From assembly GCA_016933745.1 (NCBI GenBank), contig JAFGAK010000311.1:1-36453 (forward strand): a stretch of 36,453 nucleotides of DNA. The letters are read 5' to 3'. Origin of the DNA: Bacteroidales bacterium. GTDB taxonomy: Bacteria > Bacteroidota > Bacteroidia > Bacteroidales > UBA12170. Positions 1 to 36,453 of this stretch are shown piece by piece; within the stretch, counting starts at the first letter, position 1; every line of letters begins with the position of its first letter. The position numbers were made by a program, and so were the translations under genes. The notes under the pieces were generated by a model. The model was not told the origin of the DNA, ran no database searches, and saw nothing but the letters and a program-made list of their open reading frames with translations.

Positions 1-731
1 GGCTGCTCATTGATTTGTTTGAGGAAGTTATCGATGTCTTTCTTGGTAAAGATCACTCCTTTATTAAATGGATTGATGTAAAAAAGCACACGGTGCTTTG
101 CCGACAAAACACTTTCATTATTCACGTAAGCAAGAACAAAGTTTTGCGGTAAATCGATTCCATAAATAGGCATATTTAATCGCCGCGCTATTTCCAGATA
201 TAGAATACTCAAACTTACTGAGTTTCCTTTTTTCTCATCTAGAACATCTTTAATAATTGAATTTGCAGGAGATGAAAGATTGCCTTTATTTCCACTAAAT
301 GCATAGATTTCAAAGAAAATGTGATTTAAGATTTGAACTCTTTCCAAAGGAGTTAGTTCTTCGTTCATCTCTAACCAAACATCTCGAGTAATCCGATCCA
401 TTTCTTTTCGAAGACTGACCGTGTCGAGTCGAGCATAATGCATCGATGCCACAATGATAGCCGCATCAAATAGACTAAACTGGCCGTTTACTTTCCATTC
501 TTCTAATTTATGATAAACTGATTTAAATTGAATTTTTTGGGTGAGTGCTTCGATGCGAACTGTTAGTTCTAAATCGTGACTTTTTTTAAATGCTTCTTCA
601 AGTAAATCAATAGCACCTTCACCAAAATTTAAGATTCGCTCCTCCACTTGATTGTAAACTGCTAAATCCGGATCGTCGAGTAATTGAACGAGCGCATTAA
701 GTTCTGTAGTTTTAGCTTTAGTTAGATTCAT
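1..731 (-). CDS. SirB1/transglutaminase-like protein (C-terminus cut by window edge)
   Basis: The reading frame opens with ATG at 731-729 and stays open to base 1, giving about 243 residues of an incomplete protein. The first half is helical and acidic. Around residues 170-205 it reads KGNSVSLSILYLEIARRLNM followed by PIYGIDLPQNFVL, which matches the core of the SirB1 / Transglut_core2 family, where the usual pattern is R/KGNPLSLSLLYLEVARRLGL then P-x-G-x-x-x-P-x-x-F. These are cytoplasmic proteins with a transglutaminase-like fold and an often TPR-like tail. The biochemical role is not established, and I see no classical Cys-His-Asp triad in the visible part. A TAnnTTTG box lies about 20 bp upstream on the same strand. 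The gene is divergent from the glucosaminidase at 877. Family assignment is fairly sure, function is not. Confidence 0.75.
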   Translation of the reverse strand, partial: MNLTKAKTTELNALVQLLDDPDLAVYNQVEERILNFGEGAIDLLEEAFKKSHDLELTVRIEALTQKIQFKSVYHKLEEWKVNGQFSLFDAAIIVASMHYARLDTVSLRKEMDRITRDVWLEMNEELTPLERVQILNHIFFEIYAFSGNKGNLSSPANSIIKDVLDEKKGNSVSLSILYLEIARRLNMPIYGIDLPQNFVLAYVNNESVLSAKHRVLFYINPFNKGVIFTKKDIDNFLKQINEQ

Positions 732-751
732 AGCAGTTAAGGCTTCTTTTA

Positions 752-759
752 CAAATTTA
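752..759 (-). promoter_or_regulatory. -7 promoter box (TAAATTTG) of the SirB1-like gene
   Basis: Read on the minus strand the sequence is TAAATTTG, an exact match to the Bacteroidota -7 consensus TAnnTTTG, 20 bp upstream of the ATG at 731. No clear -33 TTTG element is visible at the expected distance, so this is a candidate only. Confidence 0.4.
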
Positions 760-815
760 GACGTGAATATGAGAGTCTGTCTTAAAAAAATTAAAACTTA
801 TTAAACAGGAATTGT

Positions 816-823
816 TAATTTTG
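816..823 (+). promoter_or_regulatory. -7 promoter box (TAATTTTG) of the glucosaminidase gene
   Basis: TAATTTTG matches TAnnTTTG exactly and lies 53 bp before the ATG at 877, so the transcript would have a leader of roughly 45 bases. No convincing -33 element was seen. Confidence 0.4.
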
Positions 824-876
824 CCCGCCAAGGTAATTGACTAAATTTATTGAATGAACATCTATTTTGATCTGCG

Positions 877-1671
877 ATGAATAAACTTTTCTCAAAACCC
901 TCTTTACTTTTAGGTCTTCTCGCTTTTCTATTTTTCGCTTTGCCCAAACAAAGTTACAACCCCGATTTTGCAATCAACATTAAGCCAAACTCCGGACTTT
1001 TTGCTAACAAATATCCAATGGAGAAAGGGCATCAGAAGTTTATTTTAAACCTCATTCCTATGGTTAAAAAAAGTAACCAAGATGTTTTACAAGAACGAAA
1101 AAGTCTGGAACAAATCTTGGAGGCGGTTGAAACAAATAAAGAAATTCGCTTACCGGAACAAAGATGGGTCAGTTCACTTGCACGTAAATACCGCGGCGAT
1201 CGAAATTTTGATTTAGCGAAAATCGGGAAAGAAGAGCAAATAGAATATCTAAAAGAGTTATTGAGTAGAGTGGATATCATTCCTATTCGCTTGGCACTAG
1301 CACAAGCTGCCATCGAATCAGGTTGGGGGAAATCCCGCTTTTGTGTTGAAGGAAATGCTTATTTCGGAATCCATTGTTACAATCCGGGCTGCGGATTAAC
1401 TGCGGAGGAATCAATTGAAGAAGACATAGCCGTTAAAGCGTATGAAAGCGCCCAAGAATCGGTAAGTGATTACATCTTATTTCTTAACTCAAAAAGAGGC
1501 ATGCAAGCTTTTAGAGACGAGCGCATGAATTATCTCTACAATCATTCTGGAACTTCCTTATCTAAATTAGCAGAAAGCATTACTGGTTACAGCGAAAACG
1601 GAGAAGCTTATAGCCAGATGATCAATTCCATTTTAAGGAATTACATTCCCGATTCTATCTCAGATTTTTAA
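877..1671 (+). CDS. Bax-like glucosaminidase domain protein (GH73-type), exported
   Basis: 264 residues. The N-terminus (residues 1-25) is a hydrophobic signal or anchor segment, so the enzyme should act on peptidoglycan in the periplasm or at the envelope. Residues about 135-175 carry LALAQAAIESGWGKSRF and the following GNAYFGIHCYNPGCGL. This is the signature of the Bax / mannosyl-glycoprotein endo-beta-N-acetylglucosaminidase family, in which the Glu of the AAIESGWG motif (here E147) is the likely catalytic acid. Members cleave the GlcNAc-MurNAc backbone, though some Bax-type proteins are poorly characterised. The length is normal for a single-domain member and no LysM or SH3 binding domain is present. 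It converges with the lipoprotein gene at 1698 across 26 bp without an obvious terminator. The only in-frame upstream alternative start is absent, so the ATG at 877 is used. Confidence 0.8.
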   Translation: MNKLFSKPSLLLGLLAFLFFALPKQSYNPDFAINIKPNSGLFANKYPMEKGHQKFILNLIPMVKKSNQDVLQERKSLEQILEAVETNKEIRLPEQRWVSSLARKYRGDRNFDLAKIGKEEQIEYLKELLSRVDIIPIRLALAQAAIESGWGKSRFCVEGNAYFGIHCYNPGCGLTAEESIEEDIAVKAYESAQESVSDYILFLNSKRGMQAFRDERMNYLYNHSGTSLSKLAESITGYSENGEAYSQMINSILRNYIPDSISDF

Positions 1672-1697
1672 AATTTTCAGAGAATTATCCAATCCAA

Positions 1698-2180
1698 TTA
1701 TTTATCAATTCCAACCCAATCGCTCCAGCCGGCGATGTATATCAGATCGTAATTAGCATTGTATCTTACAATTACGCTAACCGTTCTATCGTCGCCACCC
1801 CAATGTGTAATTGGCAAATCGCTGTCGACACCAACATTATCACTTTGCTGAACCATCACGGTAGTTCCTGTTCCGTCGTTTACTCCAATTCGGTATTCGC
1901 TCCAATTAGAAGTTGGAATATCAAGAGTAAAAAACTTAGAAGCACCAGGAGCAAGCGTTTCGCCTCCAGTTAAAACATTACTTCCCCACTCACCAATGGG
2001 TTGATTTTCTTGTCCGGCAATTCCTCTAGAGCGAAGTTCAATCGTGGTAATTGTAAACTCCGAACTTGCATCGTTTATAAATTTTACATAGAGGGTATCT
2101 TCGGCTGGATTATCCGATTCTTTATCACATGCCACCAAGGCAAACATGATGAGAACAAAAGGAATGATTAATTTTTTCAT
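1698..2180 (-). CDS. Lipoprotein of unknown function with possible surface-export signal
   Basis: 160 residues starting MKK with a hydrophobic stretch and a clear lipobox LVAC, so Cys18 is the predicted lipidated residue after signal peptidase II cleavage. The residues after the Cys are D-K-E-S-D. In Bacteroidota an acidic or lysine-plus-acidic patch directly after the Cys (lipoprotein export signal) can direct lipoproteins to the cell surface, so surface exposure is possible. The mature part is rich in Thr, Ser, Gly and aromatic residues and alternates like a beta-sandwich, with no motif I recognise. It stands alone on the minus strand, 160 bp downstream of the nucleoside phosphorylase gene, from which it is separated by a strong terminator. 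It therefore probably has its own promoter, but no exact TAnnTTTG box was found ahead of it. Confidence 0.7.
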   Translation of the reverse strand: MKKLIIPFVLIMFALVACDKESDNPAEDTLYVKFINDASSEFTITTIELRSRGIAGQENQPIGEWGSNVLTGGETLAPGASKFFTLDIPTSNWSEYRIGVNDGTGTTVMVQQSDNVGVDSDLPITHWGGDDRTVSVIVRYNANYDLIYIAGWSDWVGIDK

Positions 2181-2292
2181 GGTTCTATTTTTTATCAGTT
2201 AGGATTACATGGTTCAAAAAAGCTATACAAGAATAGCGAAAAAATAGAAATAAAACAATTGAATTGGCAAAATAAGAGGCTATTAAAAACAA

Positions 2293-2329
2293 AAAATCCT
2301 GTCAAATTTTTTTTAACTGACAGGACTTT
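2293..2329 (-). terminator. Rho-independent terminator of the nucleoside phosphorylase gene (bidirectional stem)
   Basis: The stem TCCTGTCA / TGACAGGA (2297-2304 with 2318-2325) closes an AT-rich 13-base loop. On the minus strand it is followed by a run of T (2296 downward), 12-15 bp after the stop codon of the phosphorylase at 2341. On the plus strand it also has a short T run, so it could act in both directions. Confidence 0.8.
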
Positions 2330-2340
2330 TTAAAATCTAA

Positions 2341-3213
2341 TTATTTAGAAAGTTTTTCCAGCAAATCCTCAATAAGCGCAGTAACACTTGGTTTATAATC
2401 TTTGGCATATTCTTTACGCAATCGATTGGCAATGATCGCACAAACGGTCATTGCATTATGGCCTAAAGCTTTAGACAAACCATACAAAGCAGAAGTCTCC
2501 ATTTCGAAGTTTGTAATCCGATAGCCTTCGTAAGAAAAAGCAGAAATCCGATCATTTAAATCTGGATAGGCTAAAGGCAAACGTAAAACACGACCTTGTG
2601 GACCAAAAAAACCTGGGGCTGTTGCTGTAATTCCTCTTACATATCCTTTTTCCATTCTTTTCATCAAATCATTACTTCCTTCAACAATATAAGCTTTTGG
2701 TAAATCTGAAGGCCAATGCGTTTGCTTTAGGAATGCTTCGGTTAACGCTTTATCTTCTATTTCGTTGCCAGCTGCATAAAAGCGCATCAATCCATCCAAA
2801 CCAATTCCGTGTGTCGACATAACATAGCTTCCTACCGGGATATCTTCTTGCATGGCGCCTGAAGTTCCTAGTCGAATAATATTCAACGCTTTATGTTCTG
2901 TTTTAGGAATTCGCTGTTCCAGATCAATATTGACAATCGCATCCAACTCGTTGATGACAATATCCAAATTATCGGTTCCCATTCCGGTTGAAAGTACCGT
3001 CAATCGTTTTTTTCCAATGTATCCTGTGTGAGTAACAATTTCGCGGTTGCTTTGCTTAAATTCGATTTTATCAAAATAAGCGGATAGAACCGGCACTCGA
3101 CCTGGATCTCCAACAACAATAATATCATCAGCAATATTTTCCGGTTTCAATTTTAAGTGATAAATACTACCGTCCGGATTTAGTATCAGTTCAGATTCAG
3201 CTATTCTGTTCAT
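2341..3213 (-). CDS. Nucleoside phosphorylase (uridine/purine nucleoside phosphorylase family)
   Basis: 290 residues. It belongs to the PNP/UDP family (NP-I), which splits nucleosides with phosphate into a free base and ribose-1-phosphate in the cytoplasm. Supporting motifs are VVGDPGRVP near residue 34 (phosphate-binding glycine loop), LGTSGAMQEDIPVGSYV in the middle (the family G-T-S/C-G-x-x-x-x-x-x-x-G segment), and NFEMETSALYGLS near residue 235, which holds the conserved EME ribose-contacting pattern. The length is somewhat above the roughly 250 residues of E. coli Udp, as usual for the Bacteroidota subgroup. Whether uridine or purine nucleosides are preferred cannot be told from sequence alone. 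The gene is monocistronic: a terminator follows at 2293-2329, and cinA diverges from it on the other side. Confidence 0.85.
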   Translation of the reverse strand: MNRIAESELILNPDGSIYHLKLKPENIADDIIVVGDPGRVPVLSAYFDKIEFKQSNREIVTHTGYIGKKRLTVLSTGMGTDNLDIVINELDAIVNIDLEQRIPKTEHKALNIIRLGTSGAMQEDIPVGSYVMSTHGIGLDGLMRFYAAGNEIEDKALTEAFLKQTHWPSDLPKAYIVEGSNDLMKRMEKGYVRGITATAPGFFGPQGRVLRLPLAYPDLNDRISAFSYEGYRITNFEMETSALYGLSKALGHNAMTVCAIIANRLRKEYAKDYKPSVTALIEDLLEKLSK

Positions 3214-3233
3214 GGGTCAAAGGATATTTAATG

Positions 3234-3241
3234 TAATTTTG
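3234..3241 (+). promoter_or_regulatory. -7 promoter box (TAATTTTG) upstream of cinA
   Basis: An exact TAnnTTTG match on the plus strand in the 163-bp divergent space between the phosphorylase and cinA. It would give a leader of about 125 bases to the cinA start at 3377, containing a 39-codon open frame at 3255-3374. No -33 element is evident. Confidence 0.35.
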
Positions 3242-3376
3242 TCTTAAAAATAAAATGTCAAACCCTTATTGGTTTTTCGTTGTAAAATCATGGCTTTTGC
3301 AGACGCTAAGCCAAATTACTACGGAAACTTCAACCGATTTGACACTTACAAATGTACGAAATTTCAAATATTAAAA

Positions 3377-4630
3377 ATGATTGCACAAATTATTAGTATA
3401 GGAGATGAATTGCTGATTGGGCAAGTAGTGAATACCAACGCTTCTTGGATGAGCGAAGTATTGAATCGTAACGGTATAAATGTCAGCGAAATAAAAGCAA
3501 TTGCAGACGATAAACAAGCAATTATGACTAGCATCGATTCTGCTTTTCAAAATGCCGATATTATTTTATTAACAGGTGGTTTAGGACCTACCAAAGATGA
3601 TATTACGAAACATACTTTATGTGAATATTTCAATACGGATTTGCAATTTAACGAAGAAGCATTCGCAACGATTCAGCAAATTTTTAAAATGCGCCATTTC
3701 GAAGTCACCAAAGTTAATAGAGACCAAGCCAAATTGCCAGCCAGTTGTATTCGTATCCCAAACAGTAACGGAACGGCTTCTGGAATGTGGTTTGAAAAAG
3801 ACGGCAAAGTTTTAGTTTCCATGCCGGGCGTTCCATTTGAAATGAAAACGATGATGGAAGACGAAGTGATCCCCAAACTTAAAGCTAAATTTAAAACACC
3901 TGTTATTCTTCATCGAACCATTATGACACAAGGTGTTGGCGAATCATTTTTAGCTAAAAAAATTGAAGATTGGGAAAATGCTTTACCGAAAAATATCAAA
4001 CTCGCCTATTTACCACAGCCGGGAATCGTGCGTTTAAGATTATCAGCCATTGGTGAAAACAAAGAAGTTTGCTTGGAAAAAATCAATCAACTGGTCAGTG
4101 ATTTAAATAAACTAATTGGCGATTTAATTTACGGTTACGACGACCTATTATTGGAAGAAGCAATCGGCGAAAGCCTTAAAAAAAATCATAAAACGTTGTC
4201 GACCGCAGAAAGTTGCACAGGAGGTTATATTGCTCATCTAATTACGACCATTGCCGGAAGCTCTAATTATTATAAAGGATCAGCAATTGTTTATTCCAAT
4301 GATATCAAATCATCTGTATTAAATGTATCCAATTCGAATCTTGAAAAAGACGGCGCAGTAAGCGAAAGCGTGGTGAAAGAAATGGCGTTGGGCGTAAAAA
4401 CAAAATTCGGAACGGATTATTCGATTGCAACATCCGGAATTGCCGGTCCCAATGGTGGAACAGAAGAAAAACCTGTTGGCACAACGTGGATCGCCATTGC
4501 CGGACCAAATGGCGTTGAAGCCGCAAAATATCATTTTGGCGAACACCGTGGAAGAAATATTCGAAGAGCAGCACTAACGGCACTTTTTATGCTCAAAAAA
4601 TTAGTCGATAAAGAAAACGAACAACTCTAA
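3377..4630 (+). CDS. cinA: CinA family protein: molybdopterin-binding domain plus nicotinamide-nucleotide amidase (PncC)
   Basis: 417 residues from the ATG at 3377. The N-terminus MIAQIISIGDELLIGQ is the typical CinA beginning (MoCF/competence domain, with LTGGLGPTKDDITK around residue 70). The C-terminal domain from about residue 255 contains STAESCTGGYIAH and ATSGIAGPNGGTEEKPVGT, the PncC amidase signature that converts nicotinamide mononucleotide to nicotinic acid mononucleotide in NAD salvage. The full two-domain length is normal for the family. The frame stays open further upstream to a TTG at 3269, but that extension has no family counterpart and the ATG gives the canonical start. A possible leader frame ends two bases before the ATG. 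The gene is cytoplasmic and appears monocistronic; the next gene starts 52 bp downstream with its own signal-peptide protein. Confidence 0.92.
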   Translation: MIAQIISIGDELLIGQVVNTNASWMSEVLNRNGINVSEIKAIADDKQAIMTSIDSAFQNADIILLTGGLGPTKDDITKHTLCEYFNTDLQFNEEAFATIQQIFKMRHFEVTKVNRDQAKLPASCIRIPNSNGTASGMWFEKDGKVLVSMPGVPFEMKTMMEDEVIPKLKAKFKTPVILHRTIMTQGVGESFLAKKIEDWENALPKNIKLAYLPQPGIVRLRLSAIGENKEVCLEKINQLVSDLNKLIGDLIYGYDDLLLEEAIGESLKKNHKTLSTAESCTGGYIAHLITTIAGSSNYYKGSAIVYSNDIKSSVLNVSNSNLEKDGAVSESVVKEMALGVKTKFGTDYSIATSGIAGPNGGTEEKPVGTTWIAIAGPNGVEAAKYHFGEHRGRNIRRAALTALFMLKKLVDKENEQL

Positions 4631-4682
4631 ATTCAATATAAAGCACTCAAATTCAGGCTATTTTTCACAAAAAACCAGGACA

Positions 4683-5954
4683 ATGAAAAAAATAAGCTAC
4701 CTCCTATTTTTCCTATTAATCAGCAATTTTTCGTTCGCTCAGTTCGATTCCTTCTTTTCAAATCAAAGCTTACGCATCGATTATACGCATGCCGGAAATC
4801 ATGATCAGGAATTTTATTTTTTAGACGAAATCATTGCCGAACCATATTGGGGAGGTTCCAAAACGAATTTAATCGACTCTTTTAAATACGGAAAGTATTT
4901 CTTCGAAGTGTATGATCAAAAGTCAGGAGCACTCATCTATTCGCGCGGATATTCCACCCTATTTGCTGAATGGCAAACAACGTTGGAATCAAAAGAAGTT
5001 TCAAAAAGTTTTCAAGAAACCATTGTAATCCCAATGCCAATAAATCCAGTAATTATTAAGCTTTATTCGCGGAATTGGAAAGGAAAATTAATTAAGCAAG
5101 TTGAATATACGATCGATCCCAAAAACTACTTTATCAAACATGGCTTGAAAAATGAATATCCGATATATCAAGCTTTAGTGCAAGGCGATCCATCCGAAAA
5201 AGTCGATATTGTCATTTTGCCGGATGGTTATACAAAAGAGGAGATGAATCTTTTTATTAAAGATTGTGATAAGTTTGCTCAAGTACTTTTCAATTATTAT
5301 CCCTATTCCAAGTACAAAGATCGCTTTAATATTTCAGGCGTTTTGGCTCCTTCTGAAGAATCAGGAGCTGATATACCCAAAGATTCTGTTTGGAAAAACA
5401 CCTTGTTGGGAACTAGTTTCTATACTTTCGACAGCGAACGCTACTGCATGACTACGGAGAACAAAGACGTACGAAATGTTGCAGCAAACGTAGCTTACGA
5501 TCAAATTTACATCTTAGTAAATACTACAAAATACGGTGGTGGTGCCATCTTAAACCATTATAATATCAGCGTGAATTCTAACAAAGAAGCAGGCAAAATA
5601 TTTATACACGAACTCGGACATGGCTTTGCTGGTTTAGGTGATGAATACTACGATAACTCTACTTCGTACAACGATTTTTACAATCTCGAAGTAGAACCTT
5701 GGGAACCAAACATTACTACATTGGTCCATTTTGATTCCAAATGGGGACATTTAATTGCGGATAGCATTCCAATTCCAACACCTGATTCAACGATGTATCA
5801 AAATTCAATGGGTGTTTTTGAAGGTGGAGGATACTCTGCCAAAGGAATTTACCGACCTAAGAAAGATTGTTTGATGAAGACTTTTGATGGTGACCATTTT
5901 TGCGATGCATGCGCAGAAGCAATTGAAAACATGATTAACTTTTATTCTAAATAA
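4683..5954 (+). CDS. Secreted M64-family (IgA-peptidase-type) zinc metallopeptidase
   Basis: 423 residues with a cleavable signal peptide (MKKISYLLFFLLISNFSFAQ, cleavage after FAQ). Residues 309-321 read HELGHGFAGLGDE: an HExxH zinc site with H309 and H313 as ligands, E310 as the catalytic base, and D320 or E321 as the probable third ligand. The exact HExxHxFAGLxDEY pattern is that of peptidase family M64, named for a clostridial IgA protease. The first 150 residues form the beta-rich M64 N-terminal domain, and the segment CLMKTFDGDHFCDACAEAI near the end is also typical. Substrates in Bacteroidota are not known, so an IgA-specific role should not be assumed. No T9SS sorting domain is seen at the C-terminus. 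A near-match -7 box (TATTTTTC, 4659-4666) precedes the start. Confidence 0.88.
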   Translation: MKKISYLLFFLLISNFSFAQFDSFFSNQSLRIDYTHAGNHDQEFYFLDEIIAEPYWGGSKTNLIDSFKYGKYFFEVYDQKSGALIYSRGYSTLFAEWQTTLESKEVSKSFQETIVIPMPINPVIIKLYSRNWKGKLIKQVEYTIDPKNYFIKHGLKNEYPIYQALVQGDPSEKVDIVILPDGYTKEEMNLFIKDCDKFAQVLFNYYPYSKYKDRFNISGVLAPSEESGADIPKDSVWKNTLLGTSFYTFDSERYCMTTENKDVRNVAANVAYDQIYILVNTTKYGGGAILNHYNISVNSNKEAGKIFIHELGHGFAGLGDEYYDNSTSYNDFYNLEVEPWEPNITTLVHFDSKWGHLIADSIPIPTPDSTMYQNSMGVFEGGGYSAKGIYRPKKDCLMKTFDGDHFCDACAEAIENMINFYSK

Positions 5955-5988
5955 GAAAGAAAAGCAAGTAGAATCCTTAGTTTTAACT

Positions 5989-5996
5989 AATTTTGC
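5989..5996 (+). promoter_or_regulatory. -7 promoter box (TAATTTTG) of the ptb-buk operon
   Basis: Exact TAnnTTTG match 28 bp upstream of the ptb ATG at 6025, which implies a leader of about 20 bases. No clear TTTG at -33. Confidence 0.5.
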
Positions 5997-6024
5997 ATAC
6001 CGAAAATTTATAGAAATACAGATT

Positions 6025-6927
6025 ATGGCTATCACACATTTAAATCAACTTTTTGCAGAACTAAAAAACAAGAATAAAAAAAGACTGGTAGCGGCTTATG
6101 CCAACGATGCTCACACCATCGAAGCTGTTAGCAAAGCGGTTGATTTAGGAATCATTGAAGCAACATTGGTTGGAGATATCGACACCATGAAAGCGGTTTG
6201 TCAGGCTGAAGGAATTGATAGCACAAAATTCGAAATGGTTCAAGAAAGCGATCCACAAAAAGCAGCACATGCTGCCTGTATCCTTATCAATCAAGGAAAA
6301 GGCGATTTTATCATGAAAGGATTGGTTAGCACCGATCAGTATATGAGAGCTTTGCTAAATAAAGAAAGCGGATTAGTGCTTCCTAAAGCCATCTTGAGTC
6401 ATGTGACGGTTATGGAAACTCCGGCTTATTCCAAATTGCTTATTTATGGAGATGTTGCAATCATTCCATCACCTGAAATGCCAGAAAAAATTGCCATTAC
6501 TAATTATTTGATAAAAACAGCTCAGTCGCTAGGAATACAACAGCCCAAAGTGGCAATTATTGCAGCTTCTGAACAAGTTTCCTTAAAAATGCAAGCAACC
6601 TTAGATGCTGCTGTACTTTCTAAAATGGCTGAACGCGGTCAATTTAAAAATGCGTTTGTGGATGGACCATTGGCTTTAGATGTTGCGATTGATAAAGAAA
6701 GTGCGAAAATTAAAAAATTAGGCGGAAAAGTTGCTGGTGATGCAGATTGCTTGGTTTTTCCAAATATCGAAGCCGGGAATGTATTTTATAAAACGAACAC
6801 CAAACTAGCTGGTGCTGTTTTAGGAGCAATGGTTCTGGGAGCAAAAGTGCCTGCAGTCCTTTCTTCCCGTGGCGATAGTGTTCAAACAAAATTATACAGT
6901 ATTGGATTAGCGGCCATACAAGCCTAG
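6025..6927 (+). CDS. ptb: Phosphate butyryltransferase (phosphate acyltransferase family)
   Basis: 300 residues, the normal length for Ptb, shorter than two-domain phosphotransacetylases. The enzyme exchanges CoA of butyryl-CoA (or a similar acyl-CoA) for phosphate. The family pattern is visible as VAAYANDAHTIEAVSKAVDLGI at the start, GKGDFIMKGLVSTDQYMRALLNKESGL around residue 90, and the C-terminal GDADCLVFPNIEAGNVFYKTN, characteristic of the PTA/PTB fold. Butyrate kinase follows 50 bp downstream on the same strand without a terminator, so the two form the classical ptb-buk operon that makes ATP from an acyl-CoA. Other butyrate-pathway genes are not in the window, so the chain length of the natural substrate (butyryl or branched-chain acyl) is open. 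Confidence 0.9.
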   Translation: MAITHLNQLFAELKNKNKKRLVAAYANDAHTIEAVSKAVDLGIIEATLVGDIDTMKAVCQAEGIDSTKFEMVQESDPQKAAHAACILINQGKGDFIMKGLVSTDQYMRALLNKESGLVLPKAILSHVTVMETPAYSKLLIYGDVAIIPSPEMPEKIAITNYLIKTAQSLGIQQPKVAIIAASEQVSLKMQATLDAAVLSKMAERGQFKNAFVDGPLALDVAIDKESAKIKKLGGKVAGDADCLVFPNIEAGNVFYKTNTKLAGAVLGAMVLGAKVPAVLSSRGDSVQTKLYSIGLAAIQA

Positions 6928-6977
6928 CTATTACTTTGATTAAAAAAATATAGACTGACCTTTCAAAAGCGGAGAAA

Positions 6978-8066
6978 ATGAAATTAAGCAATGGAATTCG
7001 CGTAATCGCAATTAACCCAGGATCTACTTCTACTAAGATTGCAGTCTATGAGAATGAGACGCCGGTTTTAATCAAAAACATTACCCATACACCCGAAGAA
7101 CTCGCTCCATTTAAAAAAATAACAGATCAATTTGAGTATCGAAAAAACATCATTTGCAAAATACTCAATGATGCTGAAATACGACTTGATTTAGTCCGTG
7201 CCATTGTGGGTCGGGGTGGATTAGTAAAGCCCATAGAATCTGGCGTTTACATTGTAAACGAAGCCATGAAACGGGACCTAATTAACAGTCCTCTAGGAGC
7301 TGAACATGCCAGTAATTTAGGCGGTCTTATTGCTGCCGACATGGCAAAAAATCTGCCTGATGCCAAAGCATATATTGCAAATCCTGTGGTAGTAGATGAG
7401 TTGGATGATATCGCCAGATACTCTGGTCACCCTTTGCTTCCACGAATCTCCATTTTCCATGCTCTAAATCAAAAAGCGGTTGCCCGCCAGCATGCTCGTT
7501 CGCTCATGCAAAAATACGAAGACATGAACTTAATTGTGGTTCATTTAGGAGGAGGAATTACCGTTGGTGCGCACAAAAAAGGACGAGTTGTTGATGTAAA
7601 CCAAGGCTTGGATGGCGATGGACCGTTTTCTCCCGAACGTACCGGAACACTTCCAGTAGGATCGCTTATTCGGTTATGTTATAGTGGAAAATACACATTA
7701 GAAGAAGTATTAAAAATGAATAAAGGGAATGGCGGATTGGTTGCTTATTTGGGAACCAACAGCGCATACGATATCGAAAAGCGTGCTCAAGAAGGTGATG
7801 AAGAAGCCAAGAAAATATTCGAAGCCATGGCCTATCAAGTTGCGAAAGAAGTTGGAGCCATGTATGCCGTTCTTTGTGGAGTTGTTGATGGAATTTTGAT
7901 TACAGGAGGTATTGCTCATAGCAAATGGTTTGTCAATCAAATCTCTCAACGTGTTCATAAAATGGCTCCGGTTCATATTTATCCTGGCGAAGATGAAATG
8001 AGAGCGCTCGCTTTCAACGGATTAAGAGTAATAAGAGGCGAAACAATCGCTAAAGAATATGTTTAA
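6978..8066 (+). CDS. buk: Butyrate kinase
   Basis: 362 residues. A member of the acetate/butyrate kinase (ASKHA) family that transfers phosphate from butyryl-phosphate to ADP, the ATP-yielding step after Ptb. Visible motifs are the N-terminal phosphate-binding AINPGSTSTKIAVYEN, VVHLGGGITVGAHKKGRVVDV in the centre, the following GDGPFSPERTGTLP that is specific to butyrate kinases rather than acetate kinases, and the adenosine-binding ILITGGIAHS near residue 310. The length matches Buk (about 355) rather than AckA (about 400). A GGAG sequence lies a few bases before the ATG, a reasonable ribosome-binding site. The enzyme is cytoplasmic and co-transcribed with ptb. Confidence 0.92.
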   Translation: MKLSNGIRVIAINPGSTSTKIAVYENETPVLIKNITHTPEELAPFKKITDQFEYRKNIICKILNDAEIRLDLVRAIVGRGGLVKPIESGVYIVNEAMKRDLINSPLGAEHASNLGGLIAADMAKNLPDAKAYIANPVVVDELDDIARYSGHPLLPRISIFHALNQKAVARQHARSLMQKYEDMNLIVVHLGGGITVGAHKKGRVVDVNQGLDGDGPFSPERTGTLPVGSLIRLCYSGKYTLEEVLKMNKGNGGLVAYLGTNSAYDIEKRAQEGDEEAKKIFEAMAYQVAKEVGAMYAVLCGVVDGILITGGIAHSKWFVNQISQRVHKMAPVHIYPGEDEMRALAFNGLRVIRGETIAKEYV

Positions 8067-8124
8067 TGGGATAATCTGGCGATTCCACATTTCGTAAATA
8101 AAAGATAATCAGTTAAATGGTATT

Positions 8125-8148
8125 AGCACATCAGCAAATTAGCAAATT
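8125..8148. repeat. Three tandem octamers (AGCAMATY) upstream of rlmD
   Basis: The sequence is AGCACATC, AGCAAATT, AGCAAATT in direct succession, ending five bases before the rlmD ATG. I associate such AGCA-A-rich octamer runs with dispersed intergenic repeats in Bacteroidota genomes, from memory and without a search. It lies in the 87-bp buk-rlmD spacer, which otherwise shows no clear promoter. Confidence 0.5.
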
Positions 8149-8153
8149 AATTT

Positions 8154-9572
8154 ATGGGAAGAAGAAATAGCAGAAATCGGGTATTACCAATTCTTGAAAA
8201 CGTAGAAATTAAGAGTTTTGCTGCCGAAGGAAAATCACTGGCACGTGTGGACGATAAAGTCGTTTTTGTTCCGTTAACTGTTCCGGGCGATGTGATTGAT
8301 ATTCAGCTTACGCGTTCCAGATCAAGTTTTGGAGAAGGGAAAGCCATTCGATTTCATAAAAAATCCGTCCTCCGAATAGAACCTAAATGTGAGCATTTTG
8401 GCACATGCGGTGGATGCAAATGGCAAATGATAGATTATCCACTTCAGCTTAAAACCAAACAACAACAAGTTTTAGAAAATTATCAGCACCTAGGGAATTT
8501 TGAGTTTCCTGAACACTTCCCTATTTTGGCTTCCGAAAAAATTTACTTTTATCGAAATAAATTAGAATACACTTTTTCAAACCGAAAATGGCTTTCTGAC
8601 TTTGATCGAAGCATCGATTTTCAAGAACAAAATATGGACGGACTAGGATTTCATCTTCCTAAAATGTTCGATCGAATTTTAGATATCGATAACTGCTATT
8701 TGCAACAAGAACCATCCAACGCCATACGTTTGAGTATTCGAGATTTTGCCATTGAACATAAAATTAGTTTTCATAGCGCCCGAAGAAGAGAAGGTTATTT
8801 GAGGAATTTGATTATTCGAACTGCATCTACCGGAGATCTGATGGTCATTTTGGTTGTTAATACCGACGATGCATCAACACTCCACTTATTACTCAATCAT
8901 TTGGCTGATAATTTCCCTGAGATTACTTCGTTGATGTATGTGATCAACACAAATTCAAACGATACTTTAAACGGAATGCAAGTGCAACTTTTTAAAGGAA
9001 ATCCATTTATTTTAGAAAAAATGGAAGAGATTGAATTTAAAATTGGACCCATTTCTTTTTATCAAACCAACTCTGAACAAGCCTATCAAATGTATAAAAT
9101 CGCACGCGAATACGCACATTTAACTGGCAATGAAGTGGTTTACGATTTGTACACAGGCACTGGCACAATTGCCAATTTTGTGGCAAAAAAGGCAAAAAAA
9201 GTGATTGGTATCGAATATGTTGAAGAAGCCATCGAAGACGCAAAAGTCAACTCAAAAATTAATTCAATCGATAATACGGTATTTTATGCAGGTGATATGG
9301 CCAAAGTTTTTACTGCGGAATTTATAGCAGAAAATGGCAAAGCCGATGTGGTAATCACCGATCCTCCCAGAGCCGGAATGCACGAAAAAGTAGTGAATCA
9401 ATTGTTGGAGCTGGAAGCCAAACGTATTGTTTATATTAGTTGCAACCCGGCCACTCAAGTACGCGATATCGATTTACTAAAATCGAAATACAAGGTTACC
9501 AAAGTACAACCCATTGATATGTTTCCGCAAACACACCATGTGGAAAATATTGCTTTGTTGGAACTGATTTAA
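8154..9572 (+). CDS. rlmD: 23S rRNA (uracil-1939-C5)-methyltransferase RlmD (RumA family)
   Basis: 472 residues. The protein begins with a TRAM RNA-binding domain (residues about 12-70). It then has the iron-sulfur ligands C79-x5-C85-x2-C88 in CEHFGTCGGCKW, with C181 as the probable fourth. The Rossmann methyltransferase domain carries DLYTGTGTIANF near residue 331 (SAM binding), DPPRAGMH at about 403, and the nucleophilic cysteine C430 in YISCNPAT. All catalytic features of the RumA/RlmD class are present, so the call of an m5U methyltransferase is strong. Separation of RlmD from RlmCD-type enzymes with two targets is less certain in this phylum. The stop codon overlaps that of aroK on the other strand. 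Confidence 0.88.
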   Translation: MGRRNSRNRVLPILENVEIKSFAAEGKSLARVDDKVVFVPLTVPGDVIDIQLTRSRSSFGEGKAIRFHKKSVLRIEPKCEHFGTCGGCKWQMIDYPLQLKTKQQQVLENYQHLGNFEFPEHFPILASEKIYFYRNKLEYTFSNRKWLSDFDRSIDFQEQNMDGLGFHLPKMFDRILDIDNCYLQQEPSNAIRLSIRDFAIEHKISFHSARRREGYLRNLIIRTASTGDLMVILVVNTDDASTLHLLLNHLADNFPEITSLMYVINTNSNDTLNGMQVQLFKGNPFILEKMEEIEFKIGPISFYQTNSEQAYQMYKIAREYAHLTGNEVVYDLYTGTGTIANFVAKKAKKVIGIEYVEEAIEDAKVNSKINSIDNTVFYAGDMAKVFTAEFIAENGKADVVITDPPRAGMHEKVVNQLLELEAKRIVYISCNPATQVRDIDLLKSKYKVTKVQPIDMFPQTHHVENIALLELI

Positions 9573-10093
9573 ATAGAGTTAGACGCTTCTTTCCAAAGAT
9601 TAATTTGCTGATGCAATTGCGCCGGTGTAAGGTTTTTTGCATCTATATGAATGGTTGCTTTTTCGTAAAAAGGAGACCTTTCAATCAACTGGTTTTGAAT
9701 AAATTCAGCAAGTTCTTCTTTACTCAATTTGGCTAGTAATGGTCGCGTATCCAGATGATGTTGCAATCGATTTAGTACCACATCAATGCTCGCTTTAAGA
9801 TAAATGCACAAACCATGCTTTTTCATCAAATCGATATTATCGAAATAAACGGGTGTACCTCCACCAGTAGAAATGATACAGTTTTCCAATGAGAAAGTAT
9901 GATGCAAAGCCATACGTTCGAGCATTCGAAAAGCCGCTTCACCTTTTTCAGCAAATAATTCACTCACGCTTTTCTTTTGATCGTTTTCCAAATATTCATC
10001 CAAATCAAGAAATGCATAATTCATTCTGTGCGCCAGCTTTTTACCTACACTACTTTTTCCTGAACCCATGTATCCGATTAAATAAATACGCAT
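9569..10093 (-). CDS. aroK: Shikimate kinase
   Basis: 174 residues from the ATG at 10093. It phosphorylates shikimate at the 3-hydroxyl in the pathway to chorismate and aromatic amino acids. The Walker A loop GYMGSGKS sits at residues 7-14, the DLDEY metal/shikimate motif at 30-34, the STGGGTP glycine triplet near residue 79, and the DTRPLL lid region near residue 116. Several starts are possible in frame: TTG at 10117, ATG at 10114, 10096 and 10093. The TTG lies inside an exact -7 promoter box, which puts the transcription start near 10108, so only 10096 or 10093 fit. The MRIYLIGYMG start best matches the family. The last four bases overlap the end of rlmD. Confidence 0.9.
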   Translation of the reverse strand: MRIYLIGYMGSGKSSVGKKLAHRMNYAFLDLDEYLENDQKKSVSELFAEKGEAAFRMLERMALHHTFSLENCIISTGGGTPVYFDNIDLMKKHGLCIYLKASIDVVLNRLQHHLDTRPLLAKLSKEELAEFIQNQLIERSPFYEKATIHIDAKNLTPAQLHQQINLWKEASNSI

Positions 10094-10114
10094 CATCCTT
10101 CTTTTAATACGCAT

Positions 10115-10122
10115 CAAAAATA
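10115..10122 (-). promoter_or_regulatory. -7 promoter box (TATTTTTG) of aroK
   Basis: Exact TAnnTTTG match on the minus strand, ending just before the upstream ATG at 10114. Its position argues that translation begins at the downstream ATG pair (10096/10093) rather than at 10117 or 10114. Confidence 0.45.
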
Positions 10123-10237
10123 CATAAAACTTACTGAAGAAATTCCGCTTTCATTTCAAAATCATTTTTCTCCGGATAGTGAATCAAGCCGGCACGTTAA
10201 GATTTACTAAAAAACAATCGCAATAAACAGTTTTTGT

Positions 10238-10245
10238 TACTTTTG
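10238..10245 (+). promoter_or_regulatory. -7 promoter box (TACTTTTG) of the DUF1573-yajC operon
   Basis: Exact TAnnTTTG match 19 bp upstream of the ATG at 10265, giving a predicted leader of only about a dozen bases. The -33 element is not obvious. Confidence 0.5.
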
Positions 10246-10264
10246 CAGCTAAATTCAGAAGGTA

Positions 10265-10696
10265 ATGAAACGCTTTGCTTTTAATTTATGGACTTTATTT
10301 TTACTACTTGGCTTGATTTCATGCGCTAGCCGGAGTGCAAATACGGCTGTAGAGAATAGCGTTGGAAAAGAAACAACGAGTATTTCCTTTGAGAAAACTT
10401 CACATGATTTTGGTGCAGTGGTCGATGGTGAAAAAGTAACTTATAGTTTTAAATTTTCAAATACTGGAAACAATGATTTGGAAATTCAAAATGTGGGAAC
10501 CAGCTGCGGATGTACTGCATCGGATTACACAAAAGGCTTGATTAAACCAGGCGAAAAAGGAAGAATTCAAGTGACGTTTAACAGTTCACATCGAACAGGA
10601 ATGCAAAATAAAACCATTTCAGTAAAAGCAAATACACAACCCGAAACAACGGTATTAAATATTCAAGCTCAGGTTGTTGACAAAGAAATTAATTAA
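10265..10696 (+). CDS. DUF1573 domain lipoprotein
   Basis: 143 residues. The N-terminal hydrophobic segment ends in the lipobox GLISC, so Cys20 is probably lipidated. The following residues (ASRSAN) are not acidic, unlike surface-export signals, so a periplasmic location is more likely. The remainder is one DUF1573 domain with its typical pattern: [47 protein letters not shown], and [20 protein letters not shown]. This is an immunoglobulin-like (ASPM/SPD-2/Hydin-type) fold of unknown molecular role that is very common in Bacteroidota. It is followed 20 bp later by yajC in the same orientation. This DUF1573-yajC neighbourhood is one I recall as conserved in the phylum and suggests a link to the envelope or secretion. 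Confidence 0.88.
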
Positions 10697-10716
10697 ATCA
10701 AATCAAGTTATATACA

Positions 10717-11040
10717 ATGAATCTATTATCAATCTTACTTATGGCACCTCAAGAAGGAGCTCAACAAGGCGGCTTAATGTCGTTTTTACCTTTAGTATTA
10801 ATTGTAATCGTTTTCTATTTCTTTTTTATTCGTCCACAAATGAAGAAAAGCAAAGAACAACGTAAATTTCGTGAAGAATTAAAAAAAGGAGATAAAATAA
10901 TTACTCTTGGTGGTATTCATGGTAAAGTTCTTAGCATCGACGAAACAACTGTAACCATTGAAACAGAAGGACAAGGAAAATTAAAAATTGAAAAAAGCGC
11001 TATTCTTCCGCAAGGAACAGTGGTAGGTCAGCAAAGATAA
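10717..11040 (+). CDS. yajC: Preprotein translocase subunit YajC
   Basis: 107 residues. A single membrane segment (about residues 21-39, [20 protein letters not shown]) is followed by the diagnostic [13 protein letters not shown] and a small cytoplasmic domain, [20 protein letters not shown], ending at ILPQGTV. This is the classic YajC architecture; the protein associates with SecDF at the Sec translocon in the inner membrane. The length is normal. It is the last gene of the two-gene operon, closed by a strong terminator 23 bp after the stop codon. Confidence 0.95.
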
Positions 11041-11062
11041 TTTTAAGAAAGCCTTGAATTAG

Positions 11063-11107
11063 AAGCTTTTTGTGAGGAGATTTTTACTCAACACAAAAAG
11101 CTTTTTT
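11063..11107 (+). terminator. Rho-independent terminator after yajC
   Basis: A perfect 12-bp inverted repeat, AAGCTTTTTGTG at 11063-11074 and CACAAAAAGCTT at 11092-11103, with a 17-base loop and followed by a T run. It ends the DUF1573-yajC transcript and excludes the GTG at 11072, which lies inside the stem, as the start of the next gene. Confidence 0.85.
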
Positions 11108-11137
11108 ATCTTTACACCTCAGCTAAATCACTTCCCG

Positions 11138-12082
11138 ATGAAGAAATTTATTATTGATCAGCGCACAACTACTTTTTTAATTTCCTTGCTTATTGCTTTC
11201 GGACTCTGGTTATTGATTAAAATTTCGAACGATTTCCAAACAGAGCAAGATATCAAATTGGTTTTTACTAATTATCCTATTGATAAAGTGCTTGTAAATA
11301 AGCCAGATTCCATTCTAGAAATTAAAACCACCGACGACGGTTTTGATATCATCGGACAAATGCTATTCCATGGAAATGAAAAGATAAACATCGATTTTTC
11401 GCAAGCAAAGCATTTGAAAACGCAAAATGGGATTCAAAATTATTATATTCTCAGTTCTTCTTTACACGCTATTTTTGAAAATAAATTTAAGTCTGCCGAA
11501 CAAATCATCAGTGTTCGCCCAGATAGTATTCTTTTCCATTTTGAAAATTTAGCATCTAAAAAACTGAAGGTCATTCCTATTTACGAAATAAATTTCAATC
11601 CCCGCTATAAAGCTTATCAAGAGCTAAAAATAAGCCCCGATAGTATTGAAGTTTTTGGGCCTGCTTCCGAGTTAGATCGAGTTCAATCATTAACAACTGT
11701 TCCTTGCAAATTTGCAAACCTAAGTACAGATATTGATACCATGTTGCGAATAGATTTTTTGAATACGGGATTAATTAGCACTCAGAAAAAAATACATCTA
11801 GCCTTGGATGTAGAAGAATATACCGAAGGAAAACTAAAACTACCAATTCAAGTGGAAGGAAAAGTAGGAATACACTACAAAGTCTTTCCTTCCGAAGTGA
11901 CCGTAACCTACCAAGTAGCTCTAAAAGATTACACTAAAATTAACCCCAATTCTTTCATGGTTAAAGCAATTCTTGTTCCCAACGAAAGTGGGAAACTAAA
12001 ACTCGAGCTTGCATTGCAACCTAAAACGGTTATCGTAAGTAATATTTATCCAGCTACCGCAGAATATATCATTTTAAAATAA
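11138..12082 (+). CDS. YbbR-like (CdaR-type) membrane-anchored protein
   Basis: 314 residues from the ATG at 11138. One N-terminal transmembrane segment (about residues 11-30, TTFLISLLIAFGLWLLIKIS) anchors a large extracytoplasmic beta-rich part of YbbR-type repeats, e.g. PIYEINFNPRYKAYQELKIS followed by PDSIEVFGPASELDRV. The matching pattern in YbbR/CdaR proteins is P-D-x-V-x-V-x-G-P. In Firmicutes CdaR modulates the c-di-AMP cyclase CdaA; here no cdaA is adjacent, so that role is not implied. The frame is open back to a GTG at 11072, but that lies in the yajC terminator. The TAA stop overlaps the ATG of coaE by one base, so the two are translationally coupled. A near-match -7 box (TATCTTTA, 11107-11114) directly follows the terminator. 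Confidence 0.8.
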   Translation: MKKFIIDQRTTTFLISLLIAFGLWLLIKISNDFQTEQDIKLVFTNYPIDKVLVNKPDSILEIKTTDDGFDIIGQMLFHGNEKINIDFSQAKHLKTQNGIQNYYILSSSLHAIFENKFKSAEQIISVRPDSILFHFENLASKKLKVIPIYEINFNPRYKAYQELKISPDSIEVFGPASELDRVQSLTTVPCKFANLSTDIDTMLRIDFLNTGLISTQKKIHLALDVEEYTEGKLKLPIQVEGKVGIHYKVFPSEVTVTYQVALKDYTKINPNSFMVKAILVPNESGKLKLELALQPKTVIVSNIYPATAEYIILK

Positions 12083-12672
12083 TGCTAAAAATAGGTCTCA
12101 CCGGAAATATTGGAAGTGGTAAATCTTTGGTTTGTCAGTTATTCGAAAAACTCGGAACGCCAGTATTTTATGCAGATATTGAAGCAAAAAAAATACTAGA
12201 TAGCGATGCATTGAGAGGTGTTTTAATCAGCACTTTTGGTGAAGAAATCGAAGACATTACAACAAATAGAATCGATCGGAAAAAGCTTGCTGCTATCGTT
12301 TTTAATAACAAATCAGAGCTAAATAAATTAAACGCACTTATCCATCCCGAACTGCGAAACGAATTTAAACGATGGAGCTCAACACATAATCAGTTTAGTT
12401 ATGTAATACAAGAAGCTGCTATTTTATTCGAAAATGGTTTTACCGATCTTTTCGACAAAATTATTGTGGTTAGCGCTCCGCAAGCAACCCGACTTGAAAG
12501 AGTTATGCAAAGAGATAAATCGAACCAAGAAGACGTTTTGGCTCGAATGAACAATCAATGGAGCGATGAAAGAAAAGAAAAAGCAGCCGATTACATTATA
12601 AATAATAGCGGAAGCGAACTTCTTCTTCCACAAATAGTGCACTTGCACAAGCTCTTTTCAACTAATAAATAA
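12082..12672 (+). CDS. coaE: Dephospho-CoA kinase
   Basis: 196 residues, normal for CoaE. It phosphorylates the 3-prime hydroxyl of dephospho-CoA, the last step of coenzyme A synthesis. The N-terminus MLKIGLTGNIGSGKSLVCQL holds the P-loop GNIGSGKS at residues 8-15. VFYADIEAKKIL provides the conserved acidic residue of the CoaE D-x-[ID]-x-[KR] motif, and IIVVSAPQATRLERVMQRD plus ARMNNQWSDERKEKAADYII are the typical lid and C-terminal motifs. The start codon overlaps the ybbR stop by one base and tex follows after 14 bp, so ybbR-coaE-tex form one transcription unit. Confidence 0.93.
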   Translation: MLKIGLTGNIGSGKSLVCQLFEKLGTPVFYADIEAKKILDSDALRGVLISTFGEEIEDITTNRIDRKKLAAIVFNNKSELNKLNALIHPELRNEFKRWSSTHNQFSYVIQEAAILFENGFTDLFDKIIVVSAPQATRLERVMQRDKSNQEDVLARMNNQWSDERKEKAADYIINNSGSELLLPQIVHLHKLFSTNK

Positions 12673-12686
12673 TCAACAATCAAAGA

Positions 12687-14807
12687 ATGATTTCTAAAAT
12701 TTGTTCCGAATTAAACATTCAAACTTATCAAGTTGAGAATACACTTGAATTGCTCGACAGTGGAGCCACAATCCCATTCATTGCTCGCTATAGAAAAGAA
12801 CGAACAGGGCAACTAGACGAAGTTCAAATTAAATCCATTCGAGATTTATCCAATCTTTACTTAACACTTCAAAAGCGAAAACAAAGTATTCTTGAAAGTC
12901 TAAACGAATTGGGTGTTCTCTCCACAGAATTGGAAAATAAAATCAATCAAACAGACAATTTATCAGAATTAGAAGATCTTTATTTACCCTTTAAGCCCAA
13001 ACGAAAAACACGCGCCAGCATCGCCATCGAACAAGGATTGGAGCCTTTGGCCAAAATGTTAATGGCACAAAATTCAACAAACATCGAAGAAGCAGTTACT
13101 CGCTATATCAATGCATCAAAAGGAGTTAATGATGTAGAAACGGCTTTGAAAGGAGCAATGGATATTGTAGCAGAATGGATGAATGAAAATGCAAGTATCC
13201 GAAAAAGATTGCGCCGACTTTTTGAGCGAGAAGCACAAATAACATCCAAAGTAATCGGCACAAAAAAAGAAGAAGCTCAGAAATTCGAAATGTATTTTGA
13301 TTGGGCAGAAAACATCAAAAGCATTCCATCGCACCGATTATTAGCAATTTTCAGAGGACAAAACGAAGGATTTTTAAGAATTCATGTCCAGCCGGATCCA
13401 GAAAGAGCCCTTCAAATTCTTGATGAATATTTTATAAAACACGGTTCTACAACAAAAGAATATTTGTTAAAAACGACAAGAGATTGCTATTCCCGCTTAT
13501 TAAAACCATCGCTGGAAACGGAACTAACAAAAAACGCCAAAGAAAAGGCAGATACCGAAGCAATCCGAATATTTTCAACTAATCTAAAGCAATTGCTGAT
13601 GGGATCGTCCATGCGAAATAAACGGGTTTTGGCCATCGATCCTGGATTTAGAACCGGTTGCAAATTGGTTTGTCTGAACGAAAACGGCGATTTTTTACAT
13701 AACGAAACTATTTATCCACATGCGCCTCAAAACCAAAGCAAGCAAGCAATTAATAAAATAGAACAACTGGTTAGCATGTATAAAATTGATGTGATAGCGA
13801 TTGGAAATGGAACTGCTGGAAGAGAAACTGAAAACTTGGTTCGGAGAATCCGTTTTAATCAATCGGTAAAATCCATCATGGTGAGCGAAAGTGGCGCTTC
13901 TGTGTATTCAGCCTCAGCTGTTGCCCGAGAAGAATTTCCGGAATACGACGTAACGGTTCGTGGAGCAATTTCGATTGGCAGAAGATTAATCGATCCTTTG
14001 TCTGAACTAGTAAAGATTGAACCTCAAGCGATTGGAGTAGGACAATACCAACACGATGTAGACCAAAGTTTATTAAGCAAAAGTTTAGACGAAGAAGTGG
14101 TAAGTTGTGTGAATGCTGTTGGCGTTGATCTAAATACATCGAGCAAACAATTGCTTACTTACGTTTCGGGAGTTGGACCGGTTTTGGCTGAAAACATCAT
14201 GGCTTATCGGAGAGAAAAAGGCAATTTTAAAAACAGAAAAGAACTTTTAAAAGTAAAACGATTTGGCGAAAAAGCTTTCGAGCAAAGTGCAGGATTTGTG
14301 CGTGTACACAATGGAGAAAATCCTTTAGATGCAAGTGCTGTTCATCCTGAATCGTATAGTTTAGTTGAAAAAATGGCCAAAGACCTAAAGCTTCCCGTGG
14401 CAGAATTAATTGGGAATAAAGAAGCGTTAGACAAGCTAAAATTAGAAAATTACCAAAATGAGCAATTTGGTTTAGCTACTTTAAATGATATCAAAAAAGA
14501 ATTACTTAAACCCGGCCTTGATCCGCGCTCTGACTTTAAAATTTGGGAGTTTGATTCCAGCGTGAACCACATCAATGATCTAAAAACAGGCATGATTTTA
14601 CCGGGAATTATTACAAATATTACAGCTTTTGGGGCTTTTGTAGATGTTGGAGTTCATCAGGATGGATTGGTGCATAAAAGTCAAATGGCAAAAACCTATG
14701 TAAGCGATCCAAGTCAGTATGCACAACTTGGTCAAAAATTGAAAGTTAAAGTACTTTCTGTAGATACGGAGCGGAAGCGGATTCAGTTTAGTATGTTATT
14801 AGATTAA
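12687..14807 (+). CDS. tex: Tex family transcription accessory / RNA-binding protein
   Basis: 706 residues, close to the usual 720-780. Domains in order are the Tex N-terminal helical region (ATIPFIARYRKERTGQLDEVQ near residue 30), a YqgF/RNase H-like domain starting VLAIDPGFRTGCKLV near residue 315, and helix-hairpin-helix motifs (TYVSGVGPVLAENIMAYRRE, then NRKELLKVKRFGEKAFEQSAG). Last comes a C-terminal S1 RNA-binding domain (about residues 630-706, GMILPGIITNITAFGAFVDV, then GVHQDGLVHKSQMA). The protein is cytoplasmic and nucleic-acid binding, and in other bacteria affects transcription or RNA handling; the exact mechanism is unsettled. It is the last gene of the ybbR-coaE-tex unit. A short GC-rich dyad follows the stop codon but lacks a T tract. 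Confidence 0.93.
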   Translation: MISKICSELNIQTYQVENTLELLDSGATIPFIARYRKERTGQLDEVQIKSIRDLSNLYLTLQKRKQSILESLNELGVLSTELENKINQTDNLSELEDLYLPFKPKRKTRASIAIEQGLEPLAKMLMAQNSTNIEEAVTRYINASKGVNDVETALKGAMDIVAEWMNENASIRKRLRRLFEREAQITSKVIGTKKEEAQKFEMYFDWAENIKSIPSHRLLAIFRGQNEGFLRIHVQPDPERALQILDEYFIKHGSTTKEYLLKTTRDCYSRLLKPSLETELTKNAKEKADTEAIRIFSTNLKQLLMGSSMRNKRVLAIDPGFRTGCKLVCLNENGDFLHNETIYPHAPQNQSKQAINKIEQLVSMYKIDVIAIGNGTAGRETENLVRRIRFNQSVKSIMVSESGASVYSASAVAREEFPEYDVTVRGAISIGRRLIDPLSELVKIEPQAIGVGQYQHDVDQSLLSKSLDEEVVSCVNAVGVDLNTSSKQLLTYVSGVGPVLAENIMAYRREKGNFKNRKELLKVKRFGEKAFEQSAGFVRVHNGENPLDASAVHPESYSLVEKMAKDLKLPVAELIGNKEALDKLKLENYQNEQFGLATLNDIKKELLKPGLDPRSDFKIWEFDSSVNHINDLKTGMILPGIITNITAFGAFVDVGVHQDGLVHKSQMAKTYVSDPSQYAQLGQKLKVKVLSVDTERKRIQFSMLLD

Positions 14808-14864
14808 CACTTAAAATTATTCCATTTTTTTGCTTAAAAGCGGCTTCCGCCTGACGAAAAAAGC

Positions 14865-14894
14865 TTGCACAGCATCCAAATTTGGTTATTTTTG
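14865..14894 (+). promoter_or_regulatory. Promoter of the POT transporter gene (TTG-N19-TATTTTTG)
   Basis: TTG at 14865-14867 and TATTTTTG at 14887-14894 are separated by 19 bases, which fits the Bacteroidota housekeeping-sigma consensus TTTG-N19-21-TAnnTTTG. The ATG is 43 bp past the -7 box, with an A-rich leader. This is one of the two most complete promoters in the window. Confidence 0.6.
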
Positions 14895-14937
14895 TACACT
14901 TCAAATTAAAATTATTAATTAACTAAAAAAAAAGAAT

Positions 14938-16611
14938 ATGTTTAAAGGACATCCTAAAGGACTTTATGTTGCATTTTTCGCCAACATGGGAGAACGCTTT
15001 GGTTTCTACACAATGATGGGAATTTTAGTATTTTACCTTACGGCGAAATTTGGTATGCCCGAAGAAAACGCGGGACTTGTTTACAGTATCTTCTATGGTT
15101 CAATTTACGGACTAGCTCTATTCGGAGGTTTTATTGCCGATCGAACACGGAATTATAAAGGAACTATTTATGTTGGTTTGGTTACCATGCTAGGCGGATA
15201 CATTTTAATGGCTATGCCGGGTTTTGGACTGATTTTCTCATTAATAGCATTATTTGTCATTGCCTTAGGTAATGGACTATTTAAAGGCAACTTGCAAGCT
15301 GTTGTTGGTCAACTTTATGACGAGCCCAAATATGCGCATTTAAGAGATTCTGCCTTCTCTGTTTTTTATATGGGAATAAATGTAGGAGCCTTGTTTGCAC
15401 CAAGTGCTGCCGCCGGAATTATCAATTATGTCATTAAATCCAATGGTTTTTTACGTAATAATGATTTGCCTGCTCTTATCAATAAAGCGAAAGGTGCAGA
15501 TGGCCTTTTCGATGCTTCTTTATTAACAACTACGGATGCCGCCAATCTTCAAATGTTAGCTGATAAAGTAACTCTTAGTGGACAGCCAGTTACTGATATG
15601 TCTCAGTTTGCTAGTGATTATTTAACAGCCTACGGAACTGGATTCAACTACGCCTTTGGTGTTGCAGCCGCAACTATGGTAGTTTCTTTCATCATTTTTA
15701 CACTCTACAAAAGAATGTTACCTGATGTAAAGAAAGCTGAAACGGATTCTAGCGGAAAAGTAATTGAAATGTCAAAAGAAGAAACCAAGCAACGTATGAC
15801 TGCTTTGTTCCTTGTATTTGGAGTGGTTATCTTTTTCTGGATGGCATTTCACCAAAATGGTTTAACAATGAGTTTCTTTGCTCGTGATTATACTGTTACA
15901 GAAGTTGGCCCTGCTGCCTATCTTGTATTTGATATTTGGTCCTTGCTTTCTATTGTTGTTGGACTATTAGGACTAATTACTTTCTTCACCAAAGGAACCT
16001 CATCCCAAGGAAAGTTAATTAGTTTACTATTTACAGCCGGTGGTGCAATTGCAACCTATTATTTCTACTCTACCAACGCTGCCGTAAATGCATTTTCTCC
16101 TGAATTATTTCAACACTTTAACCCAACAATGATTGTTCTATTAACACCTGTTGTAGTTGGAATATTTGCCTATTTAAACAGCAAGAAAAAAGAGCCTTCA
16201 ACACCACGTAAAATTGGGATTGGAATGATCTTAGCATCTTTTGGTTTTGTCATTCTATTGATTGGTTCTATTGGATTAGATCCTTTTGATGTGATGCTTA
16301 CTGATCCTAATCACGCTCGCGTTGGAACTGGTTGGTTAATTGGAACTTACTTTACTTTAACCATTGCTGAACTTTTCTTAAGCCCAATGGGAATCTCTTT
16401 TGTATCTAAAGTTTCTCCTCCTAAATATCAAGGTTTAATGCAAGGTGGATGGTTAGGCGCTACAGCTTTAGGTAATCTTCTTTTAGGAGTTGGTTCTTAC
16501 CTTTATGTTCGTGTTGCTATTTGGCAAGTTTGGGTAGTTTTCATTATCCTTTCTTTAATTGCTGCTGCTTTCATCTTCTCAATCATGAAAAAACTAGAAA
16601 AAGTATCCTAA
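14938..16611 (+). CDS. POT/PTR family proton-coupled peptide MFS transporter
   Basis: 557 residues, inner membrane, with roughly 12-14 transmembrane segments. The N-terminal HPKGLYVAFFANMGERFGFY is the PTR2 family signature, and the N-half continues with GGFIADRTRNYKGTIYVG and LGNGLFKGNLQAVVGQLYD, the conserved PTR loop and TM4 segments. Such carriers import di- or tripeptides with protons. The usual E1xxE2R proton-coupling motif at the start of TM1 reads N16-M-G-E19-R20, so the first Glu is missing; the meaning for coupling or substrate is open. A long polar insertion (about residues 165-230) sits between two N-terminal half segments. The gene has its own promoter and is closed by a strong terminator, so it is monocistronic. 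Confidence 0.88.
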   Translation: MFKGHPKGLYVAFFANMGERFGFYTMMGILVFYLTAKFGMPEENAGLVYSIFYGSIYGLALFGGFIADRTRNYKGTIYVGLVTMLGGYILMAMPGFGLIFSLIALFVIALGNGLFKGNLQAVVGQLYDEPKYAHLRDSAFSVFYMGINVGALFAPSAAAGIINYVIKSNGFLRNNDLPALINKAKGADGLFDASLLTTTDAANLQMLADKVTLSGQPVTDMSQFASDYLTAYGTGFNYAFGVAAATMVVSFIIFTLYKRMLPDVKKAETDSSGKVIEMSKEETKQRMTALFLVFGVVIFFWMAFHQNGLTMSFFARDYTVTEVGPAAYLVFDIWSLLSIVVGLLGLITFFTKGTSSQGKLISLLFTAGGAIATYYFYSTNAAVNAFSPELFQHFNPTMIVLLTPVVVGIFAYLNSKKKEPSTPRKIGIGMILASFGFVILLIGSIGLDPFDVMLTDPNHARVGTGWLIGTYFTLTIAELFLSPMGISFVSKVSPPKYQGLMQGGWLGATALGNLLLGVGSYLYVRVAIWQVWVVFIILSLIAAAFIFSIMKKLEKVS

Positions 16612-16632
16612 TTTAAAGGATCTGAATAAATA

Positions 16633-16664
16633 AAAACCCGAAAGTCGATTGGCTTTCGGGTTTT
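16633..16664 (+). terminator. Rho-independent terminator after the POT transporter
   Basis: Perfect 12-bp stem AAAACCCGAAAG (16633-16644) and CTTTCGGGTTTT (16653-16664) with an 8-base loop, starting 22 bp after the stop codon. It also excludes the TTG at 16649 as the start of the following gene. Confidence 0.9.
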
Positions 16665-16666
16665 GT

Positions 16667-16674
16667 TATTTTTG
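16667..16674 (+). promoter_or_regulatory. -7 promoter box (TATTTTTG) directly before yhcC-like gene
   Basis: Exact TAnnTTTG match, two bases after the terminator stem and four bases before the ATG at 16679. Transcription would start at or very near the start codon, giving a leaderless or nearly leaderless mRNA. The -33 region would fall within the terminator hairpin, where a TTG at 16649-16651 is spaced at only 15 bases. Confidence 0.4.
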
Positions 16675-16678
16675 CCAA

Positions 16679-17620
16679 ATGGAATATCCCTGGAAACATC
16701 AGCGCCGATTTAATGCCTACGCACAATATTTTGAAAAAATGATGGGCGAGCGCGTACAAAAAGTTACCATCGACGCTGGATTTACTTGTCCGAATAGAGA
16801 TGGCAAGCTAGCGCGAGGCGGTTGCACCTACTGCAACAACGATTCGTTTAATCCATCTTACAATACACCAGCCAAAACCGTAGAGCTTCAGATTGAAGAA
16901 GGCATTGAGTTTCATGCCAACCGATACCGCAGAGCAAATAAGTTTCTGGCTTATTTTCAAGCGTATTCCAACACCTATACTTCTCTAGAAAACCTGAAAC
17001 GAATTTATGCTCCAGCCTTGGAAAAAGACGAAATAGTTGGGTTGGTTATTGGCACACGCCCCGATTGTATCGACGATGACAAACTTCGTTTTTTTGCAGA
17101 TGTTGCTAAAACACATTATGTGATTTTAGAATACGGAATTGAATCTGTGTACAACAAAACATTGAAGAGGGTGAATCGCCAACATACGTTTGAACAAAGC
17201 ATTGAAGCGATTGAAAAAACCGTTGCTGCCGGAATAAAAGTGGGCGGACACCTAATTTTTGGATTACCGGGAGAAAGTAGAGAAGAAATGATGGCAGAAG
17301 TTGAAATCGTTTCGAAACTCCCTTTAAACAATATCAAATTTCATCAATTGCAGATCATTGTTGATACGGCCATGCAAAAAGAATATTTAAAATATCCGGA
17401 ACGTTATCAACTGTTCGGGTTTGAAGAATATATCGAATTTATGGTGAATTTTATTGAAAAACTAAATCCGAATTTTGTGGTGGAGCGATTTGCCGGAGAA
17501 GTTCCTCCTCGTTTACTTGTAAGCCCGAGCTGGGGCAATATTCGTAACGATCAGATTTTGCAACGCATCGAAAAAGAATTGGAACTTCGCGATAGCTGGC
17601 AAGGGAAATTTTATAAATAA
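16679..17620 (+). CDS. TIGR01212/YhcC family radical SAM protein
   Basis: 313 residues from the ATG at 16679. The radical SAM iron-sulfur motif is C37-x11-C49-x2-C52, in TIDAGFTCPNRDGKLARGGC followed by TYCNN, exactly the longer-spaced cysteine pattern of the YhcC (TIGR01212) group rather than the common CxxxCxxC. Further family segments are KFLAYFQAYSNTYTSLENLK, LVIGTRPDCIDDD, YGIESVYNKTLKRVNRQHT and GGHLIFGLPGESREEMM. The reaction is not established for the family. The frame is open upstream to a TTG at 16649, but that is inside the transporter terminator, and the ATG at 16679 keeps the conserved N-terminal WKHQRRFNAYAQYF. The gene stands alone, followed by a 181-bp spacer. Confidence 0.88.
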   Translation: MEYPWKHQRRFNAYAQYFEKMMGERVQKVTIDAGFTCPNRDGKLARGGCTYCNNDSFNPSYNTPAKTVELQIEEGIEFHANRYRRANKFLAYFQAYSNTYTSLENLKRIYAPALEKDEIVGLVIGTRPDCIDDDKLRFFADVAKTHYVILEYGIESVYNKTLKRVNRQHTFEQSIEAIEKTVAAGIKVGGHLIFGLPGESREEMMAEVEIVSKLPLNNIKFHQLQIIVDTAMQKEYLKYPERYQLFGFEEYIEFMVNFIEKLNPNFVVERFAGEVPPRLLVSPSWGNIRNDQILQRIEKELELRDSWQGKFYK

Positions 17621-17680
17621 TTTGGCAAATCGGATGAAGGTTCTATTATTCAATTACTATTTGTTGTCCTATTCAATTTT

Positions 17681-17709
17681 CTTTGTGGCTTAGTGCCTCT
17701 GAGGTAAAA
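17681..17709. repeat. Degenerate tandem octamers (CTYWGWGS) in the yhcC-DUF5916 spacer
   Basis: CTTTGTGG, CTTAGTGC and CTCTGAGG follow each other without gaps and lead into TAAAAATA. The pattern resembles the widespread intergenic CTTTGTG-type repeats I recall from many Bacteroidota and other genomes. It is in the 181-bp space between two convergent genes; the rest of this spacer shows no gene or clear terminator. Confidence 0.45.
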
Positions 17710-17801
17710 ATAAATATCGACAAAGACACCAATACCCTAGCGTTTTATTACGACCAATTCGAAATAATCACACTGATATTCTGTGCATTATAAGTTATTG
17801 T

Positions 17802-20426
17802 TTACAAACCAATCCGATAGCTGAATTTCACCAAAAATACATTGTGCGCTTTATCGGTAAATAAATTATCCAAATCGCTTCCAACATTTAAATCACCATT
17901 TTCGATAAAACCGTTTCTTGTTTGATTCCAAACCAGATAAACAGACGATCCGGGATTGTATTCCCAACGAATAACTAAATTGGATAAAAACTCTTGCACG
18001 TTAAAATCAGGCTTTCCTATTGAATAATCCACTGTATGATCCAAGTTTTCATCGATATCAAAACCATCTGGAGTGGTGGTTATTTGATTGCTTGTGAATA
18101 CATGAAAACGATCGCTGTAATTGGCTGCCATTTGATTATCAATGTATTTAAAATCTTCAAACTGTCCGCTCGCAATAAAGGGTTGTCCCCAGTATTGCAG
18201 ACTTAAATCGGGAGTTAAGTTCAAGCTAACGCGAATAGAAGCACTCAACACTTTTTGATTGATTGAAGCAAACAAATAACGTGTCGTACTAGTATAGCTT
18301 TCTTGACTTATGTATTGTAATTCATCAAATGATTTGCTGTAAGAAGGATTGAAAGTGACAGTCATGAAATTAGTAGGTTTATAAGTCAAACCAGCTGATA
18401 AAGAAAGATTTTTTGAACTTCCTTCGAAACCTTTTCCAAAATTATGATACACATAAAAGTAAAGTTTCTTTCTACTGTCGGAGCTGATATTGTATTGAAA
18501 GTTGCTACTTCCTTGGGTGCGCATTCGAGGTCCTCCGCGTAATATTGTATTAGAAAAACCATTGGTATTTAGGTTTGCATGCGCCCAGAAATTCCAGAAA
18601 TTTTTGAAGCTCATATTGCCATTCAATTCTAATCCATGTCCTAATAAATGACCTCCAAAATCCAAAACATTGTAATAATCGCCGCTTAAATTCCAACTAC
18701 GGTAAATTCCTTTTGGTTCCCAAACACGGTATTGACCCCAATACATATTAAACAATTGGTCTGCTTGCCGGAGGTAACCCATATCATTTAATTCCAACCC
18801 GGGAGTTTTCCAAAGAACAACAGCTAAATGAGTCCAATGTCCTTTTTGCCGAATTACTTGCAATCTTCCACCGGAGCCCATCAAAGAGGTTCGAGTTGGA
18901 TCGTAGTTTGTATAATCGTTGTCTTCCCTCTGAAAATAACGTGCCGAAGATTCTTGGGTTCTTGTAATCGCATCGGCTGTACCATTTACCTGACTGAATG
19001 CCGCATTCACATTTATCATCCAGCTTTTATCTTTGAAATACTGCGTAAAATCGATACCTGCTGTGTAAGCAGATTTGTGGAAATAATCTTCTGTAACAGC
19101 ATCAGTCCAACGATTTGTACTGGTTACCATTCCGCCAATCATGGTATTTCCATCGTTCATATCTTTTTGAACTCGGCCTAAAAAATAATTCGTTAAAGGT
19201 TCAACAGTTTCATAACGTCTCGTTCCATTGTCGTCAATTTCTGCCCTTCCTTCTGCGGTAACACTTTCAATGAATCCAACAGAAAGACCATTACTTGATT
19301 TTCCGGTTAATTTAGCAGCGCCAAGTATTGGAGTAAAAACAGGAACATGCGCAAATTCATTGTCGGCTAAATCAGGATAGAGTCCCGGGCGCCTTCCAAT
19401 CCGACGAGAATAGAAAAGATTATCATTTCCAACGCCACCATCGCCAATGCCAATACCAAAAGTGGTAATATTTGCGCCTTCGATAAAGAAAGGTCTTTTT
19501 TCTTCGAAAAAGGTTTCGTAAGCCGATAAATTAACTTCCGACGGATCAGCTTCTACTTGTCCAAAATCTGGGTTGATGGTTAAATCCATAGTTAGATTAT
19601 TGGTCACTCCTATTTTCGCATCTATTCCGCCGTTTATTTTTGCATCTTGACCATCGGCAAAAGGATTCCCCGCTTCTGCTTTATAGGTTTCGAGTTTTGC
19701 GATTCCATAAGGCGTAATATCAAATATTTTTTGCGGTTTAATTGATTCAAGACCTGAAACTTGACCAAACATATGAACCAATCCTGGCGCATCTTTTGGA
19801 ATATGTTGCCAAAAATCCAATTCATTATTACGATACGTTTGTCTAAAAACTTGCATTCCCCAGATTCCGTCTGATTCTTTTTCAAAACGAAGCTGACTGA
19901 AAGGTATTTTCATTTCGGCATGCCAACCTTCATCACTAAATCCAACTTTAACCCACCAGTTTGGATCCCAAGAAGGATCTTCTCTATCTCCATTTTCTGT
20001 AAGCATTTGCTCAAATTTTACGCCCCCTGCAGATACAGCAAACATGAATGCAGTGCGTAAATCGTGGTAACTATCAAACGCAACACCAACAAAATCTCCA
20101 TCCGGATCATCTCTTCGTGTTAATCGTTTTACGATACTATCTGGACTGGTATCATAAGATTTAATTGCAACGTATAAATTATCTGCATCAAAAAATAGTT
20201 TAAATGCAGATTTTTGCGAAGCTTCTTTCCCGTTGTAAGGCTCATGTTGAGTAAAATGATCTATCCATTCTCCCTCTTGCCAAATGGCATCGTCTAATTT
20301 CCCATCAATGGTTGGAGCATTTTGAATTTGAGTTATTTGGTAGTTCTTTTTTGCTATTTCTTGGCTAAAACTGTTGATTCCAAGGCTAGATAAAAGTAAT
20401 ATTAACAAGTAAAATTTTATTCTCAT
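17802..20426 (-). CDS. CBM9-like / DUF5916 outer-membrane protein
   Basis: 874 residues with a signal peptide (MRIKFYLLILLLSSLGINSFS). Residues about 28-215 form a carbohydrate-binding-module-9-like domain (APTIDGKLDDAIWQEGEWID, then FKLFFDADNLYVAIKSYD, and WHAEMKIPFSQLRF). The rest matches DUF5916, with the marker VNLSAYETFFEEKRPFFIEG around residue 305, FYSRRIGRRPGLYP, and many alternating amphipathic strands ending in VFLVKFSYRIGL, which suggests an outer-membrane beta-barrel. The terminal hydrophobic strand ends in a non-aromatic Leu. The substrate is unknown; sugar or peptide binding at the surface is a guess. The gene is monocistronic and divergent from DUF4834. A near-match -7 box (TAACTTTA on the minus strand) lies about 60 bp upstream. 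Confidence 0.85.
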   Translation of the reverse strand: MRIKFYLLILLLSSLGINSFSQEIAKKNYQITQIQNAPTIDGKLDDAIWQEGEWIDHFTQHEPYNGKEASQKSAFKLFFDADNLYVAIKSYDTSPDSIVKRLTRRDDPDGDFVGVAFDSYHDLRTAFMFAVSAGGVKFEQMLTENGDREDPSWDPNWWVKVGFSDEGWHAEMKIPFSQLRFEKESDGIWGMQVFRQTYRNNELDFWQHIPKDAPGLVHMFGQVSGLESIKPQKIFDITPYGIAKLETYKAEAGNPFADGQDAKINGGIDAKIGVTNNLTMDLTINPDFGQVEADPSEVNLSAYETFFEEKRPFFIEGANITTFGIGIGDGGVGNDNLFYSRRIGRRPGLYPDLADNEFAHVPVFTPILGAAKLTGKSSNGLSVGFIESVTAEGRAEIDDNGTRRYETVEPLTNYFLGRVQKDMNDGNTMIGGMVTSTNRWTDAVTEDYFHKSAYTAGIDFTQYFKDKSWMINVNAAFSQVNGTADAITRTQESSARYFQREDNDYTNYDPTRTSLMGSGGRLQVIRQKGHWTHLAVVLWKTPGLELNDMGYLRQADQLFNMYWGQYRVWEPKGIYRSWNLSGDYYNVLDFGGHLLGHGLELNGNMSFKNFWNFWAHANLNTNGFSNTILRGGPRMRTQGSSNFQYNISSDSRKKLYFYVYHNFGKGFEGSSKNLSLSAGLTYKPTNFMTVTFNPSYSKSFDELQYISQESYTSTTRYLFASINQKVLSASIRVSLNLTPDLSLQYWGQPFIASGQFEDFKYIDNQMAANYSDRFHVFTSNQITTTPDGFDIDENLDHTVDYSIGKPDFNVQEFLSNLVIRWEYNPGSSVYLVWNQTRNGFIENGDLNVGSDLDNLFTDKAHNVFLVKFSYRIGL

Positions 20427-20578
20427 TATGCTATGGATTGGTTTTCTTTATTTCTTCTTACTCATTCTAGACTAAATTTTTTATCTAAAGTTACAGTAAA
20501 TTTAATTTTAAAATGATTTTTGAAGTATTTCTGTTTGAATAGGGAAGTATCCTAAATTTTATTAAAAACTATTGAAAA

Positions 20579-20597
20579 TAGAATAGCGCTTCTACAT
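20579..20597. promoter_or_regulatory. Candidate BlaI-type dyad upstream of the DUF4834-YfhO operon
   Basis: TAGAA, six bases, TTCTA (20579-20594) is an outward-facing dyad using the same 5-base half-sites as the operator-like sequence before the BlaI gene at 31887. The right half-site continues TTCTACAT, which matches seven of eight bases of TTCTACAA found there. The 220-bp spacer has no gene; a near -7 box TATTTTCG follows at 20615-20622. The assignment is weak. Confidence 0.2.
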
Positions 20598-20646
20598 TGT
20601 CTTTAAAAAACCGCTATTTTCGCATAAATTATTAAAATCAAATGCT

Positions 20647-20898
20647 TTGAAATTTTTATTTATACTCTTTATAATTTTCATTGTCTTACCATACCTATTT
20701 AGGATGATAATGCCATTTGTTCTAAGATCCTTTGTAAAAAAGGCGCAAAAAAACATGAACGATCAATATCAAAGACAAAACCCATCGCCACATAAAGAAG
20801 GTGAAGTAAACATCGATGCAACATCAAAATCTAAAAAATCAAATACCGATAAAGATCATTTAGGCGAATATGTTGATTACGAAGAAATAAAAGAATAA
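20647..20898 (+). CDS. DUF4834 family small membrane protein (TTG start)
   Basis: 83 residues. One hydrophobic segment (about residues 3-30, with a Pro-containing break at LPYLFRMIMP) is followed by a basic stretch (RSFVKKAQKN), a polar linker, and the ending GEVNIDATSKSKKSNTD with DHLGEYVDYEEIKE. The latter (GEV-x-ID and GEYVD-[FY]-EEI) is the hallmark of DUF4834. Function is unknown. The start appears to be TTG at 20647, because family members begin MKFL and the only nearby ATG in frame is within the membrane segment. YfhO follows six bases after the stop, an arrangement I recall as conserved in the phylum, which suggests the two inner-membrane proteins act together. Confidence 0.82.
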   Translation: MKFLFILFIIFIVLPYLFRMIMPFVLRSFVKKAQKNMNDQYQRQNPSPHKEGEVNIDATSKSKKSNTDKDHLGEYVDYEEIKE

Positions 20899-20904
20899 TT
20901 ACCT

Positions 20905-23388
20905 ATGAACACTGTTTTATTAAAAAAATTAGTTCCTTATTTTGCCGGGATTTTATTGTTTATAGGATTGGGATTTATTTTTCTTAACCCTGTATTACAA
21001 GGTAAAAAGTTAAAACAACATGACATTGCCGTTTATAAAGCTGCATCCAAAGAAATTCAAGATTATAGAGCCAAATACAACGAAGAGCCTTTGTGGACCA
21101 ACTCCATGTTTGGAGGCATGCCCGCCTATCAAATCTCTACACTTTATCCAAACAACTGGATAAAAAAAATAGGCAAAATACTTCAACTTGGATTGCCGCA
21201 TCCGGTAAATATTTTGTTCCTTTATTTTCTAGGTTTTTTTATTCTGCTATTAACTCTCAAAGTAGATCCGTGGCTGAGTGCGGTTGGAGCAATTGCATTT
21301 GCGTTCTCCTCTTACTTCATTATTATCATCGAAGCAGGACATAATACAAAGGCATTTGCTTTAGCTTACATGGCACCTATCATTGGTGGAATTTTGCTCA
21401 CTTTTAGAGGGAAATATTTACTAGGAGCTGCTATTACAATGCTGTTTGCAGCATTGGAAATTTCGGCAAACCATTTGCAGATAACCTATTACTTGCTGCT
21501 GCTTATTTTAATTCTGGTTGCTTTTTTATTGGTTGATCATTTGAAGAACAAAACGATGCTTCGATTTTACAAAGCAAGTATCATTTTAACATTTGCCGCA
21601 GTTTTGGCTGTATTACCTAATAGCACGAATCTGATGCTCACGCAAGAGTATTCTGCTCAATCAATGCGTGGAAAATCCGAACTAATTGTAAACGAGAACA
21701 ACCAAACCAGTGGATTGGATAAAGATTATGCAACCCAATGGAGTTATGGAATTCCTGAAACTTGGAGCTTACTCATTCCAAATATCAAAGGAGGAGCTTC
21801 CGGTGCTTTGGCGGCCAATGAAAAAGCCATGAATGAGGTTGATCCACAATATCGACAAGTTATTGCGCAAAATTATATTTCGGGCTATTGGGGAAATCAA
21901 CCTTTTATGTCGGGGCCAACCTATGCGGGAGCCATTATCATGTTTTTATTTTTACTGGGATTATTTATTGTAAAAGGAAATTTGAAATGGGGACTTTTAC
22001 TTGCAACGCTACTTTCCTTTGCGCTTGCTTGGGGTAAAAACCTCATGCCATTAACAGATTTCTTTATGGATTATGTTCCACTTTACAATAAGTTTAGAGC
22101 CGTTAGCATGACGCTAATTATCGCAGAGTTTACGATTCCATTTCTTGCCATCTTAGCCATTTGGGAACTGATTAAAAATCCAAAATTAATTTTAGAGCAA
22201 AAGAAATTTGCAGCTATTTCATTTGCATTAACAGGTGGTTTGAGTCTTCTATTTTACTTGTTTCCTGGAATTTTTTCTTTTTTCAGTGATCTAGAAATGG
22301 AACAATTTTTTAGTGGAAAAAACAATCCACAATTAGATGCCATTCTATCCAATATTGAATTAGCCAGGATGAGCATTTTTAAAGCAGATGCAATCAGAAG
22401 CTTTTTCTTCATCAGCTTGTTTGTGATCGCATTATTTGCTTTTGCTTTTCGAAAAATCACAAAATATCCTTTTATTGCCATCTTTGGAGTCCTACTTATT
22501 CTCGATTTGTATCCGGTAAATAAACGCTATTTAAACGAGGGTAACTTTGAACGTGCAAGAATTGTTGAGCAGCCATACCAATTAAGTCAAGCCGACAAAC
22601 TCATCTTACAAGATCCAGATCCAGATTACCGCGTTTTGAATCTTAATAATCCTTTCAACGATGCGAGCGTTTCATATTTCCATAAATCCATTGGTGGTTA
22701 TCATTCAGCTAAATTAGGTCGCTACCAAGATTTAATTGATCATTTACTTATCAAAGAAATTAACCAGATTAGTCAATCACTACAAAATCAACCTACGGAA
22801 GCAAGTATTGCACAAGCCTTGGCAGAAGTTCCAGCTTTGAATATGCTTAACACGAAATATATTATTTACAATCCGAGCGCCCCACCTTTGACTAATCCAG
22901 CGGCTTATGGTTCGGTGTGGTTTCCTGAGAGAATTATCTGGGTAAATAACGCCAACGAAGAATTAGAGCAAATAAACAGCCTAAGTGGAAAAGAAGAAAT
23001 CATCATCGATAATCGATTTAAGGAACTTGTTACGATTCCTATGTTACCTGCCGATTCTTCTTCCATCTACTTAGAAAGCTATCTGCCTAATCATCTTGTG
23101 TATAAAGCAAATATTATGGAAGAAAGAGTTGCTGCTTTCTCGGAAATATATTACGACAAAGGTTGGGATGCTTTTATTGACGGAGTAAAGGTGGATTATT
23201 TTAGAGTAAATTATACTTTACGTGGACTCATCATTCCAAAAGGTGAACACCTCATCGAATTTAAATTTGAACCTAAAACCTACGCTTTGGGAGAGCGTAT
23301 TTCATTGGTAGGCTCTATCATTCTCTTGTTGGCTTTACTATTTGTTGCTTACAAGGAATTTTTTCAGAAGCCCAAAGAAATAAATTAA
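20905..23388 (+). CDS. YfhO family membrane protein
   Basis: 827 residues. About twelve transmembrane helices span residues 10-540 (for example PYFAGILLFIGLGFIFLNPV at the start and FFISLFVIALFAFAF near 500). A soluble extracytoplasmic domain (about 550-790) comes next, then a final membrane helix (ISLVGSIILLLALLFVAYKE) and a basic tail. This architecture and motifs such as FGGMPAYQISTLYP, SYFIIIIEAGHNTK and YDKGWDAFIDG identify YfhO (bacterial membrane protein, GT-C-like fold), which in Firmicutes is needed for glycosylation of lipoteichoic acid. In a Gram-negative Bacteroidota it more likely transfers sugars from a lipid carrier onto a surface glycan or protein. It lies six bases after DUF4834 and one base before a GT4 glycosyltransferase, so the three are one operon. 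Confidence 0.88.
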   Translation: MNTVLLKKLVPYFAGILLFIGLGFIFLNPVLQGKKLKQHDIAVYKAASKEIQDYRAKYNEEPLWTNSMFGGMPAYQISTLYPNNWIKKIGKILQLGLPHPVNILFLYFLGFFILLLTLKVDPWLSAVGAIAFAFSSYFIIIIEAGHNTKAFALAYMAPIIGGILLTFRGKYLLGAAITMLFAALEISANHLQITYYLLLLILILVAFLLVDHLKNKTMLRFYKASIILTFAAVLAVLPNSTNLMLTQEYSAQSMRGKSELIVNENNQTSGLDKDYATQWSYGIPETWSLLIPNIKGGASGALAANEKAMNEVDPQYRQVIAQNYISGYWGNQPFMSGPTYAGAIIMFLFLLGLFIVKGNLKWGLLLATLLSFALAWGKNLMPLTDFFMDYVPLYNKFRAVSMTLIIAEFTIPFLAILAIWELIKNPKLILEQKKFAAISFALTGGLSLLFYLFPGIFSFFSDLEMEQFFSGKNNPQLDAILSNIELARMSIFKADAIRSFFFISLFVIALFAFAFRKITKYPFIAIFGVLLILDLYPVNKRYLNEGNFERARIVEQPYQLSQADKLILQDPDPDYRVLNLNNPFNDASVSYFHKSIGGYHSAKLGRYQDLIDHLLIKEINQISQSLQNQPTEASIAQALAEVPALNMLNTKYIIYNPSAPPLTNPAAYGSVWFPERIIWVNNANEELEQINSLSGKEEIIIDNRFKELVTIPMLPADSSSIYLESYLPNHLVYKANIMEERVAAFSEIYYDKGWDAFIDGVKVDYFRVNYTLRGLIIPKGEHLIEFKFEPKTYALGERISLVGSIILLLALLFVAYKEFFQKPKEIN

Positions 23389-23389
23389 A

Positions 23390-24700
23390 ATGAACAATGA
23401 CTTGCAACTTTTAGTTTTTACATACTACTGGCCTCCCAGCGGCGGTGCAGGTGTTCAGCGAAATCTAAAATTTGCCAAATATTTGCCCCAATTTGGGATA
23501 GAACCTCATATTCTAACTGTGGAAGAATATGCCGCTTCCTATCCGGTTATAGATACCAGTTTAACTCATGAAATAGCTGATAATCTACTTGTTACGCGCA
23601 CCAAAAGTTGGGATCCCTTTCGCGCTTATTCTAAACTAAGAAAAACCAAAACGATTCCGAGCAGTGGATTTGCAAACGAAACAAAACCCGGATTTATTGA
23701 TTTAATGATGCGCTTTATTCGTGGTAATATTTTTCTGCCTGATGCACGAAGAGGGTGGAATAAATATGCAATTCTTGCGGCCAGTCAACTTATTGAACAG
23801 CAAAAAATAAATTGTATTTTAACGAGCAGTCCACCACATTCAACCCAACTCATTGGTTTATATCTGAAAAAAAAATACGAACTACCATGGATAGCAGATT
23901 TACGCGATCCTTGGACAGATATTTACTATTACAATCAGTTATTCCCTACTTGGTTAGCCAAAAAAATAGACGCACATTATGAACGTAAAGTTTTAGAAAA
24001 TGCCGATAAAATAATCGTGGTAAGTGAATCGATTAAAACGCTTTTTTTAAAAAAATCTAACAAACTTTCTCCAGAGAAAATCAGGGTGATCCCCAATGGA
24101 TACGATCCAGAAGATTTTGCTATTCAAACAGAATCTTGTAACGAAAAATTTACCATTTCTTATACCGGAACCATTGCCGCAACCTATGACTTGGAAACAT
24201 TTGCAAAAGCCTGTGCCCATGTATTTATGAATGGAACTAAACTTTTTAAACTTCAGTTTATCGGTAGCACAAAAAGTGTAATTTCACCCATTTTGGAAGA
24301 ACACGGACTTCTGGAATTCACTCAGATTATACCAGCTGTTGAGCATCGTAAATCAATTGAATATTTACAAAAAAGCGACGCTTTATTGCTTTTAATACCA
24401 CAAACAAAAGAGAATAAAGGAATTTTAACCGGAAAACTTTTCGAATATTTAGGTGCAAAAAAAGTGATCATTGGAATTGGACCAAGCAACGGCGATGCGG
24501 CAAAAATAATCGATGAAACTCGGTCGGGGAAAATGATCGACTACGGCGAAGTGGATGTTTTAGCAGCCTATTTAGAAGATAGATATCAAAATTGGTTAGA
24601 AAAACCCAATTCTGTTGGCAATTCTTCGGTCGAGTTGTATTCTCGAATTGTCCAAACAGAGCAACTTTCCTTAGAAATTAAAAATTTAATTGCGAGTTAA
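23390..24700 (+). CDS. Glycosyltransferase, GT4-like fold
   Basis: 436 residues, GT-B architecture. The start LLVFTYYWPPSGGAGVQRNL followed by KFAKYLPQFGIEPHILTVEE is typical of the N-terminal domain of GT4-type enzymes of surface-polysaccharide loci. The middle has SSPPHSTQLIGLYLKKKYEL and WIADLRDPWTD, and the C-terminal nucleotide-sugar domain carries IRVIPNGYDPEDF, ISYTGTIAATYDLETF and KENKGILTGKLFEYLGAKK with the family E-x-x-x-A/G glutamate region. The donor and acceptor sugars cannot be read from sequence. The ATG is one base after the YfhO stop. The gene ends head-on with gpsA, with overlapping stop codons. Confidence 0.88.
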   Translation: MNNDLQLLVFTYYWPPSGGAGVQRNLKFAKYLPQFGIEPHILTVEEYAASYPVIDTSLTHEIADNLLVTRTKSWDPFRAYSKLRKTKTIPSSGFANETKPGFIDLMMRFIRGNIFLPDARRGWNKYAILAASQLIEQQKINCILTSSPPHSTQLIGLYLKKKYELPWIADLRDPWTDIYYYNQLFPTWLAKKIDAHYERKVLENADKIIVVSESIKTLFLKKSNKLSPEKIRVIPNGYDPEDFAIQTESCNEKFTISYTGTIAATYDLETFAKACAHVFMNGTKLFKLQFIGSTKSVISPILEEHGLLEFTQIIPAVEHRKSIEYLQKSDALLLLIPQTKENKGILTGKLFEYLGAKKVIIGIGPSNGDAAKIIDETRSGKMIDYGEVDVLAAYLEDRYQNWLEKPNSVGNSSVELYSRIVQTEQLSLEIKNLIAS

Positions 24701-25686
24701 TCATCGTTTAAGATATGATGAACGAAGGATGGAATATCATAATCAGGCTCCGTTAAAACACGTTGCAATTCATTAATAATGATGAATTTATCGGTAAGAT
24801 TTTCTTGTTTTGACAAAATATCACAAAAAATAGAAACCGCATTTTTTCCTTCTAAAACCATATTCGAAATATTTTCAGAGAAAAATCCTTTTCCGATTAG
24901 TAGACCTAAAGTTCGATTTCTACTCAAGTCGTTTAGCGCAGTTAACCCAAAATCGCCAAATCCACAATATTTAAAAATTGTTTTTTTTGCGCCACCAAAT
25001 TGAATCAATATGCTTCGCATTTCGTTAAATGCCTTGGTAAGAAACATAAATCGAAGGTTGGGCGAATCGAATTGTGCATCTAAAATACCGGTTGCAATCG
25101 CGTAAATATTTTTCATAGTACTTAAGAGCTCCACGCCACGTAAATCAGTAGAATAATCCAAATACACATTGGTTCCGACAACTAATTCTTTGAAACGCGG
25201 AAATAAATCTTCATGCACAGAGCCTAAAGTAAATGCTGTGGGAATTTTATCAATTAAATCGCGAGCAAAAGTAGGACCTTTCATCGTGGCAACCTTTTGA
25301 ATAACATTGGCTTGAATACTCTCCCCTACTGTAAAATGTTCATCTTTACTCAAACCTTTGGCTAAATTGATCAAAATGGCATCGGGATGGAAAAGGTGTT
25401 TGTTTTCAGCAATAAAAGACATAATTACCGACGACGGAATTGCAAAAAATAAAAATTCATTTTCTGCTAAAACTTGCTTGTCTCCGGTTGCCTTTAAGCG
25501 CCAAGTAAGTTTGGTATTTGGAAAATATTTTTGGTTATACTGACTTTCATTTATCGACTCAACAACCTGTTGTTCAATAGAATACAAAATAACATCAAGC
25601 TCCGGATTATGAGCTAAAGCATTGGCTAAAGATGTCCCAATTGCACCAGCCCCTATTACACAAATTTTTGTTTTCTCTATTTCCAT
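24697..25686 (-). CDS. gpsA: NAD(P)H-dependent glycerol-3-phosphate dehydrogenase
   Basis: 329 residues, standard length. It reduces dihydroxyacetone phosphate to sn-glycerol-3-phosphate, the backbone of phospholipids. The Rossmann motif GAGAIG is at residues 12-17. LINLAKGLSKDEHFTV near residue 105, MKGPTFARDL near 135, the substrate-site MKNIYAIATGILDA, and FGDFGLTALNDLSRNRTLG near 240 are all GpsA signatures. It is cytoplasmic and transcribed alone, divergent from the flippase. A near -7 box (TATCTTTA) is found on the minus strand at 25705-25712. Its stop codon shares the TTAA tetramer with the glycosyltransferase stop. Confidence 0.92.
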   Translation of the reverse strand: MEIEKTKICVIGAGAIGTSLANALAHNPELDVILYSIEQQVVESINESQYNQKYFPNTKLTWRLKATGDKQVLAENEFLFFAIPSSVIMSFIAENKHLFHPDAILINLAKGLSKDEHFTVGESIQANVIQKVATMKGPTFARDLIDKIPTAFTLGSVHEDLFPRFKELVVGTNVYLDYSTDLRGVELLSTMKNIYAIATGILDAQFDSPNLRFMFLTKAFNEMRSILIQFGGAKKTIFKYCGFGDFGLTALNDLSRNRTLGLLIGKGFFSENISNMVLEGKNAVSIFCDILSKQENLTDKFIIINELQRVLTEPDYDIPSFVHHILNDD

Positions 25687-25848
25687 AGCCTTTATTTAGT
25701 GCGGTAAAGATACATAAATAAGTCATTTATTCATATTTCCATGGCTCGAATACTCTCCTTTCCTTGACACTCACATAAGACATTTATTAAATATATTTTC
25801 GGTGGCATTGGCAGCAATTCTTTACTTTAGCAAATAATTTTAATTTCG

Positions 25849-27339
25849 ATGGGAATAATACAGCGACAAAGCATTACGGGGTTTATATACACTGGACTAG
25901 GTGTGCTATTAGGCTTTGTGGTGACAGGTTTGATGCAACCTAAAATTTTTCAAACCGATGAAATTGGCTTGCTTCGAGTCATTATTTCTTACGCAAGTAT
26001 CATGAGCACCTTTGCACTACTCGGGTTTAGTGTGGTAAGTGTGAAAGTTTTCCCAACCTTTCGAGATAAAAAATCGAAACATCACGGTTTTTTTGGATTA
26101 GCTATTTTACTTGGAATTTTTGGATTTGTATTGGCAAGTCTTATCTATGTAAGCTTTCAGCATTTAATTCTGAAAAAAGGAATTGAAGAATCGCCCTTGT
26201 TTACTCAGTTTTTCTATTTAGTAATTCCTCTCACCTTTTTTCTGACGCTCTATTCCGTCATCGATACTTATTTTAGAATTCTTTATCAGGCAGTTATTGG
26301 AATTGTTTACAGAGATATTATTCAACGGATTTTAGTATTTACTGTTTTTGTACTTTTCTATTTCAATTATATAAACTTTACAGAAAATGTTTATTTCTAT
26401 GTATTAGCATATAGTTTGCCAGCTGTTTTTATGTTGATCTCCTTACTCCGAAGGTATGAGTATGGAATCATTCCTGATTTTAAATTTTTAACAAAACCTC
26501 TTTTAAAAGAAATTGGGCATATCGGATTATTTGGCATATTCAGTAGCTTCTCCGGTATTTTGGTTATCAATATTGATATTTTGATGTTAAACCACATGCA
26601 AGGTCTATCGCAAACAGGGATTTATACTATCACGTTCTTTTTTGGCGCTTTAGTTCTGGTTCCTTCTAGGTCTTTAGTGAAAATTTCTTCAGTCATTATT
26701 GCAGATGCTTTTAAAAGAAACGATTTGAAAGAAATAGAGAGCATTTACAAAAAAAGCAGTATTAATTTAGGTATTATTGGCATGCTCATTCTTCTTGGTC
26801 TTTGGGGGAATTTAGATAATATTTTTAAAGTAATTGGAGAGGAATTTTTACCTGGAATGTGGGTAATTATCCTTATAGGAAGCGCTAATTTAATTGATAT
26901 GTTACTAGGAATCAGTAATCAGATTTTTTTTAACTCCAAGTATTACACCATTTCTGCTTACCTTAGTTTCTTTTTTATGGTACTCCTTGTTTTGACGAAT
27001 TTAATCATGATTCCGATGTATGGAATTATTGGAGCTGCCATTGCATCTCTTAGTTCGAAGCTGATTTATAATTTGATTAAATACGTTTATCTTTATAAAA
27101 AATTTGGTTTTCAGCCATTTACAAAGAAAACGCTACTATTAATGGTTCTTGGATTCCTTACGATTAGTGTATTTCACTTTCTCCCCCATTGGCAAAATTA
27201 CTTAATCGACCTAGCTATACGTAGTATTCTAATTACAGTATTTTTTAGCATAGGTGTTTTGATCTTGAATTTGAGTGAAGATGTAAATGCCTGGGTGCTC
27301 AAAATGAAGAATTTAATTGTAACCAAACTTTCAAAATAA
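25849..27339 (+). CDS. Polysaccharide flippase (Wzx / MOP superfamily)
   Basis: 496 residues, almost entirely hydrophobic with about 14 membrane segments (for example TGFIYTGLGVLLGFVVTGLM at the start and the following MQPKIFQTDEIGLLRVIISY). This start motif, with G-L-L-R-V/Q after the first helix, is typical of oligosaccharide flippases of the polysaccharide-synthesis group, which move lipid-linked glycan units across the inner membrane. The later GIIGAAIASLSSKLIYNLIK is the conserved MOP TM-pair sequence. The 162-bp upstream space shows only a near-match -7 box (TACTTTAG, 25823-25830). A convergent glycosylation gene pair begins 11 bp downstream. The glycan it carries is unknown. Confidence 0.85.
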   Translation: MGIIQRQSITGFIYTGLGVLLGFVVTGLMQPKIFQTDEIGLLRVIISYASIMSTFALLGFSVVSVKVFPTFRDKKSKHHGFFGLAILLGIFGFVLASLIYVSFQHLILKKGIEESPLFTQFFYLVIPLTFFLTLYSVIDTYFRILYQAVIGIVYRDIIQRILVFTVFVLFYFNYINFTENVYFYVLAYSLPAVFMLISLLRRYEYGIIPDFKFLTKPLLKEIGHIGLFGIFSSFSGILVINIDILMLNHMQGLSQTGIYTITFFFGALVLVPSRSLVKISSVIIADAFKRNDLKEIESIYKKSSINLGIIGMLILLGLWGNLDNIFKVIGEEFLPGMWVIILIGSANLIDMLLGISNQIFFNSKYYTISAYLSFFFMVLLVLTNLIMIPMYGIIGAAIASLSSKLIYNLIKYVYLYKKFGFQPFTKKTLLLMVLGFLTISVFHFLPHWQNYLIDLAIRSILITVFFSIGVLILNLSEDVNAWVLKMKNLIVTKLSK

Positions 27340-27350
27340 GATCATCTGGT

Positions 27351-28121
27351 CTACTTTTTTTCCATTAATACAAATAACCAATACGGTTTTTTAGGAGAAA
27401 TTATAACATTGACAATATCGGTCAAAAAAGCAACCAGATTAAACTTATAGTCATACGTAAAAGCATGCTCACAATTCGGACAATAAGTTTCTCTATTCGA
27501 CTTTGGAATCCAGTAATAGGGAATCCAAGAATTTGATGGGGAATATTTTCTCTTGAACTTCAGTATCCTTGGATGGTAATAACGCACTGCCTTACCTGCC
27601 GTATACGATTCTTTTATCTTGTATTCCGGGAAAAGCCGATTAAAATTTTCCAACTCAAAACTTCGTAAATGGTTAGGTCGATTATAAATATAATTGCATT
27701 TTGGACATTGAATTGACAATTTATCAGGATTCTCACCATTTGGAACAGTAATAAAGATGTATTTTTTACTCAAACGTTTAAATTCCTGAATGCTTTTCTG
27801 TAATATAATTTCGTCCAAATGCTCCAGCATCTCACTGGAGAAAACCAGATCGATGCTGTTGGATTCGAGTGGAATTTCATCTGCGCTAGCCTGTATGCTT
27901 TTTGCTTTTACTAACTCCAGCGCTTTTGCACTTCGATCTACACCCGTAACCTCATAGTGCTGATTTAGCACATTTGTAATAATACCATTTCCGCAGCCGA
28001 TATCTAAAATCGACTGAACATCAGAAGGGATTAAACCAATGACAAGTTTAATTTTTTCTTTTAAAGAATCTTCCTTAAAACCGGCCCAATCAAATTTTTC
28101 GTAAAATTCTTTGTTATCCAT
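27351..28121 (-). CDS. SAM-dependent methyltransferase with two CxxC zinc-ribbon-like knuckles
   Basis: 256 residues from the ATG at 28121. The Rossmann core is a class I methyltransferase (ILDIGCGNGIITNVL at 38-52, VTGVDRSAKALEL at 58-70, IDLVFSSEMLEHLDE at 90-104, YIFITVPNGENPD at 121-133). After it come two cysteine pairs, C139-x2-C142 followed by NYIYNRPNHLRSF and C214-x2-C217, which could bind one zinc ion together. The target is unknown; this composition occurs in methyltransferases of glycan and natural-product loci. The frame is open upstream to 28169, overlapping the glycosyltransferase by 44 bp, but the ATG at 28121 gives a four-base gap and a proper start. It is the second gene of the GT-methyltransferase operon. 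Confidence 0.82.
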   Translation of the reverse strand: MDNKEFYEKFDWAGFKEDSLKEKIKLVIGLIPSDVQSILDIGCGNGIITNVLNQHYEVTGVDRSAKALELVKAKSIQASADEIPLESNSIDLVFSSEMLEHLDEIILQKSIQEFKRLSKKYIFITVPNGENPDKLSIQCPKCNYIYNRPNHLRSFELENFNRLFPEYKIKESYTAGKAVRYYHPRILKFKRKYSPSNSWIPYYWIPKSNRETYCPNCEHAFTYDYKFNLVAFLTDIVNVIISPKKPYWLFVLMEKK

Positions 28122-28125
28122 GATG

Positions 28126-29295
28126 TTATTTCTTGTCGCTGTATATTTTGAGCAATTTCCGACTCTCAATTTCCCAGTTAAACGTTTTCTCTACCGCAAG
28201 AATTCCTTTTTCAGACATGTTTTCCATTAATCCCTTATTATCCATTAATTCTTTAACACGATCTGCAAATGCCTTGGAATCAGAATAAGGATAGGTAAAA
28301 CCACATGCTTCTTGGCTTAAAATCCGCTCGATGGGAGAACAGTCTGAAGCTATAGTTGGTTTTCCGGCATACATATATTGAAATAATTTGTGTGGTATTG
28401 TTGAATCAGTATGATCGCTCTTTACATGAGGAATCAAGCAAATATCAGCCTTTCCTAAAAAAAGCTGCATTTCAGAATAGCTTCTCCATCCTTCGAAACT
28501 CACCAGATTTTCCACTTCATTTTGTTTGGCTATTTTTTTCAGATTGTTAATATAAGATCCGGTGCCTAATACCCAAAACCGAATAGGTTTAGATGCAGCT
28601 TTTAAGTATTTCAACCCTTCTATTACATACTGAAGACCACGATGTTGTGTAATTCCACCTGCATAAAAAAGGGTAACATAATTAGCGTCTGGTTTTGTCT
28701 CGGGCAAATTAAAATGTTTAAAATTTAAAGTATTAGATACAACAAATATTTTCTGCTCTTGTATATTTAACACAATCAGACGCTGTTTACTTTCCTCCAC
28801 CACAACAATTATCCGATCTGCTTTTTTACAATAATCAATTTCATAGTTTTTCCATTGTTTATTATTGGAAAGCAATTTGCCAAGCAAAGTATTCGTATGC
28901 TTAGCCATTGTAAGCAAAGCCGGCCAATTTTCATGCAAATCAAGAATAAATTGGGTTTTGTATTTCTGGGAAAACTCATGCCCAACCTTTGCCAAAGGCA
29001 AATCATGAATTTGTATTGCATCAAAATCCGTCTCTTTAAAAATAGATTCTAAAAATGAACGCCAAAAATTAAAATAAAAAGAGAATTTCAAACAAGCCAC
29101 ACTGCTCTTATAAATAAATTTAGAGATGGATTTGCGATGAATGATTGCCTTTCCAAAAGTATCTAAAAATGCTCTTTTTTCTCGAGTATAACATGCCAAA
29201 TGGACATCATAACCTGCGGTAATTAATGTTTCAATTTCATTCTCTACTCGTATATCTGAAGGAAACTCATGATCGAGCACCATTAATATTCTCAT
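28126..29295 (-). CDS. Glycosyltransferase family 4 (GT4)
   Basis: 389 residues. The N-terminal domain begins MRILMVLDHEFPSDIRVENE and contains HDLPLAKVGHEFSQKYKTQF, LDLHENWPALL. The C-terminal domain has LFYAGGITQHRGLQYVIEGL, WVLGTGSYINNLKKIAKQNE, FEGWRSYSEMQLFLGKADIC, and PHKLFQYMYAGKPTIASDCS with the conserved acidic GT4 segment (E-x7-E region replaced by the LFQYMYAGKP variant). Such retaining transferases add sugars to lipid-linked glycans at the cytoplasmic side. The frame is open to a TTG at 29313, but that triplet lies in a perfect -7 box (29311-29318), so the ATG at 29295 is the start. It is followed by a methyltransferase four bases after its stop. Confidence 0.88.
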   Translation of the reverse strand: MRILMVLDHEFPSDIRVENEIETLITAGYDVHLACYTREKRAFLDTFGKAIIHRKSISKFIYKSSVACLKFSFYFNFWRSFLESIFKETDFDAIQIHDLPLAKVGHEFSQKYKTQFILDLHENWPALLTMAKHTNTLLGKLLSNNKQWKNYEIDYCKKADRIIVVVEESKQRLIVLNIQEQKIFVVSNTLNFKHFNLPETKPDANYVTLFYAGGITQHRGLQYVIEGLKYLKAASKPIRFWVLGTGSYINNLKKIAKQNEVENLVSFEGWRSYSEMQLFLGKADICLIPHVKSDHTDSTIPHKLFQYMYAGKPTIASDCSPIERILSQEACGFTYPYSDSKAFADRVKELMDNKGLMENMSEKGILAVEKTFNWEIESRKLLKIYSDKK

Positions 29296-29310
29296 CGGGA
29301 AATTTTTCAA

Positions 29311-29318
29311 CAAAAGTA
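29311..29318 (-). promoter_or_regulatory. -7 promoter box (TACTTTTG) of the GT-methyltransferase operon
   Basis: Exact TAnnTTTG match on the minus strand, 15 bases before the ATG at 29295. It rules out the TTG at 29313 as a start because transcription would begin downstream of it. The -33 element is not evident. Confidence 0.45.
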
Positions 29319-29387
29319 GGAAATTATTAGCCGCGAAAATTCAATGAATCAAAAGTGTTTTAACTCAAAACACATCGAATATTTTTA

Positions 29388-29395
29388 TATATTTG
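29388..29395 (+). promoter_or_regulatory. -7 promoter box (TATATTTG) of the 29.4-30.8 kb secreted-protein operon
   Basis: Exact TAnnTTTG match 26 bp upstream of the ATG at 29422, with a leader of about 20 bases expected. No TTTG at -33. Confidence 0.4.
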
Positions 29396-29421
29396 GTATA
29401 ATCTTTTAAACTCAATGCTTA

Positions 29422-29988
29422 ATGAAAAAACCAATTACACTTATTTTCTTGATTATTCTTGCTTTGAATTCTTTTAGTCAGGATATCGATATTTACCAAA
29501 AAAAGAAGAACAGTAATTACGAACTCCCGTATTTAAATTCACAAACATCTTTTGAAGAATTTCAATTGTTAAACAGAACACTTCGATTGCAAGACATGGC
29601 TTATGCGGCTGTCGTTCCGGGCTATGTGCATTTTAAGGTGAAGGAACCTATTGTTGGATATTCGATGGTCGCACTTCGAACGGCTGGCTATGGAGGTATT
29701 CTTTATATCCTGAACGACGGTTCGTTTTCTTTAACAGAATTAATTAATAATTCACCTTCAAGTTCTGCCGATGTGGATAAATTCAATCAACAAAAAACAA
29801 TTGCCTACGCTTCGTTGGGACTCATTTTCTCAACCTATTTATTTGATTGGATTCACGGAAAACATCGCTTAGAAAAAAAGCAAGAACGAATTCGTTATAA
29901 ATACGGAGTCAAATTAAATCTTGCAGTACAAACGGATCAATCGGGCAATTTTAATCAACCAATGCTTGGCGTTCGTGTAAACTTTTAA
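29422..29988 (+). CDS. Uncharacterised membrane protein, weakly DUF5683-like
   Basis: 188 residues. A signal peptide or first membrane helix (MKKPITLIFLIILALNSFSQ) is followed by a polar part. A hydrophobic segment AYAAVVPGYVHFKVKEPIVG and YSMVALRTAGYGGILYIL around residues 60-95 resembles the ALLPGLGQ-x-YN-x-K segment of DUF5683 proteins, but the match is partial. A second membrane helix (TIAYASLGLIFSTYLFDWIHGKH) follows, then a basic region and a terminal strand-like part (NQPMLGVRVNF). No enzymatic motif is seen. It starts an operon with the TPR protein 14 bp downstream. Function is unknown. Confidence 0.6.
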   Translation: MKKPITLIFLIILALNSFSQDIDIYQKKKNSNYELPYLNSQTSFEEFQLLNRTLRLQDMAYAAVVPGYVHFKVKEPIVGYSMVALRTAGYGGILYILNDGSFSLTELINNSPSSSADVDKFNQQKTIAYASLGLIFSTYLFDWIHGKHRLEKKQERIRYKYGVKLNLAVQTDQSGNFNQPMLGVRVNF

Positions 29989-30002
29989 CAACTCCTCGAG
30001 AT

Positions 30003-30788
30003 ATGAAAAAATTCATCTTCCTTATCATTCTAATACCCATTTTCAATCTTGGCAAAGCCCAAAATTTACAATCGGAATACCGCTATTTATGCTTAGTAAA
30101 ATCGCAATCATCCCAATTGATAAAAGATAATTTAAGAAATGCAGAAATTTATGCAGATAGTTTGTTTTTAAAAGACATTCCGCAAACAGAGCTGGCAGCT
30201 CTCTTTTTTAAAGAACTGGGCGATAACTACAGCGCGATAGGTAAAGCCGATTTAGCCTTGTTTTCCTATTTACGTCAGCGTTTTTTGTATCCGAACGACT
30301 CGATAAGTTTGTACGTTGAACAACAAATGCGTATAAATGCCACAAAGCTCAATATGGATAACCAATCCACAGAATATCTAATCCAAAGAAGTTCACATTA
30401 CAATTTATCGTCAGAAAAAGAAACGAACACAAATAAGCTATTGTATTCTTCTATTCAAATCGAAACCAAAAATTTAAGCACATTACTTTTACACTATCTC
30501 GATTTAGCTAAATTTAAAAACTTTACTCCCTCCGATTTTATTCTAAAATGGGAAGATGTTAGCAGAATGCATATGCCTTTGAAGTATAAAATTGATTATG
30601 TAAATAGAGACTTTAAAAGCCTGAATAACAAACAACAAGAGCGCTATTATTGCACGCTGACACGTTTTTACATACAGCAGAAAGCATGGGGAATGGCCCA
30701 AGAAACCTATCAAAAACTTAAAAATCTTCAGCCGGAAAAACCTAAAAATAAACCTTGCTTAAAAGCCCGAATCGATTTACATCTATAA
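30003..30788 (+). CDS. Secreted TPR-like helical protein of unknown function
   Basis: 261 residues with a signal peptide ending GKAQ (cleavage near residue 20). The mature part is helical. LAALFFKELGDNYSAIGKAD and the following LALFSYLRQRFLYPND (about residues 60-98) fit a tetratricopeptide repeat, and RYYCTLTRFYIQQKAWGMAQ with the following ETYQKLKNLQPEKP near residues 213-247 fits another. TPR solenoids usually bind proteins. It follows the DUF5683-like gene by 14 bp in the same operon, which suggests that the two products act together in the envelope. No homologous function is recognised, and the C-terminus has no sorting signal. Confidence 0.55.
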   Translation: MKKFIFLIILIPIFNLGKAQNLQSEYRYLCLVKSQSSQLIKDNLRNAEIYADSLFLKDIPQTELAALFFKELGDNYSAIGKADLALFSYLRQRFLYPNDSISLYVEQQMRINATKLNMDNQSTEYLIQRSSHYNLSSEKETNTNKLLYSSIQIETKNLSTLLLHYLDLAKFKNFTPSDFILKWEDVSRMHMPLKYKIDYVNRDFKSLNNKQQERYYCTLTRFYIQQKAWGMAQETYQKLKNLQPEKPKNKPCLKARIDLHL

Positions 30789-30871
30789 ATCCCCGTTTTT
30801 AATGAATAACTCAGATTTTAGTTGTATAATTCATTTCGCCTTTTCAGAATTGATTTTCGTATTTTTACAAA

Positions 30872-31786
30872 ATGAGAATGAATAAAATCATCGGATTCTT
30901 TATAAAATATTTATTAATCTTTGGATTAATACTCCAAGTTAATAACGCTTTTACACAAAATTTACGTGGACTTTATGTCGATGATTTCAAGCATATAATT
31001 GGCAATTCTCAAAAAGAAAATGATCTACTTGAATACGCCCAAAAAGCAGGATTTAATTATTTAATTCTTTACAATACATCTTATATTCATCGAAATCTAT
31101 TTCCTTTGGATTCACAAGTTGGATCAGCCGTTTGGTCGAGTTTCATTTATCGAGCAAAAACAAAATTTGGGATCAACGAAATAGGAATTGTTGGCGAAAA
31201 AGCAGCAAGCTTTCTTCCTGCAATAAAATACAATGCAAATACGGATAATCCTACACATCAAATTGATGTTTTTAATTTAGAATTCGAATTCTGGAATAAA
31301 CGCCTGTATAGCTCACAGGGCTATTATTGTCAAACCTACTTAACAAAAGAGAATTACTCCTGCACGAATTCCGGCGCATTCGAATTTTACAAGAAACAAT
31401 TACAAGAAATGCGAAAATTAGTTTCCAATTCAAGCATCAAAATCGAAACCTATGTTGGAAATCCTACAGATAATCAAATCTTCCAAATTGGTTCATTGGT
31501 AGATCGTCTGCTCATTCATTACTATCGAACCGATGTTAAGAGAATTGCTTCCTACAAAATAAACCGATTGCAAACGTTGCAAAAATTATCAACTAATTTG
31601 ATCGTTGTTCCTATCTTCTCTTCAAGAGAAAATCATTTAGCTACTTGGCTCAAATCACATCAACACGAGCAAATCAATCATCTGTTTTATACGGATTTAA
31701 AACAAATTCAGGAGATTGACACCAATCTTTTACATTTCGATGGAATTGTGTGGTACCGCTATTCAGATATGCCGAAAAACAAATAA
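30872..31786 (+). CDS. Secreted protein, probable TIM-barrel fold, unknown function
   Basis: 304 residues with a signal peptide (hydrophobic residues 5-25, probable cleavage near AFTQ). The mature part starts NLRGLYVDDFKHIIGNSQKE with NDLLEYAQKAGFNYLILYNT. Later segments TKFGINEIGIVGEKAASFLP, VFNLEFEFWNK (about residues 132-142), IKIETYVGNPTD and LIVVPIFSSRE alternate beta strands and helices in the spacing of a TIM barrel. Acidic residues at the end of predicted strands (E in LEFEFW, the D of YVDDF) could be an active site, but no glycoside-hydrolase family can be named. I recall similar sequences in secreted proteins of Flavobacteriales. A near -7 box precedes it; the gene stands alone. Confidence 0.55.
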   Translation: MRMNKIIGFFIKYLLIFGLILQVNNAFTQNLRGLYVDDFKHIIGNSQKENDLLEYAQKAGFNYLILYNTSYIHRNLFPLDSQVGSAVWSSFIYRAKTKFGINEIGIVGEKAASFLPAIKYNANTDNPTHQIDVFNLEFEFWNKRLYSSQGYYCQTYLTKENYSCTNSGAFEFYKKQLQEMRKLVSNSSIKIETYVGNPTDNQIFQIGSLVDRLLIHYYRTDVKRIASYKINRLQTLQKLSTNLIVVPIFSSRENHLATWLKSHQHEQINHLFYTDLKQIQEIDTNLLHFDGIVWYRYSDMPKNK

Positions 31787-31831
31787 TCGCTGCTCATTTT
31801 CTATTCTATACCTACTTCATCCATATAAAAC

Positions 31832-31862
31832 TTGAAATCTTTCTTTTTTTATTCTATATTTG
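31832..31862 (+). promoter_or_regulatory. Promoter of the blaI-like gene (TTG-N20-TATATTTG)
   Basis: TTG at 31832-31834 and TATATTTG at 31855-31862 are 20 bases apart, which matches the Bacteroidota promoter consensus. A second exact -7-like box (TACTTTTG, 31875-31882) lies 20 bp downstream, too close to the ATG at 31887 to be a productive promoter. Confidence 0.6.
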
Positions 31863-31887
31863 TAGAACTATTTATACTTTTGTAGAA
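31852..31887 (+). promoter_or_regulatory. Two operator-like dyads in the blaI-like promoter
   Basis: The first is TTCTA-N6-TAGAA (31852-31867), overlapping the -7 box. The second is TTATA-N6-TAGAA (31872-31887), one mismatch from the first, overlapping the start of the gene. They are offset by exactly 20 bp, about two helical turns, and both contain TTTGTAGAA, which includes the TGTA half-site of BlaI/MecI-type operators. Autorepression by the gene product is the natural reading. Confidence 0.55.
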
Positions 31888-32279
31888 TGAAAAGACTTTC
31901 ATACGCTGAAGAGCAGTTAATGAGCTATGTTTGGAAACTAGACAAGAGCTTTCTAAATGAACTTATTCTATGCTATCCAGATCCTAAACCGGCGAAAACA
32001 ACAACTGCCACTTTACTAAAAAGGCTTCAAGAGAAAAGTTATGTTGGATTTGAAACTTTTGGAAATTCCCGGCAATATTACGCTTTGATTGAAAAATCCA
32101 TTTACTTTTCTAATCTATTCAAAGAATTAATATCAACTCACTTTGAAAATTCGAATCAGGAATTTATCTCATTTCTGACTTCGGTTCTAAAGTTGGATCG
32201 AAATGATTTAGATGAGCTTAAAAAGAAAATAGATAAAGAAGTCAGTGCAAAAATGAACAAAGACGCCGTGTTTTTCTAA
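31887..32279 (+). CDS. BlaI/MecI/CopY-family winged-helix repressor, orphan
   Basis: 130 residues, the normal length. The N-terminal winged-helix (about residues 1-75) reads LSYAEEQLMSYVWKLDKSFL, with PDPKPAKTTTATLLKRLQEK (recognition helix) and SYVGFETFGNSRQYYALIEK (wing). The C-terminal helical part (residues 80-125) dimerises. This is the BlaI family of metal- or antibiotic-responsive repressors. In Bacteroidota these genes usually sit beside a BlaR1-type M56 membrane peptidase that inactivates the repressor. Here none is present: upstream is an unrelated secreted protein and downstream a convergent S9 peptidase, so the sensor must act from elsewhere. Its promoter carries two dyads, so it probably represses itself. 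Confidence 0.85.
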   Translation: MKRLSYAEEQLMSYVWKLDKSFLNELILCYPDPKPAKTTTATLLKRLQEKSYVGFETFGNSRQYYALIEKSIYFSNLFKELISTHFENSNQEFISFLTSVLKLDRNDLDELKKKIDKEVSAKMNKDAVFF

Positions 32280-32282
32280 ATA

Positions 32283-32313
32283 AAAAACCACCTAAACAGG
32301 TTGCTTAGGTGGT
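32283..32313 (-). terminator. Terminator between the blaI-like gene and the S9 peptidase
   Basis: Perfect 9-bp stem ACCACCTAA (32287-32295) and TTAGGTGGT (32305-32313) with a 9-base loop. Read on the minus strand it is followed by six T, so it mainly ends the S9 peptidase transcript, 33 bp after its stop. On the plus strand the tail (CATTT) is weak. Confidence 0.8.
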
Positions 32314-32345
32314 CATTTAGATTGTACAAATACTTTCCTAGAAAT

Positions 32346-34439
32346 TTATTTAAGCCACTTATCTAGCCACTCGAAAAACGAACGCTGCCAAAGCACTCCA
32401 TTTTGCGGATGCAACACCCAATGGTTTTCGTTAGGGAAATACAAATATTTAGCTGGAATATCTCTTAAAACGGCTGCATTAAATGCGCTCATTCCTTGAG
32501 AAGCAACAATCCGATAATCTAATTCGCTATGAATGACCATGATTGGAGTATCCCAATTTTGCACAAATTTATGTGGCGAATTAGCATAAGTTCTTTGAGC
32601 AATCTTATTGGATTTATCCCAGAACGGACCACCTAAATCCCAATCAGCAAACCACATTTCTTCTGTTTCCAAATACTGTTGCTCTAAATTAAACATGCCA
32701 TCGTGTGCAATAAAAGCTTTGAAACGCTTCTCATGATTTCCTGCCAACCAATAAACAGAAAATCCACCATAACTAGCTCCAACAGCACCCAAACGGTTGG
32801 CATCTACCCATTTTTCTTGTTTCACGTTATCAATTGCACTTAGGTAATCTTTCATATTTTGTCCACCGTAATCACCACTAATCTGCTCTAGCCATTCCTG
32901 ACCAAAACCAGGCAAACCTCTACGATTTGGGGCAACAATCACATAATCATTTGCTGCCATCATTTGGAAATTCCATCGATAGGACCAAAACTGACTAACT
33001 GTTCCTTGAGGTCCTCCTTGACAATACAATAATCCTGGATAGGTTTTGTTTTCATCAAAATGCGGTGGAAGAATTACCCAAACCAACATTTGTTTTTGAT
33101 CTGTTGTCATCACCCATCTCTTGGTAACTTCACCAAAAGTAAGTTGATCCAATAAATGTTTGTTTTCGAATGAAAGCTCAGTAGCTTCACCATTCGAAGG
33201 ATCAACAGAGTAAATTTCTTGTGGTTTGGACATGGAAACACGAGTTGCTATCAATTTATTTCCTGCTTCAACTACACTATGATAATCATGAACACCTTCG
33301 GTTAATTTCTGAATTGAACCACTTGCCACATCCAATTTATAAATCTCTTCTGTGGCATGCCAATCGCTAATAAAGTAAAGCGATTTACTATCAGCCGACC
33401 AACTCAAACCGTTTGCATTTTGATCAAAATCTTTGGTACAATACGTTTTGTCACCCGTGGCTAGATCTAAAACAAATAATCTTGATTTATCAGATTCATA
33501 ACCATCGCGTTCCATACTTTCCCAGGCTAAATAAGCTCCGTTAGGTGAAAATGTTGGATTGATATCGTATCCCATCATTCCCTCTGTTAGATTGGTTGTT
33601 TGTTTACTTTCCAAATTATAGGAATACAAATCAGAGTTAGTACTTTTTGAATACGCTTTTCCTTCGAGTTTTCGAGATGTATAGACGATGTTTTTACTAT
33701 CGGGAGTCCAAGAAATCTGTTCTGTTCCACCAAAAGGTTTTAAAGGAGCGTCCCAAGGTTCATCTTTCATAATATCGAAGGCTTCTCCTAAACTTCCTTT
33801 TTCGTAGCTTGCCACAAAAATATGCGAGAAAGAATCCACCCAACTATCCCAATGGCGATACATTAAATCGGTCATTTCTCGAGCCGTTGTTTTATGTAAA
33901 TCCGGATTTCTATCAACCACCGTTTTATAAATTTTCACTTCTTTGGTAAAAAGAACTTTACTCATATCTGGAGCATAGAGAAAGCCCGAAATTCCATCTT
34001 CCACATCTGAAACCTGACGAGGATTTGTGCCATCTGCATCCATTTCCCACAATTGCATCGATCCGGAAGCTGCACTCATGTATCCAATTCGCTGACCATC
34101 AGGGCGCCATACTGCTCCATATTCCCCACTTGCTGTGGTCGTAATTTGTTTTTTGTTTTCGCCGTTGACATCCATTAAAAATAGCTCACGATTACTCTTA
34201 TCTTCTTCTACAGAATAATAAGATACGCCGTAAAGTATTTTTTGCAAATCAGGCGATATTTGAACTTCGCTCAAACGGCCAAATGCCCAAAGAATTTCCG
34301 GAGTCATGATGTCTGATTCTAACTCAAGCATATGCTTTCCAATCACATTTTCAGGTACTTTTTCTACTGCTTTTTCTTGTTTACAAGATGTAAAAAAGAT
34401 TAGCAGTAATGCACTTACTAATAAACTTAGATTTTTCAT
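32346..34439 (-). CDS. S9 family serine peptidase lipoprotein (prolyl-oligopeptidase/acylaminoacyl type)
   Basis: 697 residues. The signal peptide ends in lipobox FFTSC (Cys19), so the enzyme is anchored in the envelope. Residues about 50-420 form a PD40/WD40-like beta-propeller (repeats such as ISPDLQKILYGVSYY, WRPDGQRIGYMSAASG, FSPNGAYLAWESME, WSADSKSLYFISDW). The alpha/beta-hydrolase domain (about 445-697) has S556 in GASYGGF as nucleophile, D641 in HSELDYRIV and H673 in NENHWVLHP as the other triad members, all in the right order. Such enzymes release short peptides or remove N-terminal groups. The POT transporter in the same window could import the products, a speculative link. The gene is monocistronic with its own terminator. 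Confidence 0.9.
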   Translation of the reverse strand: MKNLSLLVSALLLIFFTSCKQEKAVEKVPENVIGKHMLELESDIMTPEILWAFGRLSEVQISPDLQKILYGVSYYSVEEDKSNRELFLMDVNGENKKQITTTASGEYGAVWRPDGQRIGYMSAASGSMQLWEMDADGTNPRQVSDVEDGISGFLYAPDMSKVLFTKEVKIYKTVVDRNPDLHKTTAREMTDLMYRHWDSWVDSFSHIFVASYEKGSLGEAFDIMKDEPWDAPLKPFGGTEQISWTPDSKNIVYTSRKLEGKAYSKSTNSDLYSYNLESKQTTNLTEGMMGYDINPTFSPNGAYLAWESMERDGYESDKSRLFVLDLATGDKTYCTKDFDQNANGLSWSADSKSLYFISDWHATEEIYKLDVASGSIQKLTEGVHDYHSVVEAGNKLIATRVSMSKPQEIYSVDPSNGEATELSFENKHLLDQLTFGEVTKRWVMTTDQKQMLVWVILPPHFDENKTYPGLLYCQGGPQGTVSQFWSYRWNFQMMAANDYVIVAPNRRGLPGFGQEWLEQISGDYGGQNMKDYLSAIDNVKQEKWVDANRLGAVGASYGGFSVYWLAGNHEKRFKAFIAHDGMFNLEQQYLETEEMWFADWDLGGPFWDKSNKIAQRTYANSPHKFVQNWDTPIMVIHSELDYRIVASQGMSAFNAAVLRDIPAKYLYFPNENHWVLHPQNGVLWQRSFFEWLDKWLK

Positions 34440-34530
34440 TTTAATATATTTTATTTTTTACGTTTTGATATTTATTACAGCGAAGTTAATAATTTCATAC
34501 TCATATAATTGTATAAAAATGCCATTATTC

Positions 34531-35646
34531 CTAAGAATTCATTTTTAAATAATTAGCAATTTCTTGAGCGGCTTTCGTGGAAGCACCTCCTGTTCCCAAC
34601 TTATTTTTCAGTTCAGCAAATTCGTGCAACATTTGACTTCTTTTAGGCGAATCTGCTAGAATCTTCTTTAATTCCCTTTTCAAATTCATATAATTCAAAT
34701 CGTTCTGTATTAACTCCTTAACTACTTCTTTATCCATGATTAAATTGACCAAAGAAATAAAGGGAATATCAACAATTCGTTTGGCAATTTGATAAGATAT
34801 TGCGCTGCCTTTGTAGCAGACAACTTCAGGAATTTCAAGCAATGCGGTTTCTAATGTTGCCGTACCGGAAGTAACTAGCGCGGCTTCGGAGTGCATCAGT
34901 AACTGATGTGTTTTGTTAGCAACTAGATTGACATTCTGCTTTTGGACAAAAGGTTGATAATACTCATTATCAATAGAAGGAGCTCCAGCTATGACAAATT
35001 GATAATCCGGGAAATCGGGAACTATCGTAAGCATGATCGAAAGCATCTTATTTATTTCTTGCTTTCTACTTCCTGGCAAAAGTGCAACGATTGGTTTTTC
35101 CGAAAGACCGTTCTGTTTTTTGAATTCCAGATCGTTTGACTTTACCGGAAGCGCATCCAATAATGGGTGTCCAACAAACTCAACATCTACCTTGTATTTT
35201 GAATAAAAATCTTTTTCGAAAGGAAGAATTACAAGCATTTTTCCAACATGTTTTTTTATTTCATGTACACGAGATTTTTTCCAAGCCCAAACTTGTGGAC
35301 TGATATAATATACCACTTTAAATTTGTGCTGATGGGCGAATTTAGCAATTCGCAAATTAAAACCCGGATAATCGACAAGTATCAACACATCCGGTTCCCA
35401 AGTTAACAGATCTTGTTTACAAAAAGTGATATTGCTTAAAATCGTCCGTAGGTTAAACAAAACTTCTACAAAACCCATGAAAGCGAGATCACGATAGTGC
35501 CTAACAATCTCTGCTCCCTGCTTTTCCATTAAATCACCACCCCAAACTCTAAATTCTGCATGAGCATCTTGAAGTTTGATCGCTTTCATCAAATTGGCAG
35601 CGTGTAAATCGCCCGAAGCTTCTCCTGTTATGATGTAATATTTCAT
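34531..35646 (-). CDS. lpxB: Lipid-A-disaccharide synthase
   Basis: 371 residues, standard length for the GT19 enzyme that joins lipid X and UDP-2,3-diacylglucosamine into the lipid A disaccharide at the inner membrane. Diagnostic segments are MKYYIITGEASGDLHAANLM at the start, FMGFVEVLFNLRTI near 75, YISPQVWAWKKSRVHEIKKH near 127 (catalytic region) and LLPGSRKQEI near 190. SGTATLETALLEIPEVVCYK near 257 is the sugar-nucleotide-binding site. It confirms an LPS-bearing cell. It follows surE after 36 bp without a terminator, so the two are co-transcribed, an arrangement common in Bacteroidota. Confidence 0.95.
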   Translation of the reverse strand: MKYYIITGEASGDLHAANLMKAIKLQDAHAEFRVWGGDLMEKQGAEIVRHYRDLAFMGFVEVLFNLRTILSNITFCKQDLLTWEPDVLILVDYPGFNLRIAKFAHQHKFKVVYYISPQVWAWKKSRVHEIKKHVGKMLVILPFEKDFYSKYKVDVEFVGHPLLDALPVKSNDLEFKKQNGLSEKPIVALLPGSRKQEINKMLSIMLTIVPDFPDYQFVIAGAPSIDNEYYQPFVQKQNVNLVANKTHQLLMHSEAALVTSGTATLETALLEIPEVVCYKGSAISYQIAKRIVDIPFISLVNLIMDKEVVKELIQNDLNYMNLKRELKKILADSPKRSQMLHEFAELKNKLGTGGASTKAAQEIANYLKMNS

Positions 35647-35682
35647 GATACTATAGTGAACGCTTTCTTTTAAATTTTCCTT

Positions 35683-36450
35683 TTAGGAATGGTTTTCGAG
35701 GTATTTCAAAGAAGCTATTTGTTCGTGTGCAGTAAGGTCGATTTTTACTGGAACGATCGAAGCAAAACTGTCTTCAATTGCTTTTAAATCATTTTCCAAA
35801 TCTGTGTCTTTATTCACAAAAACACCTGTTAACCAATGGTATGCACCACCTCTAGGATCTATTCGAGTTTCAAATTCCTCGCGCCAGCAAGCATTTGCTT
35901 GACGAGTTACTTTTATCCCTTTAATTTCTTTTGTCACCGGAAAGTTTACGTTCAAACAAACGCCTTGAGGTAGTCCGTTTTTCAAAATTTGAGAAACAAT
36001 TTTTGTTACAAACTTTCTTGCTGGCTCAAAATCAAGGTGGTGACTAAAGTCATTCATCGAAAAGCCAATCGACGGAATTTCATCGATGCAGCCTTCCACT
36101 ACTGCAGCCATTGTACCGGAATATACAATATTGATTGCAGCATTTGAGCCATGATTAACTCCGGAAACTAACAAATCCGGTTTTTCTTTAAGAACAACTT
36201 GCTCACCTAACTTTACACAATCAACTGGTGTTCCATTGCAGGAATATTCTTTATATCCGGGTTCTTCTTTTAGCAACTTCAGACGAAGAGGCGTGTGTAC
36301 AGTAATTGCATGACCCATCCCCGATTGTGGACTATCAGGTGCAACAATCACTACATCGCCTAAATTTTTTACTACATCGATTAAGAATCTTATGCCTTGT
36401 GCATGAATTCCATCGTCGTTAGTTATCAGTATCTTCGGTTTTTTTATCAT
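35683..36450 (-). CDS. surE: 5'/3'-nucleotidase SurE
   Basis: 255 residues, start ATG at 36450 and complete in the window. The start MIKKPKILITNDDGIHAQGI contains the conserved metal-binding aspartates D12-D13 in TNDDG. Further motifs are VVIVAPDSPQSGMGHAITVH, SCNGTPVDCVKLGEQV, and DLLVSGVNHGSNAAINIVYS followed by GTMAAVVEG, which supply the Ser and Asn metal ligands. SurE dephosphorylates nucleoside monophosphates and related phosphates, in many bacteria in stationary phase. The protein is cytoplasmic. It is the first gene of the surE-lpxB unit; its promoter lies beyond the window, since only three bases precede the start. Confidence 0.95.
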   Translation of the reverse strand: MIKKPKILITNDDGIHAQGIRFLIDVVKNLGDVVIVAPDSPQSGMGHAITVHTPLRLKLLKEEPGYKEYSCNGTPVDCVKLGEQVVLKEKPDLLVSGVNHGSNAAINIVYSGTMAAVVEGCIDEIPSIGFSMNDFSHHLDFEPARKFVTKIVSQILKNGLPQGVCLNVNFPVTKEIKGIKVTRQANACWREEFETRIDPRGGAYHWLTGVFVNKDTDLENDLKAIEDSFASIVPVKIDLTAHEQIASLKYLENHS

Positions 36451-36453
36451 CCA

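Follow-up and report, generated by a model that had tools for sequence, protein, structure and literature searches.

The repressor gene described here most likely encodes a self-regulating protein that acts on its own promoter and whose sensor has been lost. We propose that this BlaI/MecI-type repressor would close its promoter through two operators placed 20 bp apart, that the M56 gene which once accompanied it was lost a single time, and that the promoter of the gene itself is the main readout; we put the probability of this explanation as a whole at roughly 0.8. Such a gene offers a natural case in which to ask what keeps a repressor under selection once its sensor is gone. We call it an orphan, together with its orthologues in three other genomes of the genus (65, 64 and 59% identity; 11 genomes searched). 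The window (the whole stretch of 36,453 nucleotides that was analysed) contains the features collected in Table 1.

Table 1. Position and support of the features discussed in the text
Feature	Position	Strand	Basis
Upstream neighbour, 304 aa	30872-31786	+	Adjoins blaI in all four orphan genomes
Upstream promoter element TTG, which we take to be a "-33" element	31832-31834	+	20 bp before the -7 box
Candidate operator 1, TTCTATATTTGTAGAA	31852-31867	.	Invariant block in orphans, sole exact genomic match, core conservation
-7 box TATATTTG (TAnnTTTG)	31855-31862	+	Inside operator 1
Predicted transcription start (+1), giving a leader of some 20 nt	31867	+	Placed from the -7 box at -12 to -5
Candidate operator 2, TTATACTTTTGTAGAA	31872-31887	.	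Conservation confined to the right half, TTTGTAGAA (31879-31887)
Orphan BlaI/MecI-type repressor, 130 aa	31887-32279	+	PF03965, MecI fold, dN/dS
Orphan-specific C-terminal tail NKDAVFF	32256-32276	+	NKDAVFY in the other three orphans
Hairpin ACCACCTAA...TTAGGTGGT	32287-32313	.	Read from the sequence
Convergent downstream neighbour, S9 peptidase	32346-34439	-	PF00326, 179.4 bits

The product of the gene is a BlaI/MecI-type repressor. It matches Penicillinase_R (PF03965) with 75.4 bits (cut-off 22.6), over profile positions 1-114 of 115, and the solved structures matched by its sequence are MecI (E 2e-8) and BlaI. An AlphaFold2 monomer model (pLDDT 91.7, pTM 0.71) has MecI as its best structural match (1okr_B, Z 14.2, rmsd 2.1, 117 residues aligned; Foldseek against 1okr_A, E 1.1e-7) and shows the winged-helix N-domain and helical C-domain of MecI. 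The model covers a single chain; as a repressor, the protein would act as a dimer. Upstream, the 304-aa neighbour has no Pfam match and contains a GLYVDDF motif; seven of the other ten genomes of the genus carry homologues of it, and no BlaI ORF adjoins those of G002, G003, G005 and G010 in the flanks compared. Downstream, the S9 peptidase occupies the place where an M56 gene would be expected, in an identical position in all four orphan genomes, and the hairpin at 32287-32313 is likely a terminator between the two convergent genes.

The promoter of the gene carries two similar sites. The string TTTGTAGAA starts at 31859 and again at 31879, an offset of exactly 20 bp, and the last A of the second dyad is the A of the repressor ATG. 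In the part of the Flavobacterium psychrophilum report available to us, the consensus TAnnTTTG is placed at -12 to -5 (PMC9723704); taking the -7 box of the window in this way puts the predicted transcription start near 31867; operator 1 would then extend from about -15 to +1, and operator 2 from about +6 to +21, where it runs into the start codon. The TTG element is displaced by one base relative to TTTG, the string most often found at the corresponding distance from the dyad in the 81 related promoters described below (83, 79, 73 and 54% per column). The right halves of both sites are of the TGTA type, as in TACA/TGTA palindromic operators, and the left half of operator 1 has TATA in place of TACA, as in the other orphans; the form TTCTACA-NN-TGTAGAA is common among the promoters of relatives. 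Based on this arrangement, one dimer would sit on operator 1, coinciding with the -7 box, and a second on operator 2, between transcription start and start codon, and with both filled the promoter would be closed to RNA polymerase. The preliminary description, made from the window alone, had located the two dyads, their offset, the overlap with the -7 box and the contact with the ATG, and had proposed autorepression by a BlaI-type repressor without an M56 gene beside it; the sequence confirms the layout, the family assignment and the missing neighbour stand, and autorepression is supported by the position of the sites and their conservation.

Taken alone, the window is weak evidence, as its twin sites are only mildly improbable: chance predicts 0.08 exact dyads, and at least one turns up in 8 of 100 shuffles, while TTTGTAGAA is found 3 times against 0.88 expected. 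A comparison with relatives was therefore needed. Scanning one genome per species by protein rather than by DNA gave 79 loci, two orphans among them, and these with the window and G007 make up 81 promoters. In 75 of these 81, which are not independent rows since many come from close relatives (e.g. Sphingobacterium) and several genera appear many times, a second TAGW follows exactly 20 bp after the dyad. At other offsets there are none from +10 to +19, two at +21, one at +24, five at +27 and six at +28. The regular expression missed the +20 feature in six promoters (L050, L055, L059, L084, L085 and L089), and in L050 TGTAGA is present at +20 while the left-half CTA is absent. In a separate count, the best TGTAGA match of at least 5/6 lay at +20 in 52 of the 81 promoters, as compared to 0.42 on average, and never more than 2, in 200 shuffles. 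The pattern CTAYRnnYGTAGW occurs in 73 of the 81, and the core columns of operator 1 (1-4 and 7-13) are 93-100% conserved. Related promoters differ in how far before the ATG site 2 ends (0-5 nt, once 11), whereas the 20 bp are fixed, which ties the spacing to operator 1 and not to the start codon.

The orphans themselves tell the same story at closer range. When their four promoters are aligned on dyad 1, 19 columns are invariant at 31850-31868 and 12 more at 31879-31890, as against only 7 of 58 upstream of these blocks. Both TGTAGAA sites are invariant in the four species and the spacer has diverged; in site 2 the right half is conserved and the left half varies, and this site may be a weak site or a half site. 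The preliminary description had further suggested that two dimers bind cooperatively; they may do so, but the varying left half of site 2 does not favour it, nor does the related CopY system (see below). Conservation lifts both promoter sites far beyond chance expectation, and these promoters give good support to a reading of autorepression by way of two operators.

Two further observations concern the wider group. A third CTACA/TGTAG dyad, apparently a third operator, stands upstream of the twin pair in the Flavobacteriaceae loci L031, L032, L039, L052, L058, L061, L066 and L072. Among the 116 BlaI ORFs compared, all 23 TAGTT-class proteins and the single TAGTA-class protein have Tyr after a conserved Ala (AYNT/AYTT) in the recognition region. 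Tyr is replaced by other residues in the 85 proteins of the TGTAGA class, making this a possible specificity position.

Outside this promoter, we found little that resembles a target. The exact dyad occurs four times in the 11 genus genomes, each time at this gene and once per orphan genome, and the only TGTAGAA/TTCTACA sites within 6 kb of blaI common to all four clusters are the two of the promoter. With one mismatch allowed, the four orphan genomes hold 14 other sites, not promoter-like by position (13 inside ORFs of at least 100 aa, 1 in a convergent intergenic stretch). The orphan-less G002 and G003 give 26 and 24 against 14 each in the reversed control, counts in which forward and reverse matches of the nearly palindromic pattern often register one site twice. 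As the promoter of the gene is the sole well-matched operator in the orphan genomes, a homeostatic, self-limiting loop would probably be the main readout of the gene. Of 16 further genomes whose blaI genes are paired with M56, eight contain the exact dyad, one site each, seven of them at blaI by coordinates and one (G212) not.

A rival reading would have the repressor act on further genomic targets through degenerate sites, with autoregulation a mere side function. Weaker secondary sites are frequent among repressors, and a search for half-sites with flanks returned 21 in G008 against 10 in the reversed control. The same search gave 19 against 18 in G000, 12 against 21 in G004 and 16 against 26 in G007. 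Tandem half-sites were found in the four orphan promoters and once each in G002 and G003, where TTTGTAGA recurs 20 bp apart (G002:C64:28577-28604 and G003:C58:25481-25508) in genomes without the orphan. Against these counts stand the placement of the 14 one-mismatch sites and the lack of any other half-site shared around the four genes, and we regard further targets as the main function as rather unlikely. One such target had been named in the preliminary description, the DUF4834-YfhO operon, on account of TTCTACA at 20590. The string is indeed there, but it is not notable (9 copies in the window against 5.09 expected), and we rejected the operon as a target: the first 1.6 kb of eight other YfhO loci lack the half-site, those of the orphan-bearing G004 (compared without an identified DUF4834 ORF), G007 and G008 having neither TTCTACA nor TGTAGAA, and outside the window the half-site was found, at a different place, in the orphan-less G006.

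As to the sensor, a profile search found no M56 match on the contig of the window, and none adjoins the gene in the four orphan species, where the S9 peptidase and the 304-aa protein flank it. This sets them apart from 103 of 116 BlaI ORFs, which have an HExxH (M56-like) ORF directly downstream; in the window's own genome the M56 assignment of both pairs was confirmed by Pfam, and the remaining pairs are assigned by motif. Thirteen ORFs have no such neighbour: the four orphans, three that lie at contig ends (L034, L076 and L098), two broken ones (L067, where a looser scan found HExxH, and L095, where the same scan did not) and four for which some 1.5 kb downstream was covered (L104, L112, L113 and L123). 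In a tree of 114 proteins (midpoint root, few columns), the orphans form one clade (support 100/98) on a long branch (0.46), whose sister is the M56-paired L022 (100/92), inside the 85-row clade with TGTAGA operators. With the orphans a single clade nested among M56-paired proteins, one loss of the sensor is the simplest reading, and we consider that M56 was probably lost once. The ancestor would then have belonged to the Bacteroidota BlaI group, with the same twin-operator promoter driving blaI and a BlaR1-like M56 protease that would cut the repressor; after the loss, the repressor, its operators and its self-control would have been retained under selection. Two side observations come from the same searches. 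The M56 proteins of the window's own genome (L017:1838-3367 and L014:1881-3389) are fused to TonB_C, one of them also carrying CarboxypepD_reg-like domains, and L029, from a record titled Williamsia sp. (Actinomycetota), falls in the Bacteroidota BlaI clade, its assembly being probably mislabelled or contaminated.

The usual relief of BlaI is cleavage by BlaR1, according to the portion of PMC7593790 available to us. A paralogous M56 sensor could in principle relieve the orphan in trans, or a paralogous BlaI could share its operators. M56-BlaI pairs are present in G000, G004 and G007 (two M56 proteins over the cut-off in the first and one in each of the others, each adjoining another BlaI), and a paralogue promoter on G000:C46, TACTATATTTGTAGTA, is one base per half away from operator 1. 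However, the other paralogue class has a different operator (AACTA...TAGTT), and G008, 96% complete, has the orphan as its one BlaI match and no M56 over the cut-off, its sub-threshold match being an M48 CAAX protease by Pfam (as is that of G007; that of G004 looks alike). No unpaired M56 over the cut-off was found in the four orphan genomes, drafts of 76, 82, 95 and 96% completeness in which an M56 gene or an operator may have been missed. We hold control in trans by paralogues to be unlikely, as is release by M56 cleavage through a dedicated partner, and the earlier view that an inducing partner must lie elsewhere in the genome sits poorly with G008, and with the other orphan genomes, where each M56 over the cut-off adjoins another BlaI; the second option of the preliminary description, a regulator that answers to some other signal, may still hold.

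The gene bears marks of selection. Among the four orphans dN is 0.14-0.34, with dS of 1.1-2.8 or undefined. All four end in a tail, NKDAVF[FY], whose NKDAVF is found in 0 of the 112 other BlaI ORFs (116 compared; L067 and L095 broken); its codons differ at silent positions among the orphans, and in the model the last helix runs on to residue 128. We tentatively advance a one-gene loop, in which the repressor would have outlived its sensor and be controlled through the tail with its free C-terminal carboxylate, its twin-operator promoter being its sole strong target; in such a loop a housekeeping protease might, for instance, recognise the tail, or the tail may offer a docking or ligand site. 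We regard this specific version as doubtful. That loss of the sensor left the gene to decay is very unlikely: the long branch and the lack of a partner or second target in our searches would suit decay, but the gene is intact in four species, with dN below dS (at least 1.1 where defined), and the promoter blocks and tail are invariant with unchanged neighbours. Hardly credible, too, is the reading of the repeats as tandem -7 boxes or translation signals rather than operators. Dyad 1 does hold TAnnTTTG and the second repeat of the window the similar TACTTTTG, but the second TAnn is gone in the other three orphans, which keep TTTGTAGAA, the left half TTCTA is conserved outside the -7 box, site 2 stands at a constant distance from site 1 but not from the ATG, and in many relatives it reads CATAGA without TTTG.

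Beyond the orphans, the comparison shows that Bacteroidota BlaI promoters follow a sharply defined sequence rule, namely an operator on the -7 box and a second site exactly 20 bp further on, so that predictions of the targets of these regulators can be put to the test. A literature search, with most subscription journals outside its range, found no description of Bacteroidota BlaI operators or of this twin-site rule.

Among known systems, close relatives are the BlaI/MecI-BlaR1/MecR1 systems of Staphylococcus aureus, with which the orphan shares the repressor fold, the Pfam family, the TGTA half-site and the presence of more than one operator. It differs from them in having no adjoining M56 gene and no visible beta-lactamase or PBP target, in the TATA for TACA in the left half of operator 1 and in its additional C-terminal tail. 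The copper repressors CopY/CopR of Firmicutes belong to the same superfamily and also use two operators. For CopY, the portion of PMC7253601 available to us gives an operator core KACANNYGTM, operators mostly 24-39 bases apart (mode 26), a second operator that brought no significantly higher affinity, and C-terminal metal-binding CxC motifs; in contrast, the spacing in the window is 20 bp, and inspection of the 130-aa sequence finds a single Cys (C29) and no CxC. Also close are the Bacteroidota BlaI-M56 pairs (77 non-orphan loci), which share with the orphans the recognition region, the operator and its doubling on the -7 box at an offset of exactly 20 bp. An HExxH (M56-like) ORF adjoins blaI in 73 of these 77, unlike the orphans, which have none and carry NKDAVF[FY] in addition. 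The twin-operator layout is ordinary for the Bacteroidota BlaI group; what is unusual here is a repressor with no sensor, a clade-specific tail and an apparently single target, its own promoter.
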